Shown here: in pieces, positions 1-64,000 of the stretch
How positions within the stretch are numbered: the stretch's first letter is position 1
Layout of the letters: each line of letters opens with the position of its first letter
Source: Streptococcus toyakuensis
GTDB lineage: Bacteria; Bacillota; Bacilli; Lactobacillales; Streptococcaceae
Length of the DNA: 64,000 nucleotides
Assembly (NCBI RefSeq): GCF_024346585.1
Contig: NZ_AP024523.1
Location: forward strand, 1,497,001-1,561,000
Direction: 5' to 3'
Notes under the pieces: model-generated
The model's database searches: none
The model's input: only the letters and a program-made list of their open reading frames with translations
What the model was told of the DNA's origin: nothing
Made by a program: the position numbers and the translations under genes

Positions 1-3000
1 CTTGTACTCAAATGTTGTTCCTTCTGGAAACTCTTCTGGATCAATATTATCTTTAGCCAAGACTGTCTCAGGTTTAGTATCAACAGGCACATACTGTCTA
101 TAAGCTCCAACTACACGTACTGTTGCTGGTACTTTTACTAATTCGTTACCATCTTTATCTGTTACGATAACCTTAACTTCTTTATCTCCAGTTGATGATG
201 TATCAGGTTCTTTTTCATAAGTGAATTTCGCACCTTCTGGATAATCAGATGGGTCAATGCTATCTTCTGCTTTTGGAGCAGTTTTTGGATCTACTGGTAC
301 GATTTGTGGGTATCCTTGAACAACTTTCACTGGTACATTAACAGTTTCTTCACGTTTATTATCACCTGAACCGTATGTTACTGTTACTGGTGCAGTTAAT
401 GTATCATCTCCAACTTTTCCTTTTGTTTCAGGAATCTTAGTTTCATCTACAGTTTTGTCATTTCCTTCTGTAGTAACCGCATTTTTTAGTTTTTCTGCTG
501 TTGGTTTATCACCTTCCACAACATAAACAGGAGTTGGTGTTGAAACTTTTGGAGTTAACTTAATTGTAAAGCTTTGATCTTTATCTGAATCAGAATCAAA
601 TGTTGGATCTTGATCGAATGGATTTTCTTTAACTGTGTAACCCATTGATTTTAACACATCAAGACGAGCTTGAATTTTATCTTCTGGAATTTGTGTTCCA
701 GCTTTACCTGAAAGATCAGTAATATTAAACTTCTCATCTAATGGTGTTTCTTTACCAGCTGCATCTACAGAAACAAAGTTAACTGTAGCTTTTTGAATTC
801 CAGGTGCATATTGAATTGGAGTCTTACCGAATTTATCAGTTGGGTCAAAGTTATCTGGAACTTTGTATCCTTTAGATGGATCTGCAGGATCAACTGGTGT
901 TAATTCTACTCCATTATATTTTGGAACATATCCATCTACATAAGGAATAACTACCTTACTGAAATCACCAGGTTTTGTTGGGTCATTTGGATTGTTTGGA
1001 TATTTAATTGTATCTGGTGCATCTTGTGGTTTCTTACCAGCTGGATACTCAGGTGTAAATGATCCAATTTCTTTATAAAGAACTTTCACTACTTCATTAG
1101 TAACTTCACCTGTTTCAGATGGTATTGGTGCTTCTTTTTCTTCGATAGTTTTATCAGCAGGCTCTACTTGTAAGTAGTTTTCAATTACTGGAGAAGTAAC
1201 TTCATTAAATTTACCTTTTCCATCTTCTACTGAAGCATCTGATATTTCTGCTCCTTCATAAACAGTCCAATCAGAGTATTTTACTTCACCTGTTTCTGGG
1301 TTTACAGTTGCTGTACGTTTGTAAGTTACTTTTTGAACTCTATCTGGAGCCGTTTCTGGGTCGATAGGTTGAGCGTTTGGATTATCTTTATCATTAACAT
1401 TGATAAATTTAACCGTACGTGTCACTTCTTTAACTAAGTCATCACGTGTTACACCAGCTGGGTATTTACCATAATTTTCATCTCCTGGTTTAACTGGTGT
1501 ATCAGCTGTTTTTGGAGATACTGGAGCTGTTGTGCTTGGATTTGTTGGGTCAGCTGTTACTGTTGGATCTACTGTAATCAAGTCTAATACGTGAACTGTT
1601 GTAGTATCAATATTAGATTTTTTACCTTCACTATCGGTAGCCTGAACTCTTACTGTATAATCTCCTGGTTTTGTTGAATCTAACCCACCGTCATTACTTA
1701 CAGCAATCGTTGGTTTAGTAGAATCAACACCATCACGATCATCTTCTAAGTCAGTTGCTGTTGCCTCTGATTTTTTAAGTACTTCATCAGCTGTTAACTT
1801 TTTATCTGCTGGAGTTTTATAAACATAGATATCTTTTTTCTTAGTTTCTACAGTTGGAGCATTATTGATAACATCTCCATAAGCTGGATCTGATTCGTTT
1901 CCTGCCTTGTCTAATACTGTAACTTTAATACGTTTATCTGGGTTAGTTGTATCACTTGCTTCTGTTAAATCAGTACCCGCAGGAACTTGTACAACTAATT
2001 TACCATCACGTACTTCTACTTTTGTTTCACCGTTATACCAACCGTCTTCTTTTTTCGTTAATGTAATCGGTGTTTTACTATTTGGTAAAGTAACTTTCAT
2101 TGAAGTTAAGCCACCAATAGCTTTTTTAATATTGTCTACTTCCGTATCAGCATTACGAGCGGTTCCATTATTTTTATCGTTAGCTGCAATATCTTGTTTT
2201 TCTCTAGCTTCATCTGTTAAGTTAGGATCTTTTTCTGCAGGTACAGAAATTAATAATTCTGTTGGTTGTTTTTTATCAGTTTTTTCTCCAGTAACACTGT
2301 CTGTATGAACTGCTTCTACTGTTGGAGTTTGCGGCTTAACTGTATCAATATAAATAGTTTTATTGTAGTAGTAGTCTGGTTGATCAGTGTTTCTTACACC
2401 ATTTACTACTGGATGATATTTACCATTAGCATTAGAAACATCACCAGTATTTAACAGATTATTATCTTCTGCATCTCGCAAACCATTTGGTAATGATGTT
2501 TTCACTTTAAATGTAGCTGTACCTTTATAGTTATCAGCGGTTGTAAATGGCAATCTGAATTTACGCACTCCATCATTCTTACCACCATTAGAACCTACAC
2601 CGATATATGGAGCGTCGCCGTTATTAGATTTTGATGTATTATATTTTAATTTTAATTTTCTAGTTGCTGGATCCCATTGGATATTATTAGGAGCAACCGG
2701 AGTATCACCAAACCAAACCCATTCTGTTGGATTTGTAATATTATTTGGGAGCTCTACCCCTTTAGGAACTTCGATTTCTGTTTCTGCAGATCCGTATAGA
2801 CGAGTTCCACCAACACTGTTTACTGTAAATTCGAATTCACCTTTTTGTTTTGATTTATACAGGTTATCTTCTCCGAACTTGTCTTCCTTCTCGTTACTTT
2901 TAACATTGGTAGTCATTTCTACACCAGTACCAACTGCCAAGTTAACAGCACCAACGAAGTAACCATCTGTAACCTTACTATTTATTCCTTTTAAATATGA

Positions 3001-4554
3001 ATTGTTAATCGCTGTACCATCGTTTAAAGCTTCAATTTCAACTTTAATTTTTGTGACATCTTTTGGAATTTCATAGATAGCGCGATATTCAGCCCAGCCG
3101 TCACCATTTCCTCCATCTCCAGCAGGTTCAGAAACATGTGACTCTTCGAATTTTTCACCAATCGTACGGTCATCTCTAATGCTAGCAATTACATTTCCTT
3201 TGTCGTCTTTAACAGTAATTTTTACTTTTTCACCTGTACCGGCAGTTCCGGCATTACCATAAGCACCACCTGTGATAGCACTTAGCATCACTCTAGAATT
3301 TCCATTTACTGCGTACTCTTTCGAAATTTTTGTACCTTGTTTTTCTAATTCTAGATAATATCCTTTTGGTAAATTATGTGTTCCTACCATACCTGAGTAG
3401 TTCACACCATTTGCATAATTTTGGTTAGCAGCATTAACACCAAGTGGGTTTCCTGGAGCTGGATTCTCATTGTCTCTTTGAGTAACTTTTCCATCTAAAT
3501 CATATACTTTCGATGGTTTAGGATCGAAACCTGCTGGACGATTAGCAGAAACATTAGTTGGTGCTTCAGGTTTAACTGCAGTTACTTTTTCTCCACTTTC
3601 AATTTTCCAACCATTCAAGGCATTATTATTGTTAGCTTCTGCTGCAGTAATTTCTTTTTCTTTCCAGTTATAAGTTAAACTACCTAAAATTTCAGTATTC
3701 CCACCTTGAGATGCAGTGGATCTTGACCATTGTTTTTTAACTTCTTTACTTTTTTCTGTAGCATTAGCAAAATCAATATCACCAAATTGATTTTTTGCAC
3801 TTTCAAATACACCATCAGCTGGGTTGTTTCCTGAACCTAATTTATTGTTGTTTGTTGGTCCTTCAGTAGCAGGAATAATTGGATTAGCTGTTGCAGCTCC
3901 ATCTCTAAATCCACTTTCACCTTGTCCAGGAATCGCTTGGCCGTTACGTGAATCTTGGTTTTTATTTTCTTTTTCTTCTTTCTTCTCTGCTTTTGCTTTC
4001 GGCATACTTTCTAATACGAATGCATTACCGTTTACTGCTGATGTAGCTTTTGCCACCTCTTCTTTTGTTGCAGCTTCATTTGCGGCTACAGCTTTTGCGC
4101 TTGCTAATTCTGCTTTTGCAGACTCAATTGCTGAAGCTGTTTTTTCAGTTGATGCTGCTTTTTCTAAAGCTGCTTCTAAACGAGCAATAGCTGCTTCCAA
4201 CTTGCTTGTGTCAGCCTTTGAAGCTGGTGCTAGAGCTTCTTCGGCTTTTGGTGTTTCAGTCGGTGCTGTTGGTTGCGTTGCTGCAGGCGCTGGTGTTGAT
4301 GGTTGCTCAGCTGTTGGTGTAGCAGTTTCAGTCGAAGCTAGAGGCATGGTTGAATCTGCTTGATTACTTGCATCTGGGACTGTTTGTGAATCAGATGCCG
4401 TCTTTGGTGTAACTTGAGCATCCGCCTGAACAGTTGCTGCTCCACCGAACATCATGTAAGCTGCTACAGCTACTGATGCTGCACCAAAACTATACTTACG
4501 GATTGAAAAGCGCTGCACTTTTTGTCCGTGATTTTTTTCCATTCTTGAATACAT
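1..4554 (-). CDS. YSIRK-type cell-wall surface protein, 3' end beyond the window
   Basis: Large surface protein; 1,518 codons are visible and the frame is still open at the left edge, so the C-terminal anchor is not seen. The N-terminus has a YSIRK-type signal (RFSIRKYSFGAAS at about residues 15-27) followed by a hydrophobic stretch. Then come an Ala/Glu-rich probable coiled coil (about residues 60-180), a long non-repeat region, Ig-like segments, a MucBP-like segment, and Rib/alpha-like and YPEG-type repeats near the visible end. By family it is exported and probably sortase-anchored, with an adhesin role. The ATG at 4554 is preceded by GGAG five bases upstream, which favours it over the Met four codons later. 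The binding target cannot be read from the sequence. Confidence 0.85.
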   Translation of the reverse strand, partial: MYSRMEKNHGQKVQRFSIRKYSFGAASVAVAAYMMFGGAATVQADAQVTPKTASDSQTVPDASNQADSTMPLASTETATPTAEQPSTPAPAATQPTAPTETPKAEEALAPASKADTSKLEAAIARLEAALEKAASTEKTASAIESAKAELASAKAVAANEAATKEEVAKATSAVNGNAFVLESMPKAKAEKKEEKENKNQDSRNGQAIPGQGESGFRDGAATANPIIPATEGPTNNNKLGSGNNPADGVFESAKNQFGDIDFANATEKSKEVKKQWSRSTASQGGNTEILGSLTYNWKEKEITAAEANNNNALNGWKIESGEKVTAVKPEAPTNVSANRPAGFDPKPSKVYDLDGKVTQRDNENPAPGNPLGVNAANQNYANGVNYSGMVGTHNLPKGYYLELEKQGTKISKEYAVNGNSRVMLSAITGGAYGNAGTAGTGEKVKITVKDDKGNVIASIRDDRTIGEKFEESHVSEPAGDGGNGDGWAEYRAIYEIPKDVTKIKVEIEALNDGTAINNSYLKGINSKVTDGYFVGAVNLAVGTGVEMTTNVKSNEKEDKFGEDNLYKSKQKGEFEFTVNSVGGTRLYGSAETEIEVPKGVELPNNITNPTEWVWFGDTPVAPNNIQWDPATRKLKLKYNTSKSNNGDAPYIGVGSNGGKNDGVRKFRLPFTTADNYKGTATFKVKTSLPNGLRDAEDNNLLNTGDVSNANGKYHPVVNGVRNTDQPDYYYNKTIYIDTVKPQTPTVEAVHTDSVTGEKTDKKQPTELLISVPAEKDPNLTDEAREKQDIAANDKNNGTARNADTEVDNIKKAIGGLTSMKVTLPNSKTPITLTKKEDGWYNGETKVEVRDGKLVVQVPAGTDLTEASDTTNPDKRIKVTVLDKAGNESDPAYGDVINNAPTVETKKKDIYVYKTPADKKLTADEVLKKSEATATDLEDDRDGVDSTKPTIAVSNDGGLDSTKPGDYTVRVQATDSEGKKSNIDTTTVHVLDLITVDPTVTADPTNPSTTAPVSPKTADTPVKPGDENYGKYPAGVTRDDLVKEVTRTVKFINVNDKDNPNAQPIDPETAPDRVQKVTYKRTATVNPETGEVKYSDWTVYEGAEISDASVEDGKGKFNEVTSPVIENYLQVEPADKTIEEKEAPIPSETGEVTNEVVKVLYKEIGSFTPEYPAGKKPQDAPDTIKYPNNPNDPTKPGDFSKVVIPYVDGYVPKYNGVELTPVDPADPSKGYKVPDNFDPTDKFGKTPIQYAPGIQKATVNFVSVDAAGKETPLDEKFNITDLSGKAGTQIPEDKIQARLDVLKSMGYTVKENPFDQDPTFDSDSDKDQSFTIKLTPKVSTPTPVYVVEGDKPTAEKLKNAVTTEGNDKTVDETKIPETKGKVGDDTLTAPVTVTYGSGDNKREETVNVPVKVVQGYPQIVPVDPKTAPKAEDSIDPSDYPEGAKFTYEKEPDTSSTGDKEVKVIVTDKDGNELVKVPATVRVVGAYRQYVPVDTKPETVLAKDNIDPEEFPEGTTFEYK

Positions 4555-4677
4555 GGTTTCTCCTTTTTTATTTATATGTTATTAAACTGGAATAATGTTA
4601 AAACGTTTAATATTCACTTCCTTTCCTGCTTAAGAACGAAGTCTTAAACTAGTCTCAACACAATATTCGCTAGTCCG

Positions 4678-4707
4678 ATTTTATCATATTTCCCAGAATA
4701 TTGTCAA
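4678..4707 (-). promoter_or_regulatory. Promoter of the left-edge surface protein gene
   Basis: On the minus strand a perfect TTGACA -35 (4702-4707) is followed after 18 bases by a TAAAAT -10 (4678-4683) with a TG extension. It leaves a leader of about 115 nt before the ATG at 4554. Confidence 0.6.
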
Positions 4708-4761
4708 TCAAAAAGAGCTTTATGCTCGTATTTTTATATATTATTTTTGTACCCAAAATTC

Positions 4762-4791
4762 AAAAAAAGAAGGAATCCTCCTTCTTTTTTT
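4762..4791 (-). terminator. Rho-independent terminator of asnS
   Basis: The hairpin GAAGGA-ATCC-TCCTTC is extended by paired A and T runs and gives a T-run on the minus strand. It lies 24 bp past the asnS stop and separates asnS from the surface gene. Confidence 0.75.
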
Positions 4792-4814
4792 CATAATAAC
4801 TTTTTATTTTATTT

Positions 4815-6158
4815 TTAAGGTTTAATACGATGCAACATACGTGGGAATGGAATAGCTTCACGGATGTGTTTTGTTCCTGCTGCGAAGGTTACCATACGCT
4901 CGATACCGATACCAAATCCTCCGTGTGGAACTGTACCGTATTTACGAAGGTCAAGGTAGAATTCATATTCTGTACGATCCATACCAAGTTCATCCATCTT
5001 AGCGACAAGGGCATCATAATCTTCCTCACGCATAGATCCACCGATGATTTCTCCATAGCCTTCTGGGGCAAGCAAGTCTGCACAAAGCACGCGCTCTGGA
5101 TTTCCAGGAACTGGTTTCATGTAGAAGGCCTTGATTGCTGCTGGGTAGTTCATGACAAATGTCGGCACACCAAAGTGGTTTGAAATCCAAGTTTCGTGTG
5201 GTGAGCCAAAGTCATCACCATGCTCAAGATGCTCATAGTCGGCATCTTCATCATTTTCATGCTCTTGCAAGAGGTCAATGGCTTGATCGTAAGTGATGCG
5301 TTTGAATGGCTCTGCAATGTATCGTTTCAATAGTTCTGTATCACGTTCCAAGGTTTCCAAGGCTTGAGGCGCACGATCAAGAACACCTTGTAGAAGAGCT
5401 TTTACATAAGCTTCTTGCAAGTCAAGTGACTCATCGTGTGTCAAGTATGAGTACTCAGCATCCATCATCCAGAACTCAGTCAAGTGACGGCGCGTTTTTG
5501 ATTTTTCAGCACGGAATACTGGACCAAAGTCAAAGACACGGCCAAGAGCCATAGCCCCTGCTTCTAGATAAAGCTGACCTGATTGGCTCAAGTAGGCTGG
5601 CGTTCCGAAGTAGTCAGTTTCAAAGAGTTCAGTTGAGTCTTCCGCTGCATTTCCTGAAAGAATTGGGCTATCAAACTTCATAAAGCCATTCTTATCGAAG
5701 AACTCATAAGTCGCATAGATAATAGCATTACGGATTTGCATCACGGCCACTTGCTTACGAGAACGAAGCCACAAGTGACGGTTATCCATCAAAAAGTCTG
5801 TTCCGTGTTCTTTTGGAGTGATTGGGTAGTCTTGAGATTCACCGATCACTTCGATGTCTGTAATGTCCAACTCATAACCAAACTTAGAACGTTCGTCTTC
5901 TTTGACAATCCCTGTCACATAAACAGACGTTTCTTGGCTCAAGCGTTTGATAACATCAAACTTCTCCAGTCCTACTTCTTCACCAAATTTTTCAACAAAG
6001 TTTGGTTTAAAGGCTACACCTTGAAAGAAGGCTGTTCCATCACGCAATTGCAAGAAGGCGATTTTCCCTTTTCCTGATTTGTTGGCAACCCAAGCGCCAA
6101 TCGTCACTTCTTGACCAACATAGTCTTTTACATCAATAATCGTTACACGTTTTGTCAT
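4815..6158 (-). CDS. asnS: Asparaginyl-tRNA synthetase
   Basis: Charges tRNA-Asn with asparagine in the cytoplasm. At 447 residues it has the class IIb layout: an N-terminal OB-fold anticodon-binding domain (about 1-110) and a catalytic domain. Motif 2 is visible as [15 protein letters not shown] and motif 3 as [12 protein letters not shown] near the C-terminus. It is the last gene of a minus-strand run with a VOC protein, an aminotransferase and a YpmB homologue, the same ypmB-aspB-asnS association known in Bacillus subtilis. A strong terminator follows. Length and motifs look intact. Confidence 0.97.
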
Positions 6159-6176
6159 TATTTTTCCTTTTCTTTT

Positions 6177-6548
6177 TTATTCTTTATGGCAAACCACTTC
6201 TATATTGTTCCCATCTGGGTCAATCATAAAAGCAGCATAGTAAATCGGATGCTCACTGCGATAACTAGGAGCCCCATTGTCTAGCCCACCTGCCTCTAAA
6301 CCAGCCTCATAACAAGCCTGAACCTCTTCCTTATTTTCTGCTAAGAAAGCAAAGTGAATAGGATCTCGTGTCCCCTGAGCCAGCCAAAAATCACCACCAG
6401 GATGAGGGCTGTTCGGGGCAAGAAAACTGATTAGAGAACTAGTCTTAAAAGCCAATTTATAGCCCAAAGGAGCGAGAAATTTCCTATAAAATCCTTCTGA
6501 AATTTGTAAATCCTTTACCTTAATTTCAAAATGATCAATCATTCTCAC
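6177..6548 (-). CDS. VOC-fold (glyoxalase/bleomycin-resistance superfamily) protein
   Basis: A 123-residue single-domain protein of the vicinal oxygen chelate superfamily. It begins MIDHFEIKVKDL and ends with the typical strand DPDGNNIEVVCH, whose Glu is a usual metal ligand. Such proteins dimerise to form a metal site, but the substrate cannot be predicted. Its start overlaps the aminotransferase stop by 14 nt and it lies 18 nt before asnS, so the genes are probably co-transcribed. The second Met (MIDHF) is an alternative start one codon after MR. Confidence 0.85.
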   Translation of the reverse strand: MRMIDHFEIKVKDLQISEGFYRKFLAPLGYKLAFKTSSLISFLAPNSPHPGGDFWLAQGTRDPIHFAFLAENKEEVQACYEAGLEAGGLDNGAPSYRSEHPIYYAAFMIDPDGNNIEVVCHKE

Positions 6549-7722
6549 TACCCATAAATGCTTTCAAGCGTTTAACTGCTGCTTTAAGCGTGTCTAAGTC
6601 TGTCGCATAGCTGAGACGAACATTTTCTGGTGCTCCAAATCCTGCTCCTGTAATCAAGGCCAGACCAACTTCTTCAAGAATAGCCGTTGTAAATGCTGTT
6701 ACATCGCTATAACCTTTCATCTCCATAGCTTTTTTGACATTTGGAAAGAGATAGAAAGCTCCTTGTGGCTTAACGACTTCAAAACCAGGGACTTCACACA
6801 AGAGTGGATAGATGGTATTGAGACGTTCTTCAAATGCTTGACGCATAACTTCCACAGAATCTTGCGGTCCAGTTAAGGCTTCGATAGTTGCATATTGTGA
6901 AACAGCAGTTAGGTTAGAAGTTGTTTGACCTGTCAATTTGCTCATAGCAGCAATGATTTCTGGATCACCCACTGCATAACCTACCCGCCAACCTGTCATG
7001 GCATAAGCTTTTGATACACCGTTAATGACAATGGTTTGCTTGCGAATGGCTTCTGATATACTAGAGATTGGTACGAACTCATTCCCGTTATAGACCAAAC
7101 GACCATAGATATCATCTGCTAGGATGAGAATATCCTTTTCTACAGCCCAATTTCCGATAGCCAAGAGTTCCTCACGGGTGTAAATCATTCCTGTCGGATT
7201 GGATGGCGAATTCAACACCAAAACCTTAGTTTTATCTGTACGAGCTGCTTCTAACTGCTCTACGGTCACCTTAAAGTGATTGTCTTCCTTAGCAGGAACA
7301 AAGACTGGCACACCTTCTGCCATCTTGACCTGGTCTCCATAACTAACCCAGTATGGAGTTGGAATAATAACCTCATCTAAAGGATTGATTACAGCCATAA
7401 AGAAAGTATAGAGGGAGAACTTGGCACCTGTAGCAAAGGTAACCTCGTTACTTGCGACAGAATAGCCATAGTAGCGCTCGAAGTAGGTATTCACCGCAGC
7501 TTTTAATTCTGGTAGACCTGAAGCTACTGTATAGAAGGAAGCCTGTCCTTCTCGAATAGCTTTAACTGCTGCATCCTGAATATTTTCAGGAGTGTGAAAA
7601 TCTGGTTGTCCCAAGGTCAAGAAAAGGACATCCTTACCTTGAGCTTTTAATTTTTTTGCTCTCGCATCACTAGCTAAAGTAACACTTTCTTCCATTTCTA
7701 AAACACGCTTGGATAGTTTCAT
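6535..7722 (-). CDS. aspC: Class I/II PLP-dependent aspartate aminotransferase
   Basis: Transaminates aspartate and 2-oxoglutarate (family AspB/AspC), supplying aspartate for asparagine, lysine and nucleotide synthesis. It is 395 residues long with the fold-type I signature: NSPSNPTG at about 171-178, the PLP-binding region LADDIYG at about 201-207 and the Schiff-base lysine in SKAYAMTGWR (Lys238). It overlaps the upstream YpmB-like gene by 4 nt (ATGA) and the downstream VOC gene by 14 nt, so translation is probably coupled. Substrate assignment rests on family similarity and on the asnS linkage. Confidence 0.92.
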   Translation of the reverse strand: MKLSKRVLEMEESVTLASDARAKKLKAQGKDVLFLTLGQPDFHTPENIQDAAVKAIREGQASFYTVASGLPELKAAVNTYFERYYGYSVASNEVTFATGAKFSLYTFFMAVINPLDEVIIPTPYWVSYGDQVKMAEGVPVFVPAKEDNHFKVTVEQLEAARTDKTKVLVLNSPSNPTGMIYTREELLAIGNWAVEKDILILADDIYGRLVYNGNEFVPISSISEAIRKQTIVINGVSKAYAMTGWRVGYAVGDPEIIAAMSKLTGQTTSNLTAVSQYATIEALTGPQDSVEVMRQAFEERLNTIYPLLCEVPGFEVVKPQGAFYLFPNVKKAMEMKGYSDVTAFTTAILEEVGLALITGAGFGAPENVRLSYATDLDTLKAAVKRLKAFMGSEND

Positions 7723-8207
7723 AAGCCCTCCTTATTGACCAATGCTCCTGTTTCAAAATCTACTAGATAAAAATCAGATCCTGACTTAACTTCCCAGATT
7801 GGCTTGTCTTGATAACGGCCAAAGGTAATCTTGTCAATCTCGCCAGCTCCTTTTTCCTTAGAAACCGCTTCTGCTTTTTCTTGTGAAATACCCTGATTTA
7901 GCTGATAAACGTAAATCTTATGGTCATCTTTTCCGATCAGGACAGCAAGTGCTTCTTGCTGTTTATTACGACCAAGAACGCTGTAATAAGATTCCAAGCC
8001 ATTGTATAAATCAACCTGATCAGCCTGCTCTAATCCTGCATACTGCTGAGCTAATTTTTCTCCTTCACTTTTAGCTGTTTGATAAGGTTTCATGCTAAGA
8101 GAAACCAGATACAGAAAGGAAGCACTGATAACCACAAACAAAATCGTCATCCCTAGACCATACTGCCACAGTAGATTATTTTTTGCTTTATTTTGTCTTG
8201 TTTTCAC
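7719..8207 (-). CDS. ypmB: YpmB-like membrane-anchored protein (DUF5590 family)
   Basis: A 162-residue protein with one N-terminal membrane segment (about residues 14-36) and a mostly extracytoplasmic domain ending in a PepSY-like pattern (DKITFGRYQDKPIWEVKSGSDFYLVD, quoted in two parts as DKITFGRYQDK and PIWEVK). Function is unknown. Its place directly before the aminotransferase and asnS, with a 4-nt overlap, matches the ypmB-aspB-asnS order of Bacillus. It is the first gene of the operon. The identification rests on this order, on size and on topology. Confidence 0.75.
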   Translation of the reverse strand: MKTRQNKAKNNLLWQYGLGMTILFVVISASFLYLVSLSMKPYQTAKSEGEKLAQQYAGLEQADQVDLYNGLESYYSVLGRNKQQEALAVLIGKDDHKIYVYQLNQGISQEKAEAVSKEKGAGEIDKITFGRYQDKPIWEVKSGSDFYLVDFETGALVNKEGL

Positions 8208-8254
8208 TCGTCTATTTTACCATCTATTGGGCTTTATTACAAGTGAATGCAAGA

Positions 8255-8360
8255 ATACTCTTCGAAAATCAAATTCAAACCACGTCAGCTTCGCCTTGCA
8301 GTACCCAAGTACTGTCTGCGGCTAGCTTCCTAGTTTGCTCTTTGATTTTCATTGAGTATA
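8255..8360 (-). repeat. BOX element, boxA-boxC form without boxB
   Basis: On the minus strand it starts ATACTCAATGAAAATCAAAG (boxA) and ends TTTTCGAAGAGTAT (boxC), the known ends of the pneumococcal BOX repeat. About 106 bp long with no boxB module. It lies between the ypmB operon start and the MFS gene end. Confidence 0.85.
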
Positions 8361-8498
8361 AGAAACCAATTCTATTTCTTCCTTCAAAGTAAACCGATTT
8401 TTCTTGTTTAAAACCGAGAGAGAAAAGTATAGATACAAGCGAACTCACCGTATTAAAAAACCTGAGCTTGCACTCAAGTTTTCAGAAATTCTTTTAAT

Positions 8499-9695
8499 CT
8501 ATGGAATCATTTTATCATCTATTCTTTTAGCCATTTTTCCTAAAAAGATAGTCAGTAGAAGGCTAATCATGACTAAAAAGGATCCTAGATAAAGAAATGT
8601 TACTACAAAGCCTAAATTGTCAATCAACCAGCCTGTCAGTGGGAAGAACACAATCATACTTAGACTAAACATCATAGAGTAGACACTCAGCATGGTTGCC
8701 CTTACTTCACTTGGGAGTCGCTCTTGCAAATCATTATCAAAAATCGGCTGAAAAAGAGCATATAGAGCATTACTAATCAAATAAACCAAAATATAGATTA
8801 GAGGTGTTCCAAAGTAGGACAGCAGGTAGGTAACTCCAGTCAGCAGGACGAGAATAGGGAAAAGCTTCAAGGCGGCATATCTCTTTCCAATCTTACTCGC
8901 TAGATATACTGCGACGATATTCAAGAGACTTCCAAGTAGCATAACTGCTGAAATTTGCCAACTACTTAAATCTGGTAACTGATTTTGATAGTAAAAGTAA
9001 AACATGCACATGAGTACTCCGACAATCTGAGACAAAATCATCCAGTTGAACAGCATGGGATTTCGCTTCAACTCATCCTTAACGGTCCAAATAATCTGTT
9101 TCATGGTCACACTATCAGTTTTTTCTAGCTTGACACTGGGCTCTTTCAGCATCCAAATCAGGAAAAGAACTATGATAGAAGTGGCAATCATGATATAGTA
9201 GGTCAGGTGCAATTGACTATGGACAAAAAATCCCGCCAACACTGTCCCCAAAGAACGAGTTCCTTCTGCTACTCCTGACATGAAACTTGAAATGGATAGA
9301 TAGCGCTCCTTTAGCCCAGCCTCTACAGCCGAGTCATAGACCATTGCTGCACTTGTTCCTGAATCAAAATTATAAGACAAAGCACTTATCGCCATAGCTA
9401 GCGCATAAATCCAAAAATTTCCCTGCCCAGCCAACATAAGAATAGAAGACACAATCCCTGCTATACGACTTAAATAAAGGTTGGTCTTATAGGAATAGCG
9501 GTCAGCTAACATACCAGATGGAATTTCACAGAGAAGACTGGTCGTATGAAAAATACTCTCCAGAAGTCCAATCTGCCAAAGAGACATTCCGTTTTGACTG
9601 AGAAAGAGAATCCAAAAACTGGTAATCCCTAGAAATGCAAAAAACTCAACTCCGGCCATCAGGCCAATATTTTTCCGATAATTTCTTATTAACAT
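8499..9695 (-). CDS. Major facilitator superfamily transporter
   Basis: A 398-residue integral membrane protein with about 12 hydrophobic segments and the MFS loop motif GMLADRYSYKTN between helices 2 and 3 (about residues 61-72). It resembles drug/proton antiporters, but the substrate is not predictable. It starts at ATG 9695 with AAGGAG just upstream. It is monocistronic: a BOX repeat lies downstream and a long non-coding region upstream. A 10-bp inverted repeat surrounds its probable promoter and may be an operator. Confidence 0.88.
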   Translation of the reverse strand: MLIRNYRKNIGLMAGVEFFAFLGITSFWILFLSQNGMSLWQIGLLESIFHTTSLLCEIPSGMLADRYSYKTNLYLSRIAGIVSSILMLAGQGNFWIYALAMAISALSYNFDSGTSAAMVYDSAVEAGLKERYLSISSFMSGVAEGTRSLGTVLAGFFVHSQLHLTYYIMIATSIIVLFLIWMLKEPSVKLEKTDSVTMKQIIWTVKDELKRNPMLFNWMILSQIVGVLMCMFYFYYQNQLPDLSSWQISAVMLLGSLLNIVAVYLASKIGKRYAALKLFPILVLLTGVTYLLSYFGTPLIYILVYLISNALYALFQPIFDNDLQERLPSEVRATMLSVYSMMFSLSMIVFFPLTGWLIDNLGFVVTFLYLGSFLVMISLLLTIFLGKMAKRIDDKMIP

Positions 9696-9704
9696 CTTTT
9701 CTCC

Positions 9705-9746
9705 TTAACAAGTGTATTATTATTTCTTTTGTCCGTCACTTGTTAA
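9705..9746 (-). promoter_or_regulatory. Inverted repeat around the MFS promoter region, and contents of the 9696-10113 gap
   Basis: TTAACAAGTG (9705-9714) and CACTTGTTAA (9737-9746) are perfect 10-bp arms separated by 22 bp. On the minus strand one arm overlaps a possible -35 (TTAACA) and the other lies just before the ribosome binding site. The rest of the gap to 10113 is AT-rich and shows only the reductase promoter; no further gene was seen. Confidence 0.4.
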
Positions 9747-10032
9747 TCTTTGCCTTACATGATCTCCACCCCTTTTAGAAGCATTCTTCAATGCCATTAT
9801 TGTTCCTTTAATGATTTATGAAATGATACCGGAAAATAGCTGTTCTGCGGTTTCTATTGCTAGTTTTCTTGTTTATTTTAGCACTTATGTCATTATATTA
9901 CAAGAGAATATTGGAATACTCCTATAAAATCAAAGAAAACTAAAATCCAAAAAACAGTTCTTACTTTTCCAGTGGCAACTGACTAGAGTTTCAGCAATTT
10001 TATAATTTTCAAATAAACTCTGAGCAAATTCC

Positions 10033-10061
10033 TTGCAAGTTGTCTTGTTTTGTTGTAATAT
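10033..10061 (+). promoter_or_regulatory. Promoter of the FMN reductase gene
   Basis: TTGCAA (10033-10038), a 17-base spacer and TAATAT (10056-10061). A leader of about 45 nt follows, with AAGGAGA eight bases before ATG 10114. Confidence 0.5.
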
Positions 10062-10113
10062 ATTTTATAACAACGAGAAAATTCTCGGAAATTTAAGAAA
10101 AAGGAGACACATC

Positions 10114-10662
10114 ATGTCTAAAAAAGTATTATTTATCGTCGGTTCACTACGTCAAGGTTCTTTCAATCACCAAATGGCTCTCGAAGCTGAGAAAGCACTT
10201 GCTGGTAAAGCAGAAGTTAGCTATCTTGATTACTCAGCTGTACCTCTCTTCAGCCAAGATTTGGAAGTTCCAACTCATCCAGCTGTAGCTGCTGCTCGTG
10301 AAGCAGTTCTCGCTGCGGATGCTATCTGGATTTTCTCACCAGTTTATAATCACTCAATTCCTGGGCCAGTGAAAAACTTGCTTGACTGGCTATCTCGTGC
10401 TCTTGACTTGTCTGATACACGTGGCGCTTCTGCCCTTCAAGACAAGTTTGTTACCGTATCATCTGTAGCCAATGCAGGTCACGATCAACTCTTCGCTATT
10501 TACAAAGACCTCTTGCCATTCATCCGTACACAAGTCGTTGGTGACTTTACTGCTGCACGTGTTAACGACTCTGCCTGGGCAGATGGAAAATTAGTTCTAG
10601 AAGAAACAGTCCTAAATTCACTTGAAAAACAAGCTCAAGACTTGGTTGCAGCAGTTCAATAA
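10114..10662 (+). CDS. NAD(P)H-dependent FMN reductase family protein
   Basis: A 182-residue flavodoxin-fold oxidoreductase of the NADPH-dependent FMN reductase/azoreductase-like family. The phosphate-binding loop GSLRQGSFNHQ is at about residues 9-19, and the flavin contact SPVYNHSIPGPVKNLLDW follows at about 80. It probably reduces quinones, azo compounds or flavin in the cytoplasm. The start is placed at ATG 10114, with AAGGAGA upstream and the family's usual MSKKVLF N-terminus; the frame is open 27 codons further, but that stretch overlaps the promoter. It is monocistronic with its own terminator. Confidence 0.9.
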   Translation: MSKKVLFIVGSLRQGSFNHQMALEAEKALAGKAEVSYLDYSAVPLFSQDLEVPTHPAVAAAREAVLAADAIWIFSPVYNHSIPGPVKNLLDWLSRALDLSDTRGASALQDKFVTVSSVANAGHDQLFAIYKDLLPFIRTQVVGDFTAARVNDSAWADGKLVLEETVLNSLEKQAQDLVAAVQ

Positions 10663-10698
10663 AAAATAAAGAATTTTTAAAAGTCTAAATCAATTATC

Positions 10699-10722
10699 GC
10701 CACCTCATAGGGTGGCTTTTTT
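10699..10722 (+). terminator. Terminator of the FMN reductase gene
   Basis: GCCACC and GGTGGC form a short stem followed by six T residues on the plus strand, 36 bp past the stop. Confidence 0.75.
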
Positions 10723-10760
10723 AGACTCTATCAAGATTCTCAGACAAACATCAGCCATCC

Positions 10761-10794
10761 AAAAAAACCTTGAGCGTTACCACTCAAGGTTTTT
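10761..10794. terminator. Bidirectional terminator before the collagen-like gene end
   Basis: ACCTTGAG and CTCAAGGT form an 8-bp stem with an 8-nt loop. A seven-A run lies on the left and a T run on the right, so it can stop transcripts from both sides; it most likely serves the minus-strand collagen-like gene. Confidence 0.7.
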
Positions 10795-10897
10795 AGCAGT
10801 CTTTTCCATCATGGAAAATCGTTCTAAGAATATTCTTTCATTCGAGATCTATCACTTATCATCTTCTTTCGAGAAATTAGTGACTGCTTGTTGCTGA

Positions 10898-13800
10898 TTA
10901 ATCTTCTTTTCTTCGACCTACATATAGGCTCAATAGAATACCGCTACCTAAAAGAACAGAGATATAATCAGATTGGCTTCCAGTTTCTGGTAATTTGTCC
11001 CCATGTTTTTCTTTACCTGTAGTTGGTACTACTGGGTTAGAAGTTAATGGTGTTACCGGTTGAACTGGTACATTTGGATTTGGTTGTGTTGGAACTTCAG
11101 GAATGTTTGAAGTTGGTTTGTCATTGACTTCTGGCATACCAGGTACTCCGCCATTAAATTCTGGAATTTCATGAACTGGAGGTGTTGGCATTCCTGGAAC
11201 TTCTGGATTAGGAAGTTCATTGACTTCTGGCATACCTGGTACTCCACCATTGAATTCTGGCAATTCATTAACCTCTGGCATTCCTGGAACACCACCGTTG
11301 AATTCTGGCAATTCATGAACTGGTGGTTCTGGCATTGCAAACGTTGGTCCTTCTGGCACATTACGTGTTGGAGGAACTGGTTTGTCATTTGATGGTGTTA
11401 CTGGTTTGCCTTGGCAACCACATTTACCATCTTTTCCGTCCTTACCATCTTTGCCGTCGCGACCATCACGTCCATCTTTAACAACTGTTTTTGTCACAGT
11501 TCCATCAGAATTGATGATTGTGATTGTATGACTACCATCACCATTATCTTCAACAGAAACTTTTGGTGATTTACCATCTTTACCGTCTTTAATCACCATT
11601 TCTGTCTTACTTCCATCTGGATTAGTGATTGTAACAACGTGAGTTCCGTCGTTATTATTTTTAACAGTTACAGTTGGTGAAACGCCATCTTTACCGTCTT
11701 TACCATCTTTGATAATAGATTTGTATTGACGACCATCAGAATCTATGATTGTTAATGTGTGAGTTCCGTCTCCGTTATCAACGATGTTCGCTTTTGGTGA
11801 TTTACCATCAAAGATTGTAGTTGTAGTTTCTTTACCATCAGCTCCTGTCACTTTAATAGTGTGTGAACCGTTGTTGTTATCAATCACTTCAAGTTTTGGT
11901 TCTTTACCATCACGAACTGTAGTTGTTGTAGTTGTACCGTCTGAGTTCACAACTGTGATAGTGTGAGTTCCATCTCCGTTATCCACAACCTTAGCAGTTG
12001 GTGATTTACCGTCACGAACTGTGGTTTCAGAAACAGTACCATTACCGTTTTCTACACGAATTGTGTAAGTACCATCATGGTTATCTCTAACTGTTGCTAC
12101 TGGTGATTTACCATCTTTAATGATTGTTTCAGTAGTTGTTCCATCACCATTTAGAACTGAGATCTTATGTGTTCCATTCTGTTCGTCAGTTATTGTAACT
12201 TTTGGTGATTTACCATCACGAACTGTGGTTTCAGTTGTCACACCTTCTGGATTTGTAATAACGATTGTATGACTTCCGTCTCCATTATCACGAACAGATG
12301 CGGTTGGAGTACGTCCGTCAACACCGTCACGACCATTCTTAACAACAAACTCATTCTTCGTTCCGTCTGGGTTAGTGATTGTTACTCTGTGGCTTCCATC
12401 TGGATTTTCTGTTGTAGTTGCTGTTGCAGCTTTACCATCTTTACCATCTTTGATGATAGCATTCGTAACATTGCCATCTCCATCCGTAACTTTAACAGTG
12501 TGAGTTCCATCGTTGTTATCAGTCACTTCAACTTTTGGAGTCTTACCATCTTTACCATTCTTAACAACTGTTTCTTTAGTTGTTCCATCTGGATTTGTTA
12601 TAGTAATTGTGTGGCTTCCATCTGGATTTTCTGTTGTAGTGATATTGGCAGTTTTACCGTCTTTACCATCTTTAACTTTAGTTGTTGATTCAGAACCATC
12701 AGGGTTTCTAACAGTAATAGAGTGTGTTCCATCTCCATTGTCCGTTACATTTACAACTGGTGATTTACCGTCTGCTCCATTAGCTCCGTTTTCACCTTTT
12801 TCACCTTTTTCGCCTTTGTCGCCTTTTTCACCGGCTACTCCTTGAGGTCCACGGATATTACCAATCTTGTTCCAAGAACCATTTTCTTTCTTGTAAACAT
12901 CACCTGTATTGGCGTCGATATAAGTATCACCGTCTTTACCATCATTAGCAGTTGGGGCAGTAACTCCACTTAGTAATTCAGCACCGTTACGTCCATTTGT
13001 ACCAGAAGCTCCATCTGTACCATTACGTCCATTTGTACCATTCAAGATATCACTTGTACCAATTAATTCATCCACACCTGGATCGTATTTACCGTTACCA
13101 TTATTATCATAGTATGCTGTAATACGAGTACCATTTACTGGTTGTGAATCTGTTGCATCTGTAGTTGTTGGTTGTACTGTTTCTGATGACTCAGTTGCAC
13201 TTCTATCTTCATCTGGTAATGCTCTTCTATTTCTTGCACTTCTTGATGTTCCAGAAGGTTGTGAATTAGAAGTTGATCCAGCACCTCTTCTAACTGCTTC
13301 CACCAATGCATTTAAGTCAATAGTTGGTGTACGGCCATCTCTACCATTCTTACCATCTTTTACAGTAAAGGTTACTGGATCTTTTCCTGGTGTTGTAATG
13401 GTTACAAGAGTGCTTTGACCATCTTGACCACGTTGAGTTGTGATTGTAGGAGTTTGACCATCTTGACCGGTTGCACCAGTTTCTCCCTTAGCACCATCTT
13501 TAACAAAGACTGTAGTTGGTTGTGAACCATCATGGTTATCCACCGTGATTTCTACACCTTTATGACCTTCTTCATCCTTACGAACAGCTGTTACTGTTGG
13601 AGAGACACCGTCCACTCCATCTTTAATAACTGCAAGAGGTTTTTCAGGGTTCAATGGTTGACCTGGATGTGCTGGATCTTCTTGGTAAACTTTAGTTTCT
13701 TTACCATCTTTGACAGTAAGCAATGATTTACCATCACGTCCGTCCGCACCTTTAGCACCATCTTTAATCATTTCAGAACCTAGAAGTTCATCAGTTCCTG

Positions 13801-16800
13801 GAGTGTACTTACCATCATTGTTTTCATCAGTATAGAATGTCACAATTGTATGAGATGGATTTCCGTTTTGTCCTTCGACACGAAGTAAATCAACTTTTGG
13901 AGTTTTACCGTTCAGACCATTTTCTCCGTTCTTAACATTTACTGTAACTGGATCTTTACCTGGAACAGTGAATGTAATGTCGGTACTATGACCATCTTTA
14001 CCTGGAGTTACAGTTACTTCTGGAGTCTTACCATCTTCTCCACGTTCACCTTTGTCACCCTTAGGTCCCTTGATGTTGCCTTCTTTTTCCCAAGTTCCGT
14101 TTTCTTTCTTATAAACATCACCTGTAGTTGCATCGATATAAGTGTCGCCATCTTTACCATCATCTGCTGTTGGTGCTTTAGGTCCACTTAATAGTTCAGC
14201 ACCATTACGTCCGGCTGCACCTGCTGCACCATTGGCACCGTCTGTACCATTATAAATTGGTTGTTTAGCAATTAATTCATCTATACCTTCATCGTATCGA
14301 CCATTACCATTGTTATCAAAGTACGCTGTAATAAGAGTACCTTCTCTTGGTTTTTCTGCTGGTGCTGTAGATGGGGCGTCTGCTAAAGCTCTTCTTACTC
14401 TTCCGCTTCTTTGATTGTTTAATCTTGCTGCTGCTTCAGCTAAGGCATTTAAGTCGATGGTTGGTGTACGTCCATCTTTACCATCTTTAATGTTAGCTAC
14501 AACAGGCTCTTCTCCAGGAATAGTAAATGTAATATCAGTACTACGGCCGTCTGCTCCACGAGCAGTTGTGATTTTTGGAGTTTTTCCGTCACGTCCCGCT
14601 GCTCCTGTTTCACCACGGTCACCACGGTCTCCTTTTTCACCTTGCGCTCCGGTTAGACCACGTTCGCCTTGGTCCCCTTTTTCACCTTTAGCTCCATCTG
14701 CAATGACAACTTCTTTTAGTTTTGTATCGCCTGCATCAAATTCGTTGTTATCATTTTGGTCATAATAGAAGATAACAGTCGTTGTTTTATCTGCGTCATT
14801 TCGTTGAGTCGCAACTAATGGACTTGCACCATCGAAACCATCTCTTACAACAGTACTTGTAACATTACCTCTACCGTCGTTAATCGTGATAGTATGAGTG
14901 CCGTCATCTTTATTATCTTTAACGGTTACGGTTGGAGTTACACCGTCACGACCTGCCTGACCTTGGTCTCCTTTTTCACCTTTAGCTCCAGTTAAACCGC
15001 GTTCACCTCGGTCTCCTTTTTCACCTTTAGCTCCAGTGAGACCGCGTTCACCTTGGTCTCCTTTTTCACCTTTAGCTCCAGTTAAACCGCGTTCACCTTG
15101 GTCTCCTTTTTCACCTTTAGCTCCAGTGAGACCGCGTTCACCTTGGTCTCCTTTTTCACCTTTAGCTCCTTGTGCTCCGGTTAGACCGCGTTCACCTTGG
15201 TCTCCTTTTTCACCTTTAGCTCCAGTTAGACCGCGTTCACCTTGGTCTCCTTTTTCACCTTTAGCACCTTGTGCTCCAGTCAGACCGCGTTCACCTTGGT
15301 CTCCTTTTTCACCTTTGGCACCTTGTGCTCCAGTCAGACCACGTTCACCTTGATCTCCTTTTTCACCTTTAGCACCATCTTTAATAGCAATTCTTTGAAC
15401 AAGTTCGTCTACACCTTCAGTGTAAACACCGTTACCATCATTATCAAGATAGAAAGTGAGGTTATTGGTATCACCGATTTTATTTTGATCAACACGTGGT
15501 TTTACAGTTTCAATGAATTCTTTAGCAACACCGATTTGAACAATACGTGGTTTAGCTTCTTTAGTAACTCTATTACTAATTGGCAAGCCTAGGATTATTT
15601 CATTACCTAATCGATGAACTTTATAGGTAATTTGACGTTGTCCTTTTTCACCTTCTCTAACTAATCTAGTCTCACCTTCTGGCAATTTACTAGTTGGAAG
15701 ATAGATAGTTTGGAATTCAAGTTCTTCTGTAACAGTCTTGTTACTAGTACCACCATTTGGATTTGCATCCAAGAGGAGTGGGTTTGCTCTATAATAATAG
15801 TTAGAGTTACTGTATGGGTCATTGCTAGTAGCGGCACCGCCACCACCTTGGTCCACGTTAAAAGTAACTGGTTTCAAACGAACAGACAAGTCACCATTTG
15901 GATTAATGATAGGCAAACTAAATCTGATTGTTTGTTCCATATTTGTTGAAGTAGCAGAGGTCATACTGTATCCTGAGTGAGATACGAAGTTGGCACCCTG
16001 GCTAATAGGTTTTGATTGCTCTCTTAATCTTGGAGTTGTGATGGTTGCATTTGAAGGATTTCCAAATCCATCCCCTTTGTCCAAGATAAAGTTATTATTA
16101 ACAAATTCACCTGGACCAGAGTATCTAATTGTGAAATTCAATCTATTACCTTGACGTACTGTTGTTACATCGTAATGAATTGAATTACCACCACGTGAGT
16201 TTCCGTAGCCACGGAAACTATAACTACGACCACCTTGACTAATATCTGTAAATGCAACTGTATTTCCAGAACCTGAAACAATTGGGTTAGCTGGATTGCT
16301 AGCTGCTCTAAAGCCACTGTGCCCTTTATCCAAGTCTTCTTTACGGATAGCTGGATTTTGGCGAGCGTCAGAAAGGCTAAGAGCTGGTTTCAAAAGTTCA
16401 TTTGTAGATGCAGGTCTTGACGTAGCTTCTACTTTAACAGGTGTGCTAGTTGGCAAAACAGTACTATTAACAGCTGAACGATCAGTTGTTGCAACTGGTT
16501 TAGCTTCTTCTTTGGCTTCTGCCGCGTCAGCTTTCTTCACTACAGGAGTTTCTGATACAGTTCCTTTATCAGAGTTAGAACGAAGTTCTAGACCAATAAT
16601 AGACGATTGAATAGATGACTCTGCTGCTGATAATTCAACTTCAGTTGCATCTGCTTTCCCAAGCAAGCTTTGACCAGCTTGGATACTTGCTTGCAAGTTT
16701 GCAGCACTTGCTTCTGTATATAACTTACTCTCAAGTTTTTTAGCACGCGAAAGAGCCGTTAACAATTTTGACTTGTCAACAGCATCTTGATGCGTTACTT

Positions 16801-17152
16801 CTTCTTTTTTATCTTTTGCTTCTTCAACTTTTTCTGCTGGTCTAGTAGCTTCTTCAGTTTTAGCTGGAGTCGTTTCTACTGGGTTCGCAACAGTTGGAGC
16901 TGCATAAGTTGTTTCTTTTTTAGGTGTAGAAACTTCTGCTGGTTTAGTAGCTTCATCTACCTTATCAACAGAAACACTGTTAGTTGCTTCTGGATGTTGT
17001 TCCTCCGCTTGTACTGATTGCGCATTAGCGGCAGTTCCCAATACTAAAGCTGTACCGAGCAAGACACTAGCTGCACCAAAGTGATACTTACGAATAGAGT
17101 ATCGTTGTTGCATGCTATACCAGTCAAATGATTTCTTATGTGAATGTTTCAT
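10898..17152 (-). CDS. Collagen-like LPxTG cell-wall protein (PclA-like)
   Basis: A 2,084-residue wall protein resembling pneumococcal collagen-like protein PclA. It has a YSIRK signal (RYSIRKYHFGAAS at about 18-30), a Lys/Glu/Ala-rich N-terminal region and a folded region at about 270-560. A long Gly-X-Y collagen tract follows at about 595-735, built of GEKGDQGERGLTGA units, with shorter collagen tracts at about 815-865, near 1080 and near 1435. The C-terminal third carries 23-25-residue repeats of the type DNGDGTHTITV...DGKSP, then a Pro-rich PEFNGGVPGMPEV spacer. The sortase motif LPETG (about 2053), a hydrophobic segment and RRKED end it. By family it is a surface adhesin. ATG 17152 has AGGAG six bases upstream. 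A divergent Mga-family gene may regulate it. Confidence 0.93.
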   Translation of the reverse strand: MKHSHKKSFDWYSMQQRYSIRKYHFGAASVLLGTALVLGTAANAQSVQAEEQHPEATNSVSVDKVDEATKPAEVSTPKKETTYAAPTVANPVETTPAKTEEATRPAEKVEEAKDKKEEVTHQDAVDKSKLLTALSRAKKLESKLYTEASAANLQASIQAGQSLLGKADATEVELSAAESSIQSSIIGLELRSNSDKGTVSETPVVKKADAAEAKEEAKPVATTDRSAVNSTVLPTSTPVKVEATSRPASTNELLKPALSLSDARQNPAIRKEDLDKGHSGFRAASNPANPIVSGSGNTVAFTDISQGGRSYSFRGYGNSRGGNSIHYDVTTVRQGNRLNFTIRYSGPGEFVNNNFILDKGDGFGNPSNATITTPRLREQSKPISQGANFVSHSGYSMTSATSTNMEQTIRFSLPIINPNGDLSVRLKPVTFNVDQGGGGAATSNDPYSNSNYYYRANPLLLDANPNGGTSNKTVTEELEFQTIYLPTSKLPEGETRLVREGEKGQRQITYKVHRLGNEIILGLPISNRVTKEAKPRIVQIGVAKEFIETVKPRVDQNKIGDTNNLTFYLDNDGNGVYTEGVDELVQRIAIKDGAKGEKGDQGERGLTGAQGAKGEKGDQGERGLTGAQGAKGEKGDQGERGLTGAKGEKGDQGERGLTGAQGAKGEKGDQGERGLTGAKGEKGDQGERGLTGAKGEKGDQGERGLTGAKGEKGDRGERGLTGAKGEKGDQGQAGRDGVTPTVTVKDNKDDGTHTITINDGRGNVTSTVVRDGFDGASPLVATQRNDADKTTTVIFYYDQNDNNEFDAGDTKLKEVVIADGAKGEKGDQGERGLTGAQGEKGDRGDRGETGAAGRDGKTPKITTARGADGRSTDITFTIPGEEPVVANIKDGKDGRTPTIDLNALAEAAARLNNQRSGRVRRALADAPSTAPAEKPREGTLITAYFDNNGNGRYDEGIDELIAKQPIYNGTDGANGAAGAAGRNGAELLSGPKAPTADDGKDGDTYIDATTGDVYKKENGTWEKEGNIKGPKGDKGERGEDGKTPEVTVTPGKDGHSTDITFTVPGKDPVTVNVKNGENGLNGKTPKVDLLRVEGQNGNPSHTIVTFYTDENNDGKYTPGTDELLGSEMIKDGAKGADGRDGKSLLTVKDGKETKVYQEDPAHPGQPLNPEKPLAVIKDGVDGVSPTVTAVRKDEEGHKGVEITVDNHDGSQPTTVFVKDGAKGETGATGQDGQTPTITTQRGQDGQSTLVTITTPGKDPVTFTVKDGKNGRDGRTPTIDLNALVEAVRRGAGSTSNSQPSGTSRSARNRRALPDEDRSATESSETVQPTTTDATDSQPVNGTRITAYYDNNGNGKYDPGVDELIGTSDILNGTNGRNGTDGASGTNGRNGAELLSGVTAPTANDGKDGDTYIDANTGDVYKKENGSWNKIGNIRGPQGVAGEKGDKGEKGEKGENGANGADGKSPVVNVTDNGDGTHSITVRNPDGSESTTKVKDGKDGKTANITTTENPDGSHTITITNPDGTTKETVVKNGKDGKTPKVEVTDNNDGTHTVKVTDGDGNVTNAIIKDGKDGKAATATTTENPDGSHRVTITNPDGTKNEFVVKNGRDGVDGRTPTASVRDNGDGSHTIVITNPEGVTTETTVRDGKSPKVTITDEQNGTHKISVLNGDGTTTETIIKDGKSPVATVRDNHDGTYTIRVENGNGTVSETTVRDGKSPTAKVVDNGDGTHTITVVNSDGTTTTTTVRDGKEPKLEVIDNNNGSHTIKVTGADGKETTTTIFDGKSPKANIVDNGDGTHTLTIIDSDGRQYKSIIKDGKDGKDGVSPTVTVKNNNDGTHVVTITNPDGSKTEMVIKDGKDGKSPKVSVEDNGDGSHTITIINSDGTVTKTVVKDGRDGRDGKDGKDGKDGKCGCQGKPVTPSNDKPVPPTRNVPEGPTFAMPEPPVHELPEFNGGVPGMPEVNELPEFNGGVPGMPEVNELPNPEVPGMPTPPVHEIPEFNGGVPGMPEVNDKPTSNIPEVPTQPNPNVPVQPVTPLTSNPVVPTTGKEKHGDKLPETGSQSDYISVLLGSGILLSLYVGRRKED
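14945..15370 (-). repeat. Tandem DNA repeats encoding the main collagen tract
   Basis: About nine near-identical units of 36-45 bp encode GEKGDQGERGLTG(A/AQGA)K. Units differ by presence or absence of a 9-bp Ala-Gln-Gly insert, so copy number is likely to vary between strains. Confidence 0.85.
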
Positions 17153-17197
17153 TTTGAACTCCTAAGTAATATTTTATAATTCCCACTTTGCAACTAT

Positions 17198-17236
17198 TTG
17201 ATATATAAATCAATATTTTCTGAACAATTGATATAT
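17198..17236. promoter_or_regulatory. TTGATATAT direct repeats between the collagen-like and Mga-like genes
   Basis: TTGATATAT occurs at 17198-17206 and again at 17228-17236, exactly 30 bp apart, in a divergent AT-rich promoter region. The spacing of about three helical turns suits a regulator bound on one DNA face. A link to the neighbouring Mga-like protein is inference. Confidence 0.35.
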
Positions 17237-17338
17237 TCTATTTTTGCACCTAAGGGCCACTTATCTTATTCTAATTTTTCTGATTACTGACGACAATTTT
17301 CTTACTCTAAGTTTTTTGTACTTTTTAGACAAAAAATA

Positions 17339-17347
17339 TGATATAAT
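17339..17347 (+). promoter_or_regulatory. Extended -10 promoter of the Mga-like regulator gene
   Basis: TGATATAAT is a TGnTATAAT extended -10 with no good -35. AAGGAGGA follows at 17353-17360, ahead of ATG 17371. Confidence 0.55.
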
Positions 17348-17370
17348 GAATTAAGGAGGAAATTACCTAT

Positions 17371-18855
17371 ATGCGCAACCTTTTATCCACAAAAGATCAA
17401 AGACAATTACGTTTAATGGAAACCTTAATTCAGAATCGTAATTGGATGAAATTGTATGAACTAGCCGAAAAATTAGGATGTACAGAACGAATCTTAAAAA
17501 GTGATTTAAATGAATTACGTGTTGCCTTTCCATCTATTGACATCCAATCTTCTGTTAACGGAATCATGATTGATTTAGAAGTTAACACTAGTGTAGAAGA
17601 TATTTATCAATATTTTCTTGCTAATTCTCAATCTTTTCAATTACTAGAGTATCTGTTTTTTAATGAGGGGCTACCTATTTATCGAACAATAGAAAATCTT
17701 CACTCTAGTAATGCCAACCTCTATCGACTGGGCAGAAATATTACAAAAACTCTGTCAACTCAATTCCAAATTGAACTATCATTTACTCCATCCGAAATAC
17801 GTGGGAATGAAATCGATATTCGCTATTTTTTTGCCCAATATTTTTCTGAGCGCTATTATTTCCTAGACTGGCCTTTTCCTGACCTTCCTGAAGAGGATTT
17901 AACAGAGTTTGCTGATTTCTTCTATAAAATCACGAATTACCCGATGCACTTTTCAATTTATAGAATGTATAAATTGATGCTGGCTATCAGTATCCACCGC
18001 ATCAAAAATGGTCATTTTATCGACTTACCCAATCATTTCTATGATGAATACTATCCTATATTGGAAAGTATTCCAAACTTTGAGGAGTTACTTGCCCATT
18101 TTTCTGAAAAATTGGGACTGGAAATCACTCCAGATATCATCGCACAAATTTTTATATCCTTTATTCAAAACAATCTTTTCTTAGATCCTCAAGAATTCTT
18201 CAACTCTTTAGAAGATAACAGTGAAGCAAGATACTCTTACCAATTACTTAGTCAAATATTAGAACGCCTAGCAAAACAATATAAGATTACTTTTACTAAC
18301 CACGATGAGCTTATTTGGCATTTACACAACACTGCTTTCTTTGAAAGACAGGAAATCTTTTCTACCCCAATCTTATTTGAACAAAAAGCATTGACGATTA
18401 AAAAATTTGAAGTTTACTTCCCAGACTTTATGGGAAGTGCACGTCAAGAACTGGCCCAATATCGTCAGGCAATTGGACAGCATGACCATCCTGAACAGTT
18501 GGAACACTTGATGTACACCATCTTAACCCATGCTGAAAACCTCTCTACTCAGTTGTTAGAAAATCGACCACCTATCAAGGTTTTGATTATCAGTAATTTT
18601 GACCATGCTATATCCCTTACCTTTGTTGATATGCTTTCCTACTACTGTAATAACCGCTTTACCTTCGATACTTGGGATGAATTGGAAACGAGTCCTGAGA
18701 TTTTAAATCAGACAGGTTATGATATCATCGTGTCTAATTTCTATATTCCAGGAATTACCAAGAAGTTTATTTGTCAAAATCATCTGTCAATAATGGATTT
18801 GGTTAATCATCTTAATACTTTATCAAATGAGATTCATTTGTCCAATACTTTATAA
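17371..18855 (+). CDS. Mga-family transcriptional regulator
   Basis: A 494-residue DNA-binding regulator of the Mga/MgaSpn type. An N-terminal HTH region (about 10-60, LYELAEKLGCTERILKSDLNEL) is followed by a second HTH/Mga domain containing RGNEIDIRYFFAQYFSERYYFLDWPF (as two parts, RGNEIDIRYFFAQYF and SERYYFLDWPF). A PRD-like centre and an EIIB-like C-terminal domain end it (KVLIISNFDHA...YDIIVSNFYIPG). Family members control surface and virulence genes and can respond to sugar-phosphotransferase signals. It is transcribed divergently from the collagen-like gene, a pairing I recall for pneumococcal pclA. The target genes here are inferred, not shown. Confidence 0.88.
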   Translation: MRNLLSTKDQRQLRLMETLIQNRNWMKLYELAEKLGCTERILKSDLNELRVAFPSIDIQSSVNGIMIDLEVNTSVEDIYQYFLANSQSFQLLEYLFFNEGLPIYRTIENLHSSNANLYRLGRNITKTLSTQFQIELSFTPSEIRGNEIDIRYFFAQYFSERYYFLDWPFPDLPEEDLTEFADFFYKITNYPMHFSIYRMYKLMLAISIHRIKNGHFIDLPNHFYDEYYPILESIPNFEELLAHFSEKLGLEITPDIIAQIFISFIQNNLFLDPQEFFNSLEDNSEARYSYQLLSQILERLAKQYKITFTNHDELIWHLHNTAFFERQEIFSTPILFEQKALTIKKFEVYFPDFMGSARQELAQYRQAIGQHDHPEQLEHLMYTILTHAENLSTQLLENRPPIKVLIISNFDHAISLTFVDMLSYYCNNRFTFDTWDELETSPEILNQTGYDIIVSNFYIPGITKKFICQNHLSIMDLVNHLNTLSNEIHLSNTL

Positions 18856-18860
18856 GCTAG

Positions 18861-18891
18861 AAAAAAGTCAGCAGGGTCCTGCTGACTTTTT
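18861..18891. terminator. Bidirectional terminator between the Mga-like gene and yaaA
   Basis: AAGTCAGCAGG and CCTGCTGACTT form an 11-bp stem around a 3-nt core, with A and T runs on both sides. It serves the two convergent genes. Confidence 0.85.
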
Positions 18892-18905
18892 CTCTTACCT
18901 GATTT

Positions 18906-19634
18906 CTATACTTCCTTAACAAAAACCAATTCCTGTGGCTGTGACAAATCTTCTCTGTAGGTAAACCCTGCAAAGCTTAAGCGACGAGCTTCCTCCACCG
19001 TCTGTACTTGATTTTGTATCAGGGCTGTCAGGAAAGCACCACGCGCTTTCTTTGAAATAGTTGAATGAATCTTCAGCTGACCACCTCTATCCTCCATGAA
19101 TTTGAAGGTCACCATCTTTTCTCTGATTTCCTTAGAAAATACTGTCTCAAACTCGGATGACAAGAGGGAGAAAATCACTTTTTCCTGCTTCACAGCCTCA
19201 TCATAGACTTGCTTCCAATGGCTCTTCAAAGTCTTACCAGCGACCTTTAATTTCATCAAAAAGTCCAAACGGTGAGGGGCCATAGGTGACAAGGCTGGAA
19301 CGACACCGTACAAAGCCGAAGTAATAAAGACATGATTTTCAAGATAGGCTTGTTCTGCCTCGTCCAGTTTGTCTCGCTTGATATTACGGTACATCAGCCC
19401 ATCAAAAAGTTTCAAGGCTGGGTAGTGTTGAGCAGTTTGCCTTTTCAAAGCTTGGATATGTTGAAATTCTTCCGCCGCCTTCTCGGCTGATACCTTGTAA
19501 AAACTCTCCAATTGACTAGCAGAATAGCGGGCCAAGGCATCCAGCACGGCCTGGCTTTCTGGTTTTAAAGAAGTTGCTTCGATACTTGGCAAGTCTGTGT
19601 TCATTTCTTTTGCTGTAGGGATTAAAATTTTCAT
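18906..19634 (-). CDS. yaaA: YaaA family peroxide-stress protein
   Basis: A 242-residue UPF0246/DUF328 protein. In Escherichia coli, YaaA limits intracellular free iron during peroxide stress and binds DNA. The family signature is visible: MKILIPTAKEM at the N-terminus, LFDGLMYRNI near residue 80 and FMEDRGGQLKIHSTISKKARG near 190 (quoted as FMEDRGGQLKIHS and KKARG). Mitis-group streptococci produce H2O2, so a peroxide role fits. It is monocistronic and convergent with the Mga-like gene. Confidence 0.88.
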   Translation of the reverse strand: MKILIPTAKEMNTDLPSIEATSLKPESQAVLDALARYSASQLESFYKVSAEKAAEEFQHIQALKRQTAQHYPALKLFDGLMYRNIKRDKLDEAEQAYLENHVFITSALYGVVPALSPMAPHRLDFLMKLKVAGKTLKSHWKQVYDEAVKQEKVIFSLLSSEFETVFSKEIREKMVTFKFMEDRGGQLKIHSTISKKARGAFLTALIQNQVQTVEEARRLSFAGFTYREDLSQPQELVFVKEV

Positions 19635-19684
19635 ATTAATAGTGTAGCATATTTTTTAGCCGCTACCAAGAAATTCATCTGAAA

Positions 19685-19817
19685 AGAGACTGGGGAAAAA
19701 GGCATTAAAATTAAAAAATGCATAGTATCAGGAATTGAGAAATCTTGATACTATGCGTTTTATGATGGAAAGATTTACTTCATTTTTTCCTGAAATTGAG
19801 GTTTTGCCCAGCCTCTC
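19685..19817. repeat. Imperfect inverted-repeat element downstream of a membrane-protein gene
   Basis: The outer parts pair as AGAGACTGGG with CCCAGCCTCT. An inner perfect 11-bp pair, GCATAGTATCA (19720-19730) and TGATACTATGC (19746-19756), is nested inside. About 133 bp, directly abutting the stop of the 19821 gene, so it probably also works as a terminator. It resembles dispersed streptococcal intergenic palindromes, but I cannot name the family. Confidence 0.55.
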
Positions 19818-19820
19818 CTC

Positions 19821-21416
19821 TTACTGAACTTTAAAGGTCTTGAGATAGTTGTCTTTTCCTACTTGACCTTCGAAGGTTTTACCATTTTCGAGGTAAGGCA
19901 GGTCATCTGATACAGAGGCCTTAACCTTGTAAATCTTGCCATCAACTTTAAAGAAGTAGACGGTGTCGCCCTTGATAACAGCTGATTTGAGGTCTGCTAC
20001 CACACCCTTGATACTTTCTGTGGTTTCATTATCAATTTCAAGATCGTTTTTGTTGGCGTACTTGCTGAGCAGTTCTTCCACAGTGGTGGCTACGATAACA
20101 TTTTGGTACTCGACTGCGTCTACCAAAGCGTACTCTTTGACCAAGCCAGCATTGTCCTTCAAGCCCATGATGTAGAGAGGCTTGTCATTGATGTTGATGA
20201 GGATTGGGAAGGTTGCCTTGTAGGATTTCTCCTGAACAGCACCTTCGGCTGATTCACGGGCTGATTCTTCGGTCGCAGAAGCCAAGCTATACTTAGTGAT
20301 TTCTCCTGTTCGCATATTTTCAAGAATGAAACCAAGATTACTTTCATCTGCATTGGCCGATGTCACACCTGTGTAGAGGTAGATGTCATTACCGATAGAC
20401 AAGTAATTATAGCCCTTGGTAGTTTGGGTCACGTTTTTCTTGGAAATCATGGCATTCCAGAAACCATCCTTGTACTTGCCGTTGTAGTTGATTTGCTCAA
20501 TGGTTTCCTCAGCTGGATAGACCCTGTCCACCCATTCCGGAACATCTGCCAAGCTGTATTCCTTGGTTTCTCCATTTGTAGCATCCAAGATAATGACTGA
20601 AACAGGACGAGGAACCGCAAGCCCAAATTGCTTTTGGTAAACTGTAGCCACATAGAAAGGATTGCCCTCATCGTCCACCTCGAAAGATGGAGTTTTAAAG
20701 ATCTTAGTTGGGTACTTCAAGCGCAGGTGACGTTTGACGTCGCGGTTAAAATACTCCGAGTCCGAATACTTGATTGGTGTCTTCAAGTCCACCAAGTCCG
20801 CATTCCCGGTTACCATGTCCACCTTGATATACTCGCCGATTCCCTTGGCCTGATTGTTAAACCATTTTATAGGATCTGCGTATTCTAGTGGTGTAACCCG
20901 ATAAGGTTTCCCATCAATCGTCAATTGGGTATAGGTATCTGCCGCTACGTACTGCGATACCTTATCCGTTAGGGAACCCAAGTAGCGGTCACCAATTTTT
21001 TCAGCAGTACTTCTATCTAAGATAGGAACCTTACTGGTATCAGTCTTAGGAAAATCAGTAAAGTCTTTTTCCGTAACCGTGACTACATTGGCATAATTTT
21101 TAGCCTGAAAAATGCTGGAAGTCAGCAAGGAAACCAAGGCTGCTAAGAGAAGAATTCCTCCAATAGAAGCTAAAAGGATTTTCCCTAACCGATTGATTTT
21201 GAAACCCTCTAGATTTAAGGCAGCTTCTGCCTTGCCGTGGCGCACATGAACCGTTTTGACCAGATTGATTCCCTTGCCAAATCCAAATAAGACTGCTACA
21301 ACCAGCAAATGCCCACAGAGGAAAAAGAGAAATTCCCAGCTGGTCAGGTTAAGAGGCGGTAAAAAGATATACCAGGTCGTTGCGATAAAAATAAGTTCAA
21401 AGATTATCCGCTTCAT
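19821..21416 (-). CDS. Conserved membrane protein with large extracytoplasmic domain
   Basis: A 531-residue protein of unknown function. Three hydrophobic segments lie in the first 120 residues (about 5-20, 27-47 and 83-103), followed by about 410 residues likely outside the membrane. The outer domain has repeated PepSY-like features such as YIKVDMVTGNADLVDL and VIILDATNGETKEYSL, in which a strand is followed by a TG-type turn. No enzymatic motif was seen. It lies 11 bp from the stop-to-start junction with the deformylase homologue, so the two may be co-transcribed. Confidence 0.8.
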   Translation of the reverse strand: MKRIIFELIFIATTWYIFLPPLNLTSWEFLFFLCGHLLVVAVLFGFGKGINLVKTVHVRHGKAEAALNLEGFKINRLGKILLASIGGILLLAALVSLLTSSIFQAKNYANVVTVTEKDFTDFPKTDTSKVPILDRSTAEKIGDRYLGSLTDKVSQYVAADTYTQLTIDGKPYRVTPLEYADPIKWFNNQAKGIGEYIKVDMVTGNADLVDLKTPIKYSDSEYFNRDVKRHLRLKYPTKIFKTPSFEVDDEGNPFYVATVYQKQFGLAVPRPVSVIILDATNGETKEYSLADVPEWVDRVYPAEETIEQINYNGKYKDGFWNAMISKKNVTQTTKGYNYLSIGNDIYLYTGVTSANADESNLGFILENMRTGEITKYSLASATEESARESAEGAVQEKSYKATFPILININDKPLYIMGLKDNAGLVKEYALVDAVEYQNVIVATTVEELLSKYANKNDLEIDNETTESIKGVVADLKSAVIKGDTVYFFKVDGKIYKVKASVSDDLPYLENGKTFEGQVGKDNYLKTFKVQ

Positions 21417-21427
21417 TTACTTTCCTC

Positions 21428-21838
21428 CTAAATGATTCGTCCTTCCAAGTGATCCAGTTCATGCTGACAAATCTGGGCTGGGAAACCGGTCAAGGTAATG
21501 GTCTGTTCTTGCCACTTGCTGTCACGATAGGCAACCCTTATGGTTTCATAACGCTTAGTAGGTCTCACGCCTGTCAAGGACAAACAACCTTCCTCTGTCT
21601 CATAAGGTCCTTCAAAGGACAGGAGCACTGGATTAAACATGACCATAGGAATCAAGCCAAGATTAAAGATAATCACGCGCTTCTGCACCCCAATCATATT
21701 GGCAGCCAGACCGATACAGGTCTCACGATTTGCTAAGAGCGTATCTTGTAAATCTCTGGCAAGATACAGATCTTCCTGACTTGCCGGCTGAGACACCTGT
21801 GATAAAAACAAAATGTCCTTTACAATTTTCTTCTCCAC
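21428..21838 (-). CDS. Peptide deformylase homologue with altered motif I
   Basis: A 136-residue protein of the polypeptide deformylase family, whose true enzymes remove the N-formyl group from nascent proteins. Motif II EGCLSL and motif III QHELDH supply the metal ligands Cys, His, His. Motif I reads GLAANMIG where active enzymes have GxGxAAxQ, so the oxyanion-stabilising Gln is replaced by Met. At 136 residues it is shorter than the usual 165-205. Pneumococci carry a similar second, apparently dispensable homologue. The start appears to be GTG at 21838, with AGGAG nine bases upstream. Confidence 0.82.
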   Translation of the reverse strand: MEKKIVKDILFLSQVSQPASQEDLYLARDLQDTLLANRETCIGLAANMIGVQKRVIIFNLGLIPMVMFNPVLLSFEGPYETEEGCLSLTGVRPTKRYETIRVAYRDSKWQEQTITLTGFPAQICQHELDHLEGRII

Positions 21839-21952
21839 TTCCTCACACTCCTCTTGCTTTTTACTATATTATAGCAATTATAGCACAAAAGCTGATAACT
21901 GCAAGCCCTTTCCCTCAACTGTAGCAAAAAGCCATCCGAAGATGACTTTTTA

Positions 21953-22744
21953 CTACTTAATTTCTTTATAAGTTACTTCCATCCCACGCTGAACAGCAGG
22001 ACGATTGGCAATTTTTTCTGCCCAGTTTACTAGATTCTGATAACTTGAGGCATCCAAGAATTTTGCAGAACCTTGGTAAAGTTTTCCTTGAACTAACTGT
22101 CCATACCAAGACCAGATGGCAATATCTGCAATCGTATAGTCATTGCCTGCAATATAAGGTTTCTGAGCCAATTCCTTATCCAATAAATCCAACTGGCGTT
22201 TCACTTCCATCGTAAAACGGTTAATAGGATATTCCAATTTTTCAGGAGCATAATTGAAGAAATGTCCGAATCCCCCACCTAGAAAAGGTGCTGCACCTGC
22301 TTGCCAAAATAGCCAATTCAAAACTTCTACCTTTTCCACAGGATTGCTTGGTAAAAAGGCTCCAAATTTCTCAGCAAGGTATAAAAGAATATGAGCAGAC
22401 TCAAAGACTCTTACATTTTCAGTCCCTGACTGGTCCAACAAGACTGGAATCTTTGAATTTGGATTGAGCTTTACAAAGTCTGAACCGAATTGATCCCCAT
22501 CCATGATAGCAATCTTATACAAGTCGTAAGCCGCTTGCTCAAAACCAGCTTCTAGTAATTCTTCCAATAAGATAGTGACCTTCACACCATTTGGTGTTCC
22601 CAGTGAATAAAGCTGAAAAGCTTGTTCTCCTTTTGGCAAGTTTTGTTCGAAACGCGCACCTGCTGTTGGTCTATTTAATCCTGTAAAGGCTCCTTGATTA
22701 CTAGCTTCATCCTGCCATACGGTCGGTAATTGATAAGCTGACAT
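21953..22744 (-). CDS. Glutathione S-transferase-like protein (YghU/YfcG type)
   Basis: A 263-residue GST-fold protein. An N-terminal thioredoxin-like domain (about 40-125) contains the family's LYSLGTPNGVKVTILLEEL region and the NSKIPVLLD cis-Pro loop. An all-helical C-terminal domain contains YTIADIAIWSW at about 205-215. This matches bacterial YghU-type disulfide-bond reductases. It lies 12 bp from the P-type ATPase stop on the same strand, so it may be transcribed from the same promoter. The physiological substrate is unknown. Confidence 0.85.
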   Translation of the reverse strand: MSAYQLPTVWQDEASNQGAFTGLNRPTAGARFEQNLPKGEQAFQLYSLGTPNGVKVTILLEELLEAGFEQAAYDLYKIAIMDGDQFGSDFVKLNPNSKIPVLLDQSGTENVRVFESAHILLYLAEKFGAFLPSNPVEKVEVLNWLFWQAGAAPFLGGGFGHFFNYAPEKLEYPINRFTMEVKRQLDLLDKELAQKPYIAGNDYTIADIAIWSWYGQLVQGKLYQGSAKFLDASSYQNLVNWAEKIANRPAVQRGMEVTYKEIK

Positions 22745-22756
22745 CCGAAACCTCCC

Positions 22757-25453
22757 TTAAATCGCATTCTTGTCAAAACCGAGTTTGCGTTGAATAAACT
22801 TAACAATTTCGACAATAATAATCATTGAGAAGCTTCCAGCCATAACAATTCCCCATTGAGACAAGTCTAGTTTGGTTACGTGGAAGATTCCTTCAAGCGG
22901 TTCTACGACAATTGTTGCCATAAGAAGGATGAAGGATACCAAGATGGACCAGTTAAATGTCTTAGACTTGAATGGACCAACTGTCAAGATGGATTGGTAA
23001 ACAGACTTGACATTGTAGGCATGGAAGAGCTGAATCAAACCAAGGGTTGCAAAGGCCATAGTAAGGGCATCTGCATGAATGGCATGATTGTCACCCACAT
23101 GAACTGGGTAAAGAAGGGCAAGGCCATAAACACTCATAACAAGGGCTGCTTGGAGTACACCTTGATAGATGATAGAACTGAAAACACCACCTGAGAAGAA
23201 GCTTGCCTTGCGTCCACGTGGTTTATGGTTCATGACACCAGGCTCAGCTGGCTCAACACCTAGTGCAATTGCCGGGAAGGTATCTGTTACCAAGTTGATC
23301 CACAAAAGATGAACTGGCTGCAAGACATCCCAACCAAACAAGGTTGATAGGAAGATAGTTAATACTTCAGCAGTATTGGCAGAAAGTAGGTACTGAATAG
23401 TCTTTTGAATGTTTGAGAAGACCTTACGTCCTTCTTCAACTGCAACGATGATAGTCGCAAAGTTATCATCTGCAAGAATCATATCAGAAGCCCCCTTAGA
23501 AACCTCTGTACCAGTGATTCCCATACCGATACCAATATCGGCTGTTTTCAGAGCTGGCGCGTCATTGACACCGTCACCTGTCATGGCAACGACTTTACCT
23601 TGTTTTTGCCAAGCCTTGACGATACGAACCTTGTGTTCTGGAGACACACGGGCATAAACAGAGTATTGACCAACAACTTTTTCAAATTCTTCATCTGACA
23701 GTTCATTGAGTTCAGCACCAGTTAAAACGTGACCTTCTGTATCGTTTGCGTCAATGATTCCCAAACGTTTGGCAATGGCTTCCGCTGTGTCTTGGTGGTC
23801 ACCTGTAATCATAATTGGACGGATTCCCGCTTCCTTAGCCACACGAACAGCCTCAGCGGCTTCAGGACGTTCAGGGTCAATCATCCCAATCAAACCAGTA
23901 AAAATTAAATCATTTTCAAGCTCTTCAGAAGTGAGATTTTCTGGAATGCTGTCAATAATCTTATAAGCACCTGCAAGGACACGCAAGGCTTGATGAGCCA
24001 TTTCAGAGTTGTTTGTATGAATGAGATTTGTAACCTTCTCATCAATCGGAGCAATATCCCCAGCCTTATCACGAAGAACACAACGTTTCAAGAGTTGGTC
24101 TGGCGCACCTTTAACAGCTACGAGGAAGCGTCCATCTGCAAGTGGATGAACTGTTGACATGAGCTTACGTTCAGAATCAAATGGCAACTCAGCCACACGT
24201 GGATATTTCTCTAAGAAACCTTTAACATCGTAGCCCTTGTCCAAGGCATACTGGATGAAGGCTGTTTCAGTAGGGTCACCAATCAGATTGCCTTCGACAT
24301 CAATCTTAGTATCGTTAGCTAAGACTACTGAACGTAGAAGCGGCATTTCAAGACCCAGTTCAATGTCATCAGCTGAGTCATGTAGGACTGCATCATAGAA
24401 GACTTTTTCAACGGTCATCTTGTTCATGGTCAACGTACCAGTCTTATCAGAAGCGATGATTTCCGTTGAACCAAGTGTTTCTACTGCTGGCAACTTACGA
24501 ACGATAGAGTTTCGTTTGGCCAAAACTTGAGTACCAAGGGCAAGAACGATGGTCACGATAGCTGGGAGCCCTTCTGGAATGGCTGCAACAGCAAGGGCAA
24601 CAGAGGTCATCAACTCACCGAGTGGATTTTTCCCTTGAATGAAGACTCCAACTACAAAAGTAACAAGGGCAATGACCAAGATTGCATAGGTCAAGACCTT
24701 AGAAAGGTTGTTCAAGTTTTGTTTAAGTGGTGTGTCTGTCTCATCTGCATCTTGAAGCATACCAGCGATATGACCAACTTCAGTATACATACCAGTATTG
24801 ACAACAACACCAAGACCACGACCATAAGTAACGTTAGAGTTTTGGAAGGCCATGTTGACACGATCACCGATACCAGCATCTGTAGCAAGTTCAACTGTCA
24901 AGTCTTTTTCGACTGGCACAGACTCACCTGTAAGAGCTGCTTCTTCGATTTTAAGAGAGTTGGCTTCAAGCAAACGTAGGTCTGCAGGTACTACATCACC
25001 TGCTTCAAGGGCAACGATATCTCCAGGTACCAATTCTTTAGAGTCAATCTCCGCCATATGCCCATCACGCAGAACGCGGGCAGCTGGACTAGACATGGAT
25101 TTGAGGGCTTCGATAGCTTCTTCTGCTTTCCCTTCTTGGTAAACACCAAAGGCAGCATTGATGATTACCACGGCTAAGATGATAATGGCATCTGCGATAT
25201 CTTCCCCACCAGAAGTCACGACTGACAAGATTGCTGCCGCAACTAGGATGATAATCATCAAATCCTTAAATTGCTCGATGAATTTGACCAGGATTGATCG
25301 TTTCTCGCCTTCTTCGAGTTCATTGTGGCCAAATTCTGCAAGGCGCTTTTCCGCCTCACTTGATGACAAACCTTGCTCGGTCGCATCCACAGCCTGCAAG
25401 ACCTCTTCAGGACTCTGAGTGTAAAACGCTTGGCGTTTTTGTTCTTTTGACAT
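22757..25453 (-). CDS. mgtA: P-type cation-transporting ATPase (MgtA/CaxP-like)
   Basis: An 898-residue P2-type ATPase that exports Ca2+ or related divalent cations across the membrane; the pneumococcal counterpart is described as a Ca2+ exporter (CaxP/MgtA). Visible are the actuator motif TGES, the phosphorylation motif DKTGTLT and the hinge GDGVNDAPALK, with about ten membrane segments. The start is placed at ATG 25453 (MSKEQKRQAF) because AGGAGGAGA lies just upstream, although the frame is open 16 codons further. Expression is controlled by the yybP-ykoY type riboswitch in its leader, which fits regulation by Mn2+. It is divergent from mntE. Confidence 0.93.
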   Translation of the reverse strand: MSKEQKRQAFYTQSPEEVLQAVDATEQGLSSSEAEKRLAEFGHNELEEGEKRSILVKFIEQFKDLMIIILVAAAILSVVTSGGEDIADAIIILAVVIINAAFGVYQEGKAEEAIEALKSMSSPAARVLRDGHMAEIDSKELVPGDIVALEAGDVVPADLRLLEANSLKIEEAALTGESVPVEKDLTVELATDAGIGDRVNMAFQNSNVTYGRGLGVVVNTGMYTEVGHIAGMLQDADETDTPLKQNLNNLSKVLTYAILVIALVTFVVGVFIQGKNPLGELMTSVALAVAAIPEGLPAIVTIVLALGTQVLAKRNSIVRKLPAVETLGSTEIIASDKTGTLTMNKMTVEKVFYDAVLHDSADDIELGLEMPLLRSVVLANDTKIDVEGNLIGDPTETAFIQYALDKGYDVKGFLEKYPRVAELPFDSERKLMSTVHPLADGRFLVAVKGAPDQLLKRCVLRDKAGDIAPIDEKVTNLIHTNNSEMAHQALRVLAGAYKIIDSIPENLTSEELENDLIFTGLIGMIDPERPEAAEAVRVAKEAGIRPIMITGDHQDTAEAIAKRLGIIDANDTEGHVLTGAELNELSDEEFEKVVGQYSVYARVSPEHKVRIVKAWQKQGKVVAMTGDGVNDAPALKTADIGIGMGITGTEVSKGASDMILADDNFATIIVAVEEGRKVFSNIQKTIQYLLSANTAEVLTIFLSTLFGWDVLQPVHLLWINLVTDTFPAIALGVEPAEPGVMNHKPRGRKASFFSGGVFSSIIYQGVLQAALVMSVYGLALLYPVHVGDNHAIHADALTMAFATLGLIQLFHAYNVKSVYQSILTVGPFKSKTFNWSILVSFILLMATIVVEPLEGIFHVTKLDLSQWGIVMAGSFSMIIIVEIVKFIQRKLGFDKNAI

Positions 25454-25521
25454 GTGTCTCCTCCTTGACATTGTGTGCAAAACAGACTCTCTTTTCCCCA
25501 TCGTATCTTTTCACGACAAAC

Positions 25522-25647
25522 AAAAAGAGACCTGTTAATCATAACAAGTCTCGCTGTTTAAGATAGTGCCGGAAAGCATACTTTTCAGTATAAAATTCGG
25601 AATGACGACACTATCACAGGTTTCTGCCAGCTACTCCCTTGAGTAGT
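25522..25647 (-). promoter_or_regulatory. yybP-ykoY type Mn2+ riboswitch with terminator
   Basis: Transcribed on the minus strand. The aptamer region (about 25555-25647) contains the conserved GGGAGTAGC at its 5' side, the internal TCATTCCGAA segment and CCGGCACTATC closing against GATAGTG. An expression-platform terminator follows: the stem 25527-25552 (GAGACTTGTTA with TAACAGGTCTC) and then five U residues. The class senses Mn2+ and is known upstream of the pneumococcal homologue of this ATPase gene. Binding would prevent terminator formation and turn the exporter on. Confidence 0.9.
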
Positions 25648-25650
25648 ACT

Positions 25651-25678
25651 ATTATACCAAATTTTGAAAAGTTTTCAA
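25651..25678 (-). promoter_or_regulatory. Promoter of the riboswitch-mgtA transcript
   Basis: TTGAAA (25673-25678), a 16-base spacer and TATAAT (25651-25656) with a TG extension, read on the minus strand just upstream of the aptamer. Confidence 0.75.
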
Positions 25679-25697
25679 AGAGTAAAAACTGCCTTAT

Positions 25698-25726
25698 TTG
25701 AATTTTCCCTTGAAAACCAGTATAAT
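25698..25726 (+). promoter_or_regulatory. Promoter of mntE
   Basis: TTGAAT (25698-25703), a 17-base spacer and TATAAT (25721-25726). It points away from the mgtA promoter, with about 20 bp between the two -35 boxes, and leaves a leader of about 30 nt. Confidence 0.7.
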
Positions 25727-25759
25727 GGTAAAATGCTATGTGACTAGAAAGGAAGTTGA

Positions 25760-26944
25760 ATGAAGCAATCTATCTCAAATCTCAAGTTAGCTGAGCGTGG
25801 GGCCATTATCAGCATTTCGACCTATTTGATCTTGTCTGCAGCGAAATTAGCAACTGGTCATCTTCTTCATTCATCCAGTTTGGTAGCCGATGGTTTCAAC
25901 AACGTATCAGATATTATCGGAAATGTTGCCCTCTTGATTGGGATTCGAATGGCGCGCCAACCTGCAGACCGTGACCACCGTTTTGGCCACTGGAAGATTG
26001 AAGATTTGGCTAGCTTAATCACTTCCATCATCATGTTTTATGTCGGTTTCGATGTACTTCGGGATACCATTCAAAAAATTCTCAGTCATGAAGAAACGGT
26101 CATTGACCCTCTTGGTGCAACCCTAGGAATCATTTCTGCAGCGATTATGTTTGTAGTTTATCTCTACAATACTCGCCTCAGTAAGAAATCTAACTCTAAA
26201 GCACTTAAGGCCGCAGCAAAGGACAATCTTTCTGATGCTGTTACCTCACTTGGTACTACTATTGCCATCCTAGCTAGCAGTTTCAATTATCCCATTGTGG
26301 ATAAACTGGTTGCCATTATCATCACTTTCTTTATCTTGAAGACTGCCTATGATATCTTTATCGAGTCTTCCTTTAGTCTTTCAGATGGCTTTGACGACCG
26401 TCTGCTTGAGGACTATCAAAAGGCCATTATGGAAATTCCCAAAATCAGCAAGGTCAAGTCGCAAAGAGGTCGCACTTACGGTAGCAATATTTACCTGGAT
26501 ATCACGCTGGAGATGAACCCTGACCTGTCTGTTTTTGAGAGTCACGAGATTGCGGATCAAGTCGAATCTATGCTGGAGGAACGTTTTGGCGTCTTTGATA
26601 CCGATGTTCATATTGAGCCAGCACCTATCCCTGAGGATGAAATTTTAGACAATGTCTACAAAAAATTGCTTATGCGCGAACAATTGATTGATCAGAGAAA
26701 TCAACTGGAAGAATTCTTGGCTGACGATTTTGTCTATATTCGTCAAGATGGAGAACAGATGGATAAAGAGACCTATAAAGCCGAAAAAGAGTTGAATTCT
26801 GCTATCAAGGACATCCAAATCACTTCTATCAGTCAGAAAACAAAACTCATCTGCTATGAGTTAGATGGTATCGTCCATACCAGTATCTGGCGTCGCCACG
26901 AAACTTGGCAAAATGTCTTTCATCAAGAAACCAAAAAAGAATAG
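25760..26944 (+). CDS. mntE: Cation diffusion facilitator manganese exporter
   Basis: A 394-residue CDF transporter matching pneumococcal MntE, which exports Mn2+. It has an N-terminal six-helix membrane domain (about 1-215) and a cytoplasmic domain. Transport-site regions are visible as DGFNNVSD in helix 2 and DNLSDAVTSLG in helix 5, with HRFGHWKIEDLA in the loop after helix 2. The C-terminus carries the extra domain typical of this subfamily. It is divergent from the riboswitch-controlled ATPase, forming a metal-export locus. GGAAG precedes the ATG. Confidence 0.93.
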   Translation: MKQSISNLKLAERGAIISISTYLILSAAKLATGHLLHSSSLVADGFNNVSDIIGNVALLIGIRMARQPADRDHRFGHWKIEDLASLITSIIMFYVGFDVLRDTIQKILSHEETVIDPLGATLGIISAAIMFVVYLYNTRLSKKSNSKALKAAAKDNLSDAVTSLGTTIAILASSFNYPIVDKLVAIIITFFILKTAYDIFIESSFSLSDGFDDRLLEDYQKAIMEIPKISKVKSQRGRTYGSNIYLDITLEMNPDLSVFESHEIADQVESMLEERFGVFDTDVHIEPAPIPEDEILDNVYKKLLMREQLIDQRNQLEEFLADDFVYIRQDGEQMDKETYKAEKELNSAIKDIQITSISQKTKLICYELDGIVHTSIWRRHETWQNVFHQETKKE

Positions 26945-26946
26945 AG

Positions 26947-26972
26947 AAATCCTGTCATGAGACGGGATTTTT
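26947..26972. terminator. Terminator between convergent mntE and the ABC-F gene
   Basis: AAATCCTGTC and GACGGGATTT pair around ATGA with one G-T pair, with T residues to the right and A residues to the left. Confidence 0.7.
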
Positions 26973-26980
26973 CTATTCTT

Positions 26981-28852
26981 CTAGCTATCAAAGTCACTTA
27001 GATACTCATAGCGTTCGTATTTTTCAAGGAGTGCTTCGTTTTTCTCATCCAGTTCTTTTTGGAGAGTAGCCAGTTTGCCAAAGTCAGAGCCGTTGGCCTG
27101 CATCTCCTCTTCAATAGCAGCGATACGATTTTCCAAGGTTTCAATATCGCCTTCAATGCTTGCCCACTCCTGCTTTTCTTGGTAGGTCATGCGTTTCTTG
27201 TCTTCACGGACCTTGATCACTTTCTCCTTTTCGGCCTTTTGCACTTGATTGGCCATCTCTGTTTCAAAGGCTTTTTCATCAAGATAGTCGGTGTAATGAC
27301 CAAAGAAAGGACGAATCTTGCGATCCTCAAAAGCCAGAATCTTGGTCGCTACCTTATCCAAGAAATAACGGTCGTGACTAACTGTCAAAACAGGTCCCGC
27401 AAATCCTTGCAAGAAATTCTCCAAAACTGTCAAGGTTGCAATATCTAAATCATTGGTTGGCTCGTCTAAAAGAAGAACATTTGGTTTTTCCAAGAGCAGT
27501 TTGAGGAGATAAAGGCGTTTTTTCTCTCCCCCAGACAATTTCTCAATCAAGGTTCCATGCGTCGAACGTGGGAAAAGGAACTGCTCCAGCAACTCTGCAA
27601 TCGAAGTTGTAGAACCACCGCTGGTCTTGACCTCTTCTGCCACTTCCTGCAAGTAATTGATCACTCGCTTGCTTTCATCCAAACCCTCAATTTGCTGAGA
27701 GAAATAGGCGATGCGAACAGTTTCCCCAATCACAACTTGTCCTGCTGTCGGCTCAAGACTGCCTGCAATCAGATTAAGCAGGGTTGATTTTCCAACACCG
27801 TTGTCCCCAACGATTCCAATACGGTCTTTGGCCTGCACCAAGAGATTAAAATCTTGCAAAATAGGCTTGTTTTCATAGGCAAATGAAACATCCTGAAACT
27901 CGATGACTTTCTTCCCAATCCGACTGGTTTCAAAGTTCATAGTCAAGTCTGTCTCAGCAACGCCGCCTGAAACTTCCTTTTTCAGGTCGTGGAAACGATT
28001 GATACGAGCCTGTTGCTTGGTCGCACGCGCCTGCGGTTGTCTACGCATCCAGGCCAATTCTTGCTTATAGAGTTGTTCCTTTTTGTGGAGAAGAGCCGCA
28101 TCGCGTTCATCCTGTTCCGCCTTAAGGCGAACATAGTCCTGATAATTCCCTTGATACTCTGTCAAGCCTGCGCGATCCAACTCGAAAATCCGTGTTGACA
28201 AAGCGTCTAAGAAATAACGATCGTGAGTGATAAAGAGAACTGTCTTCTTAGAATTTTTTAAAAAGAGGGTCAGCCACTCAATAGTCGCAATATCCAAATG
28301 GTTGGTCGGCTCATCCAGAAGCAAGAGGTCGTGATTGCCAAGTAAAACTTGCGCCAACTGGACTCGTCTTCTTAGGCCACCTGATAATTCCCCAACAGGA
28401 GTAGATAAGTCTTGAATACCCAGCTTGCTGAGAACGGTCTTGACCTGACTCTCAATTTCCCAAGCTTGAAGAGAATCCATCTCTGCCATAACCCGTTCCA
28501 AACGAGCCTGCTTATCCTCACTGTAGTTGAGCATGATCAACTCATACTCACGAATAAGCTGGATTTCCTTGAGGTCGCTGGATAGGACCGTATCCAAGAC
28601 CGTCTTGCTATCATCAAAATCAGGATCTTGAGTCAAGTAACCAATCTGGTAATCATTTTTAGCTGAAAAAGGACTGACATCCCCATCAAAGCCAGAAACA
28701 CCAGAAAGGACATCTAAAAGGGTGGTCTTGCCAGTCCCATTGACACCAATCAGACCGATTCTGTCTAGGTCATGGATGATAAAGGAAATATCCTTAAAAA
28801 CGGTCTTATCACCGACGGATTTACTTAGTTTTTCAACGATAAAATCACTCAT
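26981..28852 (-). CDS. ABC-F family ATPase (Uup-like)
   Basis: A 623-residue soluble protein with two ABC ATPase domains and no membrane segment. Walker A motifs are [12 protein letters not shown] (about 36) and [12 protein letters not shown] (about 345). Signature motifs are LSGGLRRR and LSGGEKKR. The interdomain arm is Arg/Lys-rich ([16 protein letters not shown]), and a C-terminal coiled coil covers about 540-623. ABC-F proteins act on ribosomes, and the C-terminal coiled coil suggests the Uup branch rather than an antibiotic-resistance type. It overlaps cca by 4 nt and is the last gene of the dapB-cca-ABC-F run. Confidence 0.9.
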
Positions 28853-30048
28853 TTTTTCTCCCTCAAGTAAGCATGGATGGCTTGACGGTCATTTTCCAAT
28901 TCTCCATCGACAATGGCATATTCAATCTCTGTTAAAATCTCTCCCAAGTCTGGGCCTGGTTGATAGCCATATTCCTTAATCAAAATGCCACCATTAATCT
29001 GAATTTCTTTCTTATCATGAATGGTCAAACTCTGGTAAGTTTCTGTAATTGCTTGTGGGTTGACTTCTTTTCCTTGGGCTTGACGAAGATTTTCAGCCTG
29101 TAAAAGCAAATCCAAGTCAAAGCGGTAACAATCGCGCTTGCTCAATTCTCCCTTTTCACGCAAGGTCAAAATAGTCAGTAAATCCTGAACTTGCTTAGCA
29201 AACTGACGTGAGGTCTTCCAAGCCTTCAAAAATGGCTGCGCATTTTCAATATCCAAAGCCCACAGTAGAGCAGCCCAGGCTTGCTCTGAAGATTCAAAGG
29301 TGAAATCAGTCTCCAAATCAAACAGTCTGTTAAGCTCGTCCTGGCTAGCTGCCATATCAGGGAGATAATCATAAGCTTGACTCTCAATCATGGAAGTCAA
29401 GCCCCTTCTCCAAAATGGAGCCAGCAAGAGTTTATCAAACTCAACGAAGGTACGCTCCACAGAAATTTTCTCCAAAAGTGGCGTCAAAGTCTTCATAGCT
29501 TTAAATGTTTCTGACTCAAGCTCAAAGCCAAGACTGGCCTGAAAACGGAAGCCACGCATAATCCGCAAAGCATCTTCGTTGAAACGCTCACTTGCCACTC
29601 CAACCGCCCGCAAAACTTGATTTTCTAAATCTTCTAAACCATGGAACAAGTCAATGATTTCTCCTGTATCGTCCAAGGCAAAGGCGTTGACTGTGAAATC
29701 ACGGCGCTTGAGGTCTTCTTCTAGCGAGCGCACAAAGGAGACCGCACTGGGTCTGCGATAGTCCACATAGACATCCTCTGTCCGAAAAGTAGTCACCTCA
29801 TACTCCTCGTCCCCATCTAAGACCAAGACAGTTCCATGCTCGATTCCGATATCGGCTGTTCGCGGAAAAATCTGCTTGGTTTCTTCTGGATAAGAAGACG
29901 TCGCAATATCCACATCATGGATAGGACGATTGAGGAGGGCATCTCGAACAGAACCTCCAACAAAATAGGCCTCAAAACCTGCTTCTTTAATTTTTTCTAA
30001 TACTGGTAAAGCCTTCTGAAATTCAGAAGGCATTTGCGTTAATCTCAT
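28849..30048 (-). CDS. cca: CCA-adding tRNA nucleotidyltransferase
   Basis: Adds or repairs the 3' CCA end of tRNAs. A 399-residue class II enzyme: flexible loop and motif [12 protein letters not shown] (about 30-41) followed by the metal-binding HDVDIATS, then the [12 protein letters not shown] motif (about 113-124) and a helical tail. The size fits a single CCA-adding enzyme of Gram-positive bacteria. It overlaps dapB and the ABC-F gene by 4 nt each, indicating translational coupling. Confidence 0.94.
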
Positions 30049-30812
30049 AATAAGTGTTCTAATCCATAGACAAGCTCATGACGCTTGACAACTTCTTTAA
30101 TTCCCAAATTCACCCCTGTCATGAAGGAGCTGCGATCATAGGAGTCATGACGGAGGGTCAATCCTTCTCCCTGATTGCCAAAAATGACTTCCTGATGGGC
30201 TACCAAGCCTGGCAAACGAACTGAGTGGATGCGCATGCCATCAAAGTCAGCACCACGGGCACCTGCAATCAATTCTTCCTCATCTGCTGCACCCTGCTGG
30301 ATAGACTCTCGAACTTCTGCCATTAACTCAGCTGTTTTAATAGCAGTTCCACTCGGAGCATCCTTTTTCTTGTCATGATGGAGCTCGATAATCTCCACAT
30401 TTGGGAAATATTTAGCAGCCTGCCTTGCAAATTGCATGAGTAAAACAGCACCCAAGGCAAAGTTAGGAGCGATCAGGCCACCCAAATCTTGAGCACGAGA
30501 AAATTCTTTTAGCTCTGCAATTTCTTCACTCGTGAAACCAGTTGTTCCAACTACTGGAGCAAAGCCATTTTCAAGAGCAAAGCGTGTGTTTTCATAGGCA
30601 ACGGCTGGTGTAGTAAAGTCTACCCAGACATCCGCTTCAAAGCCTGCTAAATCAGTCTTATCCTTGAAAACAGGAATACCCTGCCATTCTGACTCAGGCT
30701 CAAAAGGATCTAAAACTGCCACTAAGTCCAAGTCTGGATCAGCCAAGACCATCTGACAAGCAGCTTGCCCCATCTTTCCCTTAAAACCAGCAATAATTAC
30801 TCGAATACTCAT
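30045..30812 (-). CDS. dapB: 4-hydroxy-tetrahydrodipicolinate reductase
   Basis: Reduces the DapA product with NAD(P)H in the lysine and cell-wall pathway. A 255-residue enzyme with the N-terminal dinucleotide site [14 protein letters not shown] (about 9-22), the active-site region [15 protein letters not shown] (His and Lys at about 142-147) and the C-terminal tetramerisation region ending [13 protein letters not shown]. It starts a three-gene overlapping run with cca and the ABC-F gene. The 275-bp upstream space holds two tandem hairpin units that could form its leader. Confidence 0.95.
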
Positions 30813-30826
30813 CTCTACTCCTGTCT

Positions 30827-31062
30827 AAGATACAAAGCCTGTAGGAACACAAAGTGAAAATAGGAGTTCTGATCAAGGAGTAGATACTCCTTGGAAGAAC
30901 TATCTTTTTCACACAGGGTTCCAGGCGTGTTCAATTATCAAGATACAAAGGACCTTAGCTGCCCATGAAAAATAGGGAATGGCGCTGACTTTCCACGAAA
31001 GGAAAAACAGTCATCTTTTTTCAAGAGGCAGGTGGTCCGTGTTCAATCTCTAAGATACAAGA
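30827..31062 (-). repeat. Two tandem ~112-bp hairpin units plus a third partial unit between degV and dapB
   Basis: AAGATACAA recurs at 30827, 30940 and 31052, a period of 112-113 bp. Each of the two full units contains CGTGTTCAAT followed (on the plus strand, to its left) by a long hairpin: 30837-30926 and 30950-31038. The stems differ in sequence, for example GCCTG...CAGGC against GGACC...GGTCC, yet both fold, and both keep GAAAATAGG and ATCTTTTTCA-like segments. This looks like a diverged tandem structured RNA. No coding sequence was seen here. Confidence 0.65.
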
Positions 31063-31088
31063 TTTCTTAACTAGCTCAAAAGCGCCAA

Positions 31089-31937
31089 CTAAATCACTGG
31101 AATATAACCTAAAGCAATGCTTCCTGCTCCTAGGTGTGTTCCAATGACACTACCAAATGTAGCAAGTGAAATATCTGTACCCACTCCAGATTCAAGTAAG
31201 TGCTGACGCAATTCTTCAGCCTTTTCAGGAGCATTTCCGTGAATGACAATGATACGGTATTTGCCTGAAGCTGTGGCTTCCTTGATAATCTCAATTAAAC
31301 GCTTGGCTGCTTTCTTTTCCGTACGAACTTTTTCGTACACTTCAATCACACCTTGGTCGTTAAAATAGAGGATTGGCTTAATGCTTAGCAGATTGCCCAA
31401 AATCGCAGCTCCATTTGAAAGGCGTCCCCCTTTTACCAAATGATCCAAATCATCGACCATGATGAAAGCTGACGTACGGCTTATTTGAATGGCTAGCTTA
31501 TCCTGAATGATGGCAAAATCATCTCCTTGATCTCGCCAGTTAAAAACGCTTTCAACCATGATGCCCAACGGAGCACTTGTAATCAAAGTGTCTGGAAAAG
31601 CAATGGTTAAGCCCTCATAGTCATCGACCATATACTGGATATTTTGGTAAAAACCTGAAATTCCAGAAGATAGAAAAATTCCTAAGGCATGGGTATAGCC
31701 TTGTTCTTTGAGCGAAGTTAAGATTTCATCTAACTTGGCAATGCTTGGTTGACTGGTCTTAGGCAATTCAGAAGCCTGAGCCATTTTTTGGTAAAATTCC
31801 TCAGCAGTCAGATTGACACCTTCAACATACTCCTCACCATCAATATTGACAGGAATATCCAAGACAAACAAATCTTCTCTTTGTAAGGTCTCTGCACTGA
31901 GATAAGCAGAAGAATCTGTGATAACAGCTAATTTCAT
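31089..31937 (-). CDS. DegV family fatty-acid-binding protein
   Basis: A 282-residue DegV protein. The family includes FakB, which binds a fatty acid and presents it to the kinase FakA for phosphorylation. The N-terminal signature is [13 protein letters not shown]; the mid-protein region TSQPS (about 60-64) and [20 protein letters not shown] (about 170-190) are typical. The C-terminus [14 protein letters not shown] is diagnostic. It lies 1 bp from the DUF1149 gene on the same strand, so the two are co-transcribed. The bound lipid is not predictable. Confidence 0.9.
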
Positions 31938-31938
31938 A

Positions 31939-32313
31939 TTAGAACTCCAAATTGATTCCTGGTAAGTCTAATGCAATTTCAGTTACTTCGTAAGTCAAAC
32001 GATTGAGCATGTTCAAACATGGACGAGCCAAGGTTTCCACTTCTTCTTGACTCAATTCACTTGGTTCATTGACAATACGGCCATCGATATGGTTCACCTG
32101 TGAAATAGTGCCACTAATGACAAACTTATCAAATACAATCATAAAGGTCAAGATGACAATTAAAGAAGTCACTTGATTTTCTTGATCATGTTGGAGTAAT
32201 TGGAAATTCACATCTACCTTGGTTTCAGGAGCTCCATTTTCATTTTCCCATTCAAAATTACGCGCATCAAAATGATACTGACTAACAAATTCTTGTTCAC
32301 GTTTAAGATTCAT
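31939..32313 (-). CDS. DUF1149 family protein
   Basis: A 124-residue protein of the streptococcal/lactococcal DUF1149 family, with a fold related to the SecB-like chaperones. It begins [19 protein letters not shown] and is soluble, with no signal peptide or catalytic motif. It has its own short upstream region after glmM and precedes degV by 1 bp. A role is not known; a SecB-like chaperone function is a structural analogy only. Confidence 0.82.
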
Positions 32314-32386
32314 GTCTCTCTCCCTCGGCTACAATGTTATAAGCTATTGTACCATAATTTTTTATTTTCATCTAGTTTTCTAGGAT

Positions 32387-33739
32387 TTAGTCAATCCCGA
32401 TTTCAGCTCGAACTACATCAGCGATGGTATCAACATAGTAGTCCACTTCTTCTGTTGTAGGTGCTTCTGCCATGACACGCAAAAGGGGTTCTGTCCCACT
32501 TGGGCGAACAAGGATACGGCCATTCCCTGCCATTTCAGCTTCCATCTTCTCGATAATTGCCTTGATAACTGGCACTTCCATAGCCTTTTCCTTCATGGCA
32601 TTTTCCACTCGGATATTGACTAATTTTTGTGGATAGATGGTTACTTCTGCGGCCAACTCTGACAAGCTCTTACCAGTTTCCTTCATGATTTTCGTCAATT
32701 GGACTGCTGATAATTGACCATCACCAGTTGTATTGTAATCCATCAAGATGACGTGACCAGACTGTTCACCACCAAGGTTGTAGCCTGATTTTCTCATTTC
32801 TTCAACAACGTAGCGGTCGCCGACTGCAGTGACTGCCTTGTTAATACCTTCACGGTCCAAGGCCTTGTGGAAACCAAGATTAGACATAACAGTTGTCACA
32901 ATTGTATTTTGGGCCAATTGTCCTTTTTCAGAAAGGTATTTCCCGATGATGTACATAATCTTATCACCATCGACGATGTCGCCATTCTCATCGACAGCAA
33001 TCAAACGGTCACTGTCTCCGTCAAAGGCCAAACCGATAGCTGACCCGCTTTCTTTGACCACTTCTTGAAGGGCTTCTGGGTGTGTAGAACCAACATTGAG
33101 GTTGATGTTAAGACCGTCTGGAGTTTCCCCGATAACCATCAATTGAGCACCGAGATCAGCAAAGATTTGACGGGCACTTGTAGAAGCTGCTCCATTAGCT
33201 GTATCCAAGGCAACCTTCATTCCTTCAAGAGGAGTTCCTGTTGAAACCAGATAGCCTTCATACTTACGCAAGCCTTCTGGATAATCTACCAAAGTTCCCA
33301 AACCTTCTGCACTTGGACGAGGAAGAGTATCTTCCACAGCATCTAGCAAGGCTTCAATTTCTGCTTCTTTTTCGTCATCCAGTTTGAAACCATCACCACC
33401 AAAGAACTTGATTCCATTATCAAGGGCTGGATTGTGGCTGGCAGAAATCATGACACCGGCACTTGCACCTTCAGTTTTAACCAAGTAAGCTACTGCTGGT
33501 GTTGCCAGAACGCCTAGTTTGTATACGTGAATACCAACTGAAAGAAGACCTGCCACCAAGGCAGATTCTAGCATTTCCCCTGAAATACGTGTGTCACGTC
33601 CCACAAAGACTTTCTGTGCTTCCGTTTCATGTTGGCTGAGAACATAGCCTCCAAAACGTCCTAACTTAAAAGCCAATTCTGGTGTTAGTTCTACGTTAGC
33701 TTCCCCACGGACTCCATCAGTCCCAAAATATTTACCCAT
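32387..33739 (-). CDS. glmM: Phosphoglucosamine mutase
   Basis: Interconverts glucosamine-6-phosphate and glucosamine-1-phosphate for UDP-GlcNAc and peptidoglycan. A 450-residue alpha-D-phosphohexomutase with the catalytic phosphoserine loop [12 protein letters not shown] (Ser at about 101), the metal loop DGDSDR (about 241-246), the sugar loop GGEQSGH (about 325) and the C-terminal phosphate loop [12 protein letters not shown]. It follows cdaA and cdaR in the conserved c-di-AMP operon, whose proteins are known to bind GlmM and tune its activity. Confidence 0.96.
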
Positions 33740-33763
33740 TTTTATAAAATCCTTTTTCTATTT

Positions 33764-34543
33764 TTAATTCGTTTTTGAACTAGTTGCTTTCGTTGACGAA
33801 GATGTCTCCGACGAACTGCTTGTAGTTGAATTTGATGCGCTTGAACTTGGTGCTACTGGTTTTGTAGTGACCTTCATTGTTGTATCAAACGGAGTGATCA
33901 CTACTGGTAAGACTACCCCGTTGCGATCGATCGCCTGCAAAGGTACCGAACCACTGTAATTACCTGTAATGCGTTCGCTGGTTGGTAAAAGTGCAATAAT
34001 CCGATCGATTTTAGCTAATGTTTCCTGGTCAGTTGTGACAGAAACCCGTTCATTTGACACGGTTACACTATCAAGTTGTAGCTTCGGATCAATCTGGCTT
34101 TGGTCAACTTGTGGCACAACAAGCATCCCATCTCGCTTAACCTTCTTCCCAACTTTCACTGTGATCTTTTGAGGTGTAGCCACAGCGGTCAATCCGCTAG
34201 GAAGATTTTCAATGGTCAAAGGAACTTCAATCGTTCCAACACTAGCATCTGTCAAATCCGCTGTGACCTTAAACTTACGAGTGCTTTCCTGCATTTCACT
34301 GGCCAAGGTCACACGATTGGCTCCGGTTAATATCACGGAAACCTCTGATGCAAATCCGCTAATGAAATACTGGTCATCATCATAATGAATATCGATAGGA
34401 ACATTTGTTACCGTATTGGTATAAGTTTCTGATTTGACCTGCCTTACAGTATTGTTATTTTGAAAGTTGGTTGACGTTGCATAGATGAATAAGACACAAG
34501 CAAAAAAGAGAGATGAAATGATATATAGACTATTTTTTCTCAT
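33764..34543 (-). CDS. cdaR: YbbR-domain c-di-AMP cyclase regulator
   Basis: A 259-residue protein with one N-terminal membrane segment (about 6-24) and two to three extracytoplasmic YbbR repeats, visible as NLPSGLTAVATPQKITVKVG and a similar stretch before it. It ends in a Ser/Thr-rich tail (about 225-259). YbbR/CdaR interacts with CdaA and controls c-di-AMP synthesis. Its start overlaps the end of cdaA by 14 nt, and glmM begins 24 nt after its stop, the conserved cdaA-cdaR-glmM order. Confidence 0.92.
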   Translation of the reverse strand: MRKNSLYIISSLFFACVLFIYATSTNFQNNNTVRQVKSETYTNTVTNVPIDIHYDDDQYFISGFASEVSVILTGANRVTLASEMQESTRKFKVTADLTDASVGTIEVPLTIENLPSGLTAVATPQKITVKVGKKVKRDGMLVVPQVDQSQIDPKLQLDSVTVSNERVSVTTDQETLAKIDRIIALLPTSERITGNYSGSVPLQAIDRNGVVLPVVITPFDTTMKVTTKPVAPSSSASNSTTSSSSETSSSTKATSSKTN

Positions 34544-35387
34544 ATTTCCAACCTCCTAGCAAACGGTCCTTGAAACTAGCTTTCTCTTCAACAGCTGGCA
34601 AAAGAATTGTTCTCAACTCTGCTTCAAATTCTTCAATCGTCAAATCATGCTTGAAAATCCCATTGTAGGTAATAGAAATGCCACCTGTTTCCTCTGAGAC
34701 AATGAAGGTCAAGGCATCAGACACTTCTGATAAACCGATAGCCGCCCGGTGTCTGGTACCAAATTCCTTGGAAATCCCTGTACTTTCTGTCAAGGGAAGA
34801 TAGGCAGAAGTCACTGCGATTCGATTTTCTCTAATAATCACAGCACCATCATGTAGGGGAGTATTGGGAATAAAAATATTGATGAGGAGTTCTGCTGAAA
34901 TTTTGGCATCCAAGGGAATTCCTGTCGCAATGTATTCTTGTAAGGTCCGAACTCGTTGAATAGCAACCAGAGCACCAATCTTACGAGGACTCATATATTC
35001 AACTGACTTAACAAAGGCACGAATCATTTGCTCTTCTGCACTAATTTGAGCAGTAGAAAAGAAATCTGTCGCCCTTCCCAAGCGTTCCAAACCAGTCCGA
35101 ATCTCTGGAGAGAAGATAACAACCGCAGCAATAACCCCATAGGTGATAATTTGATTAATCAACCAAGAAATCGTTGTTAAACCAAGGATATTAGCCACAA
35201 CCTGGGCTAATACAAAGATCACGACCCCCCGCACCAAAATCATAATCTTGGTGCCAGCTATCGCTTTTGTAAAACGATATAAAATATAGGCCACAATCAA
35301 AATATCAAACACATTGATGGCAATACTCCAAGTACTAGAAAACAAGCTAGTCCAATATTGCAGATTGGATAATTGTTGAAAGTTCAT
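34530..35387 (-). CDS. cdaA: Membrane diadenylate cyclase
   Basis: Makes c-di-AMP from two ATP. The start at ATG 35387 (MNFQQLSNLQYW) gives 285 residues, with GAGGAGA upstream; the frame is open 19 codons further but that stretch contains the promoter. Three membrane helices (about 15-100) precede the DAC domain, which shows the catalytic motifs DGAVII and GTRHRAAIG (RHR). c-di-AMP controls potassium and osmotic balance, turgor and wall stress, and also competence in pneumococcus. It is the first gene of cdaA-cdaR-glmM and divergent from the flavodoxin reductase gene. Confidence 0.96.
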   Translation of the reverse strand: MNFQQLSNLQYWTSLFSSTWSIAINVFDILIVAYILYRFTKAIAGTKIMILVRGVVIFVLAQVVANILGLTTISWLINQIITYGVIAAVVIFSPEIRTGLERLGRATDFFSTAQISAEEQMIRAFVKSVEYMSPRKIGALVAIQRVRTLQEYIATGIPLDAKISAELLINIFIPNTPLHDGAVIIRENRIAVTSAYLPLTESTGISKEFGTRHRAAIGLSEVSDALTFIVSEETGGISITYNGIFKHDLTIEEFEAELRTILLPAVEEKASFKDRLLGGWKYEKK

Positions 35388-35423
35388 CTGCTGTCTCCTC
35401 TCTGTCCAAACACGTTCCTTTCT

Positions 35424-35432
35424 ATTATACCA
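35424..35432 (-). promoter_or_regulatory. Extended -10 promoter of the cdaA operon
   Basis: Reading the minus strand, TGGTATAAT is a TGnTATAAT extended -10 about 37 bp before the cdaA start. No good -35 was seen. Confidence 0.6.
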
Positions 35433-35524
35433 TTTTTCTGGCATTTTTTTCCCTATCCTACTTCATTTTAAATTAAGGAAAAATATGATAAAATAAATTG
35501 ACTAGAAAAAACAAAGGAGAAACC

Positions 35525-36493
35525 ATGTCTCAACTCTATGATATTACCATTGTAGGTGGTGGTCCTGTCGGGCTTTTTGCAGCCTTCTATGCCCACCTAC
35601 GCCAAGCCAAGGTCCAAATCATCGACTCCCTTCCCCAACTAGGTGGCCAACCTGCTATTCTCTATCCTGAAAAGGAAATACTCGACGTCCCAGGTTTCCC
35701 AAATCTGACTGGAGAAGAGTTGACTAACCGTCTAATCGAGCAATTAAATGAATTTGATACCCCTATTCATCTCAATGAAACGGTTCTTGAGATTGAAAAA
35801 CAAGAAGAAGGATTTGTCATCACAACTTCTAAAGGAAGTCACCTGACTAAAACAGTTATCATCGCTATGGGTGGCGGTGCCTTTAAACCACGTCCTCTAG
35901 GACTAGAAGGCGTTGAAGGCTATGAAAATATCCACTACCACGTTTCCAACATCCAGCAATACGCTGGTAAGAAAGTGACGATTCTTGGTGGAGGAGACTC
36001 GGCTGTGGATTGGGCTTTGGCTTTTGAAAAAATTGCACCAACTACCCTTGTTCACCGCAGAGATAATTTCCGCGCCTTGGAGCACAGTGTTCAAGCCTTA
36101 CAAGAATCATCTGTATCCATCAAGACACCATTCGTTCCTAGCCAACTCCTTGGAGATGGAAAAACGCTTGACAAATTGGAAATCACAAAAGTTAAATCTG
36201 ATGAAACAGAAACTATTGACATAGACCACCTCTTTGTCAACTATGGTTTCAAATCTTCTGTTGGTAATCTTAAAAACTGGGGTCTGGACCTCAACCGTCA
36301 CAAGATTATCGTCAATAGCAAGCAAGAATCTAGCAAGGCAGGTATCTATGCTATCGGTGACTGCTGCTACTATGACGGAAAAATTGATCTGATTGCGACA
36401 GGCCTCGGAGAAGCACCAACCGCTGTTAACAACGCCATCAACTACATCGACCCTGAGCAAAAAGTGCAACCAAAACACTCAACCAGTTTATAA
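35525..36493 (+). CDS. Ferredoxin/flavodoxin-NADP+ reductase, thioredoxin-reductase-like type
   Basis: A 322-residue FAD enzyme that transfers electrons between NADPH and ferredoxin or flavodoxin. The FAD site is GGGPVGLFAAF (about 12-22), the NADP site GGGDSAVDWAL (about 153-163), and the C-terminal FAD motif contains YAIGDCCYYDG and GLGEAPTAVNNA. The CxxC redox pair of thioredoxin reductases is absent, as expected for this type. The start is placed at ATG 35525 with AAAGGAGA upstream. A terminator follows. It is divergent from cdaA. Confidence 0.92.
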   Translation: MSQLYDITIVGGGPVGLFAAFYAHLRQAKVQIIDSLPQLGGQPAILYPEKEILDVPGFPNLTGEELTNRLIEQLNEFDTPIHLNETVLEIEKQEEGFVITTSKGSHLTKTVIIAMGGGAFKPRPLGLEGVEGYENIHYHVSNIQQYAGKKVTILGGGDSAVDWALAFEKIAPTTLVHRRDNFRALEHSVQALQESSVSIKTPFVPSQLLGDGKTLDKLEITKVKSDETETIDIDHLFVNYGFKSSVGNLKNWGLDLNRHKIIVNSKQESSKAGIYAIGDCCYYDGKIDLIATGLGEAPTAVNNAINYIDPEQKVQPKHSTSL

Positions 36494-36498
36494 AAAAT

Positions 36499-36529
36499 AA
36501 CCACGAGTCAAATGCGATTCGTGGTTTTA
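36499..36529 (+). terminator. Terminator of the flavodoxin reductase gene
   Basis: AACCACGA and TCGTGGTT form an 8-bp stem followed by a short T run, 6 bp past the stop. Confidence 0.7.
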
Positions 36530-36551
36530 TAGTTCATCGGCTATCTTGTTA
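36528..36551. repeat. Left copy of a 24-bp direct repeat matching the whiA 3' end
   Basis: This 24-bp stretch matches 36916-36939 with two mismatches. The last 18 bases (TCATCGGCTATCTTGTTA, 36534-36551) are identical to the final codons of whiA. The two copies bracket the toxin-antitoxin locus. Confidence 0.8.
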
Positions 36552-36610
36552 GCTCATATTTTCCCCGTCTTTAACAAAAATAAAAATGCCTATCAAACTG
36601 ATAAAACATG

Positions 36611-36619
36611 TGATATAAT
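36611..36619 (+). promoter_or_regulatory. Extended -10 promoter of the toxin mRNA
   Basis: TGATATAAT is a TGnTATAAT extended -10, predicting a transcript start near 36626 and a toxin mRNA of about 200 nt. Confidence 0.6.
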
Positions 36620-36663
36620 AGGGACGGCACTAACAATACGCCTTGGAAAAGGAGGTATTACAG

Positions 36664-36759
36664 ATGCTAGAACTTCTCAAAATAGTACTTATCGCAGTCA
36701 TCGAGAGTATCATCTCATGGCTGGTGACTCGTTGGTTAGACGATCACTTCGACAAGTAA
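36664..36759 (+). CDS. Fst/Ldr-like type I toxin peptide
   Basis: A 31-residue peptide starting MLELLKIVLIAVIES, with one hydrophobic helix (about residues 4-22), a WL pair near the end of the helix and a charged tail DDHFDK. This is the layout of the Fst family of membrane toxins (pAD1 par locus), although the usual Pro in the helix is Val here. A perfect AAGGAGGT lies seven bases before the ATG. GCACTAAC at 36627-36634 in the leader is complementary to GTTAGTGC at 36768-36775 after the stop, so the mRNA can close on itself. A convergent antisense RNA repeats the start-codon region. It is too short for most gene finders. Confidence 0.75.
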   Translation: MLELLKIVLIAVIESIISWLVTRWLDDHFDK

Positions 36760-36787
36760 CCTTCCTGGTTAGTGCTATCTAACCCAG

Positions 36788-36858
36788 AAAAAATCCCCTC
36801 GGTATTGCAGTACCGAGGGGATTTCTGTTAGCACTAAAATGCTAGAACTTCTCAATTC
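36788..36858 (-). ncRNA. Predicted antisense antitoxin RNA (RNA II-like)
   Basis: A minus-strand RNA of about 70 nt, from the predicted promoter at 36865-36894 to the shared terminator. Its 5' part is complementary to a 17-base direct repeat, ATGCTAGAACTTCTCAA, present at 36839-36855 and identically at 36664-36680 over the toxin start codon. This gives it perfect antisense to the toxin start, as with DRa/DRb in pAD1 par. Confidence 0.6.
36791..36824. terminator. Bidirectional terminator shared by toxin mRNA and antisense RNA
   Basis: AAATCCCCTCGGTA and TACCGAGGGGATTT form a perfect 14-bp stem with a 6-nt loop, with A residues to the left and T residues to the right. It lies at the point where the two convergent transcripts meet. 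Confidence 0.85.
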
Positions 36859-36864
36859 CCCTTT

Positions 36865-36894
36865 ATTATCTCACATACTCTATTTAATTGTCAA
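36865..36894 (-). promoter_or_regulatory. Promoter of the antisense RNA
   Basis: A perfect TTGACA -35 (36889-36894), an 18-base spacer and GATAAT (36865-36870), read on the minus strand. The predicted start is near 36858. Confidence 0.6.
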
Positions 36895-36914
36895 GAAAGA
36901 GGTGTTTTATATCT

Positions 36915-37826
36915 TTATAACTCATCGGCTATCTTGTTAATTTTTCTGAGTCTGTGGTTAACACCACTTTTGGTCAGAGGGGTGCTGAGTCTATCTGCCA
37001 ACTGTTGGATAGAGTAGTCTGGGTGCTGAATCCGCAACTGCGCTACCTCCTGCAAATCCACTGGCAGATTTTCTAAGCCCATGATATCTTTGATTTTGCT
37101 GATATTGTTGATAGTCTTCATGCTGGCAGAAACTGTCCGAGCGATATTAGCTGTCTCAGCATTATTTGCCCGATTGAGATCATTACGGGTTTCTCGTAAA
37201 ATCTTAACTCGCTCAAAATCATCACGCGCCCGCATAGCACCAATGACAATCAAGAAGTCCATGATATCTTCGGCTCGCTGGAGGTAGGTCACAGCCCCCT
37301 TCTTGCGCTCAAGCACCTTGGCATCCAGTAAAAATTGCTGAAGAAGGGAGGCAATCCCTTGCGCATGGTCTAGATAAACAGAACTGATTTCCAACTGGTA
37401 CTTACCCGATTCAGGGTCACGAATGCTGCCATTTGCCAAGAAAGCGCCACAAAGATAAGCACGACCTGCTTCCTCATCTGACAAAATCTCCTCATCAATA
37501 CCTGTTTCCAGGCCAAAGAAGGAGTCTGCCAAGTGCAAATCACTCAACAAGTCCTGCACCTTTTCATCCGTAAAAACGGTATAGACTCGATTCTTGCGAA
37601 GATTGCTCCGTTGGTGGTGGCGAATTTCCGATTTGATTTCATAGAAATGGAGAAAGGACTCATAGAGGTGCCTAGCCAGCTTGGCATTTTCTGTCACGAC
37701 GGACAAGGTTAGGCCCGAGGTCGAGAGACCGATACTACCAGACATCTTGATAATGGCTGATAATTCATGCCTGCTCAGATGGTGCTGACCCAGGATTTCT
37801 TCTTTTACTGCTACTGTGAAACTCAT
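36915..37826 (-). CDS. whiA: WhiA family DNA-binding protein
   Basis: A 303-residue protein with two N-terminal LAGLIDADG-like domains (about 1-210) that have lost nuclease activity, and a C-terminal HTH (about 255-300, [18 protein letters not shown]). In Bacillus it affects cell division and chromosome segregation; in actinomycetes it is a sporulation regulator. It overlaps yvcK by 4 nt and forms the conserved rapZ-yvcK-whiA cluster. Its last codons are duplicated at 36528-36551, beyond the toxin-antitoxin locus. Confidence 0.95.
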
Positions 37827-38800
37827 TTTCTCACCTGTATAATCCGCATCAACTCGTCCACAATCAAATCTCCATCGTGGAAGGCACCTCCATTTTCCAG
37901 ACGAAGGAAATTAGATGAAATCACGCGCGGAACTTGCTTACAAAGACCAGCAAAATCGTGTTCCACCTGGACCAAGTATTCATCAAAACGGTTGGAATTC
38001 ATGTATTCCTGAGGCACTTTTTCGATATTCACCAAGACAGTATCGATAAAAGGTCGGCCAAGGTGACCATGCAAGACCTCCACATGGTCACTATCTGTAA
38101 AGTACTCTGTCTCTCCACGTTGGGTCATGATATTGCAGACATAGGCGATTTCTGCCTTGGTTTCCAAAAGCGCCTGCCCGATTTCCTTAATCACAATATT
38201 TGGCAAAATCGAGGTAAAGAGGGAACCAGGTCCGAGGACAATCATGTCACTTTCAAGAATGGTCTGCACTACTCGACGGCTAGCCAGAGGCGTATCATCG
38301 TTGAGGGTATTGGTCACATAAACATGGTCAATCATGCCTGGATGGTCTGCAATATGGCTCTCTCCAGCTACCTCTGTCCCATCCTGAAAAACTGCGTGCA
38401 GGGTCAAAGGATGGTCACTGGAAGGATAAATCTTCCCAGTTGTATGGAAAAATTTGCTCAGTAACTGCATGGCATTATAGGTCGAGCCCTGCATTTCTGA
38501 CAGGCCAGCGATAATGAGATTACCCAGTGGATGGCCCGCAAAGGCTCCAGCATCTTCAGAAAAACGGTACTGAAAGACCTTCTCATAAAACTTAGGCATA
38601 TCAGACATGGCCACAAGAACATTGCGAAGATCACCTGGCGGTGTCAACTGCTGCATATTTTTTCGGAGTTCACCTGATGAACCACCATCATCCGCCACCG
38701 TTACGATAGCAACGATTTCCACATCTTTTTCACGCAGACTTTTAAGAATGACGGGGATCCCAGTCCCTCCACCAATCACCGTTATCTTTGGTTTTCTCAT
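37823..38800 (-). CDS. yvcK: Gluconeogenesis factor / UDP-sugar-binding protein YvcK
   Basis: A 325-residue CofD-like protein. The nucleotide-binding motif [13 protein letters not shown] is at about residues 10-22, and [11 protein letters not shown] follows at about 38-48. In Bacillus, YvcK binds UDP-GlcNAc and affects carbon metabolism and wall synthesis; the pneumococcal homologue localises at the division site. It overlaps both rapZ and whiA by 4 nt, so the three are translated as one unit. Confidence 0.95.
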
Positions 38801-39687
38801 GAACGGTTTACCGTTTCCTTTCTCCGGTCTTTGTCGCGATGCCCTTCATTAACAGGCCAATTCTTGGATAAGTCCTGCGCCAAGCGTTTAGCAAAGGCCA
38901 CACTACGGTGTTGTCCACCCGTACATCCCATGGCAATGGTCAAAACGGACTTACCTTCCTTTTGGTAACTTGGCAAAATCGGTTCAATCAAGGCCAACAA
39001 ATGTTGATAAAAGTCTTCGGACTCTGGATGGTTCATGACATAGTGATACACTGGTTCATCTACACCCGTTTGGTTTCTCAGTTCTGGTAGGTAGTAGGGA
39101 TTTGGCAAGAATCGGACATCAAATACCAAGTCCGCATCAATCGGGATACCATACTTAAAGCCAAAAGACATGACTTCGATACGGAAAGACTGGGCTTGTT
39201 CTTGGTCTGAAAACTGCTCTGCAATGGTTTTACGTAGCTCACGTGGAGTGAGTTCAGTCGTATCCACCACATTTTGGCTCATGTTTTTCAAAGGCGCCAA
39301 GAGCTCACGTTCCAGTTTGATACCATCTAAAATCCGACCATCTGCAGCTAGAGGGTGGCTTCGTCTGGTTTCCTTGTAACGAGCGACCAATTCCTTATCA
39401 GCTGCATCCAAAAAAAGAATTTTAAAGTCCAGTTCTTCCTTGTTTTCCAACTCATCCAAAACAGTTTGAATCTCTGAGAAGAAAGAACGGCTACGCATAT
39501 CCACTACCAAGGCCAACTTATGGTCGTCTTCCTTTGTTTCCACCAACTGCAAAAACTTAGGCAAGAGAGCTGGCGGCATATTGTCAATGGTGAAATACCC
39601 CAAATCCTCGAAGGACTGAATGGCTACAGTTTTCCCAGCACCACTCATCCCTGTCACAATCACCAAGTGAAGTTGTTTCTTTGTCAT
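38797..39687 (-). CDS. rapZ: RapZ-type nucleotide-binding protein
   Basis: A 296-residue P-loop protein of the RapZ/YvcJ family. Walker A is GMSGAGKT at about residues 13-20, and the C-terminal domain carries the conserved [18 protein letters not shown] (about 255-272). E. coli RapZ is an RNA-binding adaptor that controls GlmS levels; YvcJ of Bacillus binds and hydrolyses nucleotides and affects competence. It is the first gene of the rapZ-yvcK-whiA cluster. Confidence 0.94.
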
Positions 39688-39738
39688 CTGTTTCTCCTTA
39701 TATCAAAAGAAGCTTGGCAACACCAAACTTCAACTAGC

Positions 39739-40119
39739 TTATCCAATCTCTGCGATGACTTCAATTTCGACTTTTACATCACGAGGAAGACGAGCTACCT
39801 CCACAGCTGAACGAGCTGGAAATTCCTCTTTAAAGGCCGTTTGGTAAACCTCGTTAAAAGGAACAAAGTCGTTCATATCGCTCAAGAAGCAAGTAGTTTT
39901 GACAACATAGGCAAAGTCAGTTCCTGCTTCTGCCAAAATAGCACCGATGTTTTTCAAGACTTGTTCTGTCTGTTCTTGGATAGTCTCTCCAACGATTTCC
40001 CCAGTTTCAGGAGAGAGAGGAACTTGACCACTAGCAAACAAAAGGTTGCCAACGATTTTTCCTTGAACATATGGTCCGATAGCCTTTGGAGCTTTGTCTG
40101 TATGAATTGTTTTTGCCAT
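39739..40119 (-). CDS. ridA: RidA family reactive intermediate deaminase
   Basis: A 126-residue RidA/YjgF/UK114 protein that hydrolyses reactive enamines and imines formed by PLP enzymes. The conserved Arg is visible in ARSAVEVARLP near residue 107, and GPYVQGKIVGNLLFASGQVPL (two parts: GPYVQGKIVGN and LLFASGQVPL) forms the N-terminal signature. It lies 10 bp downstream of ysxC on the same strand, so it may be the last gene of clpX-ysxC-ridA. Confidence 0.94.
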   Translation of the reverse strand: MAKTIHTDKAPKAIGPYVQGKIVGNLLFASGQVPLSPETGEIVGETIQEQTEQVLKNIGAILAEAGTDFAYVVKTTCFLSDMNDFVPFNEVYQTAFKEEFPARSAVEVARLPRDVKVEIEVIAEIG

Positions 40120-40129
40120 TTTCTTTTCC

Positions 40130-40717
40130 TCATAATTTTTCTAAAATTGCATCCCAAGCCTCATCCATCCCTGCCTTGCTGACAGATGAAAAGAGGATGA
40201 AGTCATCACTTGGGTCAAAGTTTAATTTCTTTTTGATTGCTGATTCATGCTTGTTCCACTTACCACGAGGAATCTTGTCTGCCTTAGTCGCAACGATGAT
40301 GACCGGAATCTCATAGTATTTGAGAAATTCATACATCTGTACATCATCTGCTGACGGGTCGTGGCGGAGGTCCACCAAACTGACCACAGCACGGAGATTT
40401 TCCCGAGTCGTTAGGTACTCCTCAATCATGCGCCCCCACTTTTCACGTTCCTTTTTGGAAACACGGGCATAGCCATAACCAGGCACATCCACAAAGCGCA
40501 TCTTGTCATCAATGTTAAAGAAGTTGAGAAGCTGGGTTTTTCCAGGTTTCCCTGACGTACGAGCCAGATTCTTACGGTTCAACATAGTGTTGATAAAGCT
40601 AGACTTGCCAACATTGGAACGCCCTGCTAGGGCAATCTCTGGTAGTTCATCCTGCGGATAGTGGGATTTATTAGCTGCACTGAGCAAGATTTCAGCATTG
40701 TGTGTATTAAGTTCCAT
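40130..40717 (-). CDS. ysxC: Ribosome biogenesis GTPase YsxC/EngB
   Basis: A GTPase needed for 50S subunit assembly. The start at ATG 40717 (MELNTHNAE) gives 195 residues and is chosen because GAGG lies five bases before it; a GTG two codons upstream is possible. G1 is GRSNVGKSS (about 31-39), G3 DVPGYG, G4 TKAD (about 143) and G5 SS near 173. It follows clpX by 8 bp, the conserved clpX-ysxC pairing. Confidence 0.95.
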
Positions 40718-40725
40718 AGTCACCT

Positions 40726-41958
40726 CTAGGCTGTTTCTAGGATTGGTTTATCCGTTCCATCGACAGCTTCTTTTGTGATGCGAACCAATTTCACATTTTC
40801 CTGACTCGGTACTTCAAACATGACATCTAGCATGGTTTCTTCAATAATCGAACGAAGACCACGCGCCCCTGTTTTGCGTTCGATGGCCTTATTGGCAATC
40901 TCTTGAAGAGCTTCGTCGTCAAATTCCAACTCAACATCATCATAAGACAGCAAGGTTTGGTATTGTTTGACCAAGGCATTTCTTGGCTCTTTCAAAATAC
41001 GCACCAAATCATCTACTGTCAATTGTTCAAGAGCAGCAAAGACAGGCAAACGTCCAATCAACTCAGGGATAATACCAAATTTTTGAATATCTTCTGCGAT
41101 GATTTCTTGCATGTAAGAGCTATTTTCATCAATCGCTTTATTGTTTTGACCAAATCCGATGACTTTTTCACCAAGACGTTGTTTGACGATTTCTTCAATG
41201 CCATCAAAGGCACCACCCACGATGAAGACGATATTTTTAGTATCCACTTGAATCATCTCTTGTCGTGGATGCTTGCGTCCACCTTGAGGCGGCACGCTAG
41301 CAACGGTTCCCTCGATAATCTTGAGGAGGGCTTGTTGCACCCCTTCACCAGAAACATCACGTGTGATCGATACATTCTCACTCTTCTTGGCAATCTTGTC
41401 AATTTCATCCACATAGATAATCCCACGCTCTGCACGTTCAATATTAAAGTCAGCAGCCTGCAGGAGTTTGAGGAGGATATTTTCCACGTCCTCACCAACA
41501 TAACCAGCCTCAGTAAGAGCTGTCGCATCTGCGATCGCAAAAGGTACATTCAAGCTCTTAGCCAAGGTCTGAGCAAGGAAAGTTTTCCCTGAACCAGTTG
41601 GGCCAATCATCAAGATGTTTGACTTCTGCAAATCCACATCTTCTGACTCTTCACGCGTATCGTGGAAATTGATGCGTTTGTAGTGGTTGTATACTGCTAC
41701 TGCTAAAGCACGTTTTGCACGATCTTGACCGATTACATAGTGGTTCAAGATATGGAGGAGTTCGATTGGTTTTGGAACTTCAGACAAGTCTGCCAAGACT
41801 TCTTCCGCCAACTCCTCTCGAATGATTTCCTGAGCCAACTCCACACATTCATTACAGATAAAGGCGTTGTTCCCAGCGATTATTTTTTGTACTTCTTCTT
41901 GGCTTTTGCCACAAAATGAGCAATAAACCATCATATCATTATTCCTAGTTGTAGGCAT
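40726..41958 (-). CDS. clpX: ClpX, ATP-binding subunit of ClpXP protease
   Basis: A 410-residue AAA+ unfoldase that selects substrates and feeds them to ClpP. An N-terminal C4 zinc-binding domain (CSFCGKS and [10 protein letters not shown], about 13-45) is followed by Walker A GPTGSGKT (about 118), Walker [11 protein letters not shown], the pore loop GYVG and the ClpP-docking IGF loop (VIGFG at about 265). SPxLLGRLPV-like sequence (PELIGRLPV) contains the arginine finger region. It is co-transcribed with ysxC; folA and a small membrane peptide gene lie just upstream. Confidence 0.97.
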
Positions 41959-41994
41959 GATTTCCTTCCGTTCTATTCTATACTGTCATTCTAT

Positions 41995-42165
41995 CTAAAA
42001 TAAGGTCATGTAAAAAGCATGGATACTATTGACCAAATTGGTAAATGCATTTAACCAGAGCAGGACAGAAAGTCCATAGCGCTTTTTACGAAAAGCCTGT
42101 GCCCCTGCAAGCAAGCAGACCAAACACAGCATGGCTGTGAAAAAACCAAATATACTACGTTCCAT
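41995..42165 (-). CDS. Small hydrophobic membrane peptide between folA and clpX
   Basis: A 56-residue peptide beginning [20 protein letters not shown]. It has one clear membrane helix (about 5-22), a basic AFRKKRYG turn and a second hydrophobic stretch (about 31-48). Its ATG overlaps the folA stop by one base (TAATG), so translation is coupled. The position between folA and clpX is the same as in pneumococcus, which argues for a real gene. Function is unknown. Confidence 0.75.
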   Translation of the reverse strand: MERSIFGFFTAMLCLVCLLAGAQAFRKKRYGLSVLLWLNAFTNLVNSIHAFYMTLF

Positions 42166-42671
42166 TAGACTTCCTTTCTCTTGCGGTATTGGATGGTAAA
42201 ATCATAAGGATTTTTCTCATCTTTGCTATAGAATTTGCTTGAAACTGTCTCAAAAAGAGACAAGTCAAATTCTTCAGGGAAATAGGTATCTCCTTCCACC
42301 CGAGCATGAATGTGAGTCACAATCACTTCGTCAAGGTAGGGTTCAAAAGCTTGAAAAATTTGCTTTCCACCTAAAATATAAAGATTCTTATCTTGAGCCT
42401 GATACCAGTCCAAGACAGACTGAACATCATAAAAAGTAGCAACCCCGTCTATCTTTTCTTCTGGGTTACGAGTCAAAATCAAGGTCTCCCGTTTGGGAAG
42501 CAAGCGACGCCCCATTCCATCAAAGGTCACACGCCCCATCAAGATAGCATGATTCAGAGTTGTTTCTTTGAAGTGTTGCAGTTCTGCTGGCAAATGCCAA
42601 GGCAGGCGATTGTCCTTACCAATCACACCCTCTTCATCCTGGGCCCAAATAGCTACGATTTTCTTAGTCAT
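42165..42671 (-). CDS. folA: Dihydrofolate reductase with resistance-type residues
   Basis: Reduces dihydrofolate with NADPH and is the target of trimethoprim. A 168-residue enzyme with the N-terminal [20 protein letters not shown] and the substrate-site LILTRNP. Residue 100 is Leu (codon TTA at 42372-42374, in NLYIL). From memory, susceptible pneumococcal DHFR has Ile100, and I100L is the key trimethoprim-resistance change. Asp20, Ala92 and Phe135 also match substitutions reported in mosaic resistant alleles. A small membrane peptide gene is coupled downstream, then clpX. Confidence 0.95.
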
Positions 42672-42751
42672 GCTTCCATCCTTTTCACTGATAGTACTAT
42701 TTTATCAAAAAACTCAAAAAAAGACTGGTTTGGGATAGCTTACAAGATAGA

Positions 42752-42783
42752 AAAAAATCTGCAAGAAATTTCTTACAGATTTA
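42752..42783 (-). terminator. Terminator of dpr
   Basis: AAATCTG and CAGATTT flank a second pairing of AAGAAA with TTTCTT, and the A run on the left gives a U tail on the minus strand. It lies 20 bp past the dpr stop. Confidence 0.7.
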
Positions 42784-42802
42784 TATATGTTGCTATTGTT
42801 TC

Positions 42803-43321
42803 TTATAAACCAGGTGCTTGTCCCAATTCTGCTGCAAGCATCCAGATTGTTTTATCCGTTTCAGTCTTAGCATCTGAAAAGATACCGTTTGTCACATCAT
42901 CACCCTCTTCATCAGTGACATCCAAACCTTTTTGGAAGAGTTCTGACAAGTAACGGTAGATAGCAAGGACACGTTCCAAGCTTTCTTCAACATTACGGTA
43001 TTCACCAGCTTCTTCTTCGATTTCACTGTTTTGAAGGAATTCTGTCAATGTAGAGAATGGGCTTCCACCAAGTGTAATCAAGCGTTCGCTGATTTCATCT
43101 AATTGACCATCAAGAGCATCCATGTACTCATCCATTTTTGGATGCCATACAAGGAAACCACGACCACGCATATACCAGTGTACTTGGTGCAAAGCAACGT
43201 GAGCTACGTACAAATCAGCAACAGCTTGATTCAATACTTCCTTTGTTTTTGCCAATGCCACTGGCGCTGATTTTGTCAATGATGTTACGTCTTTTACTGC
43301 TTCTTTTTTCAATTCTACCAT
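42803..43321 (-). CDS. dpr: Dps-like peroxide resistance protein Dpr
   Basis: A 172-residue ferritin-like protein that assembles into a 12-mer, stores iron and prevents hydroxyl-radical formation. The intersubunit ferroxidase ligands are visible: His in [10 protein letters not shown] (about 44-53) and the Asp/Glu set in [20 protein letters not shown] (about 62-81). The length is typical for streptococcal Dpr, with the N-terminal extension [15 protein letters not shown]. It is monocistronic, with its own promoter and a PerR-box-like palindrome over the -10. H2O2-producing streptococci depend on such protection. Confidence 0.95.
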
Positions 43322-43372
43322 TTTATTTTACCTCATTCATTATTATTTGTAACCACTTCTCAATGTTTACTA

Positions 43373-43405
43373 CCTTAGTATACTACTAAGGAAAACCAAT
43401 AGCAA
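43373..43405 (-). promoter_or_regulatory. dpr promoter with palindromic operator over the -10
   Basis: On the minus strand TTGCTA (43400-43405), a 17-base spacer and TATACT (43377-43382). CCTTAGTA-GTA-TACTAAGG (43373-43391) is a perfect 8-bp inverted repeat covering the -10. Its core TTAGTAGTATACTAA resembles a PerR box, although no regulator was seen nearby. Confidence 0.6.
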
Positions 43406-43509
43406 GCCAAATGACTCACATGAGAAAAGTTGCAATAGACTGATAATTTAAGAATTTTTTAGAATAAAACACAGTCCCTTTCAAACTCCCTTAACTGCGA
43501 TAAAATAAA

Positions 43510-43543
43510 GAAAAAAGAGGATGCAAATGTACACTCTTTTCTC
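43510..43543 (-). terminator. Probable terminator of the choline-binding lysozyme gene
   Basis: GAAAAAAGAG and CTCTTTTCTC pair imperfectly around a 14-nt loop shortly after the stop codon; the A-rich left flank gives a U tail on the minus strand. Confidence 0.45.
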
Positions 43544-43554
43544 AGTTTTACATC

Positions 43555-45132
43555 TTAATACCAGACGCTAACATCCACACGTCCTCGAATCCCTTTAAGA
43601 GAGTCAGATGAAGTATATTGCCATCCTTTTTCTCCTGAATAATGAGGATTGTTCCAATCAAGCGCATCCGTATAGGCTGCTACCCAGTTAACATGTTGCA
43701 AAATATCAGGATGATTCAAACGAGTTTGCAAAAGTTGACGGTAGCTATAAACATTCACATTTTGATAACCTGCTTTTTTCATGGTTTCCATATACTTATT
43801 GATGATTTTAACCCAAGTGTCTGTATCTGATGGAGTTTTCTTAGATTTATTTTCATATTCCCAGTTTTCAACATCATAGTAAATTGGATAAGACAGGTTC
43901 ATCTTGTATTTCTTCAAGAGTTCAATAGTCTGTTTAGCATCATTCTCAGCATCTGTTTCATTTTCTGCATAGGTATACAGATAGACACCATAAGGAATAC
44001 CTAGTCGATTAAATTCTTGAATATTATAAGCCAATTCCTTGTCCTCAGTTCCACTATAGCCCAAACGAACAATAACACCATCTACTCCATTATCATCGAT
44101 GACTTTTTTCCAGTCACTGATACGACCATTGTGCTCACTGACATCAATGACCTTTTTAACTTGATCAGTCCCAACTTGTTCTTCACGATGATTAAAGAAA
44201 TAACGTTTGCCATTTCGGTGAACCCAGCCAACATTCAAGGCTTTCTTTTCTTTCAGTTCCCCTGAATCGGCAAAAGTATAACGAGTATCGTCCATAATTA
44301 ACTCACCTGTTGCCATGACACCACTTTCAGTAAGATAGTAGTTTCCATGCCACTCATCTTGAGCCATGTAACCCCACTTCTTAAAATAATACCACTTTCC
44401 ATCAATCTTTTGCCACTGTTCATTAGCATAAGAACCATCTGCCTTAAGATAGAACCAACTCTTATAATGATTATCATAAAGCCATTCGTTTTGCATCATG
44501 GCACCTTGACCATTCAAGAAATAATTTCCTTGCCACTGACTTTTAGCCATATAGCCCCACTTCTTGAAATAGTACCATTTGCCATTGATTTTCTGCCATT
44601 CTTGTTCTGCATAAGAACCATCTGCCTTGAGGTAGAACCAGCTCTTATAATTGTTATCGTAAACCCATTCATTTTTAGCCATGTAACCACCCGCTTTGAG
44701 GTAATAGTTTCCATGCCATTCTTTTTGAGCATAACGACCATCTGCTTTTATATAGAACCAACTATTGTAGCTAGTATCGAAAATCCATTCACTCTTAGCT
44801 TTTGAACCATCTGCTTTTACATAGAAGTCACCTTCCCAATGTGCTGATGTTGAATTTGGCTTACTTTCTTCTTTCTGACTACTAGCTCGCGTCTCTTTTA
44901 CTTCTTCCTTTTTCTCTGGACGCTGACTAGAAGAAGTCTCAACCTTTTTCTCTTCTTCTTTTTGACTTGTAGTCGTTTCTGATTTCTTTTCTTCTACCTT
45001 ACTAGAAGAAGCTTGAACACTGCTTTCTTCCGAAGATGCTTTCGCTTCAGCTTCATTTGCAGCCACCTGATTAACTATCAATCCAAGCAAAAAGGCACTT
45101 GCTAATCCAATTTTTCCAATCCTTGTTTTCAA
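43555..45132 (-). CDS. Choline-binding GH25 lysozyme (LytC-like)
   Basis: A secreted murein hydrolase. The start is TTG at 45132: GGGAGGA lies six bases upstream, and the extra in-frame codons to 45165 fall inside the tpiA terminator. The 525-residue product has a signal peptide (KTRIGKIGLASAFLLGLIV, cleaved near AANEA), a Ser/Glu/Lys-rich linker (about 28-95), about eleven choline-binding repeats (W/Y-rich WFYLKADGSYA type, about 98-330) and a C-terminal GH25 domain (about 335-525). The likely catalytic residues are Asp in IDVSEHNG and Asp/Glu in YYDVENWE. The layout matches pneumococcal LytC, but the linker makes it longer. It binds choline on teichoic acids. Confidence 0.9.
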   Translation of the reverse strand: MKTRIGKIGLASAFLLGLIVNQVAANEAEAKASSEESSVQASSSKVEEKKSETTTSQKEEEKKVETSSSQRPEKKEEVKETRASSQKEESKPNSTSAHWEGDFYVKADGSKAKSEWIFDTSYNSWFYIKADGRYAQKEWHGNYYLKAGGYMAKNEWVYDNNYKSWFYLKADGSYAEQEWQKINGKWYYFKKWGYMAKSQWQGNYFLNGQGAMMQNEWLYDNHYKSWFYLKADGSYANEQWQKIDGKWYYFKKWGYMAQDEWHGNYYLTESGVMATGELIMDDTRYTFADSGELKEKKALNVGWVHRNGKRYFFNHREEQVGTDQVKKVIDVSEHNGRISDWKKVIDDNGVDGVIVRLGYSGTEDKELAYNIQEFNRLGIPYGVYLYTYAENETDAENDAKQTIELLKKYKMNLSYPIYYDVENWEYENKSKKTPSDTDTWVKIINKYMETMKKAGYQNVNVYSYRQLLQTRLNHPDILQHVNWVAAYTDALDWNNPHYSGEKGWQYTSSDSLKGIRGRVDVSVWY

Positions 45133-45147
45133 TCTTTCCTCCCTTAT

Positions 45148-45180
45148 AAAAAATGGAACAGACATCTGAATGCTGTTCCA
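45148..45180 (-). terminator. Terminator of tpiA
   Basis: TGGAACAG and CTGTTCCA form a perfect 8-bp stem (45154-45180), and the A run 45148-45153 becomes a U tail on the minus strand. Confidence 0.85.
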
Positions 45181-45202
45181 CCTAGCTTTTGCTACTTACT
45201 AA

Positions 45203-45961
45203 TTATTTTACGAAGTCAAGCAAAGCCAAGAAGCTTTCTGCTTCAAGTGACGCACCACCTACAAGGGCACCGTCAACGTCTGGGCAAGCCATGTATGAAG
45301 CAACGTTTTCAGGTTTAACAGAACCACCGTATTGAACACGAACTTTGTCCGCAACTTCTTGACCAAAGTCAGCAGCTACAACGTCACGAACAACTTTACA
45401 CATTTTTTGTGCATCGTCTTGTGAAGCTGATTTACCAGTACCGATAGCCCAGATTGGCTCGTAAGCGATAACTGATACAGCAACTTGTTCAGCTGTCAAA
45501 CCAGCCAATGCAGCAGATACTTGAGCACCTACAAATTCAGCAGCTTTACCAGCTTCGTAAGTTTCAAGTGACTCACCACAACAGATGATTGGAAGCATAC
45601 CGTTTGCAAAGATTGCTTTTGCTTTTTTGTTGATATCTTCGTCAGTTTCATGGAAGTAGTCACGGCGTTCTGAGTGACCGATAACAACATAGTCAGTACC
45701 GATTTCTTTCAAAACTTGTGGGCTAGTTTCACCAGTGAAAGCACCTGCATTTTCAAAGTAGCAGTTTTGAGCAGCAACTTTAAGGTTTGAACCTTTTGCA
45801 GCAGCAAGAACAGTTGTCAAATCAAGAGCTGGAGCTGCGATACCTGCTTCAACAAGATCTGATGAAGGAAGTTTTGATGCAACTGCTTCAACGAATGCTT
45901 TAGCTTCTTCTGGATTTTTGTTCATTTTCCAGTTACCAGCGATAAATGGTTTACGTGACAT
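45203..45961 (-). CDS. tpiA: Triosephosphate isomerase
   Basis: Interconverts dihydroxyacetone phosphate and glyceraldehyde 3-phosphate in glycolysis. A 252-residue TIM barrel with N-terminal GNWKMN (Asn and Lys active site), the catalytic His in [10 protein letters not shown] (about 97) and the catalytic Glu in [11 protein letters not shown] (about 168), plus the C-terminal phosphate loop GGSVKPENV. The start at ATG 45961 ([10 protein letters not shown]) has GAGGT seven bases upstream; an upstream in-frame Met is less likely. It is monocistronic, with its own promoter and terminator, and its codon use looks highly expressed. Confidence 0.97.
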
Positions 45962-45996
45962 TTCACATACCTCTTTTTTCAATTTATTTTCTATTT

Positions 45997-46025
45997 ATTT
46001 TATCACAATTAGACACAGCTTGCAA
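45997..46025 (-). promoter_or_regulatory. Promoter of tpiA
   Basis: TTGCAA (46020-46025), a 17-base spacer and TAAAAT (45997-46002) with a TG extension, read on the minus strand, leaving a leader of about 30 nt. Confidence 0.65.
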
Positions 46026-46058
46026 ATCTTACTCGGATTTCAAGCCTGCTTACATGGA

Positions 46059-46736
46059 TTAATCCTTCCAGAGATCCATGGCATTTCTGAAATCTGCCGA
46101 TACCTGTGTCAACTGAGAGTTGCTTGCTTCTCTCTCTGCCCGCTTGGCCTCTATTTGAGCCACACTTTTAATGCCTTCATGGCGCCAATTTCTCAAAATC
46201 GCCTGAATGTACTTCCAGTTTGATTTTCCATTCAAAACAGCTTCACGAAGAGCTTCCTTAATCAAGTCAGCACTGGTTCCATCTTCCTTAAGAGTCTTGG
46301 TCAAATCCTCAATCTCAAAAGGGGTCAATAAGCGCCCCAACTCCTGCTGAAAGGTTTCCACCAAATCCTTGAGCTGATTTTGAGGTGTCAACTGGTCTGA
46401 ACTTGAATGAGCAACTCCAAGCAAGTCATCCAAACGTTCCAAAGCCAAACTAGCATCAAAAAGCAATTCAATTTCACCATTCAATTCGATGGTTCGATAC
46501 TGAAGCAGTCCCCTTTCCGTCAGATTGGAAATGGCCTGATTGACATCCGAAATTTCCTTGCCAATCCTTTCAGCAATCTGGCTTGGCGACATTTCTTCTA
46601 AGCCTGTCGTATTTTGCAAATAGAAAAATTGCCAGACCAGAAAATCATCGCTAGACGGAAAGAGTTCCTTAAAATGCAAGAGCAGGGCACTCGGTAAAAC
46701 CAAGTTCCCTGATTTAAAAGCGTCTAAATATGTCAT
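46059..46736 (-). CDS. dnaD: DnaD family primosomal protein
   Basis: A 225-residue replication-initiation protein. The N-terminal winged-helix domain (about 1-115) drives oligomerisation, and the C-terminal DnaB/DnaD domain (about 130-205) binds DNA, with the YxxxI-type motif visible in NWKYIQAILRNW. It acts with DnaA and the helicase loader at oriC and at restart sites. It starts 8 bp after the metA stop on the same strand, so it is co-transcribed with metA. Confidence 0.9.
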   Translation of the reverse strand: MTYLDAFKSGNLVLPSALLLHFKELFPSSDDFLVWQFFYLQNTTGLEEMSPSQIAERIGKEISDVNQAISNLTERGLLQYRTIELNGEIELLFDASLALERLDDLLGVAHSSSDQLTPQNQLKDLVETFQQELGRLLTPFEIEDLTKTLKEDGTSADLIKEALREAVLNGKSNWKYIQAILRNWRHEGIKSVAQIEAKRAEREASNSQLTQVSADFRNAMDLWKD

Positions 46737-46744
46737 AATTCCTC

Positions 46745-47689
46745 TTATAAATACCCAAATGCGGATGCATCATCTTCTATTTTTCTCCAGTCAAAAGGGG
46801 TTTCCTGATAGACCGCATAATTCACCCAGTTACTGAAAAAGAGGGCTGCTGATGAAGACCAACAAAGACAAGGTGTCTGGTTGACATCATCATCCTTAAA
46901 GTAATTTTCTGGAATATGAGGATCCAAACCTGCATCACGATCTCGGAAATATTCATTTGCCAAGGTATCACGGTCATATTCCAAATGCCCAAAACTATAA
47001 ATTTCTCGTAAATCCCGACTGGCCAAAATCGAAACCCCAACCTGAGGACCCTCTGATAAAATCTCGAGATTAGTTTTGTTTAAGACCTCTTCCTTAGAAA
47101 TCTCCGTGTGCCGTGAATGAGGGGAAACGTAGCTATCATCAAAGCCTCTAAAAAGAAGGTGACCCTCTTTTAGGGTGTCTTGAGGATAAATACCTGATAG
47201 CTTACTGTCCATCTGGTATTTTTCCACTCCATAGCGCAGATAAAGACCAGCCTGAGCACCCCAACAGATATGAAGGGTCGAATAGACATGGGTCTTGGAC
47301 CACTCAAGCACCTGACTGAATTCCTCCCAATAGTCCACTTCCTCAAATGGTAAATGCTCAATCGGAGCCCCTGTGATAATCATCCCATCAAAATACTCGT
47401 CCTTGACTTCAGGAAAAGTTTTATAAAAGGTCTCCATGCGCTCTGCACGAGTCGTCTTGGAACGGTGGCTCTCCATATAGAGAAAGTCTATGTCCAATTG
47501 CAAAGGAGTATTTGCTAAATGCCGTAACAACTGGGTCTCTGTGACCACTTTTTTGGGCATTAGGTTTAAAATCAAAATCTTCAAGGGACGGATATCTTGG
47601 TGGGCTGCACGTTGATCATCCATGACAAAGATATTCTCTGTCCGTAAAATCTCAACAGCTGGTAATTTTTTATCAATTCGAATCGGCAT
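46745..47689 (-). CDS. metA: Homoserine O-acetyltransferase, MetA family
   Basis: Activates homoserine for methionine synthesis. A 314-residue MetA-type enzyme with the nucleophile Cys142 in [16 protein letters not shown] and the catalytic His in SPHSRHTEI. Residue 111 is Glu (TGAPIEHL); in this family Glu111 selects acetyl-CoA and Gly111 succinyl-CoA, so acetyl transfer is predicted although such proteins are often annotated as succinyltransferases. AGGAG lies six bases before ATG 47689. A BOX element with two boxB modules lies just upstream, in the probable leader. Confidence 0.93.
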
Positions 47690-47736
47690 AACCTTCTCCT
47701 AACTGTATTCTTTCAGGAATCATTGCATATGTTTGA

Positions 47737-47932
47737 AACTCTTCGAAAATCTCTTCAAACCGCGTTAACGTTGCCTTGCCGTATGTGTAGGATACTGACT
47801 TCGTCAGTTCTATCTGCAACCTCAAAGCTGTACTTTGAGCTGACTTCGTCAGTTCTATCTGCAACCTCAAAACAGTGTTTTGAGCAACCTGCGGCTAGTT
47901 TCCTAGTTTGCTCTTTGATTTTCATTGAGTAT
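47737..47932 (-). repeat. BOX element with two boxB modules (A-B-B-C)
   Basis: On the minus strand boxA (ATACTCAATGAAAATCAAAG) leads into two tandem 45-bp boxB units (47840-47884 and 47795-47839) that share CTGACTTCGTCAGTTCTATC, then boxC ends AGATTTTCGAAGAGTT. It lies between apt and metA, upstream of metA. Confidence 0.92.
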
Positions 47933-48043
47933 GAAACTAAATCTCAAACACCTAGTCCTTTTATTATACTGCAAGAAGATATAGTTTTCAATTATAGTTT
48001 TTCTCTAACTAGCTATAGTCTATTTTTATATCCTAATGTAGAG

Positions 48044-48067
48044 AAAACAGCCCTAGGGACTGTTTTT
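48044..48067 (-). terminator. Terminator of apt
   Basis: AAAACAG and CTGTTTT pair around CCCTAGGGA, which itself is nearly self-complementary. It lies 3 bp from the apt stop. Confidence 0.55.
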
Positions 48068-48069
48068 GA

Positions 48070-48582
48070 TTAATAATGCATCAGAACTTTGTAATCGTAG
48101 TCACCGATTTTTTCACGGCCGTTCAATTCATCCAATTCAACAAGGAAGGCACAACCTGCTACAACACCACCAAGTTTTTCAATCATCTCGATGGTTGCCT
48201 TAACAGTTCCACCTGTTGCCAAGAGGTCATCTACGATAAGAACACGTTGACCTGGCTTAATGGCGTCAGCATGCATAGTCAAGGTATCAACTCCGTACTC
48301 TTTTTCATAGTCAGCAGAAATGACTTCACGTGGCAATTTCCCTGGCTTACGAACAGGCGCAAAACCAATTCCCAACTCAAAAGCAACTGGACAGCCCACG
48401 ATAAAACCACGAGCTTCAGGCCCTACGATCATATCGATTTTCTTGTCAGTAGCATATTGAACGATTTCACGAACAGCGTAGCTATAAGCATTTCCATCAG
48501 CCATCAAAGGACTGATATCACGGAAGGTAATTCCTTCCTTTGGATAATTTTCAATTGTTGCAATGTAATCTTTTAAATTCAT
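48070..48582 (-). CDS. apt: Adenine phosphoribosyltransferase
   Basis: Salvages adenine to AMP using PRPP. A 170-residue enzyme: the start at ATG 48582 gives the usual [19 protein letters not shown]-terminus, whereas the open frame runs 26 codons further without a family match. The PRPP-binding motif [13 protein letters not shown] is at about residues 120-132, and the substrate-side loop EARGFIVG at about 64-71. In pneumococcus the same gene lies next to metA/dnaD-type genes. Just beyond the downstream methyltransferase the pneumococcal order breaks. Confidence 0.95.
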
Positions 48583-48667
48583 CTTTTTCTTTCTTTCAAA
48601 GTTTTTACTCTCTATTATAGCATATTTTTTAAGAAAGAAAAAAGGAAAAGTTAACTTCAATGATTAT

Positions 48668-49426
48668 CTAACGATTTGACGATTTATAACTAGCCATAGC
48701 AATAAAGCCCAAGTTCTTTTTATTCTTAGCGAACATTTTATACATAGTTAAAAACTGCTTTCTATTCTCCTTTTTACAAGCATTTACACAAATTTTCAAA
48801 GTTCCTAGCCAACCTTCGTCATAAATCATACCTGATAATTTCATTAATGTCATTTCACCAGTCAATACTTTCACATCACGATAACCTGATTCTATCATCA
48901 CATCTTCCCAACCATCTTGAGTTAAAGGACCTACATTTACATTAATTGCTTGTGACAATTCCTGTCTGACAGACTCTTTAGCTTCCTTAAGAAGTACATC
49001 ATGTGTCAAAAGAAGACCTTCAGGTTTTAAAACCCTTAGATACTCCATTACACATTTTTTCTTAGCTTGATCGGCTTGCATAGTCAGCATAGCTTCATTT
49101 ATAACAATATCAAAACTAGCATCTTCATAAGGAAGTTTCATTGCATTAGCTCTTTCAAAACTGATCAAATGACCAACACCTGCCGTTTCAGCAGATTTTT
49201 TAGCCACTTCTAAAGCTTGAGCATCCATATCAACAGCAGTTATCTTACAACCAAAACGCTGTGCCAACTCAATTGCTGTAGTTCCCCTATTACACGCAAC
49301 TTCTAGTATTCTCTTTTCTTTTGAAAATCCTCCTTCTGCAATTAACCAATCTGTGGCACGTTTTCCACCTGGACGTAAGCGTTTTTTCCCCAATTTTGCT
49401 AAAAACTTATGACCTGCTTCTGACAT
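48668..49426 (-). CDS. Class I SAM-dependent methyltransferase
   Basis: A 252-residue Rossmann-fold methyltransferase. Motif I reads ILEVACNRGTTAIEL (about 40-54), with an acidic motif II end in ITAVDMDAQALEVA (about 62-75), and the motif IV-like DIVINEAMLTMQAD follows (about 110). The C-terminal part is Lys-rich. The substrate is unknown; relatives methylate small molecules or lipids. A TATAAT (49450-49455) lies upstream and GAGGT precedes the ATG. It is separated by 85 bp from apt on the same strand. Confidence 0.85.
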   Translation of the reverse strand: MSEAGHKFLAKLGKKRLRPGGKRATDWLIAEGGFSKEKRILEVACNRGTTAIELAQRFGCKITAVDMDAQALEVAKKSAETAGVGHLISFERANAMKLPYEDASFDIVINEAMLTMQADQAKKKCVMEYLRVLKPEGLLLTHDVLLKEAKESVRQELSQAINVNVGPLTQDGWEDVMIESGYRDVKVLTGEMTLMKLSGMIYDEGWLGTLKICVNACKKENRKQFLTMYKMFAKNKKNLGFIAMASYKSSNR

Positions 49427-49571
49427 TTGAACACCTCTGTTTTTTCTTCATTATAACATAAAATAATATTATCTAATAATTCTAATCTATTATTTGATGA
49501 ACTAGAATCAAAAGCATACAAGCCACCATGACTATATCATAAATTTATTATTACCTCTCTAGTTCGAATTC

Positions 49572-49676
49572 ATACTCAATAAAAATCAAAGAGCAAACTA
49601 GAAAGCTAGGCGCAGGCAGTACTTGAGTACGACAAGCCGACGATGACGTAGTTTGAATTTGATTTTTGAAGAGTAT
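49572..49676 (+). repeat. BOX element, boxA-boxC form without boxB
   Basis: It starts ATACTCAATAAAAATCAAAG and ends GATTTTTGAAGAGTAT in the plus orientation, 105 bp long. It lies 33 bp from the end of the transposase frame, in the 283-bp space before the ISL3 element. Confidence 0.85.
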
Positions 49677-49709
49677 CAATTGCTCACGTAGTTTACTCAT
49701 ATAGGTTCA

Positions 49710-51023
49710 CTAGTAGATGGTAACCACGGAGTACTTACATCTCAGATGAACGACATGGCTGTTATACTCAAAAAAAGAAAGGACAAAATTCGTCCTTTCT
49801 TTTTTGATATTGAGAGCGATAAAAATCCGTTTTTTGAAGTTTTCAAAGTTCCGAAAACCGAAGGCATTTCGTTTGATAAGTTTGATGAGATTATTAGTCG
49901 CTTCTAATTTGGCGTTGGAGTAGGGTAGTTGAAGGGCGTTGACAATCTTTTCTTTGTCCTTTAGGAAGGTTTTAAAGACAGTCTGAAAAAGAGGATGAAC
50001 CTGCCTAAGATTGTCCTCAATAAGTCCGAAGAATCTGTCTGGCTCCTTGTTCTGAAAGTGAAAAAGTAAGAGTTGATAGAGATGATAGTGGTGTTTCAAC
50101 TCTTCTGAATAGCTCAAAAGCTTGTCTAGAATCTCTTTATTCGTTAAGTGCATACGAAAAGTAGGGCGATAAAAACGTTTATCACTGAGTTTACGACTAT
50201 CCTGCTGGATGAGCTTCCAGTAGCGCTTGATGTCCTTGTATTCATGGGATTTTCGCTCAAATTGATTCATGATTTGGACACGAACACGACTCATAGCACG
50301 GCTTAAGTGTTGTACAATGTGAAATCGATCTAGAACGATTTTAGCACATGGAAAAAGCTGTTTAGCCAAGGCATAATAAGGACTAAACATATCCATCGTA
50401 ATGATTTTCACCTGACAACGAACAGCTCGCTCGTAGCGCAGAAAGTGATTTCGGATGATAGCTTGTGTTCTACCTTCAAGAACGGTGATAATGTTGAGAT
50501 TATCAAAGTCTTGTGCAATGAAACTCATTTTTCCCTTTGTAAAGGCATACTCGTCCCAAGACATAATCTCTGGAAGACGAGAAAAATCATGCTTAAAACG
50601 GAAGTCATTAAGCTTGCGAATGACAGTTGAAGTTGAAATAGCCAGTTGATGAGCGATATCGGTCATAGAAGTTTTTTCAATCAATTTTTGCGCAATTTTT
50701 TGGTTGATAATACGAGGAATTTGGTGATTTTTCTCGACGAGAGAGGTCTGTGAGACCATCATTTTAGAGCAATGATAGCACTTGAAACGACGCTTTTTAA
50801 GGAGGATTCTGGTAGGCATACCAGTTGTTTCAAGGTAAGGAATTTTCGATGGTTTTTGGAAGTCATATTTCTTCATTTGACTTCCACATTCAGGACAAGA
50901 TGGGGCCTCATAATCCAGTTTAGCGATGATTTCCTTGTGGGTATCTCTATTAACAACATCCATAATTTGGACATTAGGGTCTTTGATATCGAGCAGTTTT
51001 ATGATAAAATGTAATGGTTCCAT
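49710..51023 (-). CDS. ISL3 family transposase
   Basis: A 437-residue DDE transposase. An N-terminal zinc-binding region (CPECGSQMKKYDF and RFKCYHCSK, about 38-85) and an HTH (DIAHQLAISTSTVIRKL, about 122-138) precede the catalytic core. The core shows MSWDEYAFTKG, ITMDMFSPYYALA and IVLDRFHIVQHL with the DDE acidic residues, and ends with NLIKLIKRNAFGFRNFENF. The last roughly 20 residues (after KKERTNFVLS) look unlike the family end and are partly encoded by a hairpin at 49771-49805, so the 3' end may read out of the element. The rest appears intact. Confidence 0.88.
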   Translation of the reverse strand: MEPLHFIIKLLDIKDPNVQIMDVVNRDTHKEIIAKLDYEAPSCPECGSQMKKYDFQKPSKIPYLETTGMPTRILLKKRRFKCYHCSKMMVSQTSLVEKNHQIPRIINQKIAQKLIEKTSMTDIAHQLAISTSTVIRKLNDFRFKHDFSRLPEIMSWDEYAFTKGKMSFIAQDFDNLNIITVLEGRTQAIIRNHFLRYERAVRCQVKIITMDMFSPYYALAKQLFPCAKIVLDRFHIVQHLSRAMSRVRVQIMNQFERKSHEYKDIKRYWKLIQQDSRKLSDKRFYRPTFRMHLTNKEILDKLLSYSEELKHHYHLYQLLLFHFQNKEPDRFFGLIEDNLRQVHPLFQTVFKTFLKDKEKIVNALQLPYSNAKLEATNNLIKLIKRNAFGFRNFENFKKRIFIALNIKKERTNFVLSFFEYNSHVVHLRCKYSVVTIY

Positions 51024-51097
51024 ATGATTCTTTCTAATGAGTTGTTTCGTCGCTTTTCATTATAGGTCATATGGGACTTTTTTTCTACACAAAAATA

Positions 51098-51147
51098 GGC
51101 TCCATAATATTTATAGGGGATTTACCCACTACAAATATTATAGAGCC
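51098..51147. repeat. Terminal and subterminal inverted repeats of the ISL3 element
   Basis: GGCTCCATAATATTTATAGG starts the inner arm (51098-51119), and the outer arm (51125-51147) is its near-perfect inverse. Only 5 bp separate them, so the IS end can form a hairpin. Confidence 0.8.
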
Positions 51148-51907
51148 GAAAATTCGTACTTCAGATACAATTTAATGATATCACACTTCTATATTGTAAG
51201 CAAGTAATTCAATTAAAAATTTACACTATAATAAATAAATTTTAGTTTTCAAACTTATTTTTATTTTTTATAATAATAAATATATTTTATTTTTAAGTAT
51301 TCGTCCTCTTTTTAGTAATATTAAAAGCAATTTTTACCATTTTTTGTCGAATATTAGCAAATCCATTTTCAGAAAAAATTGGAAATTTTTATCATTTTAG
51401 TTAGTCAATCAAAAAATAAAAATTCCTCCTTCAAAAACTCAAAAGAGGAATTTTTATTATCCACAATTAACATGCATAATTATAATATCATATTTTAAAA
51501 CATTTTGCAAGTGCTTTTGTTTTGAAATATCAAACTTCTATAAAACTTTCGGTTTTTATTTTATATTTTTCAATCTTTACAATTGATTTTTACAAATTTT
51601 ATACCGTTATTTAAATAAGATAATTCGTGTTTTAAAACCATGGTTTTTTGGATGTTATTTCCAAAAATAACCTATTTAAATTTTAATTAAAATTATCGTA
51701 TTTTTATAATTTATATGAGTGGATAAACTGGTTTTATAGAGCTTGTTGCCACATTTATATTACCATTTTTAATCTTTCTATTTTGATCTACTAAAGATGC
51801 TGATTCATCCAAATATTTCATTATTCGGTTTTTAACTTATCAAAAAAATTTCAATAAAAAAATGCCTTAGCTTTCTCTGAAATTTTTCAGTTATTTTTCT
51901 AGTTAGC
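51148..51907. other. AT-rich non-coding stretch between the IS and the CshA-like gene
   Basis: This 760-bp stretch is very AT-rich and has no credible gene on either strand. It holds the promoter-like and terminator-like unit at 51416-51510 described separately. The promoter part resembles the promoter of the CshA-like gene, so the region may be what remains of a lost neighbour. Confidence 0.6.
51416..51475 (-). ncRNA. Predicted ~60-nt RNA from an orphan promoter-terminator unit
   Basis: On the minus strand TTGCAA (51505-51510), a 17-base spacer and TATTAT (51482-51487, TG-extended) predict a start near 51475. A hairpin with 13-bp arms (ATAAAAATTCCTC / GAGGAATTTTTAT, 51416-51457) and a T run follow directly. 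No reading frame with a ribosome site lies between. It could be a small RNA or the attenuated leader of a deleted gene. Confidence 0.4.
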
Positions 51908-51943
51908 AAAAAAAACTGATGAATCATTCGATTCATCAGTTTT
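51908..51943 (-). terminator. Terminator of the CshA-like surface gene
   Basis: AAAACTGATGAATC and GATTCATCAGTTTT form a perfect 14-bp stem with a 4-nt loop, and an A run on the left gives a U tail on the minus strand. It lies 45 bp past the stop. Confidence 0.85.
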
Positions 51944-52813
51944 CCGGATAGTTTGTCCACTCTTAACAAATCATATCAATTTGAAAGCTTAGTCTTCCTT
52001 CTTCTTGCGAGCTACAAGACCAAATCCGCTCAATACTCCGAGAAGTCCAAGTGCCGCAAGGCTAGCATTGTCTTCTGTACCAGTATTTGGCAACTCTTTT
52101 TGACCTTCAACATATTTAGGTGTTGCTGGTTGTTTTGGTTGCTCAGGTACTGCTGGCATGTCTGGAGTTACTGGTTTCTCAGGGCTTGTTGGCTCTTGTG
52201 GAGAAACTGGCTGAACTGGTTGACTTGGTTCAACTGGAGTTGGCATCTCAACTTTCTTGAAGATATGTCTGATATTTCCATTTGGATCTGTCACAGTCTT
52301 CACATATTCGTAACCTGGAATTGTTCCTGGTTCTTTAGAACCTGGTTCCGTTGGTTTCAATGGATTTCCATTCTCATCAGTCCAAGTTGTTGTAATTTGT
52401 TTACCTGGATTTGGTTGAGGAATAAGTGGTGTTGAAACTTTCTCATAAACGTGTTCTATATCGCCGTTTGGAAGTTTCTTAGTTTCTACGAAGCGGTATC
52501 CTGGGATATCTTTCTTAGGTTGTTCACCATCTTCTGTTGGATAACCTGGAATTTCATTACCGTCTTTATCCTTAAATGAAGTCTTAACCTTTTCATAGAT
52601 GTGTTCTGTGTCTCCGTTTGGAAGAGTCTTAGTTTCTACGAAGCGGTAACCTGGAATATCTTTCTTAGGAGTTGTACCTTCTTCAGTAGTTGTTCCTGGA
52701 ATTACATTGCCATCTTTATCTTTATAAGTTGTTGTAACTTTTTCATAGATGTGTTTTGTATTTCCTTTTTCGTCTACTTCAGTTTTAACAACTTTGTATC
52801 CTGGAATTACTTC

Positions 52814-52843
52814 AGCTGGTTCCATCTTTAGATGGAACCAGCT
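52814..52843. repeat. Perfect palindrome at the frameshift of the CshA-like gene
   Basis: AGCTGGTTCCATCT (52814-52827) and AGATGGAACCAGCT (52830-52843) are perfect 14-bp arms around TT. The reading frame changes inside the palindrome: 2 nt are missing, or 1 nt is extra, relative to an open frame. Confidence 0.9.
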
Positions 52844-53129
52844 CAACTTCTTTACCATCTTTTCCTACTACTACAAATTTAGTATCAGGACGAACTGTTG
52901 GTGTATATGTAGCAGTAACTGGTGTACCGTTCTTATCTACACGTTTAACTGTCACACCTTTAGCTTTTCCTACGAAGTCTTTTTCTGGAGTGAATGTTAC
53001 TTTACCATCTTTGTCGATAGTGTAAGTTCCTTCTCCTGGTACAACTTTTGTAGTTGTTCCATCTTCGAATGTTGGTGGTACATCTTCATCGATTGGTACA
53101 TTAGGGTTTCCTGGGGTGAAGACTGGTGT

Positions 53130-54770
53130 TCCAGTTTGTTGTTGGCCTTTAGGACCTTCAGATTCTGCAGGTGTTCCAACTGGTGTTACCGGAGTTACTG
53201 TTGGGGTGTATTTAGCCGTTACTGGGGTACCGTTCTTATCTACACGTTTAACTGTTACTCCTGTTCCTACTCCTGTGAATGTTTTCTCAGGTGTAAATGT
53301 TACTGTGCCATCTGGTGCCACTGTGTAAGTTCCTTCTCCTGGAATTGTCTTAGTTGTTGATCCATCTTCGAAGGTTGCTGGTACTTCATCATCCATTGGT
53401 ACGTCTGGGTTACCTGGTGTAAATGTTGGTTTGCCGTTTTGTTCTTTACCTTGGATATCTGTTGTTTCAGCTGGGTCTGCAGTTGGGGTTACTGGAGTCA
53501 CGTTTGGTGTATATTTAGCTGTTACTGGAGTACCATTCTTATCTACACGTTTAACTGTTACTCCTGTTCCTTTACCTGTGAATGTTTTCTCAGGTGTGAA
53601 CGTTACTGTTCCATCTGGTGCTACTGTGTATGTACCTTCGCCTGGAATTGTCTTAGTTGTTGATCCATCTTCGAAGATTGCTGGTACTTCGTCATCCATT
53701 GGTACGTCTGGGTTACCTGGTGTAAATGTTGGTTTGCCGTTTTGTTCTTTACCTTGGATGTCTGTTGTTTCAGCTGGTGTTCCTTCTGGAGTTACTGGAG
53801 TTACTGTTGGGGTGTATTTAGCTGTTACTGGGGTACCATTCTTATCTACACGTTTAACTTTTACGCCTGTACCTACTCCCGTGAATGTCTTCTCAGGTGT
53901 GAACGTTACTGTGCCGTCTGGTGCTACTGTGTATGTTCCTTCGCCTGGAATTGTCTTAGTTGTTGATCCATCTTCGAAGGTTGCTGGTACTTCGTCATCC
54001 ATTGGTACGTCTGGGTTACCTGGTGTAAATGTTGGTTTGCCGTTTTGTTCTTTACCTTGGATATCTGTTGTTTCAGCTGGGTCTGCAGTTGGGGTTACTG
54101 GAGTTACTGTTGGTGTATAAGTTGTTTCTACTTTTGTTCCGTTAGTATCTTTAGCAACAACTTTGGCTGGGTCTGGTGTTCCTACGAAGTCTTTGTTTGG
54201 TTGGAATGTAATCACTCCTGTTGCTGGATCAATTGTGTAGGTTCCAACTTCTTTACCATCTTTCATCGCTGGCATTGTGGTTACTTCGTTACCACTTGGG
54301 TCTACCAATTTAACAGTTGTCTTATCAATTGGTGCTACTTCATCACCTTGTTTGAACATTGACTCTGTTTCTTGAGTTTGTGGTTGACCTTGTTTTCCAG
54401 TTGTTTCTTTTGGTTCTGCTGTTGGTACTACTGGGGTTACTGTTGGGGTGTAAGTTGTTTCTACCTTAGTTCCGTTAGTATCCTTCGCTACAACCTTAGC
54501 TGGATCTGGTGTGCCTGTGAAGTCTTTGTTTGGTTGGAATGTGATTACTCCTGTTGTTGGATCAATTGTGTAGGTTCCAACTTCTTTACCATCTTTAAGA
54601 GCTGGCATTGTGGTTACTTCATTACCACTTGGGTCTACCAATTTAACAGTTGTCTTATCAATTGGTGCTACTTCGTCACCTTGTTTGAACATTGACTCTG
54701 TTTCTTGAGTTTGTGGTTGACCTTGTTTTCCAGTTGTTTCTTTTGGTTCTGCTGTTGGAACTACTGGAGT
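53130..54770 (-). repeat. Long tandem DNA repeats encoding CshA-type fibril units
   Basis: Near-identical units recur with a 303-bp period (copies beginning near 53431, 53734 and 54037) and a 333-bp period (near 54372 and 54705). Such repeats invite unequal recombination and assembly collapse. Confidence 0.85.
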
Positions 54771-57700
54771 CACTGTTGGGGTGTAAGTTGCTGTTGCTGG
54801 TGTTCCATTCTTATCTTTAACTTCAACAGTTGCTGGATCTGGTGTTCCTATGAAGTCTTTATTTGGTTTAAATGTTACAACACCTGTTAATGGATCGATT
54901 ACGTATTTACCAACTTCTTTTCCATCTTTTGTTGCTGAAATTTCTGTCGACTCTACTGGTTGTCCATTTACTACGAATTTAGCTGGTTGTTTTTCGTTGA
55001 TTGTAATCGGTGCTGTTTCATCACCTTGTGTAAACTTAGGTGTTCCTGTTTGTTCTTGACCTTGTTTACCAGTTGAAGTTACGTCTTCTCCTGTTGGTGT
55101 AACTGGTGTTACCTCTGGAGTGTATTTCCCTTTTGATGTAACTGGAACTTGATTTCCTTCTGAGTCAGTTGCTGTTACTGATACTTGTACATTAACACCT
55201 TTAGCTTTTCCTTTAAATGTTAAAAGTGGTTCAAATGTTACTACACCTGTTGTTGGATTGATTGAATATGTTCCTTCTCCATCAACTACCACTTTACCTT
55301 CAGTATTAGCTCCTTCTAATGAATATACAGCTGTTGCCCAGTCAACATTTGTTCCATCTGGAGTATTTGTTGTTGTATTTAATCCAGAGAAACGATCTTT
55401 TCCTAATTTAAAGGTTTGATGTTGTCCTTGTTTTCCTGTAGTCTCATCTGAAGATGGTGCAATTCCGTATACAGTTGGTGTATATGCATTTTCTACCGCT
55501 ACTGTTACTGGAGTTCCTGATTCATCGTTGAATGTTACATTCGCCGAAACTTTCATCGGTGTAGCTGTTCCAACAAATCCTTCAACTGGTGTAAATGATA
55601 CTTCACCTGTCGTTGGATCTACAGTGTAAGTTCCTTGATCAGTTGTTACAGATTCAACTTTAGCTCCTGTGTTTGGATTTACTAGTTTGTAATCTGATAC
55701 TGTAGTTCCTTCTTTTCCATCATTGAAATTATCTTCCATTGAGTCAGTTTGTTTTTGACCTTGAGCTCCTGATGATTTCTCTGGATCTGTTACTACGATG
55801 TAGTAAGTTGTTTCTGCTACTGCGTCTTCTGTTACTGCACCTGCATCTGTTCCATCTACTGTTGGAGTTGTTACAACACCGTTTGAATCTACTGCACTTA
55901 CTGTTACTTTGTAGCGTCCTTTTTGAGATAATACATAAGCGTTAGCTTTAGCTAAGTTTGCTTCTGCAGCTGTTTTAAGGGCTGCACGTGCTATTTCTAC
56001 TGTTTTTTCAGCTTCTAAAGCTGCAGTACGTGTTGACTCTACTTCAGTATTTTTTGCTGAAAGGTTTACTTTAGCTGTTTCTAATTGTGTTTCTACAGAT
56101 GCTTTAAACTCTTTAGCATGCGCAAGTCTTCTCTCTGCTAATTCTTGAGCCGTCGGAGAAATAGAGCGTAGTTTTAAATTATCTAATGCTTTTTGAGCAT
56201 CATCCGCTAATCTTGAAGCACGATCCAATAGTTCTTGAAGACGAGCTAATTCGTTTTGTGAATCTTGTTGTTCTTTGATAGCTGTTGCTGCTGCTTTTGT
56301 TTTTTCAGCAGCAGTACGTTGAGCCTGAATGTAAGCAGCTTCTTCAGTTTGCGCTGTATTAAATTCCTTTTCACTTCCATCTGGTGCAGTTACTGTTACT
56401 TTTGTTTTGATAGTATCAGAATCTGTTGCTGATGTTTTATCATCGATAGCATCAGTAAATGCTACGTTTGCTTTAGTAGATTTAATTAAGTCTACTGATG
56501 TACCTTTTGCTTCTGAATAACTTGCTGAAGTCCCTGTTGGTTTAGCATTTTGAATTGATGCTACATCTGTAGAAGTTGCTTCACGGTATGCAATATACCC
56601 TTTAAATCCAGAATCTGTAGAAATATTCCATCCTGCATTTGATTTTTCTGCAGTAACAGCCGAACCATCAGAAGCAGTCCATTTATCTGTTACTGAATCA
56701 TAATTCACAGTTACAGTAACACCTGTTGTATCAGCTGTCTGAGCTTTTGGTGAAGTAGTAACTGTACGCTTTACATCACTGACCGCTTTTACTTCTCCGT
56801 TTTTGCGGATTTCTGCAACTTTTTCTATTAAAGTAGCTACATTTGAAGTTGTAGTCCATGTACGAGTAAATTCGTAAACGATGTAATCCACACTACCATC
56901 TGCTTTTGCATCTGTATAGACACGACGTTCTGTTAATGTTGTAGTTCCATCTACATTCTTTTTTAGTACATATGCATCTTCATTTGGAAGATCGTATTTA
57001 CCTGTTGCACTATTGAAAGTAGCTGTATATTCTTTATCATCTTTATCTTTTACTTTAACAACTTCACGCTGTAAATTTGCACGTACTTTATCTGTAGTAG
57101 CTTTTGCTGCAATACTATCAACACCAACGTATTTTGTAGATTCTGGTGTTACAGTTAAGTTAAGAGTTGAATCTTCTGTTGTAGATGCTACTCCTAATAT
57201 CGCACCTTCTTGTACAGCTGTATTAGTAGTACCTGCAGCTACTGTCCAGTTGCCATCTTTAACTACAAGTTTTGTAACTGTTCCATCTGGCATTGTAATT
57301 TCCGCTTTGTTAGCACCTTTTGAAATTGTCACAGGTACATTTGTAGCATAAGCTTCAACATTCTTAACAGTAATCTTAGGGGCTACTGCAATTGTAATAT
57401 TTTCATGAGCTTCTTGACCATACATATTCCAATCCGTATTTGTTGCATTGGTTGTATTATTATAATCTTTGGCATAAGCAGTTGCTGTGAAAATACCAGC
57501 TTCATTTGCTGTTCCAGTAATATCTCCAGTTGTTGGATTATAATTTAATCCTGGTACAACATCATTTATCGAAGTTTCACTTCCTGTATAATTACCGTTT
57601 AAGCTTGTATGCGCTGTGATTGTACGCGGTGAGTTCTGAGTTCTTACTCTAGATCCATCAACTGCAGTAAAGGTTGCGCCTTTCTCTTGTTTAGGGGCAG

Positions 57701-59358
57701 TTTTTGAACCAGCAACAACTTTGTCTCCACCACTTGTGTATACATAACCAGCTCTTTCATCACGACTAATTCCATCATTATCTACATATTCAATGTTATG
57801 ATTTACTTGATCACCTATTGTTACTAATTTTGATGTTCCTTGAATACGTGGTGCAGAGCTATCTTGCCATCCAATCCAACCAGCTTGTAGGTCACGGAAG
57901 TACACTTTTTGCTCAGTATCACCTTTTGCTACAGTTAATTCATAACGGAAGTCGTACACCCCATTCTGGATATTGGCTCCGATATAACCTTCTACAGTAT
58001 CCGAATTTGCGTTATAGCCTAAACCTGGCGGCAAGTTCATTGGAGTGACTTTCTTGATAGTATAGCCTGCTGCTTTTGCCGCATCGTTTAACTCGAAACG
58101 TTTTGTTACATCTTTTAGATAAACATAGTGGTTACCTTGTTCATATGTGTATCCATAAATTTCTGTTGCTAGATATTCCTAAGCTCCACCTGATCCATAT
58201 GGGTTAGTATTATTATTTTGACCACTTGCACGAAGCTTATTATTCCACATCGCTGCTTCACGTCCAAGTTTTTGTGCTTCTGTTTTTGATAACGGAAGGT
58301 CAGTACGTGCTCCAGTACCAGGTTGTGGGTTGTTTTTAGCAACTTCTTCTGTGTTTTCTGATTGGAATCCTTTTACATAAATTCTATATGCAGCATTGCT
58401 ATCTAATTCTTTATACGTTTTACCAGTAGCTGTTGCAAACTCACCGTTTTCTTTTCTAAGTTCGGTAGATGCTAGTGTATACCCTTCATTAGCTGAACGT
58501 AGGTTTGAACCTTCTACTAGTTCTTTACCGTTACGCTCATCTTTTGAACCTGTGTTTTCGATAGCGTTTGATTCAGATTTTTTCTCTGTATTTTCCGCTT
58601 TCTTTCCGACAGTTTCTTTACCATTGGTAGTATCTACTGCTAGTGTTTCTTTCTTTTCTACTGGTTTATTTTTTAATTTTGAGTTAACAGTTGTAACAAG
58701 TTTGTTGTAGGCAGCCTTCAATTCATCTTGGCTTGTAGCATTTGAAAGAGCTGTTTTAGCTGCTTCCAAGTCAGCATTCAAAAGAGCCAAACTTTCGTCT
58801 GTCTTGTTTGCGTATTTACCAGCAGCAAGTTTCCCAGCTACTTCATTAACATAAGATTCAAGTTGAGACTTGTCTAGTTTAGGAGCAGCTTCTTCTTTTG
58901 TAACTTCTTCAGTTTTCTGCGCTTCTTCCTTTTTAGACTCTTCTACTTTAGGAGTCACTGCAGGAGTCGCTACTTCAGGTTTAGCTTCTTCTTTAACTTC
59001 CTTATTGTCTACTACAGGAGTTACAACTTTATCCTGATTATCTTCAGTATTAGCTGATACTACAGCTACATCAGAACCATTCCCATTAACTGCTGTTTCT
59101 GAGGCAGATACTGCTCCATTTCCAAGGAACATCAAACCAGCCGCAATCGCTACGGATGCTGCTCCAAAGCTATATTTACGAATCCCATAACGGATGTATT
59201 TTTCTACTCTAAAATCTTGTTGTTGCTTGCCTTTCATCGAGACTAACAACCTCCTTTTATTTTCATCATGTTAGTTAAAAATTTCCCAAAAAATCCCTCA
59301 ACAACTTTTACATAATTGAGAGAAAATTTTATATAATTCACAATTAACATGTATATAA

Positions 59359-59387
59359 ATAATATCACATCTTATCTCATTACACAA
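59359..59387 (-). promoter_or_regulatory. Promoter of the CshA-like gene, and contents of the 59250-59777 gap
   Basis: TTGTGT (59382-59387), a 17-base spacer and TATTAT (59359-59364) with a TG extension, followed by CATGTTAATTGTG. The leader is about 115 nt, with AAAGGAGG ahead of ATG 59237. The rest of the gap is AT-rich; apart from the rplA terminator nothing else was seen. Confidence 0.55.
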
Positions 59388-59731
59388 GATATTTGATTTA
59401 TAAATTTAAAAAAAATAACAATTTTCCAAGTGAAATTTAAGTTAACATTTTACTTGATTTATCAGCATTCCATACAGTTAATAATTTTTAAAATTGTCAC
59501 TTTTGTTTCTATTTTCTGAATATTCACCAATCTCTTTTTACAATTAAATTTCCTCCGTGTTTCATCAGCGTTTTTGTATATTTATTTATAAATACCCTTT
59601 TAAAACGATTTCTTTATCTCATTTTTATATATTTTCCTTTTATTGCTTAACTTTAAAAAGATGAATCCAAATCCTCCTACCATCTTTTAATATTTTCCAA
59701 GAAGGTTAGATAATGAAATAAAACGAAATAC

Positions 59732-59758
59732 AAAAAAACGAGCACTTTCGTACTCGTT
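59732..59758 (-). terminator. Terminator of the rplK-rplA transcript
   Basis: AACGAG and CTCGTT, extended by AC/GT pairs inside, form a stem whose left A run becomes a U tail on the minus strand, 20 bp past the rplA stop. Confidence 0.8.
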
Positions 59759-59777
59759 CTCTGATAGAAACTACTGA

Positions 59778-60467
59778 TTAAAGTGAGTTTACGTCAACTT
59801 TGATACCAACACCTTGAGTAGTTGTGATAGTCAAGTTTGTTACGTAAGTTCCTTTAGCTGTAGCTGGTTTTGCTTTTTGGATTGTTTCGTTGAAAGCTTT
59901 GAAGTTTTCAACCAATTTTTCAGCTTCAAATGATACTTTACCGATGATAGCTTGAACGTTACCTGCACGGTCAGCACGGTAAGTGATTTTACCACCTTTA
60001 GACTCTTCAACTGCTTTAGCAACATCCATTGTTACAGTACCAGTTTTAGGGTTTGGCATCAAGTTACGTGGTCCAAGGACACGTCCAAGACGTCCAACAA
60101 GAGCCATCATGTCAGGTGTAGCGATAACTACGTCGAAGTCCAACCAACCGTCGTTGATTTTAGCAACAAGGTCATCTTCACCAACAAAGTCTGCACCAGC
60201 AGCTTTTGCTTCTTCAGCTTTTGCACCACGTGCGAAAACAAGAACGCGTGAAGTTTTACCAGTACCGTTTGGCAATACCATTGCTCCACGGATTTGTTGG
60301 TCAGCTTTTTTAACGTCGATGTTCAAGTTGTAAGCAACTTCTACAGTTGCGTCAAATTTTGCAAAGTTAGTTTCTTTTGCAAGTGCTACAGCTTCTTCTA
60401 CGCTGTATGCTTTTGTGCTGTCGATTTTCTCAAGAGCAGCACGAAGTTGTTTGCTTTTTTTAGCCAT
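59778..60467 (-). CDS. rplA: 50S ribosomal protein L1
   Basis: A 229-residue ribosomal protein that binds 23S rRNA at the mobile L1 stalk and can repress its own mRNA. The family signature is visible in the middle ([21 protein letters not shown], residues Gly-Arg-Leu to Thr-Val at about 124-144), and the start [16 protein letters not shown] is standard. It follows rplK after a 207-bp spacer that contains a large palindrome. The normal L11-L1 order is kept. Confidence 0.97.
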
Positions 60468-60547
60468 TTTCTATTCTCCTTGTAAGTGGTTCAATCGATT
60501 TTCATCTCCCACGTCACTTCTCGAAATGATGAAGTCTTGCGGGTTTT

Positions 60548-60647
60548 CAGTCTATTATTTTTCTTTTCCTAGGGCCTTAAGTTCCCTTGCTGTACCCAAG
60601 TACAAGCATCAGTCACTTGCCTAGTATGAAAAGCAACTAATAGACTG
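60548..60647. repeat. 100-bp imperfect palindrome in the rplK-rplA spacer
   Basis: The outer arms CAGTCTATTA (60548-60557) and TAATAGACTG (60638-60647) are perfect. Inside, CTTTTCCTAGG pairs with CCTAGTATGAAAAG, and GCTGTAC faces GTACAAGC near the centre. It looks like a small non-coding inserted element (MITE-like); the family was not identified. Confidence 0.6.
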
Positions 60648-60674
60648 CTGTGAGATTTTTTACTATGTTATTGA

Positions 60675-61100
60675 TTAGTCAACAACAGTGAATCCCATAG
60701 AACGAGCAGTACCTTCGATCATACGCATTGCAGACTCTACGTTTGCTGCGTTCAAATCTGGCATCTTAGTTTCTGCAATTTCTTGTACTTGTGCACGAGT
60801 AACTGTAGCAACTTTAGTTTTGTTAGGTGTACCTGATCCTTTTTCAACACCTGCAGCTTTTTTCAAAAGAACAGCAGCTGGTGGTGTTTTCGTAACGAAA
60901 GTAAATGATTTATCTTCGTAAACTGAGATAACAACTGGAATGATCATGCCAGCTTGGTCAGCTGTACGAGCGTTGAACTCTTTTGTGAATCCCATAATGT
61001 TGATACCAGCTTGACCAAGAGCAGGTCCAACCGGTGGAGCTGGTGTAGCTTTACCAGCAGGGATTTGCAATTTTACAAGTTTTTCGACTTTTTTAGCCAT
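60675..61100 (-). CDS. rplK: 50S ribosomal protein L11
   Basis: A 141-residue ribosomal protein of the GTPase-associated centre; it binds 23S rRNA and is needed for RelA-type stringent signalling and thiopeptide binding. The Pro-rich N-terminal domain [19 protein letters not shown] (about 16-34) and the C-terminal RNA-binding helix region [10 protein letters not shown] are standard. AAAGGAGG lies before the ATG, and a promoter at 61179-61206 precedes it. It is followed by rplA. Confidence 0.97.
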
Positions 61101-61178
61101 TTTTAAATCCTCCTTTGTGGTTTTGGCGGTAATTAAAGATTTTTACCTCCCACAAGTATGCTTTACACATACCCATCT

Positions 61179-61206
61179 ATTATACACTATTTATCTAGAA
61201 TTGCAA
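61179..61206 (-). promoter_or_regulatory. Promoter of rplK-rplA
   Basis: TTGCAA (61201-61206), a 16-base spacer and TATAAT (61179-61184), read on the minus strand. The roughly 70-nt leader contains GGAGGTAA facing TTACCGCC, a small stem that could be an autoregulatory site. Confidence 0.6.
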
Positions 61207-61223
61207 GAGAAAATTTTATTTTT

Positions 61224-61940
61224 TTAATCGACGTAATCTCCGCCTTCAAAGCCGTAGTATTCTTCCAAACTGAGACCACTCTCTGCAATTTCTTTTGCTT
61301 CTTTTCCGACATAACGAAGGTGCCATTCTTCAGCCATATAACCGGTTTCTTTTTCCTTACCTTTGAGATAACGGACAACAAAGCCATAATCAGCCGCATG
61401 GTCCAAGAGCCATTGAGCCGCTTTTTCTTCTGTTACTAAATCACCATCAGTCCCAATAACATCAAAGGCCAAGCCAGTTTGGTGTTCACTGTAACCGGGA
61501 CGAGCAGAGTAACGGTCAGCAGCTGCCTTCCCATCTTGGTTGACATAATCTTGGTAGAGCTTTGTCTGAGTTTCATAACTTCTAAAACCACTGTAATGGT
61601 CACTGATTGGGAAACCTGCCTCTTGCATAGCTTTGATGAGTTTGAGCAACTCTGCTTTGGCTGTTGGATTTTCCCCTGGATTGTAGTCTTTCGACAATGG
61701 ATAGTGTTTATTTGCTACGATGATTTCATCGTATTTTCCTTGGATACTATAATAGTTTCCTTTATTGCTAACTTCTGCCTTTTTCTGACTAGAAGCTTGA
61801 GATTTGCTGCCTACAGTTCCTTCCGGTTGACTGCTTTGCTCCGTCTTTTGAGTATTTTCTTCAAGTTTCGTTTTTTCTTGCGAACAAGCTGCAAGAGTCA
61901 ATGCTAGTAAACCAGATAAAATGACATATCTTTTTTTCAT
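61224..61940 (-). CDS. LdcB/DacB-type zinc L,D-carboxypeptidase lipoprotein
   Basis: A 238-residue VanY-family carboxypeptidase that trims peptidoglycan tetrapeptides to tripeptides; the pneumococcal counterpart is DacB/LdcB. A lipoprotein signal with the lipobox LAAC (Cys19) is followed by a Ser/Gln-rich linker (about 20-60). The zinc-site motifs are SEHQTGLAFDV (His and Asp) and EEWHLRYVG (His). It therefore acts outside the membrane. It is the third gene of pepA-HIT-ldcB on the minus strand, 17 bp after the HIT gene. Confidence 0.92.
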   Translation of the reverse strand: MKKRYVILSGLLALTLAACSQEKTKLEENTQKTEQSSQPEGTVGSKSQASSQKKAEVSNKGNYYSIQGKYDEIIVANKHYPLSKDYNPGENPTAKAELLKLIKAMQEAGFPISDHYSGFRSYETQTKLYQDYVNQDGKAAADRYSARPGYSEHQTGLAFDVIGTDGDLVTEEKAAQWLLDHAADYGFVVRYLKGKEKETGYMAEEWHLRYVGKEAKEIAESGLSLEEYYGFEGGDYVD

Positions 61941-61957
61941 TTCTTTCTTCCTCTCTC

Positions 61958-62419
61958 TTAGGCCAAATGCTTCTCTAATTCATGAGATAAGATTTTAATC
62001 ATCTCTTCCAGCTCTGGCGATTGTACTTGGCAATCTTCTGCTGCCATTTCTTCCCAGGGCACCCACCAGACTGGGCCACGGCCATTAAGTCCGTGCCCCT
62101 TCATATCACCTGCTCTTCGCGGAAAAAGATGCCAATGAGCGTGGGCATCGCCATTTCCTAGAAGTTCAATGTTCATCTTTTCAGCTTTAAACGTTTTGGC
62201 AACAGCTTCTTGGACTAAACTCATTTCCTCTAGAAAATGAAGTTTTACAGAAGTCTCCATATGGTGGAGTTCTGTGACATGCTCCTTTGCTAAAAATAAG
62301 GTATAGCCCTTGAAGTATTGGTGGTCTCCAATAACTACATATCCTGTTTCTAGTTCTTTGACAAAGTAGGGATTTTCTCCAGCTTTGATGAGTTCGATTC
62401 TCTGACAGATTAAGCACAT
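61958..62419 (-). CDS. HIT family hydrolase
   Basis: A 153-residue histidine-triad protein. The catalytic motif HAHWHLFPR is near residue 90, the N-terminal CLICQRIELI begins the domain, and the middle LAKEHVTELHHM is typical. HIT proteins hydrolyse nucleoside phosphoramidates or dinucleoside polyphosphates; the substrate is not certain. The start is placed at ATG 62419, with AGGAGG nine bases upstream inside the end of pepA; the frame is open 12 codons further. It begins 1 nt after the pepA stop, so translation is coupled. Confidence 0.9.
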   Translation of the reverse strand: MCLICQRIELIKAGENPYFVKELETGYVVIGDHQYFKGYTLFLAKEHVTELHHMETSVKLHFLEEMSLVQEAVAKTFKAEKMNIELLGNGDAHAHWHLFPRRAGDMKGHGLNGRGPVWWVPWEEMAAEDCQVQSPELEEMIKILSHELEKHLA

Positions 62420-62420
62420 T

Positions 62421-63458
62421 CTATGATACCTCCTCGCTCTTGAGATAGGCGTCAACCATACGCTCAGTCGCCACTACTGAATCAATGTGGGTGCGCTCAT
62501 AAGAGTGACTGGACTCGATTCCCGCACCAAGGAGGGCATGCTTGACCTCTGCACCTGCTGACATGGCCGCTGAAGCGTCCGATCCATAAAATGGATAGAT
62601 ATCCAACTTAAATGGAATATCTTGCTCTTTCGCCAAAGCCACCAAATGTTGACGGAAGTCATAGTGATAAGGTCCAGAAGCATCCTTGACACAGATAGAC
62701 ACTGTATATTCGTCTGTTTGCTGGTCATCTCCCATTGCTCCCATATCCACAGCCAGATATTCGACTACCTGAGCAGGGATATTAGAGTTAGCTCCATGCC
62801 CAACTTCTTCAAAAACTGAAAAAGCAAAATGGGTTGTTACGGGCAATTCAATCTTCTCTTCCTTATAAACACGAAGCAAATTAAGCAAAATCGCTGCGCT
62901 GACCTTGTCATCCAAATGACGAGACTTGATAAAACCTGTCTCTGTCACGACAGTTCGTGGGTCAAAGCTAATAAAATCACCGACCTCAATCCCCAAGGCA
63001 CGAGTTTCTTTTTCATTGGTCACTTTTGCGTCCAAACGCACTTCCATATTGTCCTGCGTGCGTTCTGCAGTTCCTGCATCCTTGTAGACATGGCAAGAAG
63101 TTTGGTGGATGAGGATGGTTCCTGATACTTTTTCACCTGTGCTAGCCACATGCACTGTACAGTTTTCACCTTCAATCATATTCCAAGGAAAACCACCGAT
63201 ACGATCCAGTTTGAGACGGCCATCTGGTTTGACAGCACGGACAATGGCCCCCAGCGTATCCACATGGGCAGTCACATAGCGATGCTCTCCATCATTTTGA
63301 CCTTTAATGGTCACATTGACACCGCCCTTAGCTGTGCGAACCGGCTGGTAACCAAAACCTTCTAAAGTTTTGACTAAATAGTCCGCAATGTCCCGAGTGA
63401 AACCTGTTGGAGACGCAATAGCTGTCAGTTCTTTGATATATTCTACTGTTTGATTCAT
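62421..63458 (-). CDS. pepA: M42 family metallo-aminopeptidase (glutamyl aminopeptidase PepA-like)
   Basis: A 345-residue dinuclear zinc aminopeptidase that forms large oligomers in the cytoplasm and completes peptide breakdown. The metal and catalytic motifs are visible: AHVDTLG (about 64-70), DDKVSAAILL (about 178-187), FEEVGHG (about 211-217) and VDMGAMGDD (about 234), with HSYERTHIDS near the C-terminus. The length fits PepA of lactic acid bacteria, which is specific for Glu/Asp. It is the first gene of a run with the HIT protein and the carboxypeptidase. Confidence 0.93.
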   Translation of the reverse strand: MNQTVEYIKELTAIASPTGFTRDIADYLVKTLEGFGYQPVRTAKGGVNVTIKGQNDGEHRYVTAHVDTLGAIVRAVKPDGRLKLDRIGGFPWNMIEGENCTVHVASTGEKVSGTILIHQTSCHVYKDAGTAERTQDNMEVRLDAKVTNEKETRALGIEVGDFISFDPRTVVTETGFIKSRHLDDKVSAAILLNLLRVYKEEKIELPVTTHFAFSVFEEVGHGANSNIPAQVVEYLAVDMGAMGDDQQTDEYTVSICVKDASGPYHYDFRQHLVALAKEQDIPFKLDIYPFYGSDASAAMSAGAEVKHALLGAGIESSHSYERTHIDSVVATERMVDAYLKSEEVS

Positions 63459-63511
63459 TTCTTCACCTCTTTTGCTACCTATTATAACACATTTATCATC
63501 GGATAAAAAAG

Positions 63512-63549
63512 AAAATCACCCCTGTAGACTTAGCTACAAAAGTGATTTT
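63512..63549 (-). terminator. Terminator of brnQ
   Basis: AAAATCAC and GTGATTTT with an inner TGTAG/CTACA pair form a stem; the A-rich left side gives a U tail on the minus strand, 6 bp past the brnQ stop. Confidence 0.75.
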
Positions 63550-63554
63550 AATGA

Positions 63555-64000
63555 TTATTCCATTTCAAAAACATCGCTTTCTTGCTTATTTGGTAGAACC
63601 AATGAGAGCAAGATTCCGACAACGGCTGGTACTAACCATGGGAGAGATGCCTTGGCAAAAGGAAGAGCCTTGACAAGATTTGCAAGAAACTCAACTTTAA
63701 ATGAGCTTCCTAGTACGCTTGCAATGGCAATAGCTGTAACAACAGCAATTGTCAACTGCATACCTGGTTTTGAAAGAGCCACAAATTTGTTGACAATGAC
63801 AATCATAACGATAGCAATCGTGATTGGGTACAAGATAACCAGTACTGGAATTGAGTACTTGATAATCGCATCAAGACCTAAATTAGCAATGGCAAATCCA
63901 ATCAAGGTAAAGGCTGTCGCATAAACCTTGTAGCTGATTTGTGGGAAGCGCTCATTAAAGAACTCAGCTGTTGACACAATCAAACCAACTGTTGTTGTGA
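63555..64000 (-). CDS. brnQ: Branched-chain amino acid transporter BrnQ, 5' part beyond the window
   Basis: The C-terminal 148 codons of an LIVCS-family Na+- or H+-coupled carrier for Leu, Ile and Val. The visible part starts in TTTVGLIVSTAEFFNERFPQ and shows four hydrophobic segments, then ends QESDVFEME. The frame is open to the right edge, so the TTG at 63983 is an internal codon, not the start. It has its own terminator, which separates it from pepA. Confidence 0.85.
   Translation of the reverse strand, partial: TTTVGLIVSTAEFFNERFPQISYKVYATAFTLIGFAIANLGLDAIIKYSIPVLVILYPITIAIVMIVIVNKFVALSKPGMQLTIAVVTAIAIASVLGSSFKVEFLANLVKALPFAKASLPWLVPAVVGILLSLVLPNKQESDVFEME

Follow-up and report, generated by a model that had tools for sequence, protein, structure and literature searches.

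A scar of 388 bases at whiA in Streptococcus toyakuensis appears, as read from the DNA sequence, to hold a complete RNA-controlled toxin-antitoxin (TA) pair. It is very probably a par-type type I TA left behind by a PPH080-like temperate phage that once sat in the whiA 3' end, with a proposed RNA-based mode of action and a toxin devoid of the P-XXX-G motif. The window, i.e. the whole stretch of DNA analysed, is 64 kb long. A first-pass annotation had placed here a par/Fst-like type I TA locus "in the chromosome". The par/Fst-like reading is supported by the anatomy of the locus, its predicted fold, repeats matching within the locus, DNA homology to phage par loci and low pN/pS. The words "in the chromosome" call for a qualification, as the locus is best read as a prophage leftover at the whiA attachment site. 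Beyond that annotation, new points are the putative prophage-scar origin and a toxin clade lying outside the Fst models; a par-type locus is in itself of a known kind. Features are as follows (coordinates in the window; numbers in G and L, used below, are our own handles).

36526-36551, plus strand: left copy of the whiA 3' end, an attachment-site junction, holding TTATAGTTCATCGGC at 36527-36541
36590-36604, no strand assigned: operator-like palindrome CTATCAAACTGATAA, 74 bp upstream of the toxin start, of presumed function
36611-36619, plus strand: extended -10 of the toxin promoter, TGATATAAT, with TATAAT kept in 15/16 whiA-site loci
36621-36829, plus strand: RNA I, predicted toxin mRNA of ~205 nt, ends placed from promoter and terminator positions
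36627-36633, plus strand: DRa, GCACTAA, which also lies in the upstream helix (5' strand 36627-36634, pairing with 36768-36775)
36635-36659, plus strand: 5' stem-loop hiding the Shine-Dalgarno (SD) in the predicted fold
36649-36655, plus strand: SD AAGGAGG
36664-36759, plus strand: toxin ORF of 31 aa, with A-XXX-S where the family has P-XXX-G and with Glu14 inside the helix
36664-36680, plus strand: DRb target copy spanning the start codon
36768-36775, plus strand: 3' strand of the upstream helix, GTTAGTGC
36791-36824, no strand assigned: bidirectional terminator hairpin, from complementarity and fold
36785-36858, minus strand: RNA II, predicted antisense antitoxin RNA of ~70-75 nt, ends placed from promoter and terminator positions
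36831-36837, plus strand: DRa copy in the RNA II template
36839-36855, plus strand: DRb copy in the RNA II template, identical in 15/16 whiA-site loci
36865-36894, minus strand: RNA II promoter TTGACA-N18-GATAAT with TG, hexamers unchanged in 16/16 whiA-site loci
36895-36913, plus strand: shortened remnant of a prophage attachment arm, the one after the integrase gene
36914-36939, plus strand: copy of the whiA 3' end on the right, an attachment-site junction where whiA now ends
36915-37826, minus strand: whiA, the target gene, intact (TIGR00647, 386 bits)

The elements claimed by the first-pass annotation were found again. Its 31-codon ORF occupies 36664-36756, with a stop at 36757-36759, and is preceded at a spacing of 8 nt by the SD it had reported. 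The extended -10 TGATATAAT is borne out, the -35 of the same promoter being poor by eye. The hairpin proposed as bidirectional terminator has arms of 17 nt with 94% complementarity, and the minus-strand promoter matches the consensus at 11/12 positions and carries a TG as well. The two promoters are thus convergent and have one bidirectional terminator in common, as in par loci. Promoter scans alone are no evidence, because 3 sites were found where shuffles gave 2.1. Present as well are the 17-base direct repeat ATGCTAGAACTTCTCAA, at 36664-36680 and 36839-36855, and the pairing of the leader with the 3' region (GCACTAAC at 36627-36634 being complementary to GTTAGTGC at 36768-36775). A second repeat, the 7-base GCACTAA (36627-36633 and 36831-36837), was absent from the annotation's list and lies in the DRa position. 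The DRa/DRb logic of pAD1 par that had been invoked can therefore be spelled out as a DRb of 17 nt and a DRa of 7 nt, each copied in the antisense gene.

The strongest evidence for a par-type TA comes from the comparative matching of repeats within streptococcal loci. In the window locus, the 17-mer ATGCTAGAACTTCTCAA has only two sites genome-wide, both of them here, and no exact direct repeat of 17 or more was reached in 2000 first-order shuffles of 36401-37100 (longest shuffled repeat, 16; longest observed, 18, due to the whiA duplication). We then compared every start-codon region with every downstream antisense region among 18 par-like loci. These were selected from the loci fetched, each having a toxin start that could be identified, and the other own-genome matches of the PF13955 search were set aside. 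The longest shared word averaged 11.6 bases within a locus (range 7-17), against 6.3 between loci and 6.2 in 3600 shuffles. Words of 10 or more were shared by 12 of the 18 within-locus pairs, 5 of the 306 between-locus pairs and 0.9% of the 3600 shuffles. The five between-locus cases were phiBHN167 with own-genome locus L103 (twice, the words being identical), the window with L026 (twice) and G013 with Javan52 (once). In six of the 18 loci (G265, own L101b, own L102, G010, G013 and G020) the repeats had only 7-9 bases and are individually unconvincing. The DRb words vary from locus to locus, with GTGCGATTTCATC in Javan254, TGCTAACATTTCTC in Javan290, AAATATTCTTCAC in Javan52 and GAACTAATCCTTAA in phiBHN167. 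A repeat that differs between loci yet matches within each means that the two copies changed together, as base-pairing would predict. DRa is likewise altered in step at G089, with TGGCGTTA in both places; among 8 loci checked by script, a clear DRa was not found in Javan52, G006 and G010.

Four more par-like toxins were observed in the window's own genome, on G000:C1 near 111062 (L101), 1864382 (L103) and 1988179 (L102): a tandem P-XXX-N pair, to which L101a belongs, one P-XXX-G and, at L102, one D-XXX-G. The NCBIfam model scores two of these, the first toxin of L101 and that of L102, below its cut-off. When duplexes were predicted between the five par loci of this genome, the cognate one was the strongest by row in 5/5. 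The margin was narrow for L101a (-24.4, vs -22.8 kcal/mol with the window antisense), and by column the L103 antisense was predicted to pair more strongly with the L102 toxin (-26.2) than with its cognate L103 (-22.9). Predicted antisense specificity is thus good for the window toxin and not absolute for the set.

Folding of RNA I (36623-36829) gave a predicted energy of -73.7 kcal/mol, with a helix joining the leader to the 3' region (leader pairing probability 0.87-1.0). The AAGG of the SD is predicted to be paired in a 5' stem-loop (probability 0.90-0.99), and the SD is largely paired also in the homologues folded. A 5' stem-loop on the SD and an upstream helix are both par-type traits. RNA II is predicted to form two small hairpins plus the terminator. 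Co-folding of the two RNAs gains 35 kcal/mol over the separate folds, and the predicted duplex between the toxin start region and RNA II reaches -36.8 kcal/mol. For the two intramolecular RNA I helices, 81.9% of cells keep their pairing. Slid partners gave 29-53%, whereas column shuffles gave 81.0%, practically as much; covariation in these helices was likewise not above shuffles, and it was not taken as proof. No YUNR U-turn was seen by eye in the RNA I terminator loop (UGCA/UUGCAG), a signature which some par homologues also lack (PMC7472228, available in part). Two Rfam RNAs lie elsewhere in the window: the Streptococcus RNA Srn266 at 51036-51147 (plus strand, 132 bits) and the streptococcal sRNA SSRC10 at 25522-25643 (minus strand, 63 bits).

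The published par design comprises convergent RNAs, kissing at the terminator, a DRa/DRb block of initiation, a 5' stem-loop and an upstream helix (PMC7472228, available in part). Par-type loci are also marked by two RNAs, of about 200 nt and about 40-70 nt. The window locus could work along the following lines. RNA I, of ~205 nt, would encode the 31-residue membrane peptide, with its SD held in the 5' stem-loop and its 5' end locked to the 3' region. RNA II, of ~70 nt, would be transcribed convergently from the promoter nearer consensus. The two RNAs would first touch at the terminator hairpin that they share; pairing of RNA II would follow, through DRa to the leader and through DRb to the start codon, and would block translation. 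If the locus were lost, the RNA I pool would outlast RNA II and the peptide would be made. Anatomy, repeat matching, homology, att duplication and low pN/pS are read in the sequence; transcription, kinetics, toxicity and killing on loss are the presumed steps of this scheme. Killing on loss, if it occurs, would explain why the TA survived deletion of the remaining prophage.

The predicted peptide, MLELLKIVLIAVIESIISWLVTRWLDDHFDK (36664-36756), has a hydropathy of up to 2.26 over 17 residues, and W24 follows the hydrophobic stretch, as expected of the Fst/Ldr family, before the charged ending LDDHFDK. The suggestion that it lacks the usual helix Pro, and might represent a divergent branch, is likewise supported. 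When the peptides are aligned by their conserved Trp, Ala11 and Ser15 (A-VIE-S) stand where P-XXX-G has its P and its G. Five relatives share the change: Javan254, G265, G089 and G245 have Ala at the first motif position and Ala or Ser at the second, and Javan290, where Leu replaces Trp, aligns with Ala and Ser. All six toxins have an acidic residue three positions after the Ala, and Ser/Gly-Trp four residues beyond. The window peptide thus appears to belong to a toxin clade without P-XXX-G and with an acidic residue inside the helix. The P/D/S/T-XXX-G pattern, found in the helix of most Fst/Ldr members (PMC7472228, available in part), is replaced by A-XXX-A or A-XXX-S in all six.

The profile check proposed with the first-pass annotation was run, and the window peptide had no match in Pfam or NCBIfam (0 families at E up to 10), the Fst models PF13955 and NF033608 included; nor was it among the own-genome PF13955 matches listed with E up to 1. 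By contrast, toxins of Javan52, phiBHN167/IPP63 and own-genome L103/L010 are recognised by the NCBIfam Fst model, and that of Javan52 also by the Pfam one. The Fst models were run on four of the five clade relatives: neither matched the Javan254 or Javan290 toxins, and the NCBIfam model did not match those of G265 or G089. As the models miss the members scanned, such loci are probably unannotated. The clade matters for this reason, and also because it lacks both residues reported as essential in Fst-pAD1; in Lpt the Pro is essential (PMC7472228, available in part). With both positions differing, the window peptide could be weak or act differently. Despite a toxin outside the Fst models, the locus is to all appearances par in design and by DNA homology. 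Over codons 8-31, pN/pS was 0.19 against G245, 0.24 against G265 and 0.58-0.64 against the Javan254 type, values that come from four diverged homologues with 5 to 19 differences per pair and carry no computed significance. Among phages, the protein-level search returned Javan254 as sole match (52% sequence identity), and plasmids gave no DNA or protein match to the window locus. An IMG/VR pattern search with the toxin C-terminus found none, so this exact C-terminus is absent from those contigs. A literature search found neither the toxin clade nor a TA scar at whiA; as it missed a main survey, an earlier mention is possible.

We turn to the origin of the locus. A 26-bp direct repeat corresponding to the whiA 3' end, which the first-pass annotation had not mentioned, flanks it at 36526-36551 and 36914-36939 (92%). 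The core pattern TTATARYTCATCNGC occurs at only two sites in the window, and in 0 of 100 shuffles. The left core resembles the attB core TTATAATTCATCCGC of the PPH080 group, pneumococcal prophages that use the whiA 3' end and a tyrosine integrase of 375 aa (PMC8637289, available in part). Relatives with an empty site have a single copy of the whiA 3' end. For 12 of the 30 whiA sites fetched, the neighbourhood was displayed: the reductase gene abuts whiA in seven (G002, G003, G007, G008, G009, G017 and G024), the TA is present in G000 and G001, and other neighbours are found in G013, G019 and G023.

A phage arm was recognised as well. In L173, an IMG/VR contig, a tyrosine integrase gene (Pfam Phage_integrase) is followed by an arm and then by whiA. 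In S. mitis SK579 (L085), the DNA that separates the TA from whiA agrees with this arm plus core at 42 of 43 bases. The window arm aligned to that of L173 with a score of 39, the best of 300 shuffles reaching 27. All six TA-bearing sites (window, L085, L082, L084, L098 and L079) matched the L173 arm above 300 shuffles each, and neither of two empty sites did. The att copies, together with a phage arm between TA and whiA, make the locus best read as a remnant after prophage deletion on both sides, the deletions having stopped 38 bp short of the palindrome on the left and 19 bp short of the RNA II -35 on the right.

A scan of L173, at whiA, found no par toxin. L170, an IMG/VR prophage at a site other than whiA, has the same arm as L173 and a similar-looking integrase of 375 aa, followed by a 356-aa ORF, an M78 peptidase, an ORF that looks repressor-like and a par of P-XXX-G type. 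The toxin type of the window locus, its DRb word unchanged, recurs in the G245 prophage (L163), where its neighbour is an HTH repressor (Pfam); downstream, an apparent second par unit was seen by an antisense-promoter match, and a neighbouring ORF is one we take to resemble rplL. Fourteen phage records match the window locus DNA, one of them over at least 80% of the query, and a repressor-type gene stands near par in 4 of the 5 opened, Javan52 having none by name. A whole prophage at whiA with the window toxin type was not found, and an IMG/VR pattern search with the left att arm returned none. The integrase of G182, which is not the whiA-adjacent one, matches 96 of 98 relatives' genomes and is uninformative here; a full-length integrase at G000:C1:1159782-1160921 is 100% identical to it. 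In some strains an insertion of 1.3 kb separates the reductase gene from the TA (L095:15900-17150, in G001), with ORFs of 71 aa and 197 aa, the latter with a signal-like start. The G001 sequence left of the TA was considered as a whole prophage and rejected, since the coordinates leave only 1.3 kb there.

The palindrome CTATCAAACTGATAA at 36590-36604, another element that the first-pass annotation had not listed, covers the toxin -35 and is the single match of its motif in the 64-kb window. Ten loci, of phage type or from G138, have it ahead of the first par toxin located: 68-76 bp upstream of the toxin start in eight (L170, L163, L043, L044, L086, L088, L089 and L166) and 370 bp upstream, abutting a par-promoter match, in L168 and L169. 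In phiBHN167 it is flanked by the toxin on one side and by an annotated gene for a DNA-binding protein on the other. L040, L041, L042, L164, L171 and L173 lack it, and in L165, L103 and L172 the matches stand away from a par toxin. It may be a phage repressor site placing the toxin promoter under lysogeny control, a suggestion we offer as a lead only.

How widespread the scar is, and how it decays, bears on what it might be kept for. A clade profile built on four sequences, two of them identical, matched 22 of 284 Streptococcus genomes at an E cut-off below 1e-7. Reading of the 22 loci, one per genome, placed 16 beside whiA or the reductase gene, window included, and six elsewhere (G306, G106, G134, G265, G245 and G089), so that the window toxin type occurs at whiA in at least 16 of the 284. 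A DNA scan of the family matched 36 of 335 genomes: 15 over nearly the whole query, 15 in part only, 2 split by an insert (G070 and G140) and 4 at 70-75% over ~270 bases (G265, G306, G106 and G134). In a pattern scan, the 11 records with named hosts were S. mitis (8), S. hohhotensis, S. thalassemiae and Streptococcus sp. SPS1, with whiA or reductase neighbours in 11/11. The toxin side is damaged in 5 of the 16 whiA loci: G150, G107 and G001 have ATA as their toxin start; G070 has a TATCAT -10, L2P and an insert after the ORF; G140 has an apparent frameshift after codon 26, plus an insert. L076, read in addition, also shows TATCAT and L2P, its sequence ending before RNA II. The whiA site of G138 (L155/L166) has a tandem par pair, one toxin being P-XXX-G and a related one split by an insert. 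An element of ~100 bp, presumably akin to the pneumococcal RUP element, lies beside or inside the par units of L083, L114, L124 and L155.

The origin and purpose of chromosomal TA loci are debated; a 2025 review suggests that some are the last remains of integrated elements, and that elements reduced to their TA alone may serve as anti-addiction modules (PMC12548467, available in part). The whiA scar could be such a domesticated anti-addiction or exclusion module, with RNA II neutralising the matching toxin when a prophage enters or leaves the cell, and we regard this as a tentative possibility. Damaged toxin sides next to intact antitoxin promoters suggest such a role, without proving it. In addition, the predicted pairing of window RNA II with the toxin mRNA of the G245 prophage (-35.9 kcal/mol) is close to that with its own target (-36.8). 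However, the toxin should be lost before the antitoxin whether or not RNA II brings a benefit, and the ATA alleles may be a single event spread by recombination, so that this decay pattern supports the proposal weakly. Moreover, none of the genomes searched for the exact 17-mer combined the whiA locus with a copy in a prophage. The fuller version, which we put forward as unlikely, would have a TA with a phage operator and an undescribed toxin clade, whose acidic helix residue possibly goes with a different membrane target, outlive its prophage and be kept in the Streptococcus mitis complex since RNA II protects against matching prophage toxins, some lineages keeping the antitoxin only. The proposal is testable because the scar is readable: the TA lies between att copies, relatives have empty sites, the site has a published phage group, a prophage bears the same antisense word, and toxin-damaged alleles keep an intact antitoxin promoter.

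Simple decay was also considered, with a toxin that is already inert, either never toxic or drifting, and a locus that has become a neutral leftover, carried through the mitis group by recombination. The five damaged toxin sides fit this account, as does the replacement by Ala and Ser of the P and G that Fst-pAD1 requires. We nevertheless judge it rather unlikely, given that the window copy is intact with all its RNA elements, that antitoxin hexamers are intact in 16/16 whiA loci and the RNA II DRb copy identical in 15/16, and that pN/pS over codons 8-31 is low against G245 and G265, though less so (0.58-0.64) against the Javan254 type.

Alternatively, the TA might not be a deletion remnant at all: a phage integrase could have worked in trans to bring it, alone and as a cassette, into the whiA site. 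Only 38 bp lie between the left att copy and the palindrome, and only 19 bp between the RNA II -35 and the right att copy, which would suit a cassette. Yet sister loci retain a longer post-integrase arm, as deletions would leave, and in L170 the toxin start (4694) lies more than 2 kb from the integrase gene (1110-2237), which makes this route highly improbable. Finally, that a small ORF, a terminator and promoters fell together by accident, an idea to which the shuffled promoter scans alone would lend colour, is practically out of the question and already refuted by a 17-mer repeat never reached in 2000 shuffles, by homologous loci in phages and other genomes, and by the matching of repeats within loci.

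As a probable prophage remnant at whiA, the locus can be set beside several known systems. The par locus of pAD1 (RNA I/RNA II, Fst; E. faecalis) has the same convergent promoters and shared terminator, the same DRa/DRb pairing at the start codon, a 5' stem-loop on the SD and an upstream helix (PMC7472228, available in part). The window locus differs by Ala and Ser in place of Pro and Gly, by the U-turn not seen, and by residing at a phage attachment site instead of a plasmid. Closer in host is fst-Sm/srSm of S. mutans, also a chromosomal streptococcal type I TA with repeats over the start codon, which yields RNAs of ~200 and ~70 nt (PMC3543317, available in part); unlike the window locus, it has the Fst motif APxx(A/V)G and adjoins a COG2856 protease gene. 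The pneumococcal Fst loci SPV_2132, SPV_2448 and SPV_2450 share genus and type with the window locus (PMC6212727 and PMC9812572, both available in part), but lie upstream of ruvB and downstream of fucR and not at whiA. In the DXXXG clade of S. pneumoniae, Asp replaces Pro (PMC7472228, available in part), the glycine being kept, unlike in the window toxin.

On the phage side, the par loci of Javan254, Javan290, phiBHN167 and IPP63 are homologous in DNA to the window locus and have repressor-type genes nearby. The toxins of the first two belong to the window clade and those of phiBHN167 and IPP63 are of P-XXX-G type; all four loci sit within whole phages, unlike the window's. In the streptococcal phage contigs L086, L088, L089, L043 and L044, par occurs as one unit or as a tandem pair; the outer promoters are alike, and the toxins that they enclose differ. 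Prophages of C. difficile owe part of their stability to type I TAs (PMC7699646, available in part); these are whole prophages of another genus, and the comparison covers the type of system only. The PPH080 prophages share with the window locus the whiA 3' end and the core TTATAATTCATCCGC (PMC8637289, available in part), but they are prophages of ~35-45 kb, whereas the window locus keeps only the TA and its att arms.
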